From Bdellovibrio sp. (GTDB lineage: Bacteria > Bdellovibrionota > Bacteriovoracia > Bacteriovoracales > Bacteriovoracaceae), in assembly GCA_016187935.1 (NCBI GenBank), contig JACPIU010000039.1, positions 1-59,265 of the forward strand: a DNA stretch of 59,265 nucleotides. The letters are read 5' to 3'. Every line of letters starts with the position of its first letter. The stretch's first letter is position 1. The notes under the pieces are model-generated. The model ran no database searches and had not been told where the DNA came from. It saw only the letters and a program-made list of their open reading frames with translations. The position numbers and the translations under genes were made by a program. Shown here piece by piece: positions 1 through 59,265 of this stretch.

Positions 1-1
1 A

Positions 2-421
2 GAGTTGAAGCAACTGAATGTGAAGAACATGGATGAAATGTTGCAGCTTAATTCCCAGTATGCCCAAAAGCATCCTGATATCGACTTTGCCCATTCGACC
101 TTCACCCAAACCAAGATATGGTACGGCAAAAGACCGCCTCTCGGAGTGACAGTCAATAGAATTAATCATACCTATGATTTTTATGATGAAGACAACAGCT
201 TAAATTCTGTTTCCAATCTCATTTCTGCGGACAAATATTTTGATAATTCTTACATGATATGGACCTTTATTCCCTTTGAAGGAGGGACGCTGATTCAATT
301 GTACAGCGAAGACACAATCAATGTTTCCTTTCCGGAATTCGTCCTGAATATTATTAAAAAAGAGGCACCAGAGGAAACCGTCAAACTAATCAATAAACTC
401 AAAAATGAGTTTACAAATTAA
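2..421 (+). CDS. Hypothetical protein, 5' end outside window
   Basis: The reading frame is open to the left edge, so the gene is probably cut; an in-frame TTG at 5 could be a start but has no visible ribosome site. About 139 residues are visible. The pattern W-T-F-x-P-F-E-G-G-T followed by a long C-terminal helix rich in Lys and Glu recalls SRPBCC/START-like lipid-binding folds, in which a beta-sheet half is closed by a C-terminal helix. That fold assignment is inference from pattern only. There is no signal peptide in the visible part. No terminator is obvious before the next gene, which begins about 100 bp downstream on the same strand. Confidence 0.6.
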   Translation, partial: ELKQLNVKNMDEMLQLNSQYAQKHPDIDFAHSTFTQTKIWYGKRPPLGVTVNRINHTYDFYDEDNSLNSVSNLISADKYFDNSYMIWTFIPFEGGTLIQLYSEDTINVSFPEFVLNIIKKEAPEETVKLINKLKNEFTN

Positions 422-525
422 AAGATCCCCGCGCTTTAATCAAAGCCAACTCATCCTATTGGCAATTATTTCAACATGATAGCCAGACTTCTCTCCTCGA
501 TAGTTTTTTGCTATAGAGGGACGCT

Positions 526-1704
526 ATGAAAAAAAATATTGTTATTCTTGGGATGTCCTTCTTTTTTTTAACTCATGCTTTGGGCGCTACGACGGCCTAC
601 TTATTGCCGACAGCATACACCACGCTTCCGAGCACTCAACCTCTTATCCCGTATGGGAATGTTCAGCTCGGTTCATTGAATGGGGTGGTGGGATTTTCTT
701 TCAGTATTCCCGATCAAAACATAATCGAAGTTCCTGGGGGGGAAATTGAATTTCAAGCGCCACAGCAGTTTGCACCTTTTCCTATTCCAGGCGGTGGAGT
801 GGGGCAAATTCTCACTGTAAATCCTGCTAGTTTTTGGAAGGCCGATTTTCCTGGCTTCAGAATGCCAATGCCACCAAATCAAGGACTGGTGAAAGGATGC
901 AAAACCTATGTTCTAAATATGAATAAACCTTATCAAGTCTCTGTCCAACCTCCCCAGGGCATTCAGTTTGCCGGCCTGGAAACTAATCTGCCCAATCCTC
1001 CCATGCAAAAAACTTACTTTCTACAAAACAGCAATCTGATACTTCAAACTGTCCCAATGACGGAAGTACGCTTGAACATCTGTCACTACCCTGATGATCC
1101 AGATGATGGTGGTATTCACGGGACGACCTGTGCGCCCATGGTTACCGATTATGTGAGATTGCTTACAAAGAAGACTCTCTTCGGCCCGTTTCTGCCTTCC
1201 GTTTTAACCGGTGTTGCCAGTGCGGGCGCATCTGCCGGCGCCGTCTATTTGATGGCAGAGAACCTTCCAATATGGCTGATCAATCTCTTAGGGCGCGAAG
1301 TTATCAAGCAACCTCTGTTGGCCATGGCACCTATGGCAGGGGCCGTGGGAATCGCCGTGGCCGCCTCGACCTTTATTGGATATGAGGCGATCGTTCTGAC
1401 CAAATTGATCAGAGCAGGACAAGTTTTAAAATCAATCAAAATGGCGGCAAATGGAGCGGCGGAAAAATCCTGGGTTCGAAGCCTTGAAAAGCGAATCGAC
1501 TGGGATCCTAAATTGGATTTCAAGAAGAAGGAGGCGACCCTGGCCAGCGCCATAAAGCGCCTGGATACCGAAGGTCTTCTTTGTAATGGCGAATTAGGCG
1601 GAAAGAAGGTGAAGAAAAATCCCAAACTCCGTGATCTTATTGCCAGTAAACGTGAGATCATCAACTATCTTTCAAAAAATACCCATTATCTTTTATCAAA
1701 TTAA
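526..1704 (+). CDS. Exported or membrane-associated protein of unknown function
   Basis: I do not recognise this 392-residue protein. It starts with a signal peptide (Lys-Lys, hydrophobic core, Ala-Leu-Gly-Ala cleavage zone near residue 20) and has a GAGGG ribosome site just upstream of the ATG. The first half is rich in Pro, Gly and Gln and looks extended. Two hydrophobic Ala/Gly-rich segments lie at about residues 222-240 and 262-290 and could be membrane spans. The last 100 residues are basic and helical. Cysteines around 125, 187 and 202 could pair outside the cytoplasm. A probable terminator follows at 1744-1767. Confidence 0.75.
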   Translation: MKKNIVILGMSFFFLTHALGATTAYLLPTAYTTLPSTQPLIPYGNVQLGSLNGVVGFSFSIPDQNIIEVPGGEIEFQAPQQFAPFPIPGGGVGQILTVNPASFWKADFPGFRMPMPPNQGLVKGCKTYVLNMNKPYQVSVQPPQGIQFAGLETNLPNPPMQKTYFLQNSNLILQTVPMTEVRLNICHYPDDPDDGGIHGTTCAPMVTDYVRLLTKKTLFGPFLPSVLTGVASAGASAGAVYLMAENLPIWLINLLGREVIKQPLLAMAPMAGAVGIAVAASTFIGYEAIVLTKLIRAGQVLKSIKMAANGAAEKSWVRSLEKRIDWDPKLDFKKKEATLASAIKRLDTEGLLCNGELGGKKVKKNPKLRDLIASKREIINYLSKNTHYLLSN

Positions 1705-1743
1705 TACCTGGAATTTTTCACTTCGTTCACGATTTCTCTTCTC

Positions 1744-1767
1744 CTCTCGTTGCGAGGGCAATTTTTT
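1744..1767 (+). terminator. Probable Rho-independent terminator after the 526-1704 gene
   Basis: CCTCTC-G-TTG-C-GAGGG forms a six to seven base-pair stem with one G-U pair and a three-base loop, followed by CAA and six T residues on the plus strand. It sits 40 bp after the stop codon. Confidence 0.5.
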
Positions 1768-1775
1768 CTTCGCGG

Positions 1776-2111
1776 CTAATGCATGGCGGTTTCCTCACTA
1801 CTTTCTTGAGAAGTTTCACCTTTCTTTTTTGGGGATGTCCTGAGGCCTGATTCCTGTTCTTCTACTTCTTCCTCTTCTTCTCCCATCTCGACAGGCTCCT
1901 CCTCCCGCAATTCAAAACGCTGGAAAATCTCTGAAACTTTTGCACTGTAAGTTTCTGGTTTTCCTCCATATTTTTTATGAATTAGACCGCAGATCATGCC
2001 CTCATCGCCTTCAGTCTTTTCCAGCTCTTTATCAGTAAGCTTGGACCATTTCCTTCTTAATTCTGTTTTAATTTCTTCCCAGTTTTCCTTTACCATTTCA
2101 CTTAATGCCAT
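1776..2111 (-). CDS. CsbD-family stress protein with acidic tail
   Basis: The first 60 residues match the CsbD pattern: W-E-E-I-K near the start, K-W-S-K-L-T-D-x-E-L, then E-G-D-E-G and a K-K-Y-G-G segment. CsbD proteins are small general-stress proteins of unknown mechanism. This 111-residue copy has an extra, very acidic stretch (E-E-E-E-E-V-E-E) and a Ser/Lys tail that CsbD proteins usually lack. The ribosome site AAGGAG is well placed. The gene lies 115 bp downstream of the DAO-Rieske oxidoreductase on the same strand, so the two may be co-transcribed. Confidence 0.85.
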   Translation of the reverse strand: MALSEMVKENWEEIKTELRRKWSKLTDKELEKTEGDEGMICGLIHKKYGGKPETYSAKVSEIFQRFELREEEPVEMGEEEEEVEEQESGLRTSPKKKGETSQESSEETAMH

Positions 2112-2226
2112 GATCGCTCCTTGGTTGAATGCAATTTAAAATCCATTAGGATTGGTGCAACTTTAAAGCAAAAATAATTTTTAAAAAAAGACCTACACGA
2201 TTGAATCGAGTAAGAAATATTATGTT

Positions 2227-3804
2227 TTAAACTGATTCAATTTTCTTGGTCGGTGAGGTGGGGGTTTTTTCAGCTTGGGGAAAAATACTCTCGAGATCAG
2301 ACCACGCCGGGCCCTCAATCACTTTTCCAAACTTATTAAAGCGTGAGCCATGACAAGGACAATCCCATGATTTTTCCACGCTATTCCAGTGGACGATGCC
2401 ACCTAAATGAGGACAGACCGCAGATAGAAACGAGAATTCATTGTTGTTATTCTTGTAGGCAGCGATCATCTTTAGACCCTTTCTGTAGACAGTGCCTTCT
2501 TCGGTATGAAGTTTTTCCAAGTTGGGTGATGATTTACGCCCAAACCAGTCTGCATATTGGGCCAGGACATTGGCATTTTCCTTCATGAAACCTGCGGTGG
2601 CGCGGAGATTGATACGTGAAGGATTGTATAATTCTTCCCAAGGATTTTTTCGCCCCATGATCTGATCAGTGATAAGCATGGCCCCGATCGTACAATGGGT
2701 CATGCCGTTACCGGAATCTCCAGTGATAATATAGACGTTGTCGCGATCGGCCGGATTATGTCCGAGAAATGCTACGCCATCAACTGGTTCCATGACCTGT
2801 CCCGACCAGCTATTGAGCAATTCTCCCGCCATGGGGAAGCGTTTTCTAACCCAAGTTTCCAGTGCATTGAAGCGTGCTTCCGGATGGTGTTCTTGACCTG
2901 TCTTATGATCCTCACCTCCAACGATTAAAATATCGTTATCATTCATATCACGGGCCAAGCGGATATAGTGATAGGGTTTGAGTGTGTCCCAAAATAAAGC
3001 ATTGGGTATACTGCCTTTTGGAATGGCAAATCCCAGCACGTAAGTTCGATAAGGGGCTTGCTTGGTATGGATAGCAAACAAATCATTGACAGGAGTATTG
3101 GTGGCCATGACGATTGATTTGCATTGAATCGTAAAACCATCTTTTGATCGGACCTCGGCGTTTTTTCCACCTTGTACATGATTCACATGGGTATTGGTAA
3201 AAATTCGCCCACCAGCTTGGATAATGAGACGAGCAAGAGCATTTAAATATTTTAATGGGTGAAGTTGCATTTGATTAGGAAAATACAGGCTTGGCGAAGT
3301 TTTAACAAATTCCAGCGGCGTGTGATCCACAATTTTTACATCTTTGAGTCCGGCACGTTGAGCGGCTTCGAACTCACGCTGGAGAATGTTCGGTCTGGTA
3401 TCTCCGGCGGCAAAAAGATGGCCATCAACATTTTCCAGATCGCAAGCAATTTTCTCCTCCAAGACAATCTGTTTGACTTTTGAAATGGCGGCAGCATGAC
3501 TTTCTGCCACAATTTGAGCTCCTTTGTGGCCGTGATATTTTTCGATTTCAAAATAACGGTTATCAATGGCCGTGACAAAATGTGCCGTCGTTCGACCGGT
3601 CTGTCCACTGCCCAGTTCGGCACTTTCCAACACACAAACCCGCTTACCTTCTTTCGATAAAAGATAGGCCGTTGTTAGTCCTGCGATTCCTCCACCGACA
3701 ATGCAAACATCTGTTTCATAATTGTCCATGAGGGGTGTAAGCGTTGGCATATTGATATTCTCTGACCAAACTGAAATTCTTTTACTGGTGGGATTTGGAC
3801 TCAT
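2227..3804 (-). CDS. FAD-dependent oxidoreductase with C-terminal Rieske [2Fe-2S] domain
   Basis: This 525-residue protein joins a DAO-type FAD domain to a Rieske domain. The N-terminal dinucleotide fold shows V-G-G-G-I-A-G-L near residue 37, an acidic strand end and the G-R-T-T-A-H segment typical of the GlpD/DadA-like family. Residues 464-485 hold the Rieske ligands: Cys464 and His466 (C-P-H) and Cys482 and His485 (C-P-C-H). DAO-Rieske fusions are known as cytoplasmic oxidoreductases of unsettled substrate. No signal peptide or membrane span is visible. The substrate cannot be told from sequence. Confidence 0.93.
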   Translation of the reverse strand: MSPNPTSKRISVWSENINMPTLTPLMDNYETDVCIVGGGIAGLTTAYLLSKEGKRVCVLESAELGSGQTGRTTAHFVTAIDNRYFEIEKYHGHKGAQIVAESHAAAISKVKQIVLEEKIACDLENVDGHLFAAGDTRPNILQREFEAAQRAGLKDVKIVDHTPLEFVKTSPSLYFPNQMQLHPLKYLNALARLIIQAGGRIFTNTHVNHVQGGKNAEVRSKDGFTIQCKSIVMATNTPVNDLFAIHTKQAPYRTYVLGFAIPKGSIPNALFWDTLKPYHYIRLARDMNDNDILIVGGEDHKTGQEHHPEARFNALETWVRKRFPMAGELLNSWSGQVMEPVDGVAFLGHNPADRDNVYIITGDSGNGMTHCTIGAMLITDQIMGRKNPWEELYNPSRINLRATAGFMKENANVLAQYADWFGRKSSPNLEKLHTEEGTVYRKGLKMIAAYKNNNNEFSFLSAVCPHLGGIVHWNSVEKSWDCPCHGSRFNKFGKVIEGPAWSDLESIFPQAEKTPTSPTKKIESV

Positions 3805-3932
3805 AAGTTCTCCATGAATAACTTGTTTTAGAGTGTCTGTGCCCTACTCTAATGCAAAAAAAATGATTCTGAAAAAATCAGCAATGGTGGAAGCGAAGAA
3901 TTATATTAGTTCTCGCAGTGATTTTAATTACG

Positions 3933-4787
3933 TTACTGGGCAATGATTTCTTTCATCGCCTTTAAGAAGAGATCCGACTTGGTGGCATAATTCTCACAGA
4001 CTCCCGGCCATATTGATGCGTCACAGGCGGCGTTTTTAGGGTCCCCACTCACTCCCGAAAAGTGAACTCCCACGATATAGGGCAGGCCATCCACATAAGT
4101 GAAGAGGGGAGAGCCTGAATTACCGGGACCGGTGTCACAATCGTGAACTAAGGCCCGGGCCAATAAGGTCGGTCTTGAAACCTTGCAGGGGTGAGAGTTC
4201 ACCGCCTGTGTTGTGATGATAGAACTGAGCAAACCGAAATTTGATCCGTAACCGGCAACGTAAAACCGATTCGTTCGATACCATGAAAAGTTCATGGTTT
4301 TGACTCCAAACCAACCGGTGGTATTTCCAACCGCTTTTTCTAATAGCAAAAAGCCATAATCAATATCCACTTTACGTTGTTGAAAGCTGGTGGAGACATA
4401 GATTTTTTTGACGCTTATTTCTCCCAGCGGCCCCGGTGATGTTTGGTGCCCTGGAGAGAATTTAAAATTTTTATAAAACTTATTGGTGGCCTGATCAAAG
4501 ACACAATGTCCATTTGTTAAGACGACGTTGGGCGAAACCAGCGCGCCAGTGCATCCATAGGAGCTTTCATCGTCTTCAAAGCTTATGTATCCGACCGCAG
4601 TAAAAGGGTATTTGCTGGTATCCGATTCTTCCCGACCTTCAGAACCAATTCGAACTTTATTGCTTGAGTCGCCGATGAAGTTGGCCTCTTCTAAATCGAA
4701 AGGCTTATAGGCCCTATGAGTTTCGGCAAAAATTGAACGACACAGTAAAAGTGTGATCACGGCATAAGCTATTTTTTTTCCATACAT
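3933..4787 (-). CDS. Exported V8/S1B-like trypsin-fold serine protease
   Basis: The 284-residue protein has a signal peptide ending near Ala21. The catalytic triad is complete: His94 in T-N-G-H-C, Asp143 in D-I-D-Y-G, and Ser224 in G-N-S-G-S-P. The G-N-S-G-S-P form and the T-N-G-H-C box are typical of the glutamyl endopeptidase/V8 group of family S1 and not of trypsin itself. A short pro-region (residues 22-58) may be cleaved for activation. The protein should act in the periplasm or outside the cell. It is one of three exported serine proteases in this window. Confidence 0.92.
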   Translation of the reverse strand: MYGKKIAYAVITLLLCRSIFAETHRAYKPFDLEEANFIGDSSNKVRIGSEGREESDTSKYPFTAVGYISFEDDESSYGCTGALVSPNVVLTNGHCVFDQATNKFYKNFKFSPGHQTSPGPLGEISVKKIYVSTSFQQRKVDIDYGFLLLEKAVGNTTGWFGVKTMNFSWYRTNRFYVAGYGSNFGLLSSIITTQAVNSHPCKVSRPTLLARALVHDCDTGPGNSGSPLFTYVDGLPYIVGVHFSGVSGDPKNAACDASIWPGVCENYATKSDLFLKAMKEIIAQ

Positions 4788-5180
4788 AAGACTCTCTCCT
4801 CGAAAAACATGACCTTGATTAGAACTACTAAGAAAGCAGCACCTTGTTCAAAGGAGTGAGAATTTTATACAGAGTGTGGAAAACCAATTAATGATTACTT
4901 AGGCCCAAGTGTAAATTAATGTTAGAAATTGGATATCATCGCACCTCTCAATAGAGTGCTCGCTCAACCTAAATAAAAGTAAGTCTATTTCTGTCTTGGT
5001 GGGCACAATCTTGTGGCTATCAGTTTCACATTTTCATCTAAGTACCCAATTTTTCGTATTTCACTTAAAATATTATTTTTTTCTAACTCATTGATAATAT
5101 AGAGAAATACACATACAGTCTAGAATGTAATGAATAATTAACGGGGACCCACACCATCTCAAAAAATGGAGAAGAAGACC
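4788..5180. other. Intergenic region without a gene
   Basis: The gap is AT-rich and lies between the divergent protease (minus) and STAS gene (plus), so it should hold both promoters. No open frame in it has a ribosome site and protein-like composition. The AT-rich tract around 5060-5140 is the likeliest place for the STAS promoter, but no box is convincing. Confidence 0.5.
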
Positions 5181-5543
5181 ATGGCCGAAGATTTTAAATA
5201 CTTGTTGGCCGAGCAAAAGGAATTTTGCGTAATCTCTTTTGTCGGAACATTAGATTATCGGGCATCCAGCAGTCTAGGAGAGTGTTTAACCAAAGTTAAA
5301 GAGTCGAATTGCAAATACTTCATCTTGAATTTTAGGGATGTGGTGGAAATTCACAATACCTTCCATCGTCCCTTGGTTCAATTGCAGCATACCATCCGAA
5401 AAGAAAAAAACGCTCTCCTGCGGCTGTGTGGCGTAAACCCAAAATGGAAAACTGACCTGACCGATGACGGGACTGTCAGAGCGGATGAGATCGTTGATAA
5501 CGTTAGGGTGGCCCTGGCCGAATTTAACAAATACTTATTATAA
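5181..5543 (+). CDS. STAS-domain protein (anti-sigma factor antagonist-like)
   Basis: The roughly 120-residue protein has the STAS layout: beta strand C-V-I-S-F-V-G-T-L-D, helix, strand Y-F-I-L-N-F-R-D-V, then a helix and a last strand L-L-R-L-C-G-V. STAS proteins are switched by phosphorylation of a Ser or Thr in the loop after the second strand. Here that loop reads V-E-I-H-N-T-F, so Thr is the only candidate. The start is set at ATG 5181 because GGAG at 5168-5171 is well spaced to it; an upstream in-frame ATG at 5166 has no ribosome site. No kinase or sigma factor partner lies nearby. Confidence 0.75.
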   Translation: MAEDFKYLLAEQKEFCVISFVGTLDYRASSSLGECLTKVKESNCKYFILNFRDVVEIHNTFHRPLVQLQHTIRKEKNALLRLCGVNPKWKTDLTDDGTVRADEIVDNVRVALAEFNKYLL

Positions 5544-5586
5544 ATAATATTTTGAAGTATTATCACCATTAGGGTGGTCCAGTTTT
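5541..5586 (+). repeat. Dispersed 46-bp repeat, copy 1
   Basis: This 46-bp segment matches 55594-55639 at 45 of 46 positions. It has an AT palindrome (ATAATA, 8-base loop, TATTAT) followed by a GC-richer hairpin (CACC-ATTAG-GGTG) and a T run. Copy 1 overlaps the STAS stop codon and precedes ycaQ. Two hairpins followed by T residues could act as a terminator or as a small mobile palindrome. Confidence 0.8.
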
Positions 5587-5605
5587 AAAATGGAATATTG
5601 GCGAG

Positions 5606-6751
5606 ATGGAAATAGGTCTTCAACACGCCCGTTCGATTATTTTACAGGCACAAAATTTATATATAAGTGCCCTCTGCGTGCCAAATACCTTGCAGGTTAT
5701 TAAGGATTTAGGCCACGTTCAGATTGATACGATCTCAGTCGTTGAGCGTGCCCATCATCACATCCTTTGGTCGCGTAATCCGAATTATCAAATTAAAGAG
5801 TTAGATGAACTTCAAAGCAAGCGGAAGATTTTTGAGTATTGGTCTCACGCCGCCTCTTATCTGCCTATGGAATCCTATCGTTTTTGCCTCCCGCGCATGC
5901 ATCTCTATCAAACTGGCAAAAACCACTGGTTTAAAGTGGATAAGAAGATTAAGCGAAATGTCTTGGAGATCATTAAGGCGGAAGGGCCAAAAAAGGCCAG
6001 CGATTTTAAATCTCCCCGCAAAAGGGCAGGATGGTTTGACTGGGCCCCTTCCAAAAAGGCGTTGGAACTTCTTTTTATGGAAGGGACTTTAATGGCCACC
6101 AGGCGAGAGGGCTTTCACAAGGTCTATGACTTAAAGGAAAATGTTTTGCCGGTGCAGTTGGATACCCGTTTTCCCAGTGACAAAGAATATGCTGAGTTTT
6201 TAATCTTCGAGCAACTCAAGAATTTGGGTCTGGCACTCTCAGATGAAATTGCTTATCAAAGAGGCGCACAGGTGAAATCGTTGGTAAGAAAAAGGCTTGA
6301 TGAATTGGTCGAGGATAAGAAATTAATTAAAGTTTATGTTAAAAAGCAAAAACGGCCTTATTATCTCCGTTCGATGTCTTTAGAGGCTAAACATTCACCT
6401 ATGGATATTCATATTCTTTCTCCCTTTGATAATCTGGTGATCCAAAGAAAACGTCTGGAATTCTTCTTTGATTTTAGCTATCAAATTGAATGTTACGTGC
6501 CGGCAAATAAAAGAAAGTTTGGCTATTTTTGTCTTCCCATTTTGGCCGGCAATGAATTCATCGGGCGTATGGATACCAAAGCTGATCGTAAAAAGGGAGT
6601 GTTAGAAATAAAAAAAATTTTCTTTGAAAATCCCCTGATGCAGAAAAAGTACGGGGAGGCCTTGAGAAAGAAGATGGGGGAATTTGCACAATTTAATAAT
6701 TGCTCAGAATTGTCTTATGGTGAGGGGCTTTTTCATAATAAGTTCGCTTAG
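5606..6751 (+). CDS. ycaQ: YcaQ/AlkX-type crosslink-repair DNA glycosylase
   Basis: The 381-residue protein is a winged-helix protein of the DUF1006/YcaQ family, which unhooks interstrand crosslinks and removes N7-alkyl adducts. The catalytic Q-x-D motif is present as Q-I-D near residue 39, in the signature G-H-V-Q-I-D-T-I followed by R-A-H-H. The middle section carries the expected helix-turn-helix repeats and the D-x-R-F-P and S-P-F-D-N-L-V segments. Length is close to that of E. coli YcaQ. It acts in the cytoplasm. The only upstream feature is the 46-bp repeat. Confidence 0.9.
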   Translation: MEIGLQHARSIILQAQNLYISALCVPNTLQVIKDLGHVQIDTISVVERAHHHILWSRNPNYQIKELDELQSKRKIFEYWSHAASYLPMESYRFCLPRMHLYQTGKNHWFKVDKKIKRNVLEIIKAEGPKKASDFKSPRKRAGWFDWAPSKKALELLFMEGTLMATRREGFHKVYDLKENVLPVQLDTRFPSDKEYAEFLIFEQLKNLGLALSDEIAYQRGAQVKSLVRKRLDELVEDKKLIKVYVKKQKRPYYLRSMSLEAKHSPMDIHILSPFDNLVIQRKRLEFFFDFSYQIECYVPANKRKFGYFCLPILAGNEFIGRMDTKADRKKGVLEIKKIFFENPLMQKKYGEALRKKMGEFAQFNNCSELSYGEGLFHNKFA

Positions 6752-6768
6752 TTAAGTGCTCAGCCCGC

Positions 6769-6800
6769 TTGACAAAAAAACTAAGTTTAAGTCCTAAAAT
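6769..6800 (+). promoter_or_regulatory. Weak promoter candidate for the GH114-like lipoprotein
   Basis: A perfect TTGACA lies at 6769-6774 and TAAAAT at 6795-6800, but the spacer is 20 bp, longer than the usual 16-18. The GTG start follows 15 bp later. Confidence 0.25.
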
Positions 6801-6815
6801 ACCGATTAGATTTAA

Positions 6816-9800
6816 GTGAAGTACATTCTTTTTTTATGCATTTGTTTGCTGCTGGCAGCTTGTAGCAAAAAATCCGGCCAAGGCCAAGCGGCAGCGGAAA
6901 ATTCATCGGAGAGTTCGATACCGATCTCCCGCGTGGATATCACCATTGTGCAAAGTCCGCTCAAACAAACTCTGGCGGAAAGTACCAGCGATGTGCGGTG
7001 GATTCGTTACAAGATCACTGATTCCCAGGCGAGAACTGTTGCCTTGTCGGTGCAGTATTCCCTGAATGGTTCGACATTTATGACCGCCACACCAAAAAAT
7101 ATTGCCGGGCATGATGGAATAGAAAATATCGCCACTTCTTCCTCCGGCGTCGTTCACTATTTTGCCTGGGATATGTTCACCGATTTGGGCAGCACCAATC
7201 GCGAAAATGTTACGCTGAGAATGGAGGCGGTCATTGATGCCACCACTCATGGGCAAATTTCCGACGTGACCGGTTATGATTTTCTTGATCGTAAAACGCG
7301 CATTCATCGGGTGGAAAAATATCTGGTGTTCTATGGTATTTTGAATAGCTCCACCATCGCCGCTATCAAATCGGGCGGGTATCAGATGCTGATAATCGAT
7401 TTAAATCCTGACTCCAGCTACTTGCACACCTATGACAACTTGGAAGAATTAAAAAAGGGCAGCAGTTTAACCGATGCTTCCGATGATCTCATGATCTTGG
7501 GTTATATTGCCGCCACGGAAGACCCTCGAACTAAATTACTAACCGATGTCCAGGCCCTTGCCATTCCGGCGGCAAATTCAGGCGACCCCCATTTCAAATT
7601 CAAGGATGGGGGAGGTGCCAACTCAGGGCCTTCACGCGATCCCCGTGGCGCAACCGCGGCGGGAAATCAAACAACTCTTGCCAGTATTACGGATTACGAT
7701 GGCATTCAAGAGGGACTGGGTTATAAAACTTATTATCTCTATGACAACTACACCAACTTAGGCGCCACTGCCAACCCACCGCACGCTTATCCCATTACCG
7801 CCAATCGCGCCGACCGCAATGCTCAGTGGGGTGGGTTTTTCGTCAATCCTGGAGATCCCAACTGGTTTAGTGATTACAAGCAAACCACACTGGCCGAGCA
7901 CGACACTGCCAACAATGTTTATGGTGTTGCCGGCCTTGATGAGATCTATTCCTATTTTACCGGGAATGGTTTTCACCTGGATGGGTTTTACGTGGATGTT
8001 TTAGATACTGTCTCTCCCAACGGATGGTCAAACGCGGCGGCCGATAATCCCGTGCAGTTTGAATGGTGTGCGAAAGGCACTATGCTCAATTATTTTGGCA
8101 GTGGGGGAATTCGTGGTAACTATCCTTCGGCCATGGTTATCGCCAACCGTGGACTCTTTTTTTACTACCCGGAGTTATATGGGCACTATGGTCTCCAGAT
8201 TGGCCAATATCTGGATGGGATACTTTTTGAATCATTCTACAGTGACAATTCGAACGCGGCCCTGGCCAATCAAACCTATGCCGATGGAAACAAATGGCAG
8301 GGGATGCCGCTGGTTATGGCCGAATCCCAACGTCATGGATTTAAGGTATTCTCCTTGGGCTATGTCAATGGTGGCAGCGCCACTCCCGCTGGCCCTAATT
8401 ACAAAAATCATGAATTGTTACTTGGGCCTTTTGATTATGATCGCTACGAAAATAGTGGTCCTGCCAGTTTGCAAAGTGACTGGGATATTTTCAAACTGGA
8501 GTTTGCCGAAATTAGGCAGGCCGGTTTTGGGCATTATGTCTCGACCATTTATTTAGATACCGTCAATTCTTTTGTCACCGATGCTCTAGCAGTACTCTAT
8601 CCCGCGATCGCCGCTCCCAGTTTTAATACCACCGCCTACTGGCATAAGTCCGATGATTCTGAAGCCCCCTATATGAATCGGGCCGGATTACAATATGTCC
8701 TGGCCGGAGATGGGCAGGTGACCGTTTTTTGGGATGTGGCCACCGGCCCCAAGGCGCCAGTCACGTATCAGCTTATTTACGGCACTGAGAGCACGCTTAC
8801 GAGTGGTACTACGACGGTGAATTTGAATCATACCAACCTTGGTAACGACTCGTACAACCACATTTTAGGTGGCAACACGCAAAAAGGTTTTATGTCTTTT
8901 CCATTTGCCTACACCGTCTCGGGTTTAACTAACGGTACGCTTTATTACTTTGCCGTCAGGGCCAAAGGCAGTGATGGCCAATTGGATTCTAATCAAAGCG
9001 CAGGGATGGTGATTTTACGAGGGACTCCCAATGCGACTCCATCTGCAAGCTTCAACAATATGGAGATAACCGGTGAAGATGCTTCATGGGCCGGGTTGGT
9101 ATCCAACTATTCCGGTTTTTACAATCCTGCTGCCGATATTCCTGACCCTAACACTGCGACCCTCTTCAACAATATTAAAATTAGTAATAGCGACCATTAT
9201 CTTTTCATTCACTTGACCACACAAAACGCTCTTACTCTAGATAACGATTTTTTTGTTTTTATTGATACCGATGGCAACCTCACCAATGGCTACGCCTACA
9301 AAGGCATCGGTGCTGAGTTTATGCTTCAGGCAGGTTCTCTCTATCAAAATACGGCGCCTGGCTGGAACTGGAACGGACTGGGGGCCATTCAAAGTTGGCA
9401 AGCGGGCAATCAAAAAACCACCATCCTCGCGCTTGATAGGGTGAAGCTGGGCAATCCCAGCAACCTCTCTCTTCTGATCTCTCATGCGGGAGTTGATCAA
9501 TACGGCATAGATACCAGTCAGATGTATCATGAATCTGTTCCGAGGGCCTCTAAGTTGGATTATACCTTCGCTACTTATACTGAAGGTCAACGAACGCCCA
9601 CGGTTGACGGAACGGTTGAAGCTTCTTGGGCAAGTTCCAAGGGATACCTGCTTGATCCTGCATCCGACTCAGCTTGCTCCAGCGACTTTGCAACTTTGAA
9701 TATGATGAATGACGGTACCTGGCTCTATTTGTTGGTGCAAGGAAGCATCAAGGCCGCAATTGATAACGACTTTTTTCTTTTCATCGATGAGGATAATAAT

Positions 9801-10073
9801 CAGGCCAGCGGATATGATGCCGCAACCTACGGTGCGGAGTTTATGATTCAAGGAACAACGCTTTATCAATATACCGGTAGCGGCGCTGACTGGAGCTGGA
9901 ATGCACTGGATTCAAGTAATCGGCAAATAAGTTCAAATGGTTCAAGCACCATTGAAATCGCGGTCAAGTTCTCGGCCATCTCGGCCGTTGCCGGAAACAC
10001 CGTGGCGGCGCGGGTGGTTTGCTCCAATGGAAGTTCGGATTATATGGATCGCTATTCCTTTGCATCAGAGTAA
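6816..10073 (+). CDS. Large lipoprotein with GH114-like glycosidase domain, FN3 domain and two C-terminal repeats
   Basis: The 1085-residue protein starts at GTG and has a lipobox L-L-A-A-C with Cys16. Residues about 165-600 resemble GH114 endo-alpha-1,4-polygalactosaminidase TIM barrels: the strand D-G-F-Y-V-D-V-L-D and, further on, D-G-I-L-F-E-S-F occupy the places of the usual Asp and Glu. Residues about 620-730 look like a fibronectin type III domain. Two related modules follow (about 741-915 and 915-1085). Each has N-D-F-F-x-F-I-D and G-A-E-F-M, a DOMON/CBM9-like pattern suggesting carbohydrate binding. The likely role is cutting a galactosamine-containing polysaccharide at the cell surface; the substrate is inference. 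Confidence 0.8.
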   Translation: MKYILFLCICLLLAACSKKSGQGQAAAENSSESSIPISRVDITIVQSPLKQTLAESTSDVRWIRYKITDSQARTVALSVQYSLNGSTFMTATPKNIAGHDGIENIATSSSGVVHYFAWDMFTDLGSTNRENVTLRMEAVIDATTHGQISDVTGYDFLDRKTRIHRVEKYLVFYGILNSSTIAAIKSGGYQMLIIDLNPDSSYLHTYDNLEELKKGSSLTDASDDLMILGYIAATEDPRTKLLTDVQALAIPAANSGDPHFKFKDGGGANSGPSRDPRGATAAGNQTTLASITDYDGIQEGLGYKTYYLYDNYTNLGATANPPHAYPITANRADRNAQWGGFFVNPGDPNWFSDYKQTTLAEHDTANNVYGVAGLDEIYSYFTGNGFHLDGFYVDVLDTVSPNGWSNAAADNPVQFEWCAKGTMLNYFGSGGIRGNYPSAMVIANRGLFFYYPELYGHYGLQIGQYLDGILFESFYSDNSNAALANQTYADGNKWQGMPLVMAESQRHGFKVFSLGYVNGGSATPAGPNYKNHELLLGPFDYDRYENSGPASLQSDWDIFKLEFAEIRQAGFGHYVSTIYLDTVNSFVTDALAVLYPAIAAPSFNTTAYWHKSDDSEAPYMNRAGLQYVLAGDGQVTVFWDVATGPKAPVTYQLIYGTESTLTSGTTTVNLNHTNLGNDSYNHILGGNTQKGFMSFPFAYTVSGLTNGTLYYFAVRAKGSDGQLDSNQSAGMVILRGTPNATPSASFNNMEITGEDASWAGLVSNYSGFYNPAADIPDPNTATLFNNIKISNSDHYLFIHLTTQNALTLDNDFFVFIDTDGNLTNGYAYKGIGAEFMLQAGSLYQNTAPGWNWNGLGAIQSWQAGNQKTTILALDRVKLGNPSNLSLLISHAGVDQYGIDTSQMYHESVPRASKLDYTFATYTEGQRTPTVDGTVEASWASSKGYLLDPASDSACSSDFATLNMMNDGTWLYLLVQGSIKAAIDNDFFLFIDEDNNQASGYDAATYGAEFMIQGTTLYQYTGSGADWSWNALDSSNRQISSNGSSTIEIAVKFSAISAVAGNTVAARVVCSNGSSDYMDRYSFASE

Positions 10074-10078
10074 CTAAA

Positions 10079-10888
10079 TTAAAAAAGCCAGAAGATTCCC
10101 AGTCCTGCGATGGCGTAATTTTTTACTTTGACCAGGGGACTGTCTTCGAAGACGGCGCCCTTCAAATAATCCCAACGGGCGAAAGGAATGATGGCAATGT
10201 TCCCCACGCGTTTATTCATTACGATTGCTGTTTGAAAACCACTGTATCCTCCGCGAGCACGATAGTACGGCCTGTCTTCGCGCACATATTGAGGATCGAC
10301 ACCATAATAATATTGATGGAACCTTTGATCGGCAAACATGGGACTGACGGAGAATTCGGAATTCCAATTCCATTTGGAAGGAATGGGGGTATGAATGATG
10401 TTAATATAGGGAACAGTGAATAATCCTACCGGTCTGACATAATGAAGATTGGTGGCGAAACTTTCTCTCACGGGTATTTCAAGATTAACCGCCAAACTTT
10501 TGTTTTCAGAATGCCAGAGGTAAAAAATCACCATCGGCCCAGCTTCGACGGTGTAATCCAGAGATGGCATTCCTTCCCGCGCGCGATTATTTTCACTTTC
10601 GACTCTGAGACCAAGCAGTAAACTAAGCTTAAAGGAAAATAACTTAGTACGAGTAAAGATTCCTCTTATAAAAGAAGTTTCGGCCTCAATTCTTTCAGAA
10701 GTGTAGCTGAAATAAGGCATGGGAAAAAACCAACTTTTTGCCTGATCACTTCCGCGGTAGTGATGCCCGTAAATGCTTAAAAGTCCAACACCCCATTCAA
10801 ATTTTTTATAGGGAACGTCAACATGATCTGCGATGGCATTGTGCCAGATGAGGGTAAGAAAGAAAAAAAGAAAGATCGCACGTATCAT
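10079..10888 (-). CDS. MipA/OmpV-family outer-membrane protein
   Basis: The 269-residue protein has a signal peptide (cleaved after A-I-A near residue 20) and then alternating aromatic/polar strands ending in a terminal Phe, as expected of an outer-membrane barrel. The opening W-G-V-G-L-x-x-I-Y-G-H-H-Y-R-G-S, the P-M-P-Y-F-S-Y strand and the Y-Y-Y-G-V box match the MipA/OmpV family, linked in E. coli to a murein-synthesis scaffold. Its stop codon lies only 5 bp from that of the convergent GH114-like gene. It is divergent from the alcohol dehydrogenase gene. Confidence 0.88.
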   Translation of the reverse strand: MIRAIFLFFFLTLIWHNAIADHVDVPYKKFEWGVGLLSIYGHHYRGSDQAKSWFFPMPYFSYTSERIEAETSFIRGIFTRTKLFSFKLSLLLGLRVESENNRAREGMPSLDYTVEAGPMVIFYLWHSENKSLAVNLEIPVRESFATNLHYVRPVGLFTVPYINIIHTPIPSKWNWNSEFSVSPMFADQRFHQYYYGVDPQYVREDRPYYRARGGYSGFQTAIVMNKRVGNIAIIPFARWDYLKGAVFEDSPLVKVKNYAIAGLGIFWLF

Positions 10889-11016
10889 GCTGGAACATTA
10901 CCGTAATTAATTTATTACTCATATCGTTTCATTTTTGTGTCTCATCCTTGCCATGCAGAGTCTTTTTATTAGATGATGGGGCCTTCATAGAAAAATAATT
11001 TTCAAAGGTAAATATC

Positions 11017-12066
11017 ATGATTAAAACAAATGCCTATGCTGCTCTTTCTGCAACTTCAGCACTGCAACCCTTCGAGTTGGAACGACGGTCACCGCGCTCG
11101 GATGATGTTCTGATTGAAATCGCCTATTGCGGTATTTGCCATTCCGACATCCACACCGCTCGGGGCGAGTGGGGGCCGACTCTGTATCCCTTTGTACCTG
11201 GGCATGAGATCGTCGGACGTGTGCTGGCGGTTGGAAAAAAAGTGAAGCGTTTCAAAATGGGCGATCTGGTTGGTGTCGGATGTTTCGTAGATTCCTGTGG
11301 CAAGTGCCCTAGTTGCAAATCGCATGAAGAACAGTTCTGCCTGGATCATACCGTTTTTACTTATAATAGCGTGGAGCTCGACGGTAAAACCCCCACCTAC
11401 GGCGGTTATTCTACCCACATCACAGTCCGCGATAAGTATGTTTTAAAAATCAAAAAAGGACTTCCGCTGGAACGAATCGCACCACTTTTATGCGCTGGGA
11501 TTACCACCTATTCTCCGCTCAAGCGCTATGGCACCAAGAAGGGGAAGAAAGTGGGTGTGATCGGATTAGGCGGCCTGGGCCACATGGCGGTGAAGATCGC
11601 CAGGGCCATGGGAGCGGAAGTGACCGTTTTCAGCACATCAGCTGAAAAAGAACCAGATGCCAAAAAATTGGGGGCCAAGAAATTTGTTCTCACAACCAAT
11701 CCAGAAAACTTTTCGTCCCATCGCGGGAAACTGGATTTGATCATTGACACGGTTTCTGCCAATCACGATTTGTCACCCTACCTGGGCACGCTTAAAATCG
11801 CAGGCCTGCATGTCCTCGTGGGTGTTCCGCCCAAACCGAGTGAAGTGGAAGCGATGGACCTGATTTATGGCCGCAAACACTTGGCCGGTTCTTTAATTGG
11901 CGGGATAAAAGAAACACAAGAAATGCTGGATTTTTGTGCGCGCAAAAAAGTCTTTGCGGACATCGAACTCATTTCCGCTACCGGCATTAACGAGGCCTAT
12001 GAAAGAACCATCAAAGGCCAAGTGAAATATCGTTTCGTGATTGATGCTAAAACATTTCTGCCCTAG
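11017..12066 (+). CDS. Zinc-dependent NAD(P) alcohol dehydrogenase, YahK/CAD type
   Basis: The 349-residue protein is a medium-chain dehydrogenase/reductase. Catalytic zinc ligands appear in C-G-I-C-H-S-D and G-H-E; the structural zinc lobe has C-G-K-C-P-S-C ending in E-E-Q-F-C. The cofactor fold shows G-L-G-G-L-G-H-M-A. The spacing and the E-W-G-P-x-x-Y-P-x-V-P-G-H-E stretch place it in the cinnamyl-alcohol/YahK aldehyde reductase group, which usually prefers NADPH and reduces a wide range of aldehydes. It is cytoplasmic and stands alone. Confidence 0.95.
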   Translation: MIKTNAYAALSATSALQPFELERRSPRSDDVLIEIAYCGICHSDIHTARGEWGPTLYPFVPGHEIVGRVLAVGKKVKRFKMGDLVGVGCFVDSCGKCPSCKSHEEQFCLDHTVFTYNSVELDGKTPTYGGYSTHITVRDKYVLKIKKGLPLERIAPLLCAGITTYSPLKRYGTKKGKKVGVIGLGGLGHMAVKIARAMGAEVTVFSTSAEKEPDAKKLGAKKFVLTTNPENFSSHRGKLDLIIDTVSANHDLSPYLGTLKIAGLHVLVGVPPKPSEVEAMDLIYGRKHLAGSLIGGIKETQEMLDFCARKKVFADIELISATGINEAYERTIKGQVKYRFVIDAKTFLP

Positions 12067-12083
12067 CTGAATTTATTTCGTTG

Positions 12084-12105
12084 GGCCAGAGTCTTGGACT
12101 TGGCC
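12084..12105. terminator. Hairpin between convergent genes
   Basis: GGCCA-G-AGTC-TTG-GACT-TGGCC forms a nine-base-pair stem with one bulged base and a three-base loop. It lies between the convergent dehydrogenase and protease genes. No clear T run follows on either strand, so termination is a guess from position. Confidence 0.35.
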
Positions 12106-12106
12106 A

Positions 12107-12856
12107 TTATGGGGCAGCAGTTTGCTTTCGGATATATTTCGAAACGACGCTGGCCTCGATACAATAATATTGAAGAGAGCTGGGATCGGGTTCCCAATTG
12201 ATGCCAATCAAGGTGTGGGAGTAACGGAGTTCGCTGGCGATGCAAACCAATTTCCCGTCATCATCGAAGATGGGACCGCCACTGAAACCAGGGCGCACTG
12301 GTACGCTGACTTCGAGTCTTCGTGCACCTTTAGATTCAGGAGTCGAAGGCAAGAGAAGGCGACCGGCCAAGATTTCAAAATCTTTATTGAGAGGATTGCC
12401 TATCATGTAGAGGGCGGTGTAAGGCGTCGGCAATTTTATCTTCAAGGGAAACCAATAATGAGGTTTGGTGTTTAAACGGACTATGCATAAATCGATTCCT
12501 GGTTGATCATCACACTTGATAAAAGTTGAACTATGTAAGACCGTGCCATTTCTCAGAAGGTATGTGACTTTGACTTTGGGGTTGTCTCTCAGAGGTTTGA
12601 GCACGTGAAGGTTTGAGATCAAATGGCCCTCGGCTGAGAGAAAGGTGCCGGTGCCGAAGGATTCTTGGCCGTTGGCATGCGTGAGCTGGATTTTCGCCAC
12701 ACCGTGTGCCTCTCGCGAGAGAATTTTATTGAACTTGCCAGCGACGATGCCATCACCGGGACGTTCAAAAAAATTGTCCGGTGGCCTGGGCACGAGATTG
12801 TCAGCGAATGTTGGCGGCAGCAAACAGACCGCAAAAATGAAAGCGAGGAAGAGCAT
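12107..12856 (-). CDS. Exported trypsin-like peptidase
   Basis: The 249-residue protein has a signal peptide cut after A19 or nearby. The triad is readable: His84 in S-N-L-H-V, Asp122 in G-I-D-L-C-I-V and Ser192 in G-F-S-G-G-P. The pattern resembles the trypsin_2 group of stand-alone peptidase domains; no PDZ domain is present. It probably acts in the periplasm. The gene lies 24 bp downstream of the 12881-13456 gene on the same strand, which suggests a two-gene operon. Confidence 0.88.
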   Translation of the reverse strand: MLFLAFIFAVCLLPPTFADNLVPRPPDNFFERPGDGIVAGKFNKILSREAHGVAKIQLTHANGQESFGTGTFLSAEGHLISNLHVLKPLRDNPKVKVTYLLRNGTVLHSSTFIKCDDQPGIDLCIVRLNTKPHYWFPLKIKLPTPYTALYMIGNPLNKDFEILAGRLLLPSTPESKGARRLEVSVPVRPGFSGGPIFDDDGKLVCIASELRYSHTLIGINWEPDPSSLQYYCIEASVVSKYIRKQTAAP

Positions 12857-12880
12857 AAAACCAATTTACACTAGAAAAGC

Positions 12881-13456
12881 TTAATGGCAAATATAGAAGG
12901 TGTTCTTCATATAGGAGAGTTCTTTCACCTTCGGTGTGTTGACAATCAGCAAGCGGATCGCATTATCAAAAGCATGCTCATTAAAGAATTTCAACTCATA
13001 CTTCATTTTTTCATGCTCACAAACCGTTCCTTTCACATTGGAGCAGGCAAATTTTCGAGCGATGTACTTCCAATAAAATTTTATCTTGAACAAAGAATCA
13101 AGATTTAAATATTCCGACATCTCAACTATTTTATTGTCTTTGGCCTTAAATCCAAAGACCATCGGGCCGGGGGCGGCCGGCAACTTATCATCCTCCGTAC
13201 CATCAAATTTATATTTATAAAGTTGGCAGGTATTGAGCCTTAAGAGAAGGCCCAAAAGTAAACCTGATGCGGCCGCGAATTTGCCAATCTGATCGACTTT
13301 TTCCAAATCATGGGATTCTTCGTAATACTTAATCGCCAGATCCGAATTGGGAAAGGGAGTACTATCGCTGCCTGACGGAAAATCAAAATCTGCGAGAGCT
13401 TGCCAAGATAACATACTGATAATCAGCAGAAAAAATTTCATGAGTGACCTCGACAA
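12881..13456 (-). CDS. Exported protein of unknown function
   Basis: I do not recognise this 191-residue protein. It has a signal peptide (residues 1-22, ending A-L-A), a short hydrophobic stretch at about residues 59-73 and five cysteines after that stretch, which could pair in the periplasm. It precedes the 12107-12856 peptidase gene by 24 bp on the same strand, so it could be an inhibitor, substrate or chaperone of that peptidase; this is inference from position only. Confidence 0.7.
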   Translation of the reverse strand: MSRSLMKFFLLIISMLSWQALADFDFPSGSDSTPFPNSDLAIKYYEESHDLEKVDQIGKFAAASGLLLGLLLRLNTCQLYKYKFDGTEDDKLPAAPGPMVFGFKAKDNKIVEMSEYLNLDSLFKIKFYWKYIARKFACSNVKGTVCEHEKMKYELKFFNEHAFDNAIRLLIVNTPKVKELSYMKNTFYICH

Positions 13457-13653
13457 ATAGAAAGAAATTTAACAGCACAACAAGATATATTGGAATGGCA
13501 TTAGGGGCAATGGTTAACGACAGACCCGATACTTTTTACATGAGAAAATTTGACCAGAACGACAAGAAACACACACTTCAATGATTTTGCTTATTCTCTG
13601 GATGTGGAAGATCTGCTTAAGATTTGTCACAATTTTTATCACAGGTGGGGTCT

Positions 13654-14487
13654 ATGGAAGAATTGGCAAACAAAACATGTATTCCTTGCAAGGGAGGCGT
13701 ACCTCCGCTCCCCGTGGAGGAAAGAAAGAATCTTTTGGAAAAACTGGCAATAGGTTGGGAACTCACCCATGATAATAACCATCTTTTCAAAAGTTTTAAA
13801 TTTAACGAATTTAAGACGCCCATGAAATACTCGGTAGAGATTGGGCGTTTGGCCGAAGAGCAGGGACATCATCCCGATATGACCGTTGGATGGGGCCATC
13901 TTGAGGTGGAGATTTGGACTCACAAAATCGGCTCTTTGGTTGAAAGTGATTTCATTTTGGCGGCAAAGATCGATCGATTGATGCAGAAAAAAGGTGAGAG
14001 TAAGCTGCAAAAAATTACACCATGCTTGTGGTTTGATAACCAGGCGGAAATGGCAGTAGAGTTTTATACTTCCATTTTCAAAAATTCAAAAGTGACAGGA
14101 CTTACCCGTTACGGAGAGGCCGGGGCGGAAGCTTCAGGCAGGCCCAAGGGATCGGTCATGACTGTGACGTTCCAACTGGAGGGACAAGATTTCATGGCCT
14201 TAAACGGCGGCCCAGTGTTTACTTTTTCTCCGGCAATCTCGTTGATGGTGAACTGCCAGACCCAACAGGAAATAGATATTTTGTGGAAGCGGTTATCTGA
14301 GGGCGGTCAAGTGGAACAATGCGGATGGCTTAAAGATAAATATGGTGTTTCGTGGCAGCTCGTGCCCACTATCATGGATGAGTTGTTCCAAACCGAGGAT
14401 TACCAGAAATCCGAAAGAGTGATGAAGGCCATGCTTAAAATGGACAAGATTGATCTTGCCGCTCTAAAACGCGCCTCCTTGGATTAA
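13654..14487 (+). CDS. Fusion of pterin-4a-carbinolamine dehydratase and PhnB-like VOC domain
   Basis: Residues 1-110 match pterin-4a-carbinolamine dehydratase, which recycles oxidised tetrahydropterin. The active-site signature is visible: E69, H72, H73 and P74 in E-x-Q-G-H-H-P-D, then W80, H90 and D99. Residues 120-275 match PhnB-like VOC proteins (3-demethylubiquinone methyltransferase group), with F-Y-x-S-I-F, F-x-A-L-N-G-G and the closing W-Q-L-V-P. The ATG at 13654 is chosen because AGGTGGGG lies just upstream; a TTG at 13624 lacks such a site. Each half is normally a separate protein. Confidence 0.85.
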   Translation: MEELANKTCIPCKGGVPPLPVEERKNLLEKLAIGWELTHDNNHLFKSFKFNEFKTPMKYSVEIGRLAEEQGHHPDMTVGWGHLEVEIWTHKIGSLVESDFILAAKIDRLMQKKGESKLQKITPCLWFDNQAEMAVEFYTSIFKNSKVTGLTRYGEAGAEASGRPKGSVMTVTFQLEGQDFMALNGGPVFTFSPAISLMVNCQTQQEIDILWKRLSEGGQVEQCGWLKDKYGVSWQLVPTIMDELFQTEDYQKSERVMKAMLKMDKIDLAALKRASLD

Positions 14488-14577
14488 CTGTCCGGCCTCT
14501 TTTTGAAAATTCCCAATTTGAAAATTCCGAAGTAGTATTCTCAACATTAATCTGCCATCTTTAAGATCGAGGTACAT

Positions 14578-15837
14578 ATGACGACTGAGACCGATGCCAA
14601 ACGAGTGATCGCCAACCTTCGTGAGCTAGCACGGAAAACATCCACCCCAGAGGGCGCGCAGCGCGTTGCATGGGGTCCTGTATGGCGTGAAGCACGGACT
14701 TGGTTTAAAGCTAAGATCGCCGAGTTGGGGCTTGAAACAAAACAGGATGCTGCCGGAAATCTGTGGGTCACATTGCCCGGAGAATCATCGCGATCAATCC
14801 TTATGGGAAGCCACATCGATTGTGTTCCAAACGGCGGTTGGTTGGATGGCTGCTTCGGCGTCGTGGCGGGAATTGAAGCACTCAGGCGATATTCCAAAGG
14901 TAAAAAACCACCTGTCACGCTCAGACTGGTGGATTGGGCGGATGAAGAGGGAGCACGATTTGGCCGAAGTCTCTTTGGTTCGTCGGCGGCATCAGGCACG
15001 CTGGCCCTCAAGGATGTTGAGAACTTGCAAGACCGCCAAGGCATAAAATTGGTCGATGCCCTGGCGGAAAATGGCGTTGAACTTTCGGTTGTTCTTGAAG
15101 CCAAAAAAGCGCTTAAATCCATCGATGCCCGCGCTTATCTTGAATTGCACATCGAACAAGGGCCTGTGCTCGAATCTTTGGGGAAACCTACCGGCGTAGT
15201 TATAGGCACATTTGGAGTTGAACGGCATATGATCCGATTTACCGGACAGGCGGCACATTCGGGATCAACGCCGATTCCTATGCGTCGTGACGCCTTTTTG
15301 GCGGCGGCCCAAACTGCACTGGCCTGTCGCGATATCGGACTTCGTCATTCAAAACCAGGGGCCGGCGTGGTTTGTACCGTGGGAGTAGTGAATGTTGAAC
15401 CGAAGATTGTTACGGCAGTTCCAGGTGTGTGCGAGATTTCGCTCGACCAGCGCGCTCTCGATGCATCGGTCCTGGCCGCTATGAATCGAGAGGCCCGAGA
15501 GGCCTCCGAGCGATTTGCTAAAGAGAATGGTGTTTCCGTGGAATGGAAACACCTTTGGCATATTGAACCGCGTCCGTTCGATCCGAAGCTGCTCGCCTTG
15601 TGTGAAGAAGCGGTCCGTGAAGAAACCGGTGAGGCCACCCGCCTTCCCTCGGGACCCTTGCACGACGCCGCCGAAATGGTGCCGCTCATGCCCGTGGTGA
15701 TGATGTTCTCATCTTCTTCGCGGGGTCTCTCGCATTGTAAAGAAGAAGATACACCGGATTCCCACTTGGAAACCACCATCAGGTCATTTCAGAGGTTAGT
15801 GGATAAGACCGTGTCGTATGTGGCCCAAGTGAAATAG
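14578..15837 (+). CDS. M20-family N-carbamoyl-L-amino acid hydrolase / allantoate amidohydrolase
   Basis: The 419-residue protein has all marks of the hydantoinase/carbamoylase group of peptidase family M20: G-S-H-I-D near residue 79 and D-G near 91 for the metal site, W-A-D-E-E-G near 122 for the catalytic Glu, and E-L-H-I-E-Q-G-P near 190 for a further metal His. Members hydrolyse N-carbamoyl amino acids, ureidoglycine or allantoate in the cytoplasm using two metal ions. There are no hydantoinase or purine-catabolism genes next to it, so the substrate stays open. Confidence 0.93.
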   Translation: MTTETDAKRVIANLRELARKTSTPEGAQRVAWGPVWREARTWFKAKIAELGLETKQDAAGNLWVTLPGESSRSILMGSHIDCVPNGGWLDGCFGVVAGIEALRRYSKGKKPPVTLRLVDWADEEGARFGRSLFGSSAASGTLALKDVENLQDRQGIKLVDALAENGVELSVVLEAKKALKSIDARAYLELHIEQGPVLESLGKPTGVVIGTFGVERHMIRFTGQAAHSGSTPIPMRRDAFLAAAQTALACRDIGLRHSKPGAGVVCTVGVVNVEPKIVTAVPGVCEISLDQRALDASVLAAMNREAREASERFAKENGVSVEWKHLWHIEPRPFDPKLLALCEEAVREETGEATRLPSGPLHDAAEMVPLMPVVMMFSSSSRGLSHCKEEDTPDSHLETTIRSFQRLVDKTVSYVAQVK

Positions 15838-15861
15838 AAAGACGAAAATAAGGAGAATCGA

Positions 15862-17664
15862 ATGAAGCGATTTTTGCTTTTAAGCGCGATGATTTTTTTG
15901 ACTGTGAGTGCATTCGCAAAGGACAAAATCGTCGGTGGAGTGGATATCAATTCCCCTGGATACTTTGTCTCGCTAGTCGATTCATCGCTTCGGGATGATA
16001 ACTCCATTGAGTATTATCCTGTCTGCGGCGGGACGCTCATTCACAAAGATGGCGTGTACGTGGTTTTGACTGCTGCTCATTGCGTAGAAAATCTTACCAC
16101 CAAATTATTTGTCACCATGAAGGCCAGCTTAAGTAGCGAAATAAATCGGGATACCCTGGTCCCGATTAAGGCCATTGTGTCCCATCCCAGTTACGATAAA
16201 AACCTGATCATTAACGATCTGGCCTTGCTTATCTTGGATGAAACTTCTCCTCTGTTGCAGAATCCCGCCATTACAATAATTCCGATTCATGCTGATGCGA
16301 CGGAATTTAGCGGCCGTGAACTCACTTCGATTGGTTTTGGAAATGTCAGCTCTTATGGTGACCTCTATCTTGATCAAATGCAATCAGTGGTTTTAAATGA
16401 AGTCTTGATAGAGGAGTGCCGAAAAGGCGGCGTTGACTATCAAACAGTGGATCAAAAACAAATCTGTGCTGGCAACAAGCGACAAGGAAAAAGAGATACT
16501 TGCTTTGGTGACTCCGGAGGCCCGCTCATTTTACAGACTCCCACCGGCCCAGAGCAAATCGGGATTGTCAGTTGGGGAATGGACTGCGCTCAAAGTGAGA
16601 CTGCCGGAGTTTATACCAGACCATCGGCCTTCAGCGCATGGATCAAGCAGCAAATTGATTTGTTTACTCCCAATAGCGTGCGAATTTACACTGCTCAAGA
16701 CATGAAAACTTTTTCCAATGCATACTGCTACTCCCATAATCACACTGCCAGTGATAACACGGAAGAAGATGGGTACATGAAGGAAATGCAAGCACTCTTT
16801 CTTCTCGATAATGCAAACTATAGTGTGACAACCCAGCTCCCAGATCCGAATGATATGCGGCTCCCCCTTGATGCTTGTACTTTTAATCTTCCAAATGGAG
16901 AGTCAGTTTCTCGCTCGGTATCGCTTAAAAATAATAATGATGAAAGCGGTTACGATTTTGAGCACATTATTAAAATGGGAGAAAAAATTTTCAGTTCATC
17001 ATCGCCTCTAAAAATGGAATATAAAATTTCTTGTGTCGGCCTCGATAAGACCGATGGCCTTATTGCAAGTGTTAATGAAGATCATAGCATTAGCATTCAG
17101 ATTCCTCTCACCCCTGCCGACCGCGATGTTGTGCGCTATCAATCCTATAAATCTCATGGTGAATTGCTAAAAACGCTTCCGGCAGGACATAAAGAAATCC
17201 AGAGCTGTGGATTTAATGAGAGCGAAGTCAAATTTTATTCTTCCGCCGATGACAAACGCTTTTTTGCCCAGCTTACCGGGCCGGTCTTTAGTCACTCTTA
17301 TAATAAGTTTTATCAATTATCACTCGTTCCGCTCCGTGATGAAGTTCAACAGATTTTAATTAGCATTGCCCCCGACAAAGATAATCCCTTGAGCGGCACC
17401 ATGACCTTCACCAATCAAACCAAGGTGGATGTCTATAGCTGGCAACTTGAGTGTGAGAATCTTAGATTTGCCATCTCACCACAGACGGAACTCAAAAATC
17501 ACAGCGAAAAGTTTCTGGTATTTCGATCATCCATTGGCAGCATCCCCAAAAAACAAAGTATCACTGTCAAGGCGACCTTTGACCAAGACCTGCGTCAACA
17601 AGGCACTGAAGAAATAAACTGCACGATTAACCGCCAAGAGTCACCTTTGGAAATTATTTTATAA
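15862..17664 (+). CDS. Exported trypsin-like (S1A) protease with long C-terminal extension
   Basis: A signal peptide (residues 1-19) is followed almost at once by I-V-G-G, the mature N-terminus of S1A proteases, so there is no real pro-domain. The triad is His in T-A-A-H-C (about residue 73), Asp in N-D-L-A-L-L (about 112) and Ser in G-D-S-G-G-P (about 218). An Asp in D-T-C-F-G-D-S at the base of the specificity pocket predicts trypsin-like cleavage after Arg or Lys. Residues 285-600 form an extension with several cysteines and beta-rich sequence that I do not recognise. The 3' end overlaps the convergent DUF2156 gene by 11 bp. Confidence 0.92.
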   Translation: MKRFLLLSAMIFLTVSAFAKDKIVGGVDINSPGYFVSLVDSSLRDDNSIEYYPVCGGTLIHKDGVYVVLTAAHCVENLTTKLFVTMKASLSSEINRDTLVPIKAIVSHPSYDKNLIINDLALLILDETSPLLQNPAITIIPIHADATEFSGRELTSIGFGNVSSYGDLYLDQMQSVVLNEVLIEECRKGGVDYQTVDQKQICAGNKRQGKRDTCFGDSGGPLILQTPTGPEQIGIVSWGMDCAQSETAGVYTRPSAFSAWIKQQIDLFTPNSVRIYTAQDMKTFSNAYCYSHNHTASDNTEEDGYMKEMQALFLLDNANYSVTTQLPDPNDMRLPLDACTFNLPNGESVSRSVSLKNNNDESGYDFEHIIKMGEKIFSSSSPLKMEYKISCVGLDKTDGLIASVNEDHSISIQIPLTPADRDVVRYQSYKSHGELLKTLPAGHKEIQSCGFNESEVKFYSSADDKRFFAQLTGPVFSHSYNKFYQLSLVPLRDEVQQILISIAPDKDNPLSGTMTFTNQTKVDVYSWQLECENLRFAISPQTELKNHSEKFLVFRSSIGSIPKKQSITVKATFDQDLRQQGTEEINCTINRQESPLEIIL

Positions 17665-18556
17665 AGAGCAGGACATGTGCGGGACATAACTCCAAGGGAT
17701 GATAAGAGAGTTTTGCCTTTCTCAGGCCTTCAAGGCCCAAATCCTCTTCTCTGTTGATATACTTGTAACCGTCTGCAAGAATTATTTTTGCGGTCTCCCG
17801 ATTAATTAATTGATACAGCCCTTTATATTCTCTCATGGCCTTTTCAAAATGTACGACACAAGTTGAGGCATTGAGATGGGCAAAGATGGAGAAAGCTACC
17901 GGCCGGCCATCAATTCGAATCAAAACGCCTTTTTCTTTGAATTGCGGAAAATGCTTTAAAACGAAAGTAAGAACATTTAATTCATGAGCAAGAAATGAAT
18001 TTTTATCCAAATTATTTTGATGATAGATTGATGTGAGGACTTCAAAGCAGGCGGGAATATTTGCAGGCGTGATTGCTTCACTGGACCAATCATAACTAGT
18101 TTCGAATTGATGTAATAAGTTTCTCTTGGCCTGATATTTTTTCCCTTTCAGCAGAGCAAGATCTTCTGTTAAATAAATATAATCATCCATATCCCGATGC
18201 TCGGTTTGCTCGAAATGGGAAACAAATTCGGCATGTTTAGAAATAAATGTATTTGAAGCGCCATAAATGGCGAGTCGATAATCTAATGATTGAGCGTATT
18301 GGATGATTTTTTTTTGCAAATCCGATGGGAATTCACCGATTGGCTGCAAGAAATGTTCTTTATTATCATCGTGAGTTACTAGTTTTATAAGCAAGGTGTT
18401 TTGTAAAACGGCCCATTGATAATGATAGACTGTCTCCCATGCAACCAGACCGGGGAAAGAAAAAGCTGAAAGGCAGAATGTGGAATAATTATTGAGATAA
18501 AATTCAATGCTTTCTTTATCTTCAATAGTGATTTTTTTAAAAGTGATATCTTTCAT
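17654..18556 (-). CDS. DUF2156 / phosphatidylglycerol lysyltransferase C-terminal-like protein
   Basis: The 300-residue protein resembles the stand-alone DUF2156 family, a double GNAT-like fold related to the C-terminal domain of MprF. Typical pieces are the Y-I-Y-L-T-E-D-L stretch followed by K-G-K-K-Y-Q-A-K-R-N, and near the end Y-I-N-R-E-E-D-L-G-L-E-G-L-R-K-A-K-L-S-Y. It may transfer an aminoacyl or acyl group; the acceptor is not known. It lies 3 bp after the GNAT gene on the same strand, so the two form an operon of acyltransferase-fold proteins. Confidence 0.82.
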   Translation of the reverse strand: MKDITFKKITIEDKESIEFYLNNYSTFCLSAFSFPGLVAWETVYHYQWAVLQNTLLIKLVTHDDNKEHFLQPIGEFPSDLQKKIIQYAQSLDYRLAIYGASNTFISKHAEFVSHFEQTEHRDMDDYIYLTEDLALLKGKKYQAKRNLLHQFETSYDWSSEAITPANIPACFEVLTSIYHQNNLDKNSFLAHELNVLTFVLKHFPQFKEKGVLIRIDGRPVAFSIFAHLNASTCVVHFEKAMREYKGLYQLINRETAKIILADGYKYINREEDLGLEGLRKAKLSYHPLELCPAHVLLFIK

Positions 18557-18559
18557 GAA

Positions 18560-18988
18560 CTATTCCGCATCTGACTCTATCGATTTTTCATGGAACTGCA
18601 TGGGAGTGTAATCGGTCATTTCCTTGAAACCTAATTTTTCATAGAGAGGGACACTCCCGGGAGCGGCGATTAAAGCGATCCAATGAATGTTTTTTGAAAG
18701 GCAATAATCTCTTAATTGCCCTACGATCTTCGCCGCAATGCCTTGGCGGCGAAATTCTTCCTCGACAAATATATCTTGAAGATAAGCATCATCACTGCCG
18801 TCAGAAATTGCACGACCCATCCCAACCAGTTTATCGTGCCACCAAGCTGTCATAAAACAAAGACTACCCGATATAAGGTCAGAAACTTGCTTGGAAGAAC
18901 AAGGCCCTTCCCACCAGCCGGCCGATTTATATAGATTGCAAATTTTTGAAAAGTCTTCCTCTGCGATATCAAATTTATAGTTAATCAT
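18560..18988 (-). CDS. GNAT-family N-acetyltransferase
   Basis: The 142-residue protein is a compact GNAT domain. Motif A is D-I-F-V-E-E-E-F-R-R-Q-G-I-A, in which the R-x-x-G-I-A loop holds the acetyl-CoA pyrophosphate. The closing F-Y/L-x-K-L-G-F element appears as L-Y-E-K-L-G-F. Substrate unknown. A 10-bp tandem duplication of the ribosome site and ATG lies at the start (18986-19005), which leaves an extra out-of-frame ATG 10 bp upstream. Confidence 0.9.
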   Translation of the reverse strand: MINYKFDIAEEDFSKICNLYKSAGWWEGPCSSKQVSDLISGSLCFMTAWWHDKLVGMGRAISDGSDDAYLQDIFVEEEFRRQGIAAKIVGQLRDYCLSKNIHWIALIAAPGSVPLYEKLGFKEMTDYTPMQFHEKSIESDAE

Positions 18989-19005
18989 TTGCCCCCATTT
19001 GCCCC
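18986..19005 (-). repeat. Tandem 10-bp duplication of ribosome site plus ATG
   Basis: The plus-strand unit CATTTGCCCC occurs twice in direct succession. On the minus strand each unit gives GGGGCAAATG, a purine-rich ribosome site and an ATG. Only the inner ATG (18988) is in frame with the GNAT gene. Confidence 0.7.
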
Positions 19006-19161
19006 CCTGGCCCCAAAGATATCCTGCCGCTGGCGAATTGTTAACTGAAACACTTTTAAATTAAGCAGTTCGCAGCATAGGGGCAGATAAGTTAAAATTC
19101 TTGGACGTCCCAGAAAGACAATGCACTCAAGATGGCTAACCACCTGAAATAACGTCAGTAT

Positions 19162-19188
19162 TAACTCGATTGTTGGAAACACCGATAA
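19162..19188 (+). promoter_or_regulatory. Candidate sigma-28 (FliA-type) promoter
   Basis: TAAC at 19162-19165, a 15-bp spacer, then ACCGATAA at 19181-19188 fits TAAA-N15-GCCGATAA with two mismatches. Transcription would start about 30 bp before the ATG at 19227. No flagellar gene lies nearby to support it. Confidence 0.35.
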
Positions 19189-19226
19189 GTTTGAAGTTGT
19201 TGTGTCTTAGCATTTGGGAGTCGGCG

Positions 19227-20363
19227 ATGAAGACGTTTATTGTGCTGTTGATGGCCATGATGCTTAGTTTACAAGGTATTGCGGATGAGGTTGCGCATGT
19301 TAAAGAAGCTCGGGGCGCCCAGATCGGCGATGTCATGAAACATCATCTCGTTGGGCATTTTATCCAGGAACTTGAGGGTGTGATTAAAAATGAAGTTGAT
19401 GAATATAATAAAAATAGAACGAGTGGAATGCTGATACAGAAGTCCGCACTTCGTCTCGATCCTCAAGATGCCCAGTACCTTCTCTCCTTAACTCAACAGA
19501 CACTGCCCGAATTGATCTGGAAAAAAAGTAAGTATCGTGCTGTCCTCCATGGGGTGGAAATAAGTTTCGGGGCCGAGGATATTTTGTATGGGCAAATCTT
19601 AATTGCGGGCAGGCCCTTTCATATTGACGGCAATAAACCTTTGAGTGAGATTCAAAGCGATCTAGAGGCCTTTATGCATGCGCAGAAAATTGTCCAAGGT
19701 GAGCGCCCTGACCCTTTATTCATTCGTATTGTGACATCCCTTTTTGGGATATCACAGGCCCAGGCCGCCATCCCACTCCTCGTCGTTGCAGTTCTTTTAT
19801 TGATAACCACCATTGGAGTAGGTTTTTGGTTAAAATCCAAGAATGCCAAATTGAAGGCCATGAAAGCTGCCTTGAGACAGGCAAATCAAGATCTCGCCGC
19901 CAAGGCCGATATTTGTGAACAAGGTGATTCAGAGGCGGCTTATAATAGTACATTTGATTTGATGGCGAGTATTTTGGCCAAGAAAACTGAAAAGAGCGCT
20001 GCCGGGGCCTTTTATTCAACGATGCTGCAGCCCTCAGCTGAGGGAACTCAACCGGTTGAAGATTGTCGAACTATGGTCAATGACTTTATGGACCGAACCT
20101 TGGGTAGCAGCACCTCAGCGGCAGGCGATGCATCCGAGATCGGCCAATTACGGACCCAACTCTGTGGTGGATCGGAACATCAGCAAATCTTATCAGGCGA
20201 GATTGGGAGAGTTGGAAGTTATGTACGACTCAGAAACTGCTTAAGCGAGTTCTACCGTACTCATCGCAGCATTACCGATAATAACCGTAATTCTGTTTGG
20301 ATAGATGGCGATGTCGGACTGGTGAGGAACAGAAGTTATTACAGCGATTCAGTCGGGCGATAG
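19227..20363 (+). CDS. Exported, membrane-anchored protein of unknown function
   Basis: I do not recognise this 378-residue protein. ATG 19227 is chosen for the GGGAG site at 19216-19220 and the signal peptide that follows directly (residues 1-18). A strong membrane span occurs at about residues 188-206 (I-P-L-L-V-V-A-V-L-L-L-I). The N-terminal half would face the periplasm. The helix after the span is rich in Lys, Ala and Gln, and the C-terminal part has a few cysteines and many polar residues. A sigma-28-like promoter precedes it, and the receiver-HD-GYP gene follows by 90 bp on the same strand. Confidence 0.7.
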   Translation: MKTFIVLLMAMMLSLQGIADEVAHVKEARGAQIGDVMKHHLVGHFIQELEGVIKNEVDEYNKNRTSGMLIQKSALRLDPQDAQYLLSLTQQTLPELIWKKSKYRAVLHGVEISFGAEDILYGQILIAGRPFHIDGNKPLSEIQSDLEAFMHAQKIVQGERPDPLFIRIVTSLFGISQAQAAIPLLVVAVLLLITTIGVGFWLKSKNAKLKAMKAALRQANQDLAAKADICEQGDSEAAYNSTFDLMASILAKKTEKSAAGAFYSTMLQPSAEGTQPVEDCRTMVNDFMDRTLGSSTSAAGDASEIGQLRTQLCGGSEHQQILSGEIGRVGSYVRLRNCLSEFYRTHRSITDNNRNSVWIDGDVGLVRNRSYYSDSVGR

Positions 20364-20453
20364 CAGGCCATTTTCTTTATTCAAAAATTATTCCAATAAA
20401 TATTCTATCTGCTACCATGTACAAGTAGGATGATTTAACGATGCAGGCGATTT

Positions 20454-21860
20454 ATGAAGTTTCTGTATATTGAGCCAGACCAAGATATTCGCGACATTTA
20501 CGCCATGAAATTGGAGGCGGATTTTTGTGCGGATATTATCGCTGTCTCCGATGAAAAAGAGGCCTTAGAACGATATCAAGAGCAATGTAAAAACGGCCCA
20601 AATAGGCCTGATTTGGCGTTAGTTTTATTAGATGCTGGAGTTGCCTCGACCAATTTTCAAGCTCTCTACGATTTTTTCAATAAACTTCATAAGATTCCTT
20701 TTCTTCTCTTGTATGATGGGGATTCCCTCATGCTCTTGGCCTGTTTGGACACATTCTTGAGTGATCATGCTGGAAACCGCACGCTCAAAAAACCATTTCG
20801 TCCCGAAGTATTTCGTAAAACAGTGCATGAATGTTTGAGCAGTAATAATAATAATTTCAATTGGGTAAAGAACGCCGAAAATGGCCATAACAAAGTAAAA
20901 ATACAGAATTTTTTGAAGTTTAATTCTCTTCCCTGTGATGTTTTTATTCGTCTCAATGATATGAAATTTGTCAAACTTCTTAATGCCAATGATATGTACA
21001 CTACCGAAGTGATTCAAAAATATATAGATAAAGATGTGAGAGAACTCTATGTCCATCAAGAGGATTATCCCGTTTTGGCCAACACCGGCCTGCAAAACCT
21101 CATCTCTCTTTATGATCGCAAATCAGAATTTCAATCAATTCAGGAGTTGAATCTTGAATCATTGGAAAATATTCATCGTGCCATTCAGGAGATTGGTTTA
21201 AGTACTGAGGCCGTGACTTTAACCACAAAAACCATTATTTCCTCTGTCCGTCTCGCCAAGGGGGTGCGAAGTATTGCCGATCTTTTGAACAAGATGAAGA
21301 GCAGTGGCAACTATATCTATGATCATAGCATGAAGATGAGTTATATCTGCACCGCCATTGCCAAACATACAGAATGGGGATCTGATTCAACTGTTTTTAA
21401 ATTGAGTTTGGCCTGTACTATGCATGATATGACTTTAAATAATGATGATCTCGCTCGGATTGAATTACTGACCGATCCAAGATTGAAAATTTTTACTTCA
21501 GATGAAATTGAGGCCTTTAAAAATCATCCTCAAGACGCGGCAAAATTAATCAAAGACTCGAAAGCATTTCCCTCCGATGTGGATTTTATTGTGGCCCAAC
21601 ATCATGAAAGACCAGATGGGTCCGGTTTTCCTCACGGACTATTGAAATTGAGAATAGCACCTCTCTCCTGCGTTTTTATTTTGGCCCACGAGTTTGTGAA
21701 TAGAATCGAAGAATTAGGAAATGTCTATAACCTGGAAAATCGAGATCGAGTCTATCAAGCTTTAAGCCAAGAGATGTATACAAGAGGCAATTTTAAAAAA
21801 CCTTTTGAAGGTTTACGGCGCGCTTTTAATCTCGCTCCCAAAAATATCAATGACACCTAA
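20454..21860 (+). CDS. Response regulator with receiver domain and variant HD-GYP domain
   Basis: The 468-residue protein has an N-terminal receiver (about 1-130): acidic Glu7 and Asp9, phospho-acceptor Asp60 in L-V-L-L-D and Lys111/112 in L-K-K-P-F. Residues about 285-440 form an HD-GYP-like domain with D-H-S, M-H-D, N-H-P and H-H-E-R-P-D-G-S-G-F-P. HD-GYP proteins hydrolyse cyclic di-GMP. This one has Phe instead of Tyr in the G-Y-P motif, and H-D-M-T-L instead of H-D-I-G-K, so the Lys is missing. The metal ligands mostly remain. It could be a weak phosphodiesterase or a binding protein. No partner kinase is adjacent. Confidence 0.85.
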   Translation: MKFLYIEPDQDIRDIYAMKLEADFCADIIAVSDEKEALERYQEQCKNGPNRPDLALVLLDAGVASTNFQALYDFFNKLHKIPFLLLYDGDSLMLLACLDTFLSDHAGNRTLKKPFRPEVFRKTVHECLSSNNNNFNWVKNAENGHNKVKIQNFLKFNSLPCDVFIRLNDMKFVKLLNANDMYTTEVIQKYIDKDVRELYVHQEDYPVLANTGLQNLISLYDRKSEFQSIQELNLESLENIHRAIQEIGLSTEAVTLTTKTIISSVRLAKGVRSIADLLNKMKSSGNYIYDHSMKMSYICTAIAKHTEWGSDSTVFKLSLACTMHDMTLNNDDLARIELLTDPRLKIFTSDEIEAFKNHPQDAAKLIKDSKAFPSDVDFIVAQHHERPDGSGFPHGLLKLRIAPLSCVFILAHEFVNRIEELGNVYNLENRDRVYQALSQEMYTRGNFKKPFEGLRRAFNLAPKNINDT

Positions 21861-22126
21861 TCCTTGTCGACTATTTTGTGATTGAAAAGAATAAAAGGAC
21901 CGATTTCGTTTTGCTCTTTTTGATTTTGCGCATCGGCCAGCCAGAATAGTTTTTCGACTCTGACCTCCAATGCTTCTGCCAATTTTAATGCTACCTCAAT
22001 ACTGGGGATGGAGTGCCCATTTTCAATAGCATGCAATGCCTGTCGGGAAATACTGACGGTTTCCGCTAAGCTTTTTTGCGAGATGTCCTTGTCGGTCCTG
22101 GTGTCTTTAAGTCTGTTTTTTAGCAT
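21857..22126 (-). CDS. XRE-family transcriptional regulator (HTH_3), autoregulated
   Basis: The 89-residue protein is essentially one Cro/C1 helix-turn-helix: S-Q-K-S-L-A-E-T-V-S-I-S-R-Q-A-L-H-A-I-E-N-G. The pattern I-E-N-G-x-x-x-P-S-I-E-V-A-L-K-L-A-E-A-L is that of small YozG-like repressors. A perfect 16-bp palindrome sits on its own promoter, which suggests autorepression. The mRNA is predicted to be leaderless. The 3' end overlaps that of the convergent receiver-HD-GYP gene by 4 bp. Confidence 0.92.
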   Translation of the reverse strand: MLKNRLKDTRTDKDISQKSLAETVSISRQALHAIENGHSIPSIEVALKLAEALEVRVEKLFWLADAQNQKEQNEIGPFILFNHKIVDKD

Positions 22127-22128
22127 GT

Positions 22129-22160
22129 GTAAAGTATACTTTACTTTAAAAATATGTCAA
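22129..22160 (-). promoter_or_regulatory. Strong promoter with perfect 16-bp operator palindrome
   Basis: On the minus strand TTGACA (22160-22155), a 16-bp spacer and TATACT (22138-22133) form a near-consensus promoter. The palindrome GTAAAGTATACTTTAC at 22129-22144 covers the -10 box. Six bases separate the -10 box from the ATG at 22126, so transcription should start at or beside the start codon. Confidence 0.8.
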
Positions 22161-22234
22161 GTTAAGTTTACGTTAATCCGATAAGTCTGAGGACTGTGCT
22201 AAGCTAAACACAACATCAATCTGAGGAGGTTGTT

Positions 22235-22696
22235 ATGACTGCAAAAGCAAAAGAAAGAATTCAAGGCACCATTAAGAACATCGAAAAGAATTTTCAACAA
22301 CTGTTGAAAAATGAAGATGTAAAAAAAGTACTTGCTGATATGAAAAGATTCAAGAGCAAGCGCACCAGGCAAATTGACAAAATGTTAAATGATTCATGGG
22401 GAGAAGTTAAAAAAGGGTATGCAAGGGAAGTTCGTGCCATGGAAAAACTTTTTGCCAATGAGAAGAAAAAAGTTAACACCGTTTTCCAAGAACAATTGGC
22501 CGAATTGAAAAAAATGAAAAAAGTGGTTGAAGACCATATTGCTACCGCTCGGGGCAAGAAAGTTCGTAAGGTTGCGAAAGGTAAGGGTGCTCGCAAGGCC
22601 GCTCGTAAGACCGCCGCTCCTCGCAAAAGAGCGGCAACTGCTAAGCACAGAACCGCCAGGACATCACCAGTAGTTATTAGTCAGCCCGCTAGTTAA
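22235..22696 (+). CDS. Basic histone-H1-like protein with coiled-coil N-terminal half
   Basis: The 153-residue protein has a helical, Lys/Glu-rich first two thirds (residues 1-105) likely to form a coiled coil, then a tail (about 106-145) made mostly of Lys, Arg, Ala and Gly in K-x-x-R-K-A-A-R-K-T style. That tail is like bacterial H1-type DNA-binding tails. The ribosome site GAGGAGG is strong, which suggests high expression. It probably binds DNA or RNA in the nucleoid. The XRE gene is divergent from it, with the operator 90 bp upstream. A canonical terminator follows. Confidence 0.75.
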   Translation: MTAKAKERIQGTIKNIEKNFQQLLKNEDVKKVLADMKRFKSKRTRQIDKMLNDSWGEVKKGYAREVRAMEKLFANEKKKVNTVFQEQLAELKKMKKVVEDHIATARGKKVRKVAKGKGARKAARKTAAPRKRAATAKHRTARTSPVVISQPAS

Positions 22697-22710
22697 GACC
22701 TTTTTCTTTT

Positions 22711-22734
22711 CCTCGTGAGAGTCTTCTCACGAGG
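22711..22734. other. Long perfect hairpin downstream of the H1-like gene
   Basis: CCTCGTGAGA, loop GTCT, TCTCACGAGG gives a perfect ten-base-pair stem that can be extended by four T-A pairs. There is no T run after it on either strand, so it may protect the mRNA 3' end and not itself terminate. Confidence 0.6.
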
Positions 22735-22750
22735 AAAAATCTTAAATTTC

Positions 22751-22776
22751 AAGCACCTATCCATGGTGCTTTTTTT
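22751..22776 (+). terminator. Rho-independent terminator
   Basis: AAGCACC, loop, GGTGCTT forms a perfect seven-base-pair stem followed directly by seven T residues on the plus strand. It ends the transcript of the H1-like gene. Confidence 0.88.
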
Positions 22777-22841
22777 ACACTGCAATTGACCCCATGCGCC
22801 AGTAACGGTATAACCTCTGCAAAATTCTTTGGGAGAAGCTT

Positions 22842-23627
22842 ATGTCTAAATTATTGGCCGTATTTGTGCTGTTGCTGAGTAGTTTTGCTTACAGCTCTGA
22901 ATGTAACTTAGAACAAGGTCTGACTCAAAAACAACTCAAGGCCTTGCGCAGTGCTGATGCCATAAAACGTGTCGGCGTAAATCGAATTTTACTGGGGAGA
23001 GAAGTTTATGATGTAGCGGTTGTCTACAACCCTCAAAATAATCAGTTTGTGGCCTTTTTAGGCGAGGCCCATATCAAAGGCCCTCGCTCATCCGTTCTGG
23101 GAAAACGAGTGGTGAAGCAATTCCCAGTTCGCCTGGTGGAGGGAATTCCCCGAAGGGAAGCGGAATATATCGACCAAAATTTGAAGGATCTTTCCAAATC
23201 ACTAGGCTGGCAACGAGTTCTCTTACGTTATCTAACGTTTAATCCTTTTGGCAGCACCATTACCTCTGCCCAGAAGCAAGGATATACTTTTCTTCCCGGA
23301 TATGACTTGGTTCTGCTGAATAAGAAACGGCTAAGCCGTGTCGCCACTGATACCTCTGAAGAGATCGTTTCTCTGGTGAGTGCCGATATGCTGGCCTCAG
23401 GCGAGTATCTCAATCTTCCCATGGAGTCAGGCGATTTCATCACACCTTCGACCAAGGACAGTTACATTTTGGACGCTCGAAATGTCCGCATGGCCAAAAA
23501 TATTGTTTTTTATATTGAGGAACAAGTTGTGAAGAAAACACCACTGGTTGTCGTGGGGGCCGCTCATTTGCCAGGACTGCTGGAATTGCTCGAAGAAAGC
23601 GGCTATGAGAGATGCACTAAGCTCTAA
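22842..23627 (+). CDS. Exported TraB/GumN-like protein
   Basis: The 261-residue protein has a signal peptide (residues 1-19, S-S-F-A-Y-S-S). Two short motifs match the TraB/GumN/TIKI superfamily: L-G-E-A-H-I near residue 74 and V-V-G-A-A-H-L-P-G near residue 240. These hold the Glu and His residues thought to bind metal. Family members include metal-dependent proteases and pheromone-inactivating proteins. The protein is probably periplasmic. Its 3' end overlaps the convergent 1031-residue gene by 4 bp. Confidence 0.72.
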   Translation: MSKLLAVFVLLLSSFAYSSECNLEQGLTQKQLKALRSADAIKRVGVNRILLGREVYDVAVVYNPQNNQFVAFLGEAHIKGPRSSVLGKRVVKQFPVRLVEGIPRREAEYIDQNLKDLSKSLGWQRVLLRYLTFNPFGSTITSAQKQGYTFLPGYDLVLLNKKRLSRVATDTSEEIVSLVSADMLASGEYLNLPMESGDFITPSTKDSYILDARNVRMAKNIVFYIEEQVVKKTPLVVVGAAHLPGLLELLEESGYERCTKL

Positions 23628-26600
23628 TTCGTAGGCACAGGTGAGGGGATCGGGGCCGGATTTTGCAGGACTTCTCCGGCGGCCACCGCTGGCGGAAGGA
23701 AAACAGTCCCAGCAGTGTTCAGACGATGTTCTTTGGCCACAACGGTACGGAAGGCGCGTTCGATTATTTTCCTTTCTTTGTCTGAAATATCGCCTCCCAA
23801 AAAGAGATTAAATTTTCCTGCCCCAGCGGCATTGGTGGGATGAAATTCAATCGCGGCCATTAACTGGTTGGCGCGAGTTGGGGGAATTAAATTGCCGCTG
23901 CCGGAACCGACAAACATCTTGCGCATGCTTTTTTCCAAATTTTCCGCTTTTACCACCATTTGGGAATTCAATTGGGCCGGAATAGGTGAGCCATCTGGAA
24001 AACGGGATTCGACAAAAGTTACCCGAAATTGGCCTGGATTGGTCCGTCCCAGTTCCGCCACTAAAGTGCGACGTTGCTCCTGCGAGAAGGCCTGTGTGGG
24101 AAAGAACATGCCATCGTCGCCGCTAAAATAGGTTGATCCCTCACCTCCGATTCTTCGTGCCGTTTCATTAAACGATTTTTGCGCGACTTCAACTCGACGG
24201 GAAACCAAATCTTGCGCCGCTCTGACGTCTTTGAATGCGCTATCGACCAATTGACCGGCCTCGACTCCCTGACTATCCAGACGGGCCATGGCCTGCATTG
24301 TTTCATAGGCATTATCAGTTCCAAGACCAGCGAAATCGACCGAGACGACACCTTGAGGGGCGTGATCAATTGGAATGGGAACGCGTCCGGCGGAGAAAAT
24401 GGGAGGAGAAAAACCATCTATACCCTCAAAATATCGGACCATGCCATTGATCACATGATCTTCAAGTTGAACTGCAAAGAGCTTTTTCATTCGCGCCGCA
24501 ATGGCAGCACGGTGAGCGGCATCGGAGGGAAAATCAGAGCGTTTAACTTTTCTTAATACTTCAATCGCTTCCCTTGAGAGAATATGCTTGCCGCCCTCCA
24601 CTGATTGCATAATACCTTTGGCCTTCAAGATGTCGATGCCTTCAAGACTCTTGCGCAGATTTTCGATCTGATGAAATTCCTGATAGTAACGGGCCATGTG
24701 GTCACTAAAATTGGCCATAGGAACATGGCCGCTGGCGCTCTCACCGGTGCGCAATCTGGCTTCAGCACGGGCAGCACGGGCCGCCATATTGGCCTCGACA
24801 GAGGATTGTCCCGTTCCCGCCAAAAACCAGGTCCGTGGATTGCCCAGTGGACCTTGGAAATTTTGCCATAATCCACCGAGCTTGGCAGCTTCGAGAGTGC
24901 TGCTAAATTCCGCCAAAGTGGCATTGTAGGTTTCGCTTAGTAAGCGTCGGATGAGGGCGGCCTCATCTCCTTCAGAGGCCGTGAGCATCAGCCTTATAGA
25001 TTTATAATCACTATAGGTGGCGGTCATCTTCGAGGCCAACTGCGGATTTTTGGAAACTTTATCCATAAAGTTCTTAAAGAACATTCCGTTGACAGCATCG
25101 CTTAGACCCTTATCTTCGAGCACATAATCATTTAAGGGTTTGAGAACAGAATTTTCCACATCGAAGAAAATGGCCTTTTTGCCCGCTGGCACCGGAGCGT
25201 CCATGAGACGCAAAAATTCCTCATTATTGGTATTGAGAGTGATGCCTTGATAGGCCTCTTTAAAAGCATGGGCCTCAGGGGAAGTTCGCAAGGCGACTCG
25301 TGCTTCCGTACTCAAAGCTCGTGTTCCCCGTCTCAAAACCGCGCGTTCAATGGTTGAATCCACCATGCTCTCTCCAGCATGGAAAACAGCACGATGGAGT
25401 CGGGTGTGTGCGGAATTAAGTTCGCTCATAATACGGGCGACACGAGTATTTTTCATCCACTGTACTCGCCTCATGGCGGCGGCATAGGCCGCGGTGTTAC
25501 GCAAATTTCGCATACGCCGTGAAATGGCACGAAAGCTGCGCTTCAAAACATTGAGGGCCGGGTCGACAACAAAGCGCACCACTGTACGTGTGCGGGTGAT
25601 TGTTCTAGTAACCGTTTCACCTATGCGTGCCATGGTACGGATGGCCTTGAGATGGGAGAGATCATCGACATGGGATACAACTGTGCGGTAGGCACGCGAG
25701 GCCTTGATAAATTTAGCGAAACCACTGGCACCTTTGGCGCCCCATTTGACCGCCGCTAGCCCGCCGCCGGTCAAAAAGCTTGGCACCACTTCGGCAATAA
25801 TCACTCCGGCCGCGGCACATGTTCCCGCGATCATGGTACGACAGCTCATGCAATCAAAATCGGTGTAGGGTTTGATGCAAGTGCCGAAATGGGGAACACC
25901 TTTCCATTCTTCACAGAAAATATCGGTCTTGAGCCATTCTTTGATGCCTTCCCAAAGCACATTGAAAAGATTTTTGAAGAAGGCCACGGGATCGCGTTTG
26001 ATTTGCTCGAACTGACTTTCTGATAATTTATCCACCGCCAGCTGGGCATTAGAGGTTGCGTCTTCCGCCCCAACCGCCCAGTGATAAAGGTCCACGATGC
26101 GATCTCCCGCCCACGTTCCCGCCATTTTGATTAAATCCCACACCCCTGTGATCAGCGACCACACTGATTTCAAGAGGGCCGTCACAATATGGGTCATGCA
26201 GTTGTTATCGCTATTGATGCAATCGGTGGGCAGGGAAGGAAGATAGTGGGCCAGTAATTCATAACCGCTCGAGACCACACCCAGCAAACTGGACCCCAGC
26301 GCACAGCTGACCTCCTTGGCGCAATTGGCCCTGGTCCGCGTCTTTTCCTCTTCGCTGCAGCTCATGTTATTGACCACTCTGGCAGATTCAGTGATCAGCT
26401 CGTCGTAATTTTCAGTGGATTCAATTTTTTCGCAGTTCACATTGGTATTGAAATGAGTCCGGATGTCTGCTTCGATTTCGCTTAAGCGCTGTTCTTCGCT
26501 GATAATTCGTCCTGCCAAAGTTTTGCATTCTTCCACCACGCTGACTTCCATATGGGGCGCACAATTGGCCTCAAATTGCGTCAGGTGTTGCCGCAAGTGT

Positions 26601-26719
26601 TCTGCGACATTTTCATATTGTGAAAACACTGCCCGATTGTCCGTGGCAAAAACTGGAGGGACACTACTAAGTAGGATGCTAAAAATGAAAATACTGAAAA
26701 GGATTTTTGCCGCCACCAT
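23624..26719 (-). CDS. 1031-residue exported protein of unknown function
   Basis: I do not recognise this protein. It has a signal peptide (residues 1-26, V-F-A). The first 330 residues hold many cysteines, among them a C-M-S-C pair near 292, and hydrophobic stretches at about 143-165, 186-205 and 296-325. Residues 330-480 are very basic (many Arg) and helical. The rest is mixed alpha/beta and ends in a Pro-rich tail. One G-S-G-S-G tract appears near residue 937. No ribosome site is seen before the ATG, and the start codon overlaps that of the divergent gene. Size, export and lack of known domains make a surface or secreted effector possible, but this is speculation. Confidence 0.78.
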   Translation of the reverse strand: MVAAKILFSIFIFSILLSSVPPVFATDNRAVFSQYENVAEHLRQHLTQFEANCAPHMEVSVVEECKTLAGRIISEEQRLSEIEADIRTHFNTNVNCEKIESTENYDELITESARVVNNMSCSEEEKTRTRANCAKEVSCALGSSLLGVVSSGYELLAHYLPSLPTDCINSDNNCMTHIVTALLKSVWSLITGVWDLIKMAGTWAGDRIVDLYHWAVGAEDATSNAQLAVDKLSESQFEQIKRDPVAFFKNLFNVLWEGIKEWLKTDIFCEEWKGVPHFGTCIKPYTDFDCMSCRTMIAGTCAAAGVIIAEVVPSFLTGGGLAAVKWGAKGASGFAKFIKASRAYRTVVSHVDDLSHLKAIRTMARIGETVTRTITRTRTVVRFVVDPALNVLKRSFRAISRRMRNLRNTAAYAAAMRRVQWMKNTRVARIMSELNSAHTRLHRAVFHAGESMVDSTIERAVLRRGTRALSTEARVALRTSPEAHAFKEAYQGITLNTNNEEFLRLMDAPVPAGKKAIFFDVENSVLKPLNDYVLEDKGLSDAVNGMFFKNFMDKVSKNPQLASKMTATYSDYKSIRLMLTASEGDEAALIRRLLSETYNATLAEFSSTLEAAKLGGLWQNFQGPLGNPRTWFLAGTGQSSVEANMAARAARAEARLRTGESASGHVPMANFSDHMARYYQEFHQIENLRKSLEGIDILKAKGIMQSVEGGKHILSREAIEVLRKVKRSDFPSDAAHRAAIAARMKKLFAVQLEDHVINGMVRYFEGIDGFSPPIFSAGRVPIPIDHAPQGVVSVDFAGLGTDNAYETMQAMARLDSQGVEAGQLVDSAFKDVRAAQDLVSRRVEVAQKSFNETARRIGGEGSTYFSGDDGMFFPTQAFSQEQRRTLVAELGRTNPGQFRVTFVESRFPDGSPIPAQLNSQMVVKAENLEKSMRKMFVGSGSGNLIPPTRANQLMAAIEFHPTNAAGAGKFNLFLGGDISDKERKIIERAFRTVVAKEHRLNTAGTVFLPPAVAAGEVLQNPAPIPSPVPTN

Positions 26720-27329
26720 GACGATTAACTTGTCGGAATTTCAAAAGAAAAGGACGAGTATTTTCTTTTGTTTGAGTCTTTTACTCGGGTCTTTCTTTCT
26801 ACAGGCCAAGACGCTGGTTCCAGGAATGGCCATTCTTATGCCTGAATGGGAAATTGTTCAGTTACAAGATGCCCGAGGAAATATTGAGATTAAAAGGCCA
26901 AAAAGTTGGGAATATTTGCCAGGGGCCTTCGGTTTGACCCATCTGTTTGTTACCAATCCCAAAGTTAAAAATCGCACCTCTATCTCTCTCACAGTAACCG
27001 GCATCAATAATTTAGATTTTGGGGCGATAGCAGGGGAGAGAGACTATCCACAGTACAAGGAAGGCCGACTCCGTTGGGCCACTAAGATGGGGGCGGTCAT
27101 TTCTCAATTTGAACCTTACAGTTTTGCAAAAGACGGCCATGCCAATCTCATTCACAAAGGTGGAGTGGCGTATCATCTCTCGGGACAAAATTATCAGGAA
27201 TTTTCTTATTTTATTATGTGTACTGGGAAGAAAAGTAATCTTATTCATCTGAAGGCGGTATCGCGAGATAGTGCTGAAGCCATTCGTCCAATCATGGACG
27301 AGATGGCGTACAATTTAAAATGTCTTTGA
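26718..27329 (+). CDS. Exported protein of unknown function
   Basis: The start is uncertain. ATG 26718 gives a typical signal peptide (K-K-R, hydrophobic core, Q-A near residue 29) and overlaps the ATG of the divergent gene within CATG. ATG 26685 has a better ribosome site (AGTAGG at 26670-26675) but lengthens the n-region and overlaps the divergent gene by 35 bp. The mature part of about 175 residues has a beta-rich pattern with single domains like P-K-S-W-E-Y-L and a C-terminal M-A-Y-N-L-K-C-L. It resembles small periplasmic proteins of the PsbP/DUF1795 type only in general layout; I do not assign a family. Confidence 0.65.
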   Translation: MTINLSEFQKKRTSIFFCLSLLLGSFFLQAKTLVPGMAILMPEWEIVQLQDARGNIEIKRPKSWEYLPGAFGLTHLFVTNPKVKNRTSISLTVTGINNLDFGAIAGERDYPQYKEGRLRWATKMGAVISQFEPYSFAKDGHANLIHKGGVAYHLSGQNYQEFSYFIMCTGKKSNLIHLKAVSRDSAEAIRPIMDEMAYNLKCL

Positions 27330-27343
27330 GGGTATGAAGGCGT

Positions 27344-27658
27344 TTAGATTTTTTCCATCGCTTTCATGGTCTGATTCATGGCCCGCTGAACTTGGCGCAT
27401 GATCTGCAATTCTTGTTTTACCCGCAATTGTTCAATCTTGCGTTTGATCATCAACTCGTTGCGTTTTTCTAAGGCCACGCGCATTTTTTTCAGGCGTTCC
27501 GATTGTTTCTCAGAAGAATTACCCATAGGCATTTCGTAATCGCCTTCAATATTGATCATATCCATTTCTTCGTATTGCATATCATCTTGAGCGCACACCG
27601 GGGTGATGGTGAAAAGAGTGCTGATAAGTAAACTCAAAATGAGAAATAAAAATTTCAT
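27344..27658 (-). CDS. Small exported protein with long helical C-terminus
   Basis: ATG 27658 is chosen because GGGGGC lies just upstream and the signal peptide (M-K-F-L-F-L-I-L, ending V-C-A) starts there. The mature protein of about 80 residues has an acidic Met-rich start and then one long helix rich in Lys, Arg, Gln and Met, likely coiled coil. Function unknown. The gene is the last of a minus-strand run of small exported proteins (29187 down to 27344). Confidence 0.65.
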   Translation of the reverse strand: MKFLFLILSLLISTLFTITPVCAQDDMQYEEMDMINIEGDYEMPMGNSSEKQSERLKKMRVALEKRNELMIKRKIEQLRVKQELQIMRQVQRAMNQTMKAMEKI

Positions 27659-27732
27659 AGTGCCCCCAAAGATAACCCAATAAAACATTTACCTATTGTA
27701 TAGAAAAAATGTCGCTCTTTGCCAAGGGCCTG

Positions 27733-27779
27733 AGACTTCTTTAATAACCTAGCATTCTGAAAGGTTCTAAAAGAAGTCT
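27733..27779 (-). terminator. Long hairpin at the 3' end of the small lipoprotein operon
   Basis: AGACTTCTTT... at 27733-27750 pairs with 27762-27779 at 16 of 18 positions, with an 11-base loop. On the minus strand it starts inside the stop codon of the 27778-28104 gene. No T run follows, so it may be a stabilising or attenuating hairpin and not a strict terminator. Confidence 0.5.
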
Positions 27780-28104
27780 AACGTTTGGAGGCCTTTTTAA
27801 TGGCCGTCCCATTGACTACGACGCAGCCGTTCAATTCCATAAAAAAGGTCGCATTGGTAATGAAATCTGCCCCAGATTTACTCTGAGCGCTCCGAATGGC
27901 CTCATCCATGAGCCCAATATGCTGTCCTTGATCCTTTGATGCACTTGGACAGAATTTGTCTTCCACTGGTCCTATTTCTTGTAATATTTCACCCCGGCCG
28001 AGAGACGACTCTGTCATAGAAACAGCGGCAGCTTCCATGATTCGCATCCGTGTAGCGCAACTAGCTAGCGCACCAAGTAAAATGAGTGTCACGGTAAATT
28101 TCAT
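27778..28104 (-). CDS. Small lipoprotein, TRL-like
   Basis: ATG 28104 is chosen because it overlaps the TGA of the upstream gene as ATGA and starts a lipoprotein signal (M-K-F-T-V-T-L, lipobox L-A-S-C with Cys16). About 108 residues. The pattern G-P-V, a Cys, then D-E-A-I-R-S-A and C-V-V-V-N-G-T-A-I recalls the TRL-like lipoprotein group, whose function is unknown. It looks distantly related to the lipoprotein encoded directly upstream. Confidence 0.72.
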   Translation of the reverse strand: MKFTVTLILLGALASCATRMRIMEAAAVSMTESSLGRGEILQEIGPVEDKFCPSASKDQGQHIGLMDEAIRSAQSKSGADFITNATFFMELNGCVVVNGTAIKKASKR

Positions 28105-28454
28105 AAGAAACCAATCCCGGTCACCGTAATGCATTGCTCTGAAACTACGCCGGCATTGAAACTATCAAGGCCACTGATGACATTATTGATGTAACGCAAC
28201 TGTTGGCCGTTACCATGATCGCGAGTGCTCATAAAGGCCCGCTCTATTGTGGGCGCATCTCCAAATTGGAAGCCGAAAACGCTCCATACGCAATCTTCTC
28301 CTTGGATAGGTCCCACAGAAGCCCCTTGGGTAAAGTTCTTATCAAAAGAGATCATCTTGATTTGCTGGGCATATTGATAGGAGGCACAGCTTTGAATGAC
28401 GAGTATTAAGGCCATCAATAGGAATTTCGCGAGTACCTGCACGTTGTGCCTCAT
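28101..28454 (-). CDS. Small lipoprotein, TRL-like paralogue
   Basis: The 117-residue protein has a lipobox V-I-Q-S-C with Cys23. Its mature part contains G-P-I-x-G-E-D-C, a D-A-P-T-I-E-R-A-F segment, N-N-V and C-I-T-V-T-G, in the same order as in the downstream gene. Translation of the two is coupled by an ATGA overlap. Function unknown. The shared layout suggests tandem duplication. Confidence 0.72.
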   Translation of the reverse strand: MRHNVQVLAKFLLMALILVIQSCASYQYAQQIKMISFDKNFTQGASVGPIQGEDCVWSVFGFQFGDAPTIERAFMSTRDHGNGQQLRYINNVISGLDSFNAGVVSEQCITVTGIGFL

Positions 28455-28539
28455 GGTTTGGTTTATTTACTCCAATGCTGCAGCAATTCTATGCAAAGCT
28501 TCGACGAGAGGGAAGCGAAAAAATTAGACGAGAGCGTGA

Positions 28540-29187
28540 TTAAAGATTTTCAGTGCTAAAAAAAGCGCAATCAGACATTCCATCACTGACGGTGGGGTCA
28601 AAAATAAATTTGCGCTGGCCGTGATTGAAATATAAGAAAGTATGATCCCAACTGAAGCCGGCCCTGGTTTTAATGCCCATTCGATCAAGCATGTATTTAG
28701 TCGTCAGCATATAATGTCGGCAAAATCCTTTGCCATCGGCAACGGCCATATCCATTGAGGTTGTGGGGAATACATCTTCATCCGGTTCCATCAGATGATT
28801 AGTCACACAACTGGCCAAACAGACCGCTTGAGCACTGGTGAGTCCTTCGCGTATTTGTTTTGCCTTGAGGTCGCGTGCTAGCGAATGCAAATAAGGTCGC
28901 ACCGAGAATTCATCACCACCAGAAATTATTCCCTGCAAAACGCTGCCAAACTCGTCGAAAATACCGCGATAGATCGGGAACATGGCCCATTGAGCAGTGC
29001 TGGCACGATAGTGGGACACCATGCCGGCCGGTGGTTGTTTAAATTCTACCGATAGACCATGCTGGTTTGGTCTTAAGCAACGTTGGCGGGCCTGCTCCAC
29101 CCGATTGGCGAGATTGCCGGCCAAGGCGGAGGCACAGGTTAGGGAAGTGAGGGTCAAAAACAAAACGGCCATCGGCTTTATGAACAT
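28540..29187 (-). CDS. Exported transglutaminase-like cysteine protein
   Basis: ATG 29187 is chosen for the GGAG site seven bases upstream and the signal peptide that follows (M-F-I-K-P, ending A-S-A-L-A). The mature protein shows a transglutaminase-fold triad: Cys in G-K-G-F-C-R-H, His in W-D-H-T-F and Asp in I-F-D-P-T. In this superfamily the triad serves peptidases, amidases or acyl transfer in the periplasm. About 215 residues in total. Confidence 0.8.
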   Translation of the reverse strand: MFIKPMAVLFLTLTSLTCASALAGNLANRVEQARQRCLRPNQHGLSVEFKQPPAGMVSHYRASTAQWAMFPIYRGIFDEFGSVLQGIISGGDEFSVRPYLHSLARDLKAKQIREGLTSAQAVCLASCVTNHLMEPDEDVFPTTSMDMAVADGKGFCRHYMLTTKYMLDRMGIKTRAGFSWDHTFLYFNHGQRKFIFDPTVSDGMSDCAFFSTENL

Positions 29188-29330
29188 AGATTTCTCCAAA
29201 AGTGGTTGGGCCGGCACCTTATGACAAATTGCGTTGCTAAAAAAGTGGGAAGGTAAAAAAATACACACCGCCTGGCAAAGGTCTGTACGCCATGGGACAA
29301 AGACTTCGAAATTTACTTAAAGGGGATAAT

Positions 29331-29741
29331 ATGTTGAAAACATTGAGTTTACTCGCATCTTTAACAATTTCAAATGCTTATGCTTTGAACCTGCAAACCG
29401 TCATGTGTGGGCCGAAAGAGGGCCAAGCTGTTTCAGAGCTAGTCTTCGTGGTCGGTTCAGAGGCCGGTAAAACCCAAGTGACCGGGCTGATTCAGCGCCA
29501 GGGCGATTCACTGTTACCGGCCGATAGCTGTTTTTCTTATAAGCAAGCACCTCGCGAAGTGAAGGCCAATATTAAAAATGCTCAAGGCATTGTAGGGATT
29601 TGCGTGTATATAACCAGTGACGATGGTTCAGGTGATATGGCGATACTCAAACGTGAAGGAAAAGAATTTCGCGCCTATTTAAAGCAAGTGGTCATCGATT
29701 CTCCCAACACTGAGATGGGCGAATTAATTTCTTGCTATTAG
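29331..29741 (+). CDS. Small exported protein of unknown function
   Basis: ATG 29331 is chosen for the GGGG-containing ribosome site and the signal peptide (M-L-K-T-L-S-L-L, ending A-Y-A). The mature part is about 115 residues, beta-rich, with four cysteines that could form two disulphides, the last one next to the C-terminus. I do not recognise the family. It lies 9 bp before the methyltransferase gene on the same strand. Confidence 0.68.
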   Translation: MLKTLSLLASLTISNAYALNLQTVMCGPKEGQAVSELVFVVGSEAGKTQVTGLIQRQGDSLLPADSCFSYKQAPREVKANIKNAQGIVGICVYITSDDGSGDMAILKREGKEFRAYLKQVVIDSPNTEMGELISCY

Positions 29742-29749
29742 AAAGTGAC

Positions 29750-30898
29750 ATGACGGAAAAAAAAATTCATCGGCCTGTCTGGGAAGGTGCTGTGGGCATC
29801 ATCGCGCAGATTGTGCTTCAAGGGCTTCCTCTCGATCAAACGCTCAAGCTGGTGTACAAAAAAAATCCCAAATGGGGTTCTAAGGATCGGCGTCTCATCG
29901 GCCAAATGGTGTTCGATTGTGTGCGCTATTGGCGAAAGTATTTGGTCATGAGTGGATATACCTGGAACGATCAAACTGTTTGGGGTCAAGAGCACGTCAC
30001 TGCGTGTATGAATATTTGGGCGCAGGAGCATGACTACGCTGACAAAGTGGAAAATACCATCGCACTTTCCTTTAACGATCGGGAATCTTTTCCTGACTGG
30101 ATGGCAGGCGAAACTTCCGAGGAAGTTCTGGCGGCCTTAAATCAAGAGGCCCACATTTTCTTGCGTGCCAACGCGCTTAAAAATTCAGCTTCATCGCTTG
30201 GCCGTTTGTTGCAAGATAAAGGTATCCAAGTCGAAGTGATGGGGGATGCCGTCAAAGTGGTGGACCGCGCCGCCTTTAGAAAGGCCACCAATGACAATCT
30301 TTTTTTTGCCGGACTTTTTGAAGTACAGGATTTGGGTTCCCAGCAAATCGCTCCCATGCTGCAAGTAAAACCTCATGATCGGGTGTTGGATGCCTGCGCC
30401 GGCAATGGGGGAAAAACTTTGCATTTGGCCCAGCTTATGCACAATCAAGGACAGATCATGGCCAGTGATATCTCTGAACTTAAACTCAGGCAAATTGAGG
30501 TTCGTTGTCGTGATGCTCGGATTTCGATCGTGCGCACACGCCTGGCGCCGATTAGCGGTTTGCTTTTCGATGCCGTCTTATTGGATGTTCCCTGCTCCGG
30601 ATTGGGAGTCATCCGTCGCCATCCTGAAAGGAAGTGGCAATGTACTCCTGATAAAATTGCCGAATTGGTGGAAGTGCAGCGGGGATTACTGGAGAGTTAT
30701 AAAAAGACCGTCCGTCCCGGCGGGGCCTTGCTCTATGCCACTTGTACTTTTGTCGCGGCCGAAAATCAGCTTCAGATTAAATCCTTTCTGGCGCGCAATT
30801 ATGAATGGAAACTGGAAGAGGAGAAGAGTTTTTTGGCCGGTGCGCGAGGTTGGGATTGTTTTTATGCCGCCCGTTTGCGCTTTGGTGTTTCGGTGTGA
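29750..30898 (+). CDS. RsmB/NOL1-type RNA (cytosine-5) methyltransferase
   Basis: The protein of about 382 residues has a NusB-like N-terminal helical part (about 1-130) and a SAM-dependent methyltransferase domain. The SAM-binding motif is L-D-A-C-A-G-N-G-G-K-T. The two cysteines of the m5C family are present: Cys in D-V-P-C-S-G-L-G (release) and Cys in A-T-C-T-F (nucleophile). The layout matches RsmB, which methylates 16S rRNA C967, although RsmF-like or tRNA targets cannot be ruled out. The start at ATG 29750 avoids overlap with the preceding gene. Confidence 0.9.
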   Translation: MTEKKIHRPVWEGAVGIIAQIVLQGLPLDQTLKLVYKKNPKWGSKDRRLIGQMVFDCVRYWRKYLVMSGYTWNDQTVWGQEHVTACMNIWAQEHDYADKVENTIALSFNDRESFPDWMAGETSEEVLAALNQEAHIFLRANALKNSASSLGRLLQDKGIQVEVMGDAVKVVDRAAFRKATNDNLFFAGLFEVQDLGSQQIAPMLQVKPHDRVLDACAGNGGKTLHLAQLMHNQGQIMASDISELKLRQIEVRCRDARISIVRTRLAPISGLLFDAVLLDVPCSGLGVIRRHPERKWQCTPDKIAELVEVQRGLLESYKKTVRPGGALLYATCTFVAAENQLQIKSFLARNYEWKLEEEKSFLAGARGWDCFYAARLRFGVSV

Positions 30899-30919
30899 AA
30901 TACTATAATATAAAGCACC

Positions 30920-31711
30920 ATGTTTGTTTTTATTTCAAAAATTATTAATTTATTTATTTCACCCTTTTTTCTTCTGACCTTGTCATGCCTCGTTCCTTTC
31001 TTGGCCATTTTTAAAATAGAGAAACGCTGGTTGCGAATATTTCTTCTGGGCGCCCCTCTATGGGTGATGATGCTGATTTGTTCTCCGCTTGGGCCTATGC
31101 TGGCGCATATGATTGAAAAGGAAATTCCGCTCTTAACGCGGGAACAGTTTGAAGAAGCGGTAAAAAAAACTCCCGATCATCCCGTCGCCATCGTCGTCCT
31201 GGCGGGCGGAGTGGCCCGTTATTACACCGCCCTTCAACATTTTAAATTTCCACCGAATTTTTCGCGCTTTTCCACACCCTTTTTTTGGGGCAAAAGCTAT
31301 CCCAATGTCCATTTCATTGTTTCTTGCGGCCTACCGGATGAACCAGTTGGAGAATATTTAAATGAAGGCCCCAGCATGCAGAAATTTGCCCTTGAGGTGG
31401 GCCTCGATCCCGTGCGCATTCACGTCACCCGTTGCACCCGTAATACCTTTGAGGAGGCCCAGGCCGCACAAGAAATTATTAAGACCCTGGGGCCACAACT
31501 GATCTTTGTTTCGAGCACCGCCATCCATCTGCCACGGGCGATGGGGATTTATAAAAAGCTGGGCATTGCGCTTGGGCCCTTTCCGTCCCAGTACTACACC
31601 ATTCCTACCACTGATTTATATTCTTTTAGCAAGGCCAACATTGAACTTCTGCGCCAGTCCTTGCATGAACTGATCGGGCGCGTGGCCTATAAACTGACAG
31701 GTAAGTTATAG
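30920..31711 (+). CDS. YdcF/ElyC-family membrane protein (DUF218)
   Basis: The 263-residue protein has two membrane spans at about residues 6-28 and 37-58, then a cytoplasm- or periplasm-facing DUF218 domain. Typical family pieces are A-I-V-V-L-A-G-G, then E-G-P-S-M, T-R-C-T-R-N-T-F-E-E-A and F-V-S-S-T-A-I-H-L-P-R-A. In E. coli ElyC affects peptidoglycan and enterobacterial common antigen assembly. The TAG stop is part of the target duplication of the palindromic element that follows. Confidence 0.85.
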   Translation: MFVFISKIINLFISPFFLLTLSCLVPFLAIFKIEKRWLRIFLLGAPLWVMMLICSPLGPMLAHMIEKEIPLLTREQFEEAVKKTPDHPVAIVVLAGGVARYYTALQHFKFPPNFSRFSTPFFWGKSYPNVHFIVSCGLPDEPVGEYLNEGPSMQKFALEVGLDPVRIHVTRCTRNTFEEAQAAQEIIKTLGPQLIFVSSTAIHLPRAMGIYKKLGIALGPFPSQYYTIPTTDLYSFSKANIELLRQSLHELIGRVAYKLTGKL

Positions 31712-31831
31712 CAGGCCGTTGAAAAAAGCCAATCTGCGTCGTTGCTCAATCGTTCGCTTGTGCGGCTTGCCTCTAGCAAGCCTCCGTGCTCACTCAATCG
31801 CGCCTAGCATCTCAGCCTTTTCAACGGCCTG
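31712..31831. mobile_element. MITE-like 120-bp palindromic element
   Basis: Perfect 14-bp inverted ends (CAGGCCGTTGAAAA and its complement) at 31712-31725 and 31818-31831 enclose about 92 bp. The middle has a perfect seven-base-pair hairpin, GGCTTGC-CTCTA-GCAAGCC. Both sides are flanked by ATAG (31708-31711 and 31832-31835), a plausible 4-bp target duplication. No coding frame is inside. Confidence 0.75.
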
Positions 31832-31857
31832 ATAGGTGATGGATGACCATTCTTATC

Positions 31858-31902
31858 TGGACTCAATTCCGAATTAGTGATACTATTATGGAATGCATTC
31901 CA
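31858..31902 (+). promoter_or_regulatory. Possible leaderless promoter and palindrome at the AAA_14 start
   Basis: TGGACT (31858-31863), a 17-bp spacer and TACTAT (31881-31886) lie six bases from ATG 31893. The palindrome TGGAATGCATTCCA at 31889-31902 covers the start codon. No ribosome site is present, which fits a leaderless mRNA. Confidence 0.4.
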
Positions 31903-33068
31903 AATTGGTTGCCCGTAGACTTGTCATGGATTTACCCAAAGGTCAATCGGCTTTTCTTTGGGGGCCAAGGAAGTCTGGTAAAAGCACCTTTCTTAAAGAA
32001 AAATTTCCGCTCTCAGTCTGTTTTAATCTTTTAGAAACTGATCTTTTTTTTAGACTGAATAAATCCCCCCACCTCTTAAGAGAAGAAATCGAAGCTTTGC
32101 CACCTGATCAGTTAAGCCGGCCGATTATCATTGATGAGGTTCAAAAGATACCGGAGTTGCTAGAAGAGGTGCATCTTCTGATCGAAAAAAGAAAAATTTC
32201 CTTTATCTTGTGCGGATCATCCGCCCGCAAATTGAGGAAAGTACACGCAAATTTGTTGGGAGGGAGGGCATGGCGATTTCATATGTATCCGTTTACTTCT
32301 GTGGAATTAGGAAAAATTGATCTCCTGGATGTTTTTAATCGCGGCCTAATTCCCAGTCATTATCAATCTGGGCAATATCGAAAATCCCTCAAGGCCTATG
32401 TCAATGATTATCTCAATGAGGAGATTCGCGCGGAGGGATTGGTGCGCAATCTCTCCGCATTTGGAAAATTTATAGATTCTCTTCGGTTTTGCAACGGCGA
32501 ACTTATTAATTATTCCAATATCGCACGGGATTGTGCTGTTGATTCCAAAACGGTCAAAGAATATTTTCAAATTCTAGTCGATACGTTGCTGGGCGATTAT
32601 GTTTGGCCTTACGTAACAAGCCCCGCCCGTGATTCGATCACTTCCACACCCAAGTTTTATCTCTTCGATGTAGGCGTTGCCAATTATATTAAGAATGTCA
32701 AAGTTGATGAGTTAAAAGGCGCGGATGCAGGTCACGCGTTTGAACATTTCATACTCATGGAATTGTGGGCCTATCGTGGTTATTCTGACCTGGAATTTGA
32801 AATTGCTTATTGGCGTAATAAAGCAGGCGATGAGATCGATTTCGTTTTGAATCGAGGGAAAATTTCTATCGAATGCAAGATTAGTTCAAGGATTGAAAAA
32901 AATGACCTGAAAAATCTTGTCAAGTTTGCCAACATTGCACACCCTGATCGTCTTATTCTTGTCTGCAATGAAAGAAGAAATCGCATCACGGAAATTGATG
33001 GCCATAAAATTGAAATACTGAATTGGGAAAATTTTCTCAAACTTCTTTGGTCTGGAAGAATACTATAG
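31893..33068 (+). CDS. AAA_14/DUF4143 ATPase
   Basis: The 391-residue protein has a Walker A G-P-R-K-S-G-K-S-T near residue 24, a Walker B I-I-I-D-E-V-Q near 79 and the sensor S-S-A-R-K. The C-terminal half is DUF4143, with a PD-(D/E)xK-like element (G-D-E-I-D-F, then E-C-K). These ATPases are common, often multicopy and mobile in bacteria, and their function is not settled. Location just downstream of a MITE-like element supports an accessory nature. Confidence 0.88.
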   Translation: MHSKLVARRLVMDLPKGQSAFLWGPRKSGKSTFLKEKFPLSVCFNLLETDLFFRLNKSPHLLREEIEALPPDQLSRPIIIDEVQKIPELLEEVHLLIEKRKISFILCGSSARKLRKVHANLLGGRAWRFHMYPFTSVELGKIDLLDVFNRGLIPSHYQSGQYRKSLKAYVNDYLNEEIRAEGLVRNLSAFGKFIDSLRFCNGELINYSNIARDCAVDSKTVKEYFQILVDTLLGDYVWPYVTSPARDSITSTPKFYLFDVGVANYIKNVKVDELKGADAGHAFEHFILMELWAYRGYSDLEFEIAYWRNKAGDEIDFVLNRGKISIECKISSRIEKNDLKNLVKFANIAHPDRLILVCNERRNRITEIDGHKIEILNWENFLKLLWSGRIL

Positions 33069-33421
33069 AACAAGGTAACAAGGCGCAGGAATCAGGTGCC
33101 ACACGCCTGGTGGTAGCGTTGGTGCAGCAATTTATTTTATCACAGACCAAGCGATCAACACCCTTGTCACTCCATGATGTAAGAATTTATTTTCCAAAGT
33201 AAGAATTATTTTTGTTCACTTCACGCACTTGAGGTGAGCATTTATTAAAAAAAAATCCTTGTAAAATGAATATATGCGCGAGCATTTGAGTTTTAAGCAT
33301 GCTCGAAAAATCAGTGCCCTGTAAATGATTCGATTTTGTCTTCCAATGCTTATGGCCCGAATGCGCATGCGAAATTTCTCTCATAAATCTGTGGTATATA
33401 TTTTGAAAATTGGGAGGAGTT
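33069..33421. other. Intergenic region without a gene
   Basis: The stretch holds the 13-bp repeat GGTGCCACACGCC at 33095-33107, near-direct repeats of GTAAGAATT around 33179 and 33200, and a hairpin (CGAGCAT, 13-base loop, ATGCTCG) at 33279-33305. I see no protein-like frame. Confidence 0.5.
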
Positions 33422-34246
33422 ATGAATCTGAAAAATCTTAAAAATGAAGTTCTGCTGCAAAATACAAAAAACCTGATTAAAGAAGAAAATCGCATTCTGG
33501 CAAAAGTCCTTGCACATTTTCAAGAGATCGAATCGCGAAAACTATATCTGGAACTGGGATATGGTGGTCTTTTTTCGTTTGCGGTTAAAGAACTTGGATA
33601 TAGCGAAGCCGCGGCCCAAAGAAGGATTGAGGCCTTGCGCTTTCTCAAGAAAACTCCCGAGGCGCTCCCCATTGTGGAAAAAGGTAATCTCAATTTGAGC
33701 AACTTATCGCTTCTTGAGCGCATTACAAAAGAAGCTCAGGCAACTCATGCTCAAAATGTCGAGGCGCTTAACCTGATTCAGGCAGAAACTACTTCCGCTG
33801 CGAAGGCCGAGAACAAGTTGCGCGAATTTTTTAAGTTGGAAAATAAAAAACGGGTTATTTCAATGGAAGTGGATGAGGAAACTTATCAATTGTGGTTACA
33901 GACGAAAGCAAAAATGGGGGAAGCGAAAGATGCTGTCGTCCTCAAGAAATTATGCCAGTCTCGCCAACAAAGCGAGAGTAAGAAAACACAACCGAAAGTA
34001 CGCCAAGCACCCACTGCCCGGATAGCGGGAGTCGTTTTACGACGAGAACTTTTAAAAGAGGCCGGGCATCGCTGCCAGTATGTCAGTCCGATCAATGCGC
34101 GACGTTGTGAGAATCAACACTTTCTTCAATGCGATCATAAGGTTCCGTACTGCCTGGGAGGCGAAACTACGCAGCAAAATATGCGCGTTCTTTGTCAGCA
34201 ACATAATCAGATGGTCTATCAGAATTTGAAAAGCATTAATCTGTGA
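33422..34246 (+). CDS. HNH endonuclease-domain protein
   Basis: ATG 33422 has a strong GGGAGGAG ribosome site. Residues 1-180 are helical and repeat-like, with no recognised domain. Residues about 215-270 form an HNH domain: a Cys pair around C-Q-Y and R-C-E, then F-L-Q-C-D-H-K-V-P, G-G-E-T-T-Q-Q-N, L-C-Q-Q-H-N. This resembles DUF222-HNH-type proteins that occur in many copies in some genomes. The role (mobile nuclease or defence) is open. Confidence 0.85.
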   Translation: MNLKNLKNEVLLQNTKNLIKEENRILAKVLAHFQEIESRKLYLELGYGGLFSFAVKELGYSEAAAQRRIEALRFLKKTPEALPIVEKGNLNLSNLSLLERITKEAQATHAQNVEALNLIQAETTSAAKAENKLREFFKLENKKRVISMEVDEETYQLWLQTKAKMGEAKDAVVLKKLCQSRQQSESKKTQPKVRQAPTARIAGVVLRRELLKEAGHRCQYVSPINARRCENQHFLQCDHKVPYCLGGETTQQNMRVLCQQHNQMVYQNLKSINL

Positions 34247-34373
34247 GGGACAGCTCGTTCTTTTGGAAATTATTTTCGTTTTCCTTCTAAAGGCATGAAT
34301 GTCAGTAATTCCTTAAATGGCCAGTGACAAAATAAATTGCTGCACCATCGCTACCACTCGGCGTGTGGCATCT

Positions 34374-34700
34374 TTAGGCTGCAATGGCCTCCAAAATTGT
34401 ACCGAGTGTACTTAATGTCGGATTAAATTCTTTCTTTTCATCGATGAGATCATACAAAGTCTGGCGTCCGAGACCAGTTTTTTGTGCAAGCTTTACCTTG
34501 GAAATGGCACGTAAATGGGCCACCAATACATCCCGAAATGTTTCCACATCGTTATCCAAGAGTGCCTCAACCAAGATCCCGCGAATGACTTTGGGATCTT
34601 GGAATTTTTCACAATGAGTTCCATGCTTAATCAATTTCGACTTTGCGAAGCACTTGGGCGAGGAGCCTTTGTGCTTTTTTGATGTCTTTGCTTTGCCCAT
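34374..34700 (-). CDS. higA: HigA-like antitoxin (HTH)
   Basis: ATG 34700 (M-G-K-A-K) is chosen; it lies within the end of the toxin gene, so translation is coupled. The protein of about 108 residues has a basic N-terminal part and an XRE-type helix-turn-helix (V-K-L-A-Q-K-T-G-L-G-R-Q-T-L-Y-D-L). It ends with the N-P-T-L-S-T-L-G-T-I-L-E-A-I element typical of HigA/addiction-module antidotes. It should neutralise the toxin and, with it, repress the promoter at 34973-35001. Confidence 0.87.
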   Translation of the reverse strand: MGKAKTSKKHKGSSPKCFAKSKLIKHGTHCEKFQDPKVIRGILVEALLDNDVETFRDVLVAHLRAISKVKLAQKTGLGRQTLYDLIDEKKEFNPTLSTLGTILEAIAA

Positions 34701-34941
34701 TTTTATTTCCTCCAAGGAGGATGATGACCATTCCACCTGTTACAAAATGTGTATATATCCTAATCCCTGATTTCCATTTCAGTTCAATCAAGTTGTCGAA
34801 GCAATTGATTGTCCCCCAGTGGCCATCGATTTCAATTCGCTGCAGTCTCGCATCAATGATCAGTTGGGTTTTTATGGGTTGTCGCTGGTACCACTCATTA
34901 AACGCAACGGTTTTTAATATTCGAATTCTTTGTATGTTCAA
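34627..34941 (-). CDS. higB: HigB/RelE-like toxin (phage Gp49-like family)
   Basis: The start is set at TTG 34941, six bases after GGGAG; an ATG at 35001 would fall upstream of the predicted transcription start. The protein of about 104 residues fits the Gp49-like/HigB family: L-I-E-L-K-W-K-S-G-I-R-I-Y, I-I-L-L-G-G-N-K-N-G-Q and D-I-K-K-A. Such toxins cut mRNA on the ribosome. Toxin-first order, with the antitoxin overlapping the 3' end by 74 bp, is the usual HigBA layout. Confidence 0.85.
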   Translation of the reverse strand: MNIQRIRILKTVAFNEWYQRQPIKTQLIIDARLQRIEIDGHWGTINCFDNLIELKWKSGIRIYTHFVTGGMVIILLGGNKNGQSKDIKKAQRLLAQVLRKVEID

Positions 34942-34972
34942 GTGGAACTCCCACCCAGATGAACATGACTCG

Positions 34973-35001
34973 ATTGTACGGTATTCCGTACATGAAGTCA
35001 A
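34973..35001 (-). promoter_or_regulatory. higBA promoter with palindromic operator
   Basis: Minus-strand TTGACT (35001-34996), a 17-bp spacer and TACAAT (34978-34973) form a strong promoter. The palindrome TGTACGG-TATT-CCGTACA at 34975-34992 lies between and over the boxes, as expected of a HigA operator. Confidence 0.82.
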
Positions 35002-35177
35002 GCGGTCTTCCCCAAACTGTAGTAAGCTTATTTAGTTGGAATTATCTTTCTCGACAACGGTAGTGGTGATTTTTGAGAAGAAATTTTACTTGTGAAACAA
35101 CTCGAACAAGGTGCCACACGCCAGATGTGGCGATGTAAGCAGAGCTACCGTCGGGCGTGTGCACTTCTTTGGGAGTG

Positions 35178-37403
35178 CTAAGGGGATGGGCAAAACGCAT
35201 GTGCGGTTGAAAAACTGATATTTTGCGCACCTGATCCACCGGCGGATGCAGGTTGGTTAGTGCAGGATCCATCAGTTCCGGCATTCCCTCCGACCACATT
35301 ACCACTGAAGTTTGCAAAATCCATACAGCTTTTAACCGCGACATATCCTCCGCCCCCTCCACCACCCGGACAGTAAATACTTGCACCGCCGGAACCACCC
35401 TTTGCTTCACCATTGACTGTTGCAACGTTAGAGTATTGCGTATAGATGTGGATGCCGCCGCCGGCACCTCCTCCTCCTCCGTTCCATGCGGGGGTGACTC
35501 CGCCATCAAATCCATTCGCTTGCACATTCATTGCTCCGGTTCCACTTCCGATAATTTCTCGGGCAAAAATCATGACGATACCGCCGCCTATGCCTCCTGA
35601 CTGGGCCGCGGTAATGTTCGCAGGACTCCGACCATGCCCTCCCGAAGCACCCATGATGAGGGATTTTGGGTGGGTTATATAGTTGAAGGGTAGCCCCCCT
35701 TTCCCTTTTGCATTTCCTGCGCCACCTCCATAACCACCATAACCACCGCTACCGACGTGGGCGCCCCCGCCCCCGCCTGCATTTCCACTACTAAGGTCTG
35801 TTCCAACACCACCACCCATTCCAAGAGGAGCATCACATCCGCCTGCGCCACAATTACTCTGGGTGAATCCATCCACTCCGACTCCTTGAAACTTCGGAGT
35901 TACTGAGGTGCCGCCGATATTGTCATCGGCCGGGTAACCGCTACCACTTTGGGCCAATTGCAGCGTAGCACTGCTATTAATTGTCAAACGATCTTTAACC
36001 CGAATGGCCATGATTCCCCCATGGCCGGTTGAACCGACCCCAGAACCGCCAAGTCTGAATGCTTCTGTCCCCAATGAGGCCGTGCCTGATGTGCTGACTG
36101 TTAAAGTTTTAAAATTAGGAATACGCATGACTTGCATCACGCATTGTGCATCCCCTGAGCCGTTAGCAAAAGCGAGAGAGTTGCCAAGATTAGATACTGT
36201 CGTTGGGAAGGCGTGATCAATGGTGATTGTTAAGCCCCCTTCATTAACAGCGCTGATTAGAGCAGTTCCATAACTTCCTTTTGAAAGGTGATTATCCGCC
36301 TCGCTGTCACACGCTAAAGGCCCAGTTGCAATCGGCACATGCCAGAGGACTTCATCTCCTTCTGCAAAATCTTCGGGGTCATTAAACGCTCCTAGGAGTG
36401 TTAATACCGAGGAATTGCCATCAGAAGTAATTCCCGTGATTCGTCGACTGGCAGACCATGTTTTGTTAATAGGAGAAGGAGTAGCAGGGCGCACAAAAGA
36501 ATCCGTGTTAAGATTGACTGTTATCGGCGCACCGCTAATGAGTAAATCCCCATCTGCACCATTCCCAAAAAATGTAAGATCCCCTCCACCATTCGCCTGT
36601 CCATGCTGCATGAAGAACACCAATTGATTTGCACCTTCGAACAGCTTGCCATGCGGTTCCTTGGCCCCGTTGAGGCCGAAAAGATAGTATTTGGTAACGT
36701 GATCACCTGAACAACCCCCGCCGGAGTAGGCCTCGATATACACCCGCGGAGATTCAGGACCACCATTGCCTGGGTGAATGTGGAGATCAGTCGAGGCACC
36801 GCTCGCGCTAATAGTATGGCATTCGCTAGTGAGTGAATCAGGCGCAAACTCTCCGATCTCCAATTCGGAGCGGGGAAAGTAAGAGGGAAGGATAACCTTG
36901 AAAGAATGAGTTTCCCCCAGATAGGCATTCTCACATAGATCGGAGGCCGCCGTCGCCAAGGCGATAGACCTACAGGTGACCAGCTTTAAAGGTTTAAATT
37001 GATGAAGTGTCCCGGCGTTATCGTATTCCCCCCCGCAGTTAGTGGTCAGATGAATCGGCACATCAACGTCGCCGCTTTGGAAGGCGATATCATCATGTTT
37101 TCCACAGCGAGTAATACCTTCAAACATATTGGCCCCATCCCAGGCGATGACTTTAAAGTTCCACACCCCTGGTTTTAAGGGCAGTGTAATTTCCCGTCCG
37201 TCACCCGCAATATGGGCACCAAAAGTTAAACCAAAAGTTTTGTTGCGGCCCCAGATATAGACGCCTTTTAAGACCGGGCCTCCGGCCGCCGATGCGCCCA
37301 AGTTGATGCGAACTTTGCCCGACGGAGTTGATTTGCGGGCGCAAGCTGTCCACCAACTGGACAATAACGCCAAACTTACTAGGAGTATGATATTAATACG
37401 CAT
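35178..37403 (-). CDS. Glycine-rich surface lipoprotein, paralogue of the two giant lipoproteins
   Basis: The 741-residue protein starts with a signal peptide and the Cys21 region W-T-A-C. Residues about 28-290 share the N-terminal domain of the two giant proteins at 50747-58794: a G-x-W-N-F-K-V-I-A-W-D-G segment, G-I-T-R-C-G, P-L-K-L-V-T-C and S-F-K-V-I. From about residue 430 the sequence becomes Gly-rich (G-G-Y-G-G-Y-G-G and similar), like collagen-like or glycine-rich adhesins. It is the last gene of a three-gene operon and overlaps the barrel gene by 11 bp. A surface adhesin or matrix role is inference. Confidence 0.85.
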   Translation of the reverse strand: MRINIILLVSLALLSSWWTACARKSTPSGKVRINLGASAAGGPVLKGVYIWGRNKTFGLTFGAHIAGDGREITLPLKPGVWNFKVIAWDGANMFEGITRCGKHDDIAFQSGDVDVPIHLTTNCGGEYDNAGTLHQFKPLKLVTCRSIALATAASDLCENAYLGETHSFKVILPSYFPRSELEIGEFAPDSLTSECHTISASGASTDLHIHPGNGGPESPRVYIEAYSGGGCSGDHVTKYYLFGLNGAKEPHGKLFEGANQLVFFMQHGQANGGGDLTFFGNGADGDLLISGAPITVNLNTDSFVRPATPSPINKTWSASRRITGITSDGNSSVLTLLGAFNDPEDFAEGDEVLWHVPIATGPLACDSEADNHLSKGSYGTALISAVNEGGLTITIDHAFPTTVSNLGNSLAFANGSGDAQCVMQVMRIPNFKTLTVSTSGTASLGTEAFRLGGSGVGSTGHGGIMAIRVKDRLTINSSATLQLAQSGSGYPADDNIGGTSVTPKFQGVGVDGFTQSNCGAGGCDAPLGMGGGVGTDLSSGNAGGGGGAHVGSGGYGGYGGGAGNAKGKGGLPFNYITHPKSLIMGASGGHGRSPANITAAQSGGIGGGIVMIFAREIIGSGTGAMNVQANGFDGGVTPAWNGGGGGAGGGIHIYTQYSNVATVNGEAKGGSGGASIYCPGGGGGGGYVAVKSCMDFANFSGNVVGGNAGTDGSCTNQPASAGGSGAQNISFSTAHAFCPSP

Positions 37404-38514
37404 AACTCACCCCGGACTGAATGACATATTCGTCGTAGGAGTACGAAGATCTTTCTTTGGAAGTGCGTTTTCGATAGAAAATATTGCTGTTCATGGCCCA
37501 ACGTTTGCTTAAGCTGTAATCCATGCTCACACCGGGATTGAGGACTTTTTCCCAGCCGCGAATCTCCTGTTGCGCCATGGAGTCTTGAATTTGTAAAACA
37601 AAATAAGGTGAAACGCGCCAGCGTTTTCCCGGGAAAGTAACCTGCAATTGATACTGGTAAATGCGGGTGTCGTTGTAGGGGTCCTGCGCCAACTGGTTTT
37701 GCATCTCAAGGGCGTGGTACCACTGGGTGCCTTTTTTTGAAGTATAAGAATAGGCCATGCTGGGCGTATAAATATCCAGCTTGCTACCTTCTTGATAATT
37801 CTGATAGTGCTGATATTTGATGCCAAGATAGAATTGATGCTGCTTGGAGAGTTCCAACATCTCGGTCACATTAAGGCCGTAGTCTTTGGAAAAATATTTG
37901 AGCTGCTTGGCGGCATCGTGATCTTCATAGGAATAGTCGGCATAAAGTTCGTAGCGGGCCTGGGATTTTTGCTTCAAGAATGAATGTTGCCAGATAATGC
38001 TCTCTGAAAGTCCCAGTTGCAGGGAATCGTTTTGATAAATTGTCGGCCGATTGCGTTCCGTGTAGCGAGTGTAACTGGCCGTGAGGCCATGTTGCAAGGC
38101 CGTAAATTCCGCTAAATTTTTAAAATAACCCTGGCGAAGATTGGTGGTGGTTCCAGGAGAAGCCATTTCGGAGGAACTCACCTGACTGTCGGGACCGCTC
38201 TTTAAAACGTTGGAGTCATAAAAGATGTGTTGGCCGAAACTAAATTGATGAGGGGAGACGGTGCCTTCGGCGGTGAGGGCCTTGATGTCTTCCAGTTTTT
38301 TTTGAATCATGGTTTGGATAAAGGGATCACGGGTATTGGCCAGCAATCTTTGATAATAGGTTGCCGCCAATTCATAGTAGCCATTTTGAAAATAGGTATC
38401 GCCTTGATCCATTAAGGCCTCTTCCACCAAACTTAAATCTTGCGCCAATAAACTACCGCTGACCAAAAGCAAGGCCAGGGAAAAAATTCGTTTATGTGGT
38501 CGCGACCATAGCAT
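37393..38514 (-). CDS. Outer-membrane beta-barrel protein of the FecR operon
   Basis: The 373-residue protein has a signal peptide (ends L-L-A-Q), a short helical TPR-like region at about residues 28-80 (Y-F-Q-N-G-Y-Y-E-L-A-A-T-Y-Y) and then about 280 residues of alternating strands rich in Tyr, Gln and Ser, ending in Y-A-Y. This looks like a porin-like barrel with a periplasmic TPR domain. It lies 2 bp downstream of the FecR gene and overlaps the lipoprotein gene by 11 bp. It may export or anchor the lipoprotein; that is inference from gene order. Confidence 0.82.
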   Translation of the reverse strand: MLWSRPHKRIFSLALLLVSGSLLAQDLSLVEEALMDQGDTYFQNGYYELAATYYQRLLANTRDPFIQTMIQKKLEDIKALTAEGTVSPHQFSFGQHIFYDSNVLKSGPDSQVSSSEMASPGTTTNLRQGYFKNLAEFTALQHGLTASYTRYTERNRPTIYQNDSLQLGLSESIIWQHSFLKQKSQARYELYADYSYEDHDAAKQLKYFSKDYGLNVTEMLELSKQHQFYLGIKYQHYQNYQEGSKLDIYTPSMAYSYTSKKGTQWYHALEMQNQLAQDPYNDTRIYQYQLQVTFPGKRWRVSPYFVLQIQDSMAQQEIRGWEKVLNPGVSMDYSLSKRWAMNSNIFYRKRTSKERSSYSYDEYVIQSGVSYAY

Positions 38515-38516
38515 AT

Positions 38517-39713
38517 TTATTCCACTGTAATTTTGATGCGTGCTCGTGGGAGCATAATTGTTCCAAGTCCACCGTTATTGATCAGGTCTTCGCCCGGAGC
38601 TTTGGGAATGCAGGGAAGTCCAGGAATACAACCAGGCAGAAGTGCTCCTTCGGGAGGACGAATCTTCGGCCGTGGTGGTTTGACCGCCTTTTCTTCTTTT
38701 TCTGTGCCACCTTCACCGGTTCTCACCTTGGCAAAGAGATTGGGATCGGCGGCGCGATCAGGAGTTTTTTCTTTGGTCATTTCAAACTGGCCGCTCGGTT
38801 TCAGTTCCCATCCCTGAGGCGCCTTGTATTCACCGGTTTTAATATCTACTTGGCCTATGTCGCCCAACGGTAAGTAGTGACCGGTTTTTGGGTCCTGGAT
38901 GGCCTGTCCACTGGGTTCGACGTAGAGAGAGGTTTTCAGGTCCAGCATTCCACCGGCCTTAGGGCCGCCGCTATCGCCTTCAATTTTGGCGATCGCTCCA
39001 CTTGCCTTGGCACTTTTGGTCTCTTCTTGGAGTGGGGAATTTTCTAAAAGTGAGAAAAATTGTACCCGGTTTATTTGGGTGGGCATGGTGGCGGTTTTTT
39101 TGTTCACGAAGGCCTGGGAGAGTTGTCCATCGCTAATCACTCTTGAGAGTGTGTTATTGTCGAGTCCCTTGACCATGAGGTCACCGCATTTGCTGGGATT
39201 TTTGGAGCATAAATCATTCCACCGTTCGGGTGTTTTCATGAAGGAGACATGGCCGGAAAAAGTGACGGCAGAAGACACTTTATTTTCTGCATTGTAGGCC
39301 ATGAGGAAGTGGGTGCCGCGCACTCCAAGAGCGGCGGTATGAGTTTTGACCACGGCCTTGTAATCGCTGTTTTCTCCTTTTGAGTAGCGCGATTGCAGTT
39401 GCCCTTTAATCAGCGAGATGACGTTGGCCTTGCCATTTTCCATTTTGTCCAACTTCATGCTGGATTCGGGACCTACAAAGATGGTGCTGTTGTTGGAGAA
39501 TTCGATTTTGACCAAACTTCCAGCACCGGTGGTGATGGTATCCCCTTCCTGTATGGTGTCTCCCTTTTGCAGCGGTGACGAGGGACGGGCGCTGGAATTG
39601 ACCACTCCCTTCAGCATCACAATTTTGCCTGTGATGGCATTGTCGGCACTAAGGCCGATACTGGGACACGCCCATATCCCCATTAATATGATGAGCAAGA
39701 AACCAACACGCAT
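38517..39713 (-). CDS. Exported FecR-domain protein
   Basis: ATG 39713 is chosen because a signal peptide (M-R-V-G-F-L-L, ending L-S-A) starts there. Residues about 30-150 carry the FecR pattern: G-D-T-I-x-E-G-D-T-I-T-T-G, S-L-V-K-I-E-F-S-N-N-S, then G-V-R-G-T-H-F. Residues beyond 250 are Pro- and Lys-rich. FecR domains normally relay signals to FecI sigma factors, but this protein has no membrane span after the signal and no FecI gene is near. It belongs to the exported FecR group seen with barrels and adhesins. It is first in the operon with 37393-38514 and 35178-37403. Confidence 0.87.
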   Translation of the reverse strand: MRVGFLLIILMGIWACPSIGLSADNAITGKIVMLKGVVNSSARPSSPLQKGDTIQEGDTITTGAGSLVKIEFSNNSTIFVGPESSMKLDKMENGKANVISLIKGQLQSRYSKGENSDYKAVVKTHTAALGVRGTHFLMAYNAENKVSSAVTFSGHVSFMKTPERWNDLCSKNPSKCGDLMVKGLDNNTLSRVISDGQLSQAFVNKKTATMPTQINRVQFFSLLENSPLQEETKSAKASGAIAKIEGDSGGPKAGGMLDLKTSLYVEPSGQAIQDPKTGHYLPLGDIGQVDIKTGEYKAPQGWELKPSGQFEMTKEKTPDRAADPNLFAKVRTGEGGTEKEEKAVKPPRPKIRPPEGALLPGCIPGLPCIPKAPGEDLINNGGLGTIMLPRARIKITVE

Positions 39714-39838
39714 AAATAAATTGTATGTCCTGCCTGAATTTATGCAAAAAAAAAGCACTGGGCATTAATGATCAGGGTGATAGGGTATTGAAATTACTGA
39801 GATTGATATCTCATTGATTTTCTTGTTGATTTAAGGAG

Positions 39839-39886
39839 AAAAAAGGGGATTTGTAAAAGTGCCAATAAGTCCAGGCAGCCCCTTTT
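39839..39886 (-). terminator. Probable terminator of the lipid-kinase-like gene
   Basis: On the minus strand AAAAGGGG (from 39886) pairs with CCCCTTTT (to 39841) around a loop that holds a small TGCC/GGCA stem, followed by six T residues. It starts inside the stop codon. Confidence 0.5.
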
Positions 39887-40550
39887 AGGTGATTGGAACC
39901 TCAAAGAAAACGGATAAAGGCCAAAGCAAAAAGGCCGAGGTGATAGGTATCGTGAGATTGTCATCAAGGCGTAAAGGCACCTGCTCAAAGAGTGTCATAA
40001 GGGCGGCATGCCAGAATGCCAGGGCCAGGCGAGCGCCGAAAGGGCCTTGGTCGAAAATCAACATGACGGCGAAAAAAGAGGCCACAAAAAAGGCCCCACT
40101 GCCTTCTAAACTCTTCCCACTGACCAAGCGATGAGTTCCGTACTTAATGCCAACGATGGCCGATAGGGGATCGCCGAGGGCCAGAATCAGAATTGAGGCC
40201 AAGGCCACAGGTTTGGGGAATGATAGTATGGTCAAGAGTAGTCCCATGATAAAAGGCAAGGCCGAACTTTCTTTTAACTCTTCCTCTGCGCGCAAGAGAG
40301 AAAAGTTGATAAAGTGACTTCGCTTGGTAATCTCGGGGTAATTAATGCGGATTTGTTCCAGGATATAGACCAGAGAGGAGACGCCACCGATAATGTAAAC
40401 CGCTTCTTGATGAGCAAGAAACTGGCCGTAAACCAAGGCCACGAAAAGCCCTGCACTCATATGCCAAAAGCGTCGGGTGAGATGCAAGTCAGAGCGTACA
40501 TGAGTTGGTCGCTCATGTTGGGGCGGAATTAAATTTTGCTCTTGTTCCAT
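39885..40550 (-). CDS. CTP-dependent lipid kinase-like membrane protein (dolichol/phytol kinase family)
   Basis: The 221-residue protein has about six membrane spans. The stretch A-L-G-D-P-L-S-A-I-V-G-I followed by G-T-H and G-K-S-L-E-G-S matches the SEC59/VTE5/Dgk1 group and the related CDP-alcohol cytidylyltransferases. These enzymes phosphorylate polyprenols or diacylglycerol with CTP. The H-x-x-x-G-L-F motif near residue 30 is also usual. The acceptor lipid is unknown. Confidence 0.8.
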   Translation of the reverse strand: MEQEQNLIPPQHERPTHVRSDLHLTRRFWHMSAGLFVALVYGQFLAHQEAVYIIGGVSSLVYILEQIRINYPEITKRSHFINFSLLRAEEELKESSALPFIMGLLLTILSFPKPVALASILILALGDPLSAIVGIKYGTHRLVSGKSLEGSGAFFVASFFAVMLIFDQGPFGARLALAFWHAALMTLFEQVPLRLDDNLTIPITSAFLLWPLSVFFEVPIT

Positions 40551-40670
40551 CTTGTATTCTCTTTCTTTCTATCCGATAAAAAGTGTTAGTTGGGCAACGC
40601 GCAATGCCGTGCGTTCTCCATAAAAAACGTCTATAAAACGCCCTAACGAATTATTATAGAGACAAATAGT

Positions 40671-42407
40671 ATGGGACAGAATACCCCCTATCATTTTAAA
40701 AGCAAAAACATTTTTCAAAACCTTCTGCACGAAGCCGAAGCTTTACAGGGATTGGAACAGATTGAGAAATTAGTTGAAAGCGGGGGGCCCTTAATTCATG
40801 TCCCTATACAGCCTTTGTACATGGCCATGCGCCAGCTTACTCCAGAGCAGATTGGGCCGATTCTGCCGCGTTTAAGTGAAGAACAGAGACAGGCCTTCTT
40901 GGACATGGATTTATGGAAGCGTGATGAACTTGATATTGAGCAGTTCGAATATTGGATTCATTGTTACAAGGCCTGTTCGGAAGAACTTGTGCGCTTGGAA
41001 TTTATTAAGTCCTCTCAGTTTGCCATTTTTTTGAAGGCCCGTTTCAATGTATGGACCTTTGATGTTGAGGACCCCGAATATCCTGAACACGATAATTATT
41101 TTCTCACGGATGATAATTTATTGTTGTTCGAATTCGATGAGGATTGCCGAGTGGTAAGTGAAATTCGGCGTTTCATTATCGAGCTTTATGCCGATCTGGG
41201 AATGGAAAATGCCTACTCTTATCTGTTTAAAATGGTCTCCGACTCCATGGCAACGATGCAAGAGGATGAGTATCGCATCAAGAAGGGACGGCTTTTGGAT
41301 TTCGGTCTGGTAGATTATTACGATGCGCTGGAACTCGATAATACCTATCCGACAGTCGAATTTATGCATGCCCAGTTGAAGATGAAGAGAGCGGTTCAAG
41401 GCCAAGTCGAGCCTCTTTCTGCTACACAGGGTCTCTATCACGCTGCAGTGTCGCCTTTCATCCGCATTACTCAAGAATTTCAGGATGCTTTACAGCGCGT
41501 GAAAAGTGATGAGCGTGTGGCCTTTTTGCAATTTAATTTTATTAAATTGGTGAATGGGCAATTGGCCTTAAGCAACGCCGGAAAAGAAGACAACACCAGC
41601 ATGGCCCAAGTGGGGCAGTTGGTTCGACACAAGTTGGAATTGGGCTTTTCTTATCTCAACTATCTAATTGAGAAAAAACCAGAGATTTTGGCCCTAGCAG
41701 CCGGGGAATCATTGTTTGAAGCTTTTGATTTAAGCGAAGTCTATCGGGTAGGTTTGACATTATGGCGAACCAACCAGCGGGAGTTAAATCGCTTTCTTCA
41801 GCAGTATGAATTTAATGAGCATAATGAAAGTTTTTTAGGCCAATTTTGGAATAATTTCCTGGATGATGTCTTAAGCAATCCTCCCAAATTATATAATTAC
41901 CAAGCTCCATCGGTGGATGTCACCAATGCCCAAGTCTATCTTCTTTGGGTAAAGTGGTCGCGGGTTTTGCAACACCTCTTGCCTTTTATAAAAAGTTTCC
42001 ATGATAGTTTTACCGCTCTGGTCGAATCCGGCAGGCTGAATAATTCTTTTTATATGAATTATGAGATCGCGGACATGGATTTTGAGGCGATCATTTTGAG
42101 TAGTCTTGCTAACCATTGGTTGGGAGTGCTGCATGATCAATCCAGCGGCAAAATGGGACTCACGGTTGATGAATATCGCAAATTTTTAGATACGGCATTG
42201 CATCCCACTGGAGAGTTGAGAGAGAGGGAAAGTGTGATTGGGCATCTCAAGGCATTTACCAAACAGTTCGGACTCGACATCGTTCCCGATATTGAAGATT
42301 ACTTATACATCTTGCTCAAAATGCAAATTGAAGGCAATCAGGTGAGTAGTTTAAAAGATATCGACTATCGTCATGTGGGCGGCCCGATCATTTTAAATAT
42401 TCTATAA
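40671..42407 (+). CDS. DUF6178-like cytoplasmic protein
   Basis: The 578-residue protein has no signal peptide or membrane span. The start (N-L-L-H-E-A-E, then L-V-E-S-G-G-P-L-I-H-V-P-I-Q-P-L-Y) and the later F-D-V-E-D-P-E-Y-P-E-H-D-N-Y-F-L-T-D-D-N-L segment resemble the DUF6178 family known from deltaproteobacterial genomes. The family has no known function. The gene heads a cluster of unknowns next to an orphan CpaF gene. Confidence 0.7.
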   Translation: MGQNTPYHFKSKNIFQNLLHEAEALQGLEQIEKLVESGGPLIHVPIQPLYMAMRQLTPEQIGPILPRLSEEQRQAFLDMDLWKRDELDIEQFEYWIHCYKACSEELVRLEFIKSSQFAIFLKARFNVWTFDVEDPEYPEHDNYFLTDDNLLLFEFDEDCRVVSEIRRFIIELYADLGMENAYSYLFKMVSDSMATMQEDEYRIKKGRLLDFGLVDYYDALELDNTYPTVEFMHAQLKMKRAVQGQVEPLSATQGLYHAAVSPFIRITQEFQDALQRVKSDERVAFLQFNFIKLVNGQLALSNAGKEDNTSMAQVGQLVRHKLELGFSYLNYLIEKKPEILALAAGESLFEAFDLSEVYRVGLTLWRTNQRELNRFLQQYEFNEHNESFLGQFWNNFLDDVLSNPPKLYNYQAPSVDVTNAQVYLLWVKWSRVLQHLLPFIKSFHDSFTALVESGRLNNSFYMNYEIADMDFEAIILSSLANHWLGVLHDQSSGKMGLTVDEYRKFLDTALHPTGELRERESVIGHLKAFTKQFGLDIVPDIEDYLYILLKMQIEGNQVSSLKDIDYRHVGGPIILNIL

Positions 42408-42412
42408 ACGGC

Positions 42413-42793
42413 TTAAGTTGCATCTTTGGCAATTGCTGTATTCCACAAATATTCCAATCGGCGCATGAAAGGAGATTGGGGATTTTTAAGCAAGCTGACC
42501 AGGTTTTGGGTAGTTTGTTCGATCTTCACTCTTTGAAGATCAATTAAGCGTTGGGTGGGAGAGTGATTTTGCATATTGGGAATCTTGACAGTAAAAAAAA
42601 GATCAAGAGCGTTCAGCCTTTGCATTTCGCTTTCTAAGTAATTGTAGAGTTGGTAATTGTCATTCCCCTTATCCGCAGTCACGCCACCTCGGCCTTCTTG
42701 CAGCGTCACTTCCTCTCCCAACAGATCCAAATTTTCTTCGAAGCCTTTCAGCGAATTCATCTTGTCGGGAGTTAGAATGATTTTTTTTGCCAT
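42413..42793 (-). CDS. Hypothetical protein
   Basis: I do not recognise this 126-residue protein. It is soluble, with a basic K-K-I-I-L-T-P start and a long helical C-terminal half. It follows the 42803-43306 gene by 9 bp on the same strand, so the two form an operon. It is convergent with the DUF6178 gene (5 bp between stops). Confidence 0.62.
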   Translation of the reverse strand: MAKKIILTPDKMNSLKGFEENLDLLGEEVTLQEGRGGVTADKGNDNYQLYNYLESEMQRLNALDLFFTVKIPNMQNHSPTQRLIDLQRVKIEQTTQNLVSLLKNPQSPFMRRLEYLWNTAIAKDAT

Positions 42794-42802
42794 ATATTTT
42801 CC

Positions 42803-43306
42803 CTAATCGAGAGATTCTCGCAGTTGCTCAAGGATGGTTTCGTAACTGAAAAGCTCGTGGCATATGATGGCCAATTCCCGATTGAGAATGGCCTGGTTAT
42901 GCAAAAAGTCCAATTTAGATAATAAGTCTACATTACTGATTTTTTCTCCGGTAAAGACTACTTTGGAGAGAAGCAACTGTTCTTTGGGTTTAAGCCGTTT
43001 TACTTTTTTAAAGAAATGAGAAGGCAATGATTCAACGTTCTGCTCAATGTAAAATTGCGGATGACTGGTGATATTGTTGGAAATAATATAAAGAGGGTAG
43101 GGAAAACGCGCCGAGAGATTGAGTTCGACTAAAGCCTGATCCAGAAGTTTGAGAAAAGTTAACAGTTCTTGCAAATTAAAATGGTGGGTGGTGATATAGG
43201 ACGGCGTGAAGCCAACCTGTGCTTTTTGCAAGGCCTTTTTTATATCTTCCAAATTGAGTTGGTTAAGGCCTTCAAAAGAAACCTCTGCATAAATCGGAAT
43301 CTTCAT
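42803..43306 (-). CDS. Hypothetical protein
   Basis: I do not recognise this 167-residue soluble protein. It has an N-terminal strand (I-P-I-Y-A-E-V-S-F) and then alternating helices and strands with many Leu residues. It is divergent from the 43407-44117 gene; the gap of 100 bp should hold both promoters. Confidence 0.62.
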   Translation of the reverse strand: MKIPIYAEVSFEGLNQLNLEDIKKALQKAQVGFTPSYITTHHFNLQELLTFLKLLDQALVELNLSARFPYPLYIISNNITSHPQFYIEQNVESLPSHFFKKVKRLKPKEQLLLSKVVFTGEKISNVDLLSKLDFLHNQAILNRELAIICHELFSYETILEQLRESLD

Positions 43307-43406
43307 TTTGCTTCTGGCCCCAAGTTCGAGTTACAATAATACCTCTATGACCATAATATTGTCTTTACCCTATATTCATCTGCCTCAGTATTATACCAAA
43401 CTTTTG

Positions 43407-44117
43407 ATGAGTAACAGTCATTCCAATCCGGATTTTTTTTATCAGACAATACAATATATCTATGACACTCCGGTATTAATCGGTCTTACTCGCGCCTTTC
43501 TCTTTGATAATGCCAGTAAAATTCCTCTGGATGCGCAGTTGAAGGCCATGGGGTGGTTGGGGGTACGGGATCGACTGGCGCTGATTTTTTTAGAACGCGA
43601 ACGGTCGGGAAGATTTTGCCTTCCCACCGATGAATCACGTAACGCACTCGGGGAGATTTTGGAATTTGAGAAGAGAGTGCGAGATATATCGGTCGAGGGT
43701 TATTCCCGTTCATTCCTCTTGGCCTTTTATCTGAAAATGATCCAACTTCGTCAGAAAACCAATGACAAGGGGATTGAAAAGCTTTTCGGTACTCTCCCAA
43801 GACCTCTTGTGCAGATGTTATTAGAGGTGAAATCACGGGCCATTCGGATTGATTGGCTGTTTCTTTTTTGTCTGCACTTATATCAATATCGTGGCCCGGA
43901 AAAATTTAAGGTCCTCATTAAAAGCAATGATCTCCAGCGCGGGATGCACGGAGTAGTTTTTTCGAAAGTATGGCCGTCCAATGAAGAACAATTGGCGGAT
44001 GAAATCATCCGCAATCTTTTACGTTATGGATCTTCAATAGGCGAGCAGGATTTTTTCTATAGCTCTCTCGTCGGTGGAGTACAAAGGAGTCAGGAAAGTG
44101 ACACAACCAGCACATGA
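43407..44117 (+). CDS. Hypothetical protein upstream of CpaF
   Basis: I do not recognise this protein of about 236 residues. The start is uncertain: ATG 43407 leaves room for a promoter in the divergent gap, ATG 43347 and TTG 43308 are also in frame, and none has a good ribosome site. The sequence is helical and basic, without signal peptide. Its 3' end overlaps the CpaF gene by 20 bp, so translation is probably coupled and the two proteins may work together. Confidence 0.65.
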   Translation: MSNSHSNPDFFYQTIQYIYDTPVLIGLTRAFLFDNASKIPLDAQLKAMGWLGVRDRLALIFLERERSGRFCLPTDESRNALGEILEFEKRVRDISVEGYSRSFLLAFYLKMIQLRQKTNDKGIEKLFGTLPRPLVQMLLEVKSRAIRIDWLFLFCLHLYQYRGPEKFKVLIKSNDLQRGMHGVVFSKVWPSNEEQLADEIIRNLLRYGSSIGEQDFFYSSLVGGVQRSQESDTTST

Positions 44118-45147
44118 TGGCCCGGTATGGAAATTTCTCGATGAGATTGCCACTAAAAAAGGAATTACTGAAATCGTTATTAATAATCCCAAAACGGTGT
44201 TTGTGGAACGTGAAGGGAAATTCATTCAATTAAACGTGGCCTTCGAAAAAAACGATGTGTTGGCATTTATCCAGGATATGGCCAAGTTTAATCAAAAGAC
44301 CTGTGATGCCGACAACCCCATTTTAGATGGGAATTTACCGGATGGGAGCCGGATCAATATTATTGTGGAGCCATTCAGCTCCGGCAATCCCGCCATCACC
44401 ATTCGACGTTATCTGCGCAACATTAAAACTTTTGAAAGTTCGCCCGGTGTGTTTTGTTTATTTCAACAATGGATTGAGTTTTTTAAGGCAGCGGTTAAGG
44501 CCCGTTGTAACATTATCGTTTCAGGCGGAACAGGAGTGGGGAAGACCACTTTTATGAATCTTCTGTTGCAGGAGATTCCCCATGACGAGAGAGTGATCAC
44601 CATCGAAGACACGCGGGAACTTTATTTTGATCATCCCAATATGGTTCGTCTGGAGGCCGCACGAAAAAATTTGGCCAGCGAAAAGTTGGTATCTTTACGC
44701 GATCTGGTTAAGAATACCCTGCGCATGCGTCCCGACCGCATTATTATCGGTGAGGTGAGGGGCGGGGAGTTGTTTGACCTGCTTCAGGCCATGAATACCG
44801 GCCATGATGGCAGCATGACCTCCATCCACGCCAGTAGTACCGGTGAGTGCATTCAGCGCATGGAAACCCTTTTTCTTTTGGCAGGCTTTGATGTCCCCCA
44901 TAAGGTGGTGCGCCAGATGATCAGCACGGCGGTGGATTTTATTGTGCAACTTTCGCGTTCTAAAGATGGCAAGCGCATGGTGGCCGAAGTGATTGAGCTG
45001 ACAGGGATGGATGGCGACTCTATCCTTCATCAAACCATCGCCTCTTTTGATGTGGATGATGGCGGACTTAAAATGGGCGGAGTGGCACCTCAATGTCTGG
45101 CCAAATTAAACCAGCAAGGCGGACTCCCCATAACTTTCTTTTCTTAA
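44098..45147 (+). CDS. CpaF/TadA-type secretion ATPase (T2SS/T4SS superfamily)
   Basis: GTG 44098 is chosen because AAAGGAG lies eight bases upstream. The protein of about 349 residues has an N-terminal domain (about 1-110) and a RecA-like core with Walker A G-G-T-G-V-G-K-T (about 143-150), the Asp box E-D-T-R-E-L, Walker B I-I-I-G-E-V-R-G and the His box M-T-S-I-H-A. This is a CpaF/VirB11-like hexameric ATPase, which powers tight-adherence pili or secretion. No tadB, tadC, flp or secretin gene is near, so it is an orphan here. Confidence 0.9.
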   Translation: MTQPAHDGPVWKFLDEIATKKGITEIVINNPKTVFVEREGKFIQLNVAFEKNDVLAFIQDMAKFNQKTCDADNPILDGNLPDGSRINIIVEPFSSGNPAITIRRYLRNIKTFESSPGVFCLFQQWIEFFKAAVKARCNIIVSGGTGVGKTTFMNLLLQEIPHDERVITIEDTRELYFDHPNMVRLEAARKNLASEKLVSLRDLVKNTLRMRPDRIIIGEVRGGELFDLLQAMNTGHDGSMTSIHASSTGECIQRMETLFLLAGFDVPHKVVRQMISTAVDFIVQLSRSKDGKRMVAEVIELTGMDGDSILHQTIASFDVDDGGLKMGGVAPQCLAKLNQQGGLPITFFS

Positions 45148-45148
45148 T

Positions 45149-45217
45149 TATACCCTTCGGATTTTGATTTTCCATGGCGTTGTCCGCCTACTTGAAATCC
45201 AAACTGCGAAGGGTATA
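45149..45217. repeat. 69-bp REP-like palindrome
   Basis: TATACCCTTCG at 45149-45159 is the exact complement of CGAAGGGTATA at 45207-45217. Inside, GATTT/AAATC and GGCG/CGCC can pair on, so the whole forms a long imperfect hairpin. It sits between convergent cpaF and ROK kinase genes. Confidence 0.72.
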
Positions 45218-45234
45218 GAGGGAACTGCCCACAA

Positions 45235-46176
45235 TTAGGGAACGAGAAGCGCAGCGCCGATAACGCCGGCCGAGTCTCCCAGCATATTTGGATAGATGCG
45301 GGGTTGGGCGTTGGGGATGAAAGTGTGTTTCCATATTCGCTCTTCAAGTCCTTGGTAGATGGCCGGTTGCAAACTGACACCACCTCCTAACACAATAAAA
45401 TCCGGATCAAAAAAACTGATCAGATTGAGCATGAATTGATCGAGATAGTCGCGATAAATTTTCAAGGCCAGAACGGCATTTTTATCCATCATTTCGGCCC
45501 GATCAAAAATCTGCAGGGCAAAGAGCTGCTCACCGAAGCGTGCGCCATACCAACTTTCAAGCCCTTTGCCCGAGAGGAAAGTCTCTGCGCAGCCCTGTCT
45601 TCCGCAAAAACATTTTGGCCCATTGGGATCGAGCTGGGTGTGACCAATTTCTCCCGCACCACCATTGGTCCCTTCCAGGACGCGGCCTTGATAAATGAGC
45701 CCACCTCCCACGCCTGTTCCAAGAATAACCCCAATTGAATTCAATTGTTCTGGGGTTTTACCCGTTTCTTTGGCGTGTTTCTGACCGATGCCCAGGATGG
45801 CTTCGGCCAGGGCGAAACAGTTGGCATCGTTGGCAACGGCAATCGGCCCAGAAAAGGCCAGGTCCAGGGCCAAGAGTTTGGGCAAATCCTGGCCGACAAA
45901 GATCGCCGTATTTCCATTAAGCATTTGGCGCGTTTTGGGATCAACTGCACCAGGCAAGCCAATTCCAATTCCGGCCAAGTCGCTCAGAGAAGTTCCGTTC
46001 TGATTTAAAACATTATTTATGAGTTTTATCATGCGTTTGTACACATTGGTAAAACCCTCCTCGCGCTGAGTGGGGACCCGCTCCCGGGCCAGCACTTCAT
46101 CGCGTCCGGAGTATGTGGCCAAAATGGCCGCTTCCATTTTGGTTCCACCAATATCGAGTCCAAGTCGTAAGTGCAT
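45235..46176 (-). CDS. ROK-family sugar kinase, probably amino-sugar or glucose specific
   Basis: The 313-residue protein is a ROK kinase: G-L-D-I-G-G-T-K phosphate loop at the start, G-V-I-L-G-T-G-V-G-G-G, G-E-I-G-H and the zinc motif C-F-C-G-R-Q-G-C-A-E-T-F. It phosphorylates a hexose with ATP in the cytoplasm. Divergence from the PTS genes suggests N-acetylglucosamine, glucosamine or glucose as substrate. With a PTS that phosphorylates during import, this kinase would serve non-PTS or recycled cell-wall sugars. Confidence 0.9.
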   Translation of the reverse strand: MHLRLGLDIGGTKMEAAILATYSGRDEVLARERVPTQREEGFTNVYKRMIKLINNVLNQNGTSLSDLAGIGIGLPGAVDPKTRQMLNGNTAIFVGQDLPKLLALDLAFSGPIAVANDANCFALAEAILGIGQKHAKETGKTPEQLNSIGVILGTGVGGGLIYQGRVLEGTNGGAGEIGHTQLDPNGPKCFCGRQGCAETFLSGKGLESWYGARFGEQLFALQIFDRAEMMDKNAVLALKIYRDYLDQFMLNLISFFDPDFIVLGGGVSLQPAIYQGLEERIWKHTFIPNAQPRIYPNMLGDSAGVIGAALLVP

Positions 46177-46281
46177 GAATAGACCTTTTTTTCGATTTAA
46201 TGCCGGATTAAGGCGTGCTTCAGTTTAGTATCTTCCCGTTTTCCCAACAAGTTTTTTTCTTACAATACGATGGGAAGTTTT

Positions 46282-46335
46282 GTTGTTAAGACAACGCCAT
46301 TATGGTTTGACACAAAGCCTTTTTAGACCTAAAAA
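46282..46335 (+). promoter_or_regulatory. Promoter and operator candidates for the PTS operon
   Basis: TTGACA (46307-46312), a 17-bp spacer and TAAAAA (46330-46335) form a good promoter. A perfect inverted repeat TTTTTAG-AC-CTAAAAA at 46320-46335 covers the -10 box. A second one, GTTGT-TAAG-ACAAC, lies at 46282-46295 upstream of the -35 box. Either may bind a repressor. Confidence 0.6.
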
Positions 46336-46375
46336 TGTCCGCTTTAGTAAACCCTGAAATGAAGCGAGTTGGACA

Positions 46376-48940
46376 TTGGAAACAAAAAATAGTTTTCTGG
46401 ATTTGAAGTCTCCTCTAAGTGGAATCACGCTTCCGATCGAGGAAGTTCCCGATCAGGTTTTCGCAGGCAAAATGGTGGGAGACGGAATTGGAATTGATCC
46501 TGTTGAAAATCTTTTAACTTCTCCCTGTAAGGGCAAAGTCGTCCAATTGCACTCTGCTCATCATGCCATTACTATTCAATCGGAAAATGGCAACCAAATT
46601 CTTCTGCACATCGGACTGGATACGGTTAATTTAAAAGGCAAGGGATTTCGTCCTCTGGTCAAGGTTGGCGATTATGTGCAAGAAGGACAAGAGTTGATCG
46701 AATTTGATCCTGACTTGATTGCCTCTTCTGGTATGTCTCTTGTCTCTGTCATGGTGCTTATTAATGATCCCAAGGTGACAAAATTTGAATACCGTTTTAA
46801 TCATGGCAGCAAAGTCACACGCGGAAGATCCTCGCTGGCCACCTTGAACTTTAATCAAAAAGGGGAAATGGCAAGAAGCGTTTCCAAGCAGAATTTCAAC
46901 GACGTGGTTTTTGAATCTGTCCCCTTCCAAGTTAGACTTCCTGCCGGCATGCATGCCCGGCCGGCCGCCCGTTTGGCAGAACTTTCAAAAAACTTTCGAT
47001 GTGATATTGATCTTGTCAAAGGCAATCAAAGTGCCCCGCTTTCCAGTATCGTTTCGGTGCTCTCTCTTGCCATCGGCAAGGATGATGAAATCATCGTTGT
47101 TGCCGTCGGCCCGGATGCTCCCCAGGCGGTCAAAGCCGTTCTTGCAGCACTGGTAGAAATTGAAGAAAAAGAACTTGAGACATTTCACAAGGAAAACGTG
47201 TTACAGAGCAATACGGCGCAGCCCCTCATCCAAAGTAATGAGAAAACTTTTATCGGTGTCAGTGCCTCTGATGGCATCGTCATGGGAAACATGGCCCATA
47301 TCAAACAGGAAAAATTCAACTATTCCGAAAAGTCATCTGATGCCAAGAATGAATTGAAGAGGCTTGAAACGGCTTTGCAACAGGCCATCTTCGAACTCAA
47401 GCACCTTGAAGAGGAAATGCAAGGCAATCCTGCCAATACGAACAAGGCCGCCATCTTCAGTGCCCATCGGACGATGCTTGAAGATCCGGAACTGCTTGAT
47501 GAAGTGGTTTCTTTAATCAATCGCGGTTATTCCGGTGCCTATGCCTGGGATCATACAATACAGTCCAAACGCCAGAGACTTCTCGGTTTGAAGAATGAAT
47601 TAATTGCCGGCCGGGCCAATGACCTGAGGGATATTGGGAACAGAGTCTTAAGAATTCTTCTGGGAGTTAAGCAAAAGAGTCTCGCTCCTATGGAAAACGT
47701 CATTTTAGTCGCAGAGGACCTGACGCCTTCAGATACGGCACAATTTGATAAGAATAAAATTCTCGGGTTTGCAACGACGACAGGTGGGGCAACATCCCAT
47801 GTTGCTATTCTGGCCAGGTCTATGGGGATTCCGGCCATCGCGGGAATTGAAAAACGGGCGCTGGAGATTCCTGAAGGAAAATTGGTGGTGTTGGATGCCG
47901 ATAATGGGGCCTTGTTTCTTGATCCCAATGATGAACTTCAAAAAGAAGTTAAACGCAAGCAATTGATGCGTGAACAAAAAAGGCTTGAAGCTTTGCGTGA
48001 TTCTGCCATGCTGGCCAGTACCTTGGACGGACATCGCATCGAGGTCGTGGCGAATATTAGCGGTCTGAGTGATGCCAAAAATGCCATCGAGGTTGGGGCC
48101 GAGGGAGTTGGTCTTCTGCGAACGGAATTTCTCTTTTTGGATCGGGAACATGCCCCGTCGGAAGAAGAGCAAGTGGAAATCTATCAAAGTATTGCTGATG
48201 CCATGAAAGATCGACCGCTGATCATTCGAACTATGGATGTAGGCGGTGACAAGGCCTTGGCCTACCTCCCGATGCCCCATGAAGAAAACCCTTTCCTGGG
48301 AGTTCGTGGTATCCGTTTGAGTTTGAAAAAATCGGCCCTTTTTAGGCAACAGTTGCGCGCTATTTTAAAAGTGAAGGGACATTCAGACATCCATGTCATG
48401 CTCCCCATGATTGGACAACTAGAGGAACTGATTGAGGCCAAGGGTATTTTGGAAGAAGAGCGACAAAAATTAAACGCCCCCAGGATAAAAGTGGGCATCA
48501 TGATCGAAGTTCCCTCCGCTGCTGTGATGGCATCCCAATTCGCTTTGCATGTGGACTTTTTTTCAATCGGAACCAACGATTTAACTCAATATACTCTGGC
48601 CATGGATCGCGGCCATAACGAACTCGCTCAGCAGGTGGATGGACTTCATCCAGCGGTTCTTCATCTGATTGAAATGGCCATCAAAGGTGCTCATCAGCAT
48701 GGGAAGTGGGTGGGCATTTGTGGTGGCACCGCCAGTGAATTGAAGGCCGTTCCGATTCTTTTGGGATTGGGTGTGAACGAATTGAGCTTATCAGTTCCCA
48801 ACATTCCCCTGATTAAGGCCTTGATTCGAAAACTCGATAGAAGGCAATGTGAAAAAGTGGCACTTGATGCCCTGAAATTAACAAATGGAAAAGAGGTAAG
48901 AGAATTGGTCAATCGTCATTGGCCGGACTTATTATCGTAA
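46376..48940 (+). CDS. nagF: PTS IIA(Glc)-HPr-Enzyme I fusion (NagF-like)
   Basis: The 854-residue protein joins three PTS parts. Residues about 10-150 are IIA(Glc) type with active His78 in L-H-I-G-L-D-T-V. Residues about 180-265 are HPr with His193 in G-M-H-A-R-P-A. The HPr lacks the R-K-x-S-M Ser site of Gram-positive regulation. The rest is Enzyme I with His475 in G-A-T-S-H-V-A-I-L and a conserved Cys in I-C-G-G-T-A-S-E. Phosphate passes from PEP through EI, HPr and IIA to the IIB domain of the next gene. TTG 46376 is the likely start; no ATG fits the frame nearby. Gene order and the partner point to amino-sugar uptake. Confidence 0.94.
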
Positions 48941-48956
48941 AAAAAGGGAGTCATTT

Positions 48957-50708
48957 ATGGACATCGGAAAATCATCGTTTTCCTTACTACAAAGCATAGG
49001 GAAGGCCCTTATGCTGCCGGTTTCGGTATTACCCGTTGCCGGTATTCTTTTGGGAGTTGGTGCCGCCAAATTTGCTTGGATGCCCGCCATTGTTTCCCAA
49101 CTCATGGAACAATCAGGGGGAGCCGTGTTTGGTTCAATCCCACTGATTTTTGCCATCGGTGTGGCCCTCGGCCTGACAAAAAATGATGGCGTCAGTGCTC
49201 TTGCCGCCACCGTCGGTTATTTCATTCTTCTCAGTACGATGGGAGTGATGGCCAAATTCATGGGGAATCCCAGCGATGCTATCATGGGTGTTCAGTCGAT
49301 CAATACCGGCGTATTCGGTGGAATCCTCATCGGTATGGTGGCAGGATTTCTTTTCAATCGTTATTACCGAATCCAATTGCCACCTTATCTCGGCTTCTTT
49401 GCCGGCAAGCGGTTTGTTCCCATCGTGACTTCTTTTGCGGCCATTTTTGCCGGGATACTCCTTAGCGTGGTATGGCCTCCTCTTGGCCTTGGAATCAAGG
49501 CGATGAGTTTATGGGCCGCCAATGAAAGTCCGGGCATCGCCTTCACCGTTTATGGTGTGATTGAACGCGCCTTGATCCCGCTCGGCCTTCATCATATCTG
49601 GAACGTTCCGTTCTTTTTTGAAATTGGTCATTACGTTGATCCTGCTACAGGAAAAGAAATTACCGGTGAAATTGCCCGTTATCTTCAAGGCGATCCGACC
49701 GCCGGAAACTTGGCGGGTGGATATCTTTTCAAGATGTGGGGTCTGCCTGCTGCTGCTCTTGCCATTTGGCATCAGGCACGGCCAGAAAACCGGAAAGTTG
49801 TTGGCGGCATTATGATTTCCGCTGCCTTAACATCATTTCTCACCGGAATTACCGAACCTATTGAGTTCGCCTTTTTGTTTGTCGCTCCGGTTCTGTATGG
49901 TTTTCATGCTCTTCTCTCTGGCGCGGCGTTCGCCCTGTGTGTTGCCTTAGGAATCAAACACGGAACGACTTTTTCCCATGGTTTAATTGACTATGTGGTT
50001 CTTTTTTCACGATCCAGTAATGCCTTGTGGTTCTTAGTTATCGGGCCGATGTGGGGATTGCTCTATTATGGCATTTTCACCGCTGTGATCAGAAAATTTG
50101 ATCTCAAGACACCTGGTCGCGAAGCTGATCTTGCTGTTGAGGAAGTCAGTGATCAGGAGACAGAACTCTCTCCATTACTGGTGAGGGCCTTCGGAGGAGC
50201 AAGCAATATTCGTTCACTTGATGCCTGTATTACGCGATTGAGGGTGGAAGTTGCGGATACTAATCTTGTCAATTCTGAAGAGCTTAAATCGTTAGGTGCT
50301 TCAGGAGTGGTCAAAATAGGCAACGGCGTCCAGGCCATTTTTGGCCCACGTTCAGAGAATTTGAAAACGGATATGGAAATTTATTTGGCATCAGGAGCAA
50401 AAGGCTCCCCCAAATTGTCACAGACCACGCCAGTGCAGGGTTCGACCAAATTTTCTGTTACGGAAGCGGCCACAGTCGATGCGAAAAATATGGCGGCCGG
50501 TATTCAGAAGGCCTTGGGTGGAACTCATAATCTCAAATCTTGTCAGGTCGTGGCCAAAACACGCCTGAGAGTTGAAGTGGCCAACGAGTCCATGCTGAAT
50601 TTGCAGGCCCTTGAACAAAGCGGCGTCCAAGCGGCGGTCAATATCCGTCCAGGCGTTTATCACTTAATTGTTGGAGTCAATGCTCCGGCCATTGGTGAGC
50701 ACTTCTAG
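48957..50708 (+). CDS. nagE: PTS IIC-IIB permease with duplicated IIB domain (GlcNAc/glucose family)
   Basis: Residues about 1-380 are the IIC membrane domain (about ten spans) of the glucose/GlcNAc family, with [14 protein letters not shown] and the G-I-T-E-P-I-E-F sugar-site motif. Residues about 400-470 form IIB with active Cys424 in D-A-C-I-T-R-L-R. Residues about 505-580 are a second IIB-like copy in which Ala533 stands where Cys should be (A-K-T-R-L-R); a Cys529 lies four residues earlier. The second copy is probably inactive. The gene lies 16 bp after the IIA-HPr-EI gene. GlcNAc as substrate is inference from family and from the ROK kinase. Confidence 0.93.
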
Positions 50709-50716
50709 ACTCTATT

Positions 50717-50745
50717 CGGTGCCATGTACGCGACTCATGGCACCG
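50717..50745. terminator. Perfect hairpin between convergent genes
   Basis: CGGTGCCATG, a nine-base loop and CATGGCACCG form a perfect ten-base-pair stem between the nagE stop and the stop of the RCC1 lipoprotein gene. It has no T run on either strand, but its place suggests a shared end of transcription. Confidence 0.55.
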
Positions 50746-50746
50746 A

Positions 50747-53700
50747 CTATGGAGTGATATTAGTAGCTTTAACATTTTGCAATACCCAATCCGGTGAGAA
50801 TTGCACACCTCCGCCACTTCCACTTCCATTAGGCCAATGAACTTGACCGTAGACATTGGCATCATCAATCGTCAAACCACTGCAACCATCTGACCATTTT
50901 CTGGTCGAGGAATCAAAACAGTCGATGGCATAACCACTACCAGTACCGCTGCCGACGCTCACGATGCTGTAGGTGATTGCATTACCGCCGCCTCCCGACC
51001 CCGAACCAGAACCGCCATTGCCACTGTTGACCACGAGTAATGGGGAATTGCTACTGCCTCCTCCTGAGCCAATGCCTAATTGAGCGTCGTAGTTCGCACC
51101 CCAACATTGTACTTCAGTCGTGTCTAAGATTGCGCAGGTGTTATTTCCCCCTACCGCGATCTTGGTGACTGTGCCTAATAAACCATTGACAGCGCTTGGA
51201 GTGTCTTTGTCCGCATATGTCCCATCACCCAACTGGCCGTCAGTGTTTTTTCCCCAGCATTTGGCGGCAAAGTTATCGAGAGCACAAGTGTGGAATCCTC
51301 CTACAAAAACATCTGAACCGCTGCCGATGCCAAGGACAGTCGCAGGTACTAAACTGCCGCCTGATCCTGAGCCGATTCCTAGCTGGTACATAGAGTTGTC
51401 GCCCCAGCAATTAATGCTGCCATCATTGAGAGTAGCGCAAACGTGGGACTGTCCTGCGCCAATATTCATGATTCCTGACAGACCACCACCAGTGCCGACG
51501 GTGACAGGGACGAGACTGCCTGCGGTGTTATCATTACCCAATTGTCCTTCATAACCATCGCCCCAGCACTTCATGCTTCCCGAATCGAGAAGAGCACAGC
51601 TTGTTCCCCCTCCCACAGCAACGGCCATGACGCCGCTGCCAAGCCCGGTAACTCCCACGCCTGAACCTCTGCTTAGGGTGCTTCCATCTCCCAGTTGTCC
51701 ATACGAATTATATCCCCAACAGACAGCACCACCGCCAAGTGTCTTGACGCAAGTAGTTTTTCCTCCGGCCGAAATTGCGTTGGCGCCAGTAACTCCTTGG
51801 ACTATGACAGGATTATTGCGATTGGCAGTGCTTCCGTCTCCCAGTTGGTAATCCGAATTGTTACCCCAACACTGCACTGAACCGCCACTTTGGAGAGCGC
51901 ATGAATGGCCTTCTCCCGCCGCAATGGCGACAACACTTGATAAGTTTTGTACTTGCACAGGGACACTTTGAGTACTGTTGGTGCCGTCGCCTAATTGGCC
52001 GTATGAATTCATGCCCCAACAGAAAACGTCACCTGAGCCGCCCCCCGTGCCGACAACTGCACAAGCATGATTGAAGCCAACAGCAATATCGATGACATCC
52101 ATTAAGGTACCGTCCCCTGATCCAGAACCCCCCGTGCTCGATCCACTGCCGTTGGTGGCATAGAAATTAATTGTGAAGGTTTGCCCTGCAGAGAAACTTC
52201 CACTCTGAACCCAGACGCGGAATTTGTTGTTTCCGGTGCTCTCAACGACAGTACCGAAGCCACTGCCCGAGCTGCTCGGGCCAAGCAGCATACCATTTTG
52301 AATGTATCCCATACCATATCCGGTGCCAGAACCTCCTGTGCCTGATCCCGATAGCGCAAGTTCGATGACAGATGTTCCTACAAAAGTGTTCAGTGTCGCA
52401 AAAGGATTTTCCACCATTCCTAAGTTATAGCTTGTGCTAGCTCCGAAGCCCGAACCAACCACTCCCACAACTTGGTAGGTGCCACCACCACTGCCGGAGT
52501 TGTAATTTCCATTATTACAATGATTGCCGTATCGATTGGTGATCCAACCGGGACTACCGCCTGAGGCAAAAATGGCCAGACCCCGGTAGAATTCATCATG
52601 GGGGTCAGAGTTATTAATGTAACTCATGTTAGGATTTTGGGTGAAATAATTGATTTTAAATTTTCCGTTGGTACTCATGATCTCATTGGCATTTGACCCA
52701 CCTGATAGATACAGGTGGTTACCACTACTTCCGTTATTATTGGAATACTGAGTACCAGATGCGCCACCCGAACCATAGTTGGCACCATAACTGGAAGATT
52801 CAGAAATATCCCATGCCATGGTGAAATCGGTTTGATAGTTGTTAAAAGCGTCGATGATATCTTGATAGGATGATCCCCCCGAACCACTCAAAAAATTACC
52901 TGTTATCCAACGCGTCTCGGGATTAGTACCGCTACCGTAATCATTCATGATACCGCTACCAACGCCACTGCCGTAAATAGAGATTCGCATTCCATTAAAG
53001 GCCGGACCGGAGCCACTGGCATCAATTCTGAGGGGAACGCCAGAGATATAGGCCGAAGCCGCCGTGGGTAACGCAATATTTCCTTTTTTATCGCCATCAA
53101 AACTTGAGAGCCGAACTTTTGTGCGATTACCGGTGGCCATGATATTTTGGGCGTGCCATGACTCTACTGAGCTACCTGAGCCATCAGAATCATCATCCCA
53201 TCGGGAGACTTCAGAAGACCACAGTTGATAATCGGTGCCGTTTTTCTTTTTAAATCCTTGCAATGAGTGGCGGATGCTAACTTGTCCACCCCAACTTCCT
53301 GAGGAATAGCCAGCCGCTTCGAATTGGGTGTCGGTGATTGAGTTCACTTTGTAGTACAGTTCTTTTTCATTAAATCCACTTGTGTCGTTGTGAATATCAT
53401 ATTTGTAACCCGACTTTATATTTGTCGAGCAGTTGAACTCAATAATCTGATCGAGCGTGCTAGTCTGATTGAGTGTATCATCCACAAGAAGCGTGATTCG
53501 CTTTTCGAACATAGTACCACTCCCTGATCCTGATCCGGCCCAAGAGGGCATGACTTTCTGGCCTGGAGCAAATTGCAGAATTATGTTTTCCATATAATTC
53601 ATTGGTGTAGAAATACTGCCCGTTATGGGAATTGAGTTACAATCGGTATAGCCCCTTCGGTAAAGAATGCCACCGATGCCTGCGCCCACAAGTTCGGCGC

Positions 53701-55282
53701 GCAGAGACCCTATTGCACCGAGTTCGCGGTGACCATCGCTATGACTCGTATCAGGATCATCGAATCCAAATAAATCACCTTGCACTTGATAAAATTCAGA
53801 ATAATTATTTTGCATTCCCATATTGTCATCATGCTCGTGCATCGTGCTTTTTTCGTGATCTTTTTGAGTGATAAAACATCCGGCGCTTGCAGCACCAGAA
53901 CCACTGCCAGACTGGCACTGAATATCGACTGTCTGAGCGGCCAGGGCCGAATTGGCCACCCCGTATTCATTATCAATCAGGTAGAGGGAAGAGTAGCTTG
54001 GAGCGGGATTAGGACCACCATTCCATCCGCAAGTGGCCGCACCTGTGCCACCACAGGTTTTGGTAATGCTGGTCTGGTCACAAACGATATCGGGATAATT
54101 ATCCTTATTACAGGTGACGGTGATAAGCGTAATAGACCCGGCATCACAGTTGGGACCCTGGCTATTTGAGTAATCCGAAAGACAATGGGGGGGCTCATAA
54201 CCTCCCGTGCACTGAGTGCCAAGACAAGTCCAATCCTGGATTCTGGGACACGCCGGATTTCCTTTGTATCCCCCAGGAAGCCCGGGCACACTAACATTTT
54301 GGGTGTTACAATTAGGCGCTGAACTAGTAGAATCGCTGTACCCATCTTCATTGGTGTATTTGTAGATAACCCTCGTAAAGGTGAGGTCGGTTGATTGGGT
54401 GGTTGAGTAAGCACCGCTACCCGAACCGGCAAACGGGTTGGTTGTCGGCCATAGCTGGTAATCTTCCTTCTCGAGTGGGTTGGGGCCAAAAGTGGCGGTA
54501 TAATTTCTGCCGCTGACAAAATCGCCTGGGCCACCGATTCCGTTCGGGAATGGGTATTCACGCCAGTTTTCCGTGCAGTTCTCATCCGTAAAAGCGTGGA
54601 TACTGACGGGGAAGGCCACCGTTGCACCAATAGGCAGGCGAATGTTGCTGAAATAGACGGAGTCATTTTTGCGATGATTGACCAGTCCAGCTTGAGAAAT
54701 GCAGGTCGACCAGTGGCCCTCAGAAGGATCACTACTCTGAGAGCCGCGCATTTGAATTTTAAAAGACTTGGAGTTCCCCATATCTGCCGTAGGATGTTCG
54801 CACACGCTGTTGGCACTCGTGACTTTGACAAAGTTATTGCAACTCACGATTCGAAGTGGCAAAAATCCGTAGGTGGAATCATGATAACTGGCCTCAGCAA
54901 ATTGGGCGTTATTACAATTGACAACATTGACGTTGATAGAAACATTGGTGGCGCTACCATCGAGATTGGCACTACCGGTACCACAGCGAACTGTCCCTTC
55001 AAACACCCTTGGCCCTCGCCAGATAATCGCGTAGAATTCCCAGTTACCATTGTTAAGAGTTTTATCGACGCCTTCTGCTCCTTGCGCTATAGGCAATGTC
55101 CACTTCTCACTGCCATCGGTTTTTCTTCCGTACAGCATGCCTCCCCCGGCCGTTTCGGCAGAGGTGACAATGGCACCTAAGCTCAGGGATAGTTTGACTT
55201 GATTTCCCTTAGGCCCGCCACATGACGCTAGCCATATGGATACCATCAAGAGTACAACGCCTGAAACGTTCGTTTTTTTCAT
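50747..55282 (-). CDS. Giant RCC1-repeat lipoprotein with many Gly-Ser-Gly tracts
   Basis: The protein of about 1511 residues starts at ATG 55282 (M-K-K-T, as in its paralogue); a GTG at 55294 is also in frame. Lipobox L-A-S-C. Residues about 20-290 share the N-terminal domain of the paralogues (G-N-W-E-F-Y-A-I-I-W-R-G, V-R-C-G, P-L-R-I-V-S-C). The middle is unknown. Residues about 1062-1420 form seven RCC1 repeats (C-W-G-x-N-x-x-G-Q-L-G-D-G), enough for a complete propeller. At least 23 separate GSG or GSGSG tracts are spread from residue 290 on, with mixed Gly and Ser codons, some inside RCC1 blades. It is likely surface-exposed. Confidence 0.88.
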   Translation of the reverse strand: MKKTNVSGVVLLMVSIWLASCGGPKGNQVKLSLSLGAIVTSAETAGGGMLYGRKTDGSEKWTLPIAQGAEGVDKTLNNGNWEFYAIIWRGPRVFEGTVRCGTGSANLDGSATNVSINVNVVNCNNAQFAEASYHDSTYGFLPLRIVSCNNFVKVTSANSVCEHPTADMGNSKSFKIQMRGSQSSDPSEGHWSTCISQAGLVNHRKNDSVYFSNIRLPIGATVAFPVSIHAFTDENCTENWREYPFPNGIGGPGDFVSGRNYTATFGPNPLEKEDYQLWPTTNPFAGSGSGAYSTTQSTDLTFTRVIYKYTNEDGYSDSTSSAPNCNTQNVSVPGLPGGYKGNPACPRIQDWTCLGTQCTGGYEPPHCLSDYSNSQGPNCDAGSITLITVTCNKDNYPDIVCDQTSITKTCGGTGAATCGWNGGPNPAPSYSSLYLIDNEYGVANSALAAQTVDIQCQSGSGSGAASAGCFITQKDHEKSTMHEHDDNMGMQNNYSEFYQVQGDLFGFDDPDTSHSDGHRELGAIGSLRAELVGAGIGGILYRRGYTDCNSIPITGSISTPMNYMENIILQFAPGQKVMPSWAGSGSGSGTMFEKRITLLVDDTLNQTSTLDQIIEFNCSTNIKSGYKYDIHNDTSGFNEKELYYKVNSITDTQFEAAGYSSGSWGGQVSIRHSLQGFKKKNGTDYQLWSSEVSRWDDDSDGSGSSVESWHAQNIMATGNRTKVRLSSFDGDKKGNIALPTAASAYISGVPLRIDASGSGPAFNGMRISIYGSGVGSGIMNDYGSGTNPETRWITGNFLSGSGGSSYQDIIDAFNNYQTDFTMAWDISESSSYGANYGSGGASGTQYSNNNGSSGNHLYLSGGSNANEIMSTNGKFKINYFTQNPNMSYINNSDPHDEFYRGLAIFASGGSPGWITNRYGNHCNNGNYNSGSGGGTYQVVGVVGSGFGASTSYNLGMVENPFATLNTFVGTSVIELALSGSGTGGSGTGYGMGYIQNGMLLGPSSSGSGFGTVVESTGNNKFRVWVQSGSFSAGQTFTINFYATNGSGSSTGGSGSGDGTLMDVIDIAVGFNHACAVVGTGGGSGDVFCWGMNSYGQLGDGTNSTQSVPVQVQNLSSVVAIAAGEGHSCALQSGGSVQCWGNNSDYQLGDGSTANRNNPVIVQGVTGANAISAGGKTTCVKTLGGGAVCWGYNSYGQLGDGSTLSRGSGVGVTGLGSGVMAVAVGGGTSCALLDSGSMKCWGDGYEGQLGNDNTAGSLVPVTVGTGGGLSGIMNIGAGQSHVCATLNDGSINCWGDNSMYQLGIGSGSGGSLVPATVLGIGSGSDVFVGGFHTCALDNFAAKCWGKNTDGQLGDGTYADKDTPSAVNGLLGTVTKIAVGGNNTCAILDTTEVQCWGANYDAQLGIGSGGGSSNSPLLVVNSGNGGSGSGSGGGGNAITYSIVSVGSGTGSGYAIDCFDSSTRKWSDGCSGLTIDDANVYGQVHWPNGSGSGGGVQFSPDWVLQNVKATNITP
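51018..52098 (-). repeat. Seven RCC1 repeats (one complete beta-propeller)
   Basis: Seven units of about 50 residues share A-x-G-x-x-H-x-C-A-L, C-W-G-x-N and Q-L-G-x-G. Some have GSG or GSGSG added in the loop after Q-L-G or between blades, which makes the spacing uneven. RCC1 propellers usually mediate protein binding. Confidence 0.88.
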
Positions 55283-55440
55283 AAAAACGCCCACTGTTAG
55301 AAAAATAACACCGTAACTTTTCGGGACAATAAGTTAATTTCTATAGCATTAGTTTACGAAGCGAAGCGTTGGTTAGGTAGTATGGTTTTCAATTGTTTAT
55401 AGGGACTTAAAATTACAGGTTTTTTTCGATAGATGACATT
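55283..55440 (-). promoter_or_regulatory. Upstream leader shared with the paralogous gene
   Basis: About 140 bp upstream of the RCC1 lipoprotein gene resemble the region upstream of the 55648-58794 gene (58795-58940). The best block, on the minus strand, contains CTATAGAAA and then TGTCCCGAAAAGT. TATAGA may be the -10 box; no clear -35 box is seen. Confidence 0.6.
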
Positions 55441-55593
55441 CCTGCTGTTAATTAAAAGATGTTTAGAGTGACCATAATTTGTGTAAACTGGACCACAAGC
55501 GTGGTGTTGGATTGGATCAAGTAGTTTGAATGATTACCCGATTATTAATCTTATGTGGACTGCCCGGCGCAATGATATGTAACTATATGGAAT
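55441..55593. other. Spacer between the two giant lipoprotein genes
   Basis: AT-rich sequence with a small hairpin (ACCAC-AAGC-GTGGT around 55492-55505). No gene is visible. With the leader and the 46-bp repeat it makes up a gap of about 350 bp. Confidence 0.45.
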
Positions 55594-55639
55594 TAAATAA
55601 TATTTTGAAGTATTTTCACCATTAGGGTGGTCCAGTTTT
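55594..55639 (+). repeat. Dispersed 46-bp repeat, copy 2
   Basis: Matches 5541-5586 with one mismatch (55615). It lies 8 bp from the stop codon of the 55648-58794 gene, on its 3' side. The GC hairpin CACC-ATTAG-GGTG is kept; the AT palindrome is slightly weaker than in copy 1. Confidence 0.8.
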
Positions 55640-55647
55640 TTCATTAT

Positions 55648-58600
55648 TTAAGGCAAGTTGCTCGAATTGAGCAACCAGTCAACACTGAATTCATTTACAT
55701 CAAAAGGCGAATTTACCAAATTGATGTTGGTCGGATTGGGCACTGAGCAACTTCCAATGCTGCCATCATACTGCAAACAGGAGGGAGAAATGCTGGAATA
55801 ACTTGAGACACCTGTAACCGGATGACCGTTAACATAGATACTCTGGGCCGAAACCGGGGTATCGGTTGGGTTGGCAATTTTGATATTACAGGAAGTGGAG
55901 TTAAAGACAGTTACCGGCGTCGAATTGATATCGATCTCCAAACCCGTACCAAAATCTCGGCAGTCATATAAATAAATGTCTTGTAGGAACATTGTAATGT
56001 TACCAGGGAGAATTGAATTGGCGGGGGCGCCATTTAAAAAATACTTCGCACTAGAACTGTATATTGGGGAATATCGCTGTTTGGTTGAGGCAAATAATTC
56101 ACTGCCTGAACCAACTGCCCCGAGATTGGTGTTGATTATGCCCACAAATGATTCAGATGATGTTATGGGATAGGAGGAGCCTATTTGATTAACATCCGAT
56201 TGGTAACCCGAACCCGTAGAAATGGCCGTGGGAGTATCTGTATCAACATTGGTGAGTTCATATATGAGACCGTTAGCATTTTGATAATCACTGGAATAAA
56301 TAAAAATGTTGTTATCAAACTGCACATAAGGCAAGCGTGGTTTGCTGATGTTTCCAAAAAAACTACTCTCAGAAAAGAGAACCTTCGCTTCCGTGGTGTT
56401 GCCGCGAACCAGAAGATTATTGCCGCGCCAATTTAGCTTGCCCGAACCAGAACCCATTTCGGCGATATTGCCCACGCTTTCAGAGGGGAGCACTCCATAG
56501 AATCCACCGCCGGACCCTGACCCTCCACTGCCCGAACCCGAACCTGTGCTACCGTAAGAATAAGTACTACCTTCAACTCTCGACTGCCAAATGGCATACT
56601 CGTTTGTATTCATTTTTTCTGCTCGAACACGCGAACGATAATCGCTGTTTGAACCAGTTTGATGTGACTTAACAAATTCGATTTTGGCGCTACTTAAGTT
56701 ATTGGTGTCATAATAGGCCTCTTCTTTTTCCCGTGAAAGTTTTCCGTCACTTTCATATTCATCCCAATTGCTCCAGATATGACCGGTTTTCAGATTGGTG
56801 GTGCAATTGTAGTGATAGATCCAGCGCAACGATGCAAGTGTACCGGGTGTCGTTTCATGTAAGGTTATTTTTTTCTCAAAAGAACCGCCCCCGGAACCTG
56901 ATCCGAATGCAGGCATGGTGACGGTCTCGTAAGGCGCATATTCGTTAGGAGCATTGCCAACGTCAAAAGACAGATAGAAAGATCGCGTTTGGCCCTCTTC
57001 AATAAAGCTAATTGCGGAGGTCTGCCCACTGCTTGGAATGGAAGCGCAGGTTGTGTATCCGAGATTCCACAAGAATCCGCCGATACCGTCTCCGATCAAC
57101 ATCTCCCTAATATTGCCGATCATCCCCACTTCGATATAATCATCGTCGTTACTTCCATACATTGAATTACAGGTGACAACTTCTGAGGGAAAAGCTTGGC
57201 GCCAATTCACAGTATAGCTGGAACCCGATCCACTTCCGCTTCCTGTCACGGTCACCGTGCTTTTCTGAATGCAACTTTGTACATTGTTTCGCCAACTTTT
57301 TTCGCCATCGAAAGTTCCAAAGACATCCGAAGCGGCACCGCGGACGGCGCCATTGATCCCCGGCCCTGAACTCCCACTGCCACTGCCAGAACCGTCGGGA
57401 ATCCACATGGGGACACAGTGCCCGCTACCGCACTTGAAATCCGGTGCTTGAGCAACAAAAGGAGTTCCTGCAGAGGCGAAAATATTATCTGCCAGGTAGA
57501 GTGAAACAAACTGGGGAGCATTTGTGCCGAATCGACAGGATAGTCCCTCCCCACCGCAATTGATCGATTCAGAGCCCTTTAACTCACAAATAAGAGGGTT
57601 GAGATAATTTACTCCATCGGCCTTGCAGGAAACGCGATAGAGTTTAATCGTCCCGGCATCGCAATTGGGCCCGTTGTCATTAGAGTAATCACCAAAGCAT
57701 TTTGCCTCACTTCCGCCTCCGAAACCCGAACCGACAAAGGTGACGGCACCATTTCCTATTGCAGGACAAGTGCTGCTCGTTCCACCGTCAGCAGAAGTAT
57801 CCTGATTGCAGGCCGCCTTGAGATCGTCGGGCAGGGCATCGCAATTACAGCCTATTCCATTATATCCCTGCACATATTCAATATCGATGGCCATATAATT
57901 TGATTGAGTGGTGACGTACGATCCTGAACCATAAGGATTGCTGGTCACTTTCACAATGTGATCGACATCACCTGTCGACTTATAATTATCTGCCGCCAAA
58001 GCCAAGTTACTTCTTGGCACTCCTATCCCGCTTATAAAATCGTAATCACGATTAAATTTGGCCACCGTACAATTTTTATCATCGAAACTTTTGACTCTTA
58101 TGTCGATGGTCCCACTCGTGCCACCAATCGGAATCCTTACATTCGAGAAGAAAACAGAATCGGCCCTTTTGTGTTTGATTAAATTAGCATGAGAGATACA
58201 AGCGGAGGTTATGGCCTCTGTTCTGTCCGTTCCCACATAGCTCATCATAACAACCCTATAACTTTGGCCCATCCCGACCTTCTCCAAAGGGAAATTGCAG
58301 TTATCACTGCCACTTGAGATATCAAATAAATTGGTACAGGCGACTAAGCGCAAAGGGGCAATGCCATAGGTTGCGTCAGCGGTATAGGCCGCATTGGTTA
58401 TAGTGCTATTGCAATTGGCGGTGGCCAAGGATAACGATACATCCTTTTGCTCACCGGTTAATGATACTCCGGAAACAGAAGCGCATCGGACAGTCCCAGT
58501 TAAAGGTACGGCACCATCCCAGGCGATCATTTGGAAATTCCATGTGCCGTTGTTCATTTCACGAGAAAAGTTCGTTGTTCCGGCGGCAATGACCTGCGCC

Positions 58601-58794
58601 CACCGATCTCCGTTGGTGGTGTTTTGCCCGTAAACCATTCCTCCACCACTTACCGCTTCAGATGAAACAACCGCGCCTAAACGGAAGGAGAGTGCGACAT
58701 CAGACGAACCGCCTCCACCGCCGCAAGCTCCCACTAGGAGTAGAAATGGCATCCATAAAATCAGGCCAGTGTTTTTTTTTGCCGTCTTTTTCAT
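55648..58794 (-). CDS. Giant lipoprotein paralogue with Gly-Ser-Gly tracts
   Basis: The 1048-residue protein has a lipobox L-V-G-A-C with Cys24 and then five Gly. Residues about 30-290 are the family's shared N-terminal domain. The alignment with the RCC1 lipoprotein continues into the middle: G-P-N-C-D-A-G, I-G-G-(I/F)-L-x-x-x-G-Y-T, F-E-K-(K/R)-I-T-L and N-C-(S/T)-T-N. It lacks RCC1 repeats and ends in an unrelated C-terminal part. At least ten GSG/GSGSG tracts are present, the first at the same aligned place as in the RCC1 protein. Function unknown; surface display is likely. Confidence 0.85.
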   Translation of the reverse strand: MKKTAKKNTGLILWMPFLLLVGACGGGGGSSDVALSFRLGAVVSSEAVSGGGMVYGQNTTNGDRWAQVIAAGTTNFSREMNNGTWNFQMIAWDGAVPLTGTVRCASVSGVSLTGEQKDVSLSLATANCNSTITNAAYTADATYGIAPLRLVACTNLFDISSGSDNCNFPLEKVGMGQSYRVVMMSYVGTDRTEAITSACISHANLIKHKRADSVFFSNVRIPIGGTSGTIDIRVKSFDDKNCTVAKFNRDYDFISGIGVPRSNLALAADNYKSTGDVDHIVKVTSNPYGSGSYVTTQSNYMAIDIEYVQGYNGIGCNCDALPDDLKAACNQDTSADGGTSSTCPAIGNGAVTFVGSGFGGGSEAKCFGDYSNDNGPNCDAGTIKLYRVSCKADGVNYLNPLICELKGSESINCGGEGLSCRFGTNAPQFVSLYLADNIFASAGTPFVAQAPDFKCGSGHCVPMWIPDGSGSGSGSSGPGINGAVRGAASDVFGTFDGEKSWRNNVQSCIQKSTVTVTGSGSGSGSSYTVNWRQAFPSEVVTCNSMYGSNDDDYIEVGMIGNIREMLIGDGIGGFLWNLGYTTCASIPSSGQTSAISFIEEGQTRSFYLSFDVGNAPNEYAPYETVTMPAFGSGSGGGSFEKKITLHETTPGTLASLRWIYHYNCTTNLKTGHIWSNWDEYESDGKLSREKEEAYYDTNNLSSAKIEFVKSHQTGSNSDYRSRVRAEKMNTNEYAIWQSRVEGSTYSYGSTGSGSGSGGSGSGGGFYGVLPSESVGNIAEMGSGSGKLNWRGNNLLVRGNTTEAKVLFSESSFFGNISKPRLPYVQFDNNIFIYSSDYQNANGLIYELTNVDTDTPTAISTGSGYQSDVNQIGSSYPITSSESFVGIINTNLGAVGSGSELFASTKQRYSPIYSSSAKYFLNGAPANSILPGNITMFLQDIYLYDCRDFGTGLEIDINSTPVTVFNSTSCNIKIANPTDTPVSAQSIYVNGHPVTGVSSYSSISPSCLQYDGSIGSCSVPNPTNINLVNSPFDVNEFSVDWLLNSSNLP

Positions 58795-58940
58795 AAACGC
58801 TTGCTGCTCGTTTAAGATAACTCCATTACTTTTCGGGACAGTGAGTTCGTTTCTATAGGAGTAGTTTATAGAGCTATGCGCTGGCCCGGTAGTATGGAAT
58901 TCAAAGGTTTATGATTGCTTGAAATTATAGGTCTTTTTTG
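58795..58940 (-). promoter_or_regulatory. Upstream leader shared with the RCC1 lipoprotein gene
   Basis: Similar to 55283-55440 along its length. On the minus strand it carries CTATAGAAA followed by TGTCCCGAAAAGT. The similarity goes further upstream (GGTAGTATGG on the plus strand in both). Confidence 0.6.
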
Positions 58941-58977
58941 GAAAAGAAATTTTAAGAGCTAAATAAAATATGCTTGC

Positions 58978-58999
58978 AGTGGCCATTATTTGGGCCACT
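58978..58999. terminator. Hairpin after the 59019-59216 gene
   Basis: AGTGGCC, an eight-base loop and GGCCACT form a perfect seven-base-pair stem 20 bp after the stop of the small minus-strand gene. There is no T run on the minus strand. Confidence 0.45.
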
Positions 59000-59018
59000 T
59001 TCAAACGTCCTGCGGAGT

Positions 59019-59216
59019 TTAGAATTCTGCCTTTTTAATTTCCACATGAAGCTTGGTGGTTTTTTGCAGAACTTTTTCAAAGGCCTGTTCAATTTTATCC
59101 TGATTTGTGAGCTGTTCTTCAAATCTTAGTTGTTTTGCTCTGGCATCAAACTGGATCACCGAGGAGTACACAATAGAGAAAAGAAGAAATGAGGGTAGAA
59201 TATATTTGCTGTGCAT
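59019..59216 (-). CDS. Small membrane-anchored protein
   Basis: The 65-residue protein has an excellent GGAGG ribosome site five bases before the ATG, so it is likely real. It has one N-terminal hydrophobic segment (residues 5-22), then a polar helix rich in Lys, Glu and Gln that could form a coiled coil. It may be a membrane anchor or a signal-peptide-bearing small protein. It lies 225 bp upstream of the giant lipoprotein gene on the same strand. No function can be named. Confidence 0.65.
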   Translation of the reverse strand: MHSKYILPSFLLFSIVYSSVIQFDARAKQLRFEEQLTNQDKIEQAFEKVLQKTTKLHVEIKKAEF

Positions 59217-59236
59217 ACGGGCCTCCTAAAAAAGAA

Positions 59237-59249
59237 GGTGCCAGGTACC
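59237..59249. repeat. GGTGCC-type intergenic repeat
   Basis: GGTGCCAGGTACC at the window edge resembles GGTGCCACACGCC at 33095-33107 and 35110-35122, all in gaps between genes. The element may continue past the window. Confidence 0.35.
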
Positions 59250-59265
59250 CGGAGCTATGCGGCAC

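Follow-up and report, generated by a model that had tools for sequence, protein, structure and literature searches.

Short Gly-Ser tracts in two paralogous predicted lipoproteins of Bdellovibrio sp. probably represent flexible loops fixed early in the genus

Results

Two paralogous lipoprotein genes lie at the end of the contig

The window, i.e. the whole stretch of DNA analysed here (59,265 nucleotides), is an entire contig (C37) of a 4.4-Mb draft genome of Bdellovibrio sp. Two genes on the minus strand occupy its right end, and their products are referred to as proteins A and B:

50747-55294, minus strand: protein A, a predicted lipoprotein of 1515 aa (lipobox LASC) with 27 GSG-type tracts and RCC1 repeats
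54428-55294, minus strand: A residues 1-289, tract-free N-terminal lipoprotein domain, with N-terminal relatives in further genera of the family
51005-52111, minus strand: A residues 1062-1430, predicted RCC1 beta-propeller region of UVR8-like fold, from Pfam (~1062-1425), PDB and fold matches
55648-58794, minus strand: protein B, a predicted lipoprotein of 1048 aa (lipobox VGAC), a paralogue of A without RCC1, with 10 tracts
57931-58794, minus strand: B residues 1-288, tract-free N-terminal domain

Each protein opens with a hydrophobic signal followed by a lipobox whose cysteine can be read directly (LASC in A and GAC in B), the sequence criterion of a bacterial lipoprotein, and lipidation of both is predicted; the two are related and probably face the surface. 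Their description as paralogues in the first-pass annotation is borne out, with homology over the first ~750 residues at 36-41% identity. In A, RCC1 repeats were matched above the curated Pfam cut-off by PF00415 (E 1e-42, five stretches) and PF13540 (six stretches). In B, RCC1 repeats were not found, and no Pfam family matched over its 1048 aa. The C-terminal ends of the two proteins are similar (FSPDWVLQN in A and FSVDWLLN in B), suggesting that the RCC1 block may have been either inserted in A or lost from B.

The A gene is adjoined by a glucose PTS (46376-50708, plus strand) in which EIIA, HPr and enzyme I are fused and followed by EIIBC, and the PTS sequence also flanks the A/B pair in a second species of the genus (L096 in G001). 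Elsewhere in the window, a gene at 35178-37403 (minus strand) encodes a 741-aa protein with 7 GSG, which partially matches an AgmC gliding-motility model below cut-off (E 1e-12) and whose N-terminal segment is akin to B (30% over ~155 residues).

GSG tracts greatly exceed composition and genome background

The genus sample comprised three species, namely the own genome (G000), G001 (83%-complete) and G002. At least 23 tracts in one protein and 10 in the other had been reported by the first-pass annotation, and 27 in A and 10 in B were counted here. The first tract starts at residue 290 of A and residue 289 of B, so that the first ~290 residues of both are tract-free as claimed, and the alignment agrees that these two tracts occupy the same position. 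Under uniform placement, the chance of tract-free first 289 residues is 0.003 for A and 0.04 for B. The tracts are 9-42 bp long with imperfect codons and, as had been noted, codon use varies for both residues (GGT, GGC, GGA and GGG for Gly; TCA, TCG, TCT, TCC, AGT and AGC for Ser). The tracts are as follows:

54413-54427, minus strand: A 290-294 GSGSG; same site as B 289, also in A of G001 and G002; GTG in G001 B
57922-57930, minus strand: B 289-291 GSG; aligns with A 290
53894-53908, minus strand: A 463-467 GSGSG; site common to A, B and their G001 and G002 orthologues (all five)
57373-57393, minus strand: B 468-474 GSGSGSG; aligns with A 463; 13 residues in G001 B
53516-53536, minus strand: A 587-593 GSGSGSG, preceding FEKR; site in all five; other genera have an ordinary loop here
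56884-56904, minus strand: B 631-637 GSGSGGG; aligns with A 587
53174-53182, minus strand: A 705-707 GSG; site in all five
56503-56544, minus strand: B 751-764, 14 residues; aligns with A 705
57223-57243, minus strand: B 518-524 GSGSGSG; common to G001 B only
56440-56454, minus strand: B 781-785 GSGSG; common to G001 B
56104-56214, minus strand: B tracts 861-863 and 895-897
57421-57732, minus strand: B tracts 355-357 and 456-458
52763-53014, minus strand: six short A tracts, 761-844
52115-52495, minus strand: seven A tracts, 934-1060, upstream of the RCC1 region
52031-52045, minus strand: A 1084-1088 GGGSG, hairpin of an RCC1 blade, 2 of its 5 residues opening the following strand; missing in G001 and GSGSGSG in G002
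51317-51667, minus strand: A tracts 1210, 1219, 1308-1313 and 1324, between RCC1 strands
50984-51070, minus strand: A tracts 1409-1413 and 1427-1437, where the RCC1 region ends; the latter longer in G002
50807-50953, minus strand: A tracts 1448, 1452 and 1490-1496, close to the C-terminal end

Counted with overlaps, A contains 36 GSG triplets and B contains 20, against 4.7 and 1.9 expected from their own compositions. The resulting densities (~24 and ~18 per 1000 aa) are ~40- to 70-fold above the background in sampled stretches of the own genome (0.33-0.47 per 1000 aa). A genome-wide Gly/Ser bias equal to that of the two proteins, which the first-pass annotation had considered, is not what these stretches show, as their GSG counts stay about at the composition expectation (11 versus 11.4 expected in exported proteins, and 34 versus 25 in other proteins). 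The excess is also specific in its order: GSG is 8.4-fold over expectation, whereas GGS, SGG and GGG are only 2.1-fold over it. Within G-X-G, Ser is favoured 6- to 11-fold and Thr 2.4- to 3.5-fold in the A lineage, while Ala and Asn are at ~1 or less; in B, Thr shows no enrichment (0.9-fold).

Tract sites are mostly conserved within the genus

In G002, the A orthologue is 66% identical and contains 23 tracts. Overlap with a G002 tract was found for 21 of the 27 A tracts, compared with 3.2 (maximum 11) under random placement and 8.0 (maximum 17) under Gly-anchored placement, and at the remaining six sites G002 mostly has G-T-G, G-A-G or G-V-G. When A, B and the G001 and G002 orthologues are aligned (five sequences), all carry a tract at A 463, 587 and 705, where the glycines form invariant columns, and four of them do so at A 290, the fifth having GTG. 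Because most A tracts stand at conserved positions of the orthologue, most of them are old within the genus. Thus, the possibility raised at the outset that orthologues carry the same tracts at conserved positions applies to these 21, but some tracts are species-specific. Confined to single lineages are NQSGSG in G001 A and the tracts at B 518 and B 781. In addition, several sites differ in length between species by steps of one Gly-Ser unit, and alignment gaps tend to lie next to tracts (7 of 16 gaps, against 3.5 expected, P 0.04). In another tract-bearing protein (L074 on C2), some tracts are common to G001 and G002 and others stand opposite gaps. Taken together, the alignments show that tract sites are largely fixed, with gain, loss and length change.

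The G002 A orthologue (L094 on G002:C1) has no adjacent B, while B and A lie side by side in G001; the best other match to the middle region in G002 is a 335-aa frame on C30. The G001 match to a tract-bearing 689-aa C7 protein (L161, G001:C242:14796-16853) contains four stop codons within the aligned part; the gene may be broken, or the alignment may run past its true ends. The alignment of a 1936-aa C12 protein with a G002 protein was discarded, as the two are not orthologous (23% identity).

Tracts lie at loops that are ordinary in other genera

A model of the RCC1 region based on two sequences (pTM 0.66, mean pLDDT 56) matches UVR8 and RCC1 (TM ~0.7), which supports a predicted propeller fold. 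It includes six tracts with 25 residues in total, only 2 of which are in strands (P 0.04), both at the start of the strand following the hairpin tract 1084-1088. The first-pass annotation had stated that tracts interrupt conserved RCC1 blades. They do fall within the RCC1 domain, but not in its conserved strands; they occupy, or border on, the hairpins and the loops that separate blades. For the N-terminal and middle regions, the model (A with B only, mean pLDDT 30) was set aside, and loop placement is by alignment only.

In 13 homologues of 24-35% identity, which belong to other genera of the family, GSG occurs 0-3 times each. The aligned sites in these proteins hold ordinary loop residues and vary in length; the clearest case is A 587, where PTGYPDAG, ASSGTYPYKN and LNSG precede a conserved FEKR-like segment. 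Given these ordinary, variable-length loops in the outgroups, the tract sites look like pre-existing variable loops that became Gly-Ser in the genus.

Codons and reading frame point to selection on the protein

Between A and G002, residue identity is 80% inside tracts, 52% in their immediate flanks and 66% elsewhere, although the Gly codon is the same at only 15 of 54 shared tract positions. No Ser switch between TCN and AGY codons was found at 21 positions shared with G002, as expected if the tracts were inherited and not re-inserted; in the comparison with G001, which is more distant, 4 of 12 positions have switched. In fetched loci, which were picked for matches to (GGNWSN)3GG whatever their frame, the sense-strand Gly-Ser frame accounts for 44 of 50 matches in the own genome and for 50 of 52 matches in G002. 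This reading-frame test is the strongest evidence for selection on the protein. Seeded GGNAGY-like DNA would show in all frames and outside genes, so the fixed frame does not support seeding, and the DNA of orthologues is not conserved at these sites. Therefore, between the two origins proposed by the first-pass annotation, the data speak for protein-level selection for flexible loops (residues kept, synonymous codons diverged and frame kept) and against a process seeding GGNAGY-like DNA.

Identical neighbouring Ser codons within tracts are in excess of shuffles in both the own genome (26 of 69 versus 15.2, P 0.002) and G002 (23 of 68 versus 13, P 0.002); for Gly codons, P is 0.005 and 0.28, respectively. 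This excess suggests that some of the tracts may have grown by duplication of 6-bp units followed by synonymous drift. A perfect GGATCA array encoding GSGSGSGSGSG lies in the proline-rich linker of a lipoprotein-like protein (L076, G000:C6:345512-345543) and is the only tract that looks like a recent microsatellite.

The tract habit is shared by exported proteins of the genus

A 20-base pattern for (G-S/T)3G was found 50 times in the own genome, 53 times in G002 and 32 times in the 83%-complete G001, whereas 22 further genera of the family have 0-19 occurrences each (median 2). Raised counts occur elsewhere in G021 (19) and in G050 of another family (28), where the reversed control is equal or higher. 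As the reversed pattern itself gives 15 matches in the own genome, 36 in G002 and 25 in G001, it is a weak control, and the weight is carried by the sister-genus comparison and the frame test. A 14-base pattern (GGNWSNGGNWSNGG) was too loose to inform (232 in the own genome versus 221 for its reversed control).

According to a home-made heuristic predictor, a signal peptide or lipobox is present in 15 of 21 (G-S/T)3G carriers versus 135 of 425 other proteins in the own genome (P 0.0005), and in 16 of 24 carriers versus 114 of 337 others in G002 (P 0.002). The own-genome carriers include four without a predicted signal and two classed as polytopic. A and B are the densest carriers among those seen, and the habit extends to dozens of other proteins of the genus, mainly exported ones. 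In a 463-aa protein (L080, G000:C14:49198-49319), Thr replaces Ser in a long Gly-Thr alternation (GTGTGTGTGTGTGTG).

Discussion

We consider it likely that the tracts are flexible loops of variable length that were fixed early in the genus, supplied in part by 6-bp units and kept by selection on the protein. Early in the genus, before or around the divergence of A and B, several existing variable loops would have turned into alternating Gly-Ser; these sites would then have been inherited in place, altered in length, and now and then gained or lost. Supply was probably in part by short tandem duplications, whose 6-bp Gly-Ser units leave the frame intact, and retention by selection on the protein is shown by the frame and codon evidence. 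The function of the tracts may be to provide flexible, hydrophilic spacers inside beta-rich modules and between them, outside the cytoplasm. The strict GSG alternation counts against such flexible loops, as it is stronger than plain flexibility needs; Asn, Ala or GG might have been expected more freely than seen.

A post-translational modification motif, e.g. for O-glycosylation of Ser (less often Thr) between glycines in exported proteins, would account for this strict alternation. Ser is strongly favoured in G-X-G and, in the A lineage, followed by Thr; GSG is used rather than GGS or GSS; and carriers are enriched in export signals, all of which agrees with it. In contrast, Thr is not enriched in B, the own-genome carriers without a predicted signal or classed as polytopic do not fit, and a plain hydrophilic spacer would likewise use Gly-Ser; we therefore regard such a motif as unlikely. 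The fuller form, in which GSG would be a genus-specific motif whose Ser is modified by a putative enzyme and the loops of the exported proteome were converted when that enzyme arose, is likewise improbable.

Three further origins are very unlikely. Insertion of GGNAGY-like DNA by a mobile micro-element or sequence-specific seeding would agree with tracts that are numerous in each genome but confined to one genus, with the species-specific NQSGSG of G001 A and with the excess of identical neighbouring codons, but is hard to reconcile with matches nearly all in one frame and on the sense strand, with Ser from both TCN and AGY codons, for which no single DNA motif accounts, and with nucleotides that are not conserved at shared sites. 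A hypervariable microsatellite whose slippage yields antigenic or length variation has in its favour the Gly-Ser-unit length steps between species and the one perfect GGATCA array, yet we give it very little credence, considering that the A and B tracts are short and imperfect, that 6-bp units are unable to switch frame and that most sites are conserved between species. Neutral drift of unconstrained loops to Gly-Ser fits the faster evolution of tract flanks and the occasional gain or loss of tracts, but is scarcely credible given residues inside tracts that are conserved above the rest despite synonymous codon turnover, and outgroup loops that are not Gly-Ser.

A literature search on RCC1 lipoproteins in Bdellovibrio and on Gly-Ser loops yielded no relevant work. 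Among known systems, polyserine linkers, which connect domains, are the nearest analogy to such a linker habit, specific to one lineage and seen in exported proteins. Those of Saccharophagus and Microbulbifer exported enzymes (PMC2386152, citing Howard et al. 2004) are lineage-specific low-complexity linkers, and the module tables of that paper place them between domains. As with these linkers, one composition recurs in many exported proteins of the genus and is rare in sister genera; unlike them, the Gly-Ser tracts are very short and also occur inside domains, with six within the RCC1 domain of A. For scattered in-frame additions, the nearest analogy is the Rickettsia palindromic elements in protein-coding genes (PMC10969869, citing Ogata et al. 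2000, 2002), which are mobile DNA repeats of ~150 bp that encode a conserved peptide. Both are short in-frame additions across many genes of one genus and apparently tolerated by the fold; the GSG tracts differ in lacking conserved DNA (codons diverge at shared sites and both Ser classes are used) and in keeping to one fixed reading frame.

In one genus, the loops of dozens of mainly exported proteins would thus have been recast in a two-residue alphabet, with outgroups representing the prior state and no new DNA element required. This would amount to a natural experiment on the uptake of flexible insertions by folded proteins, several of them within one propeller. If the tract serines were modified, they would point to a new protein modification system. 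As in RCC1/UVR8 beta-propellers, A has RCC1 repeats at ~1062-1425, but unlike them it bears added GSG tracts at loops. RCC1 matches number 35 in all in the own genome, and its other large RCC1-repeat proteins (on C1, C6, C7, C18, C28 and C42) contain 0-3 GSG.
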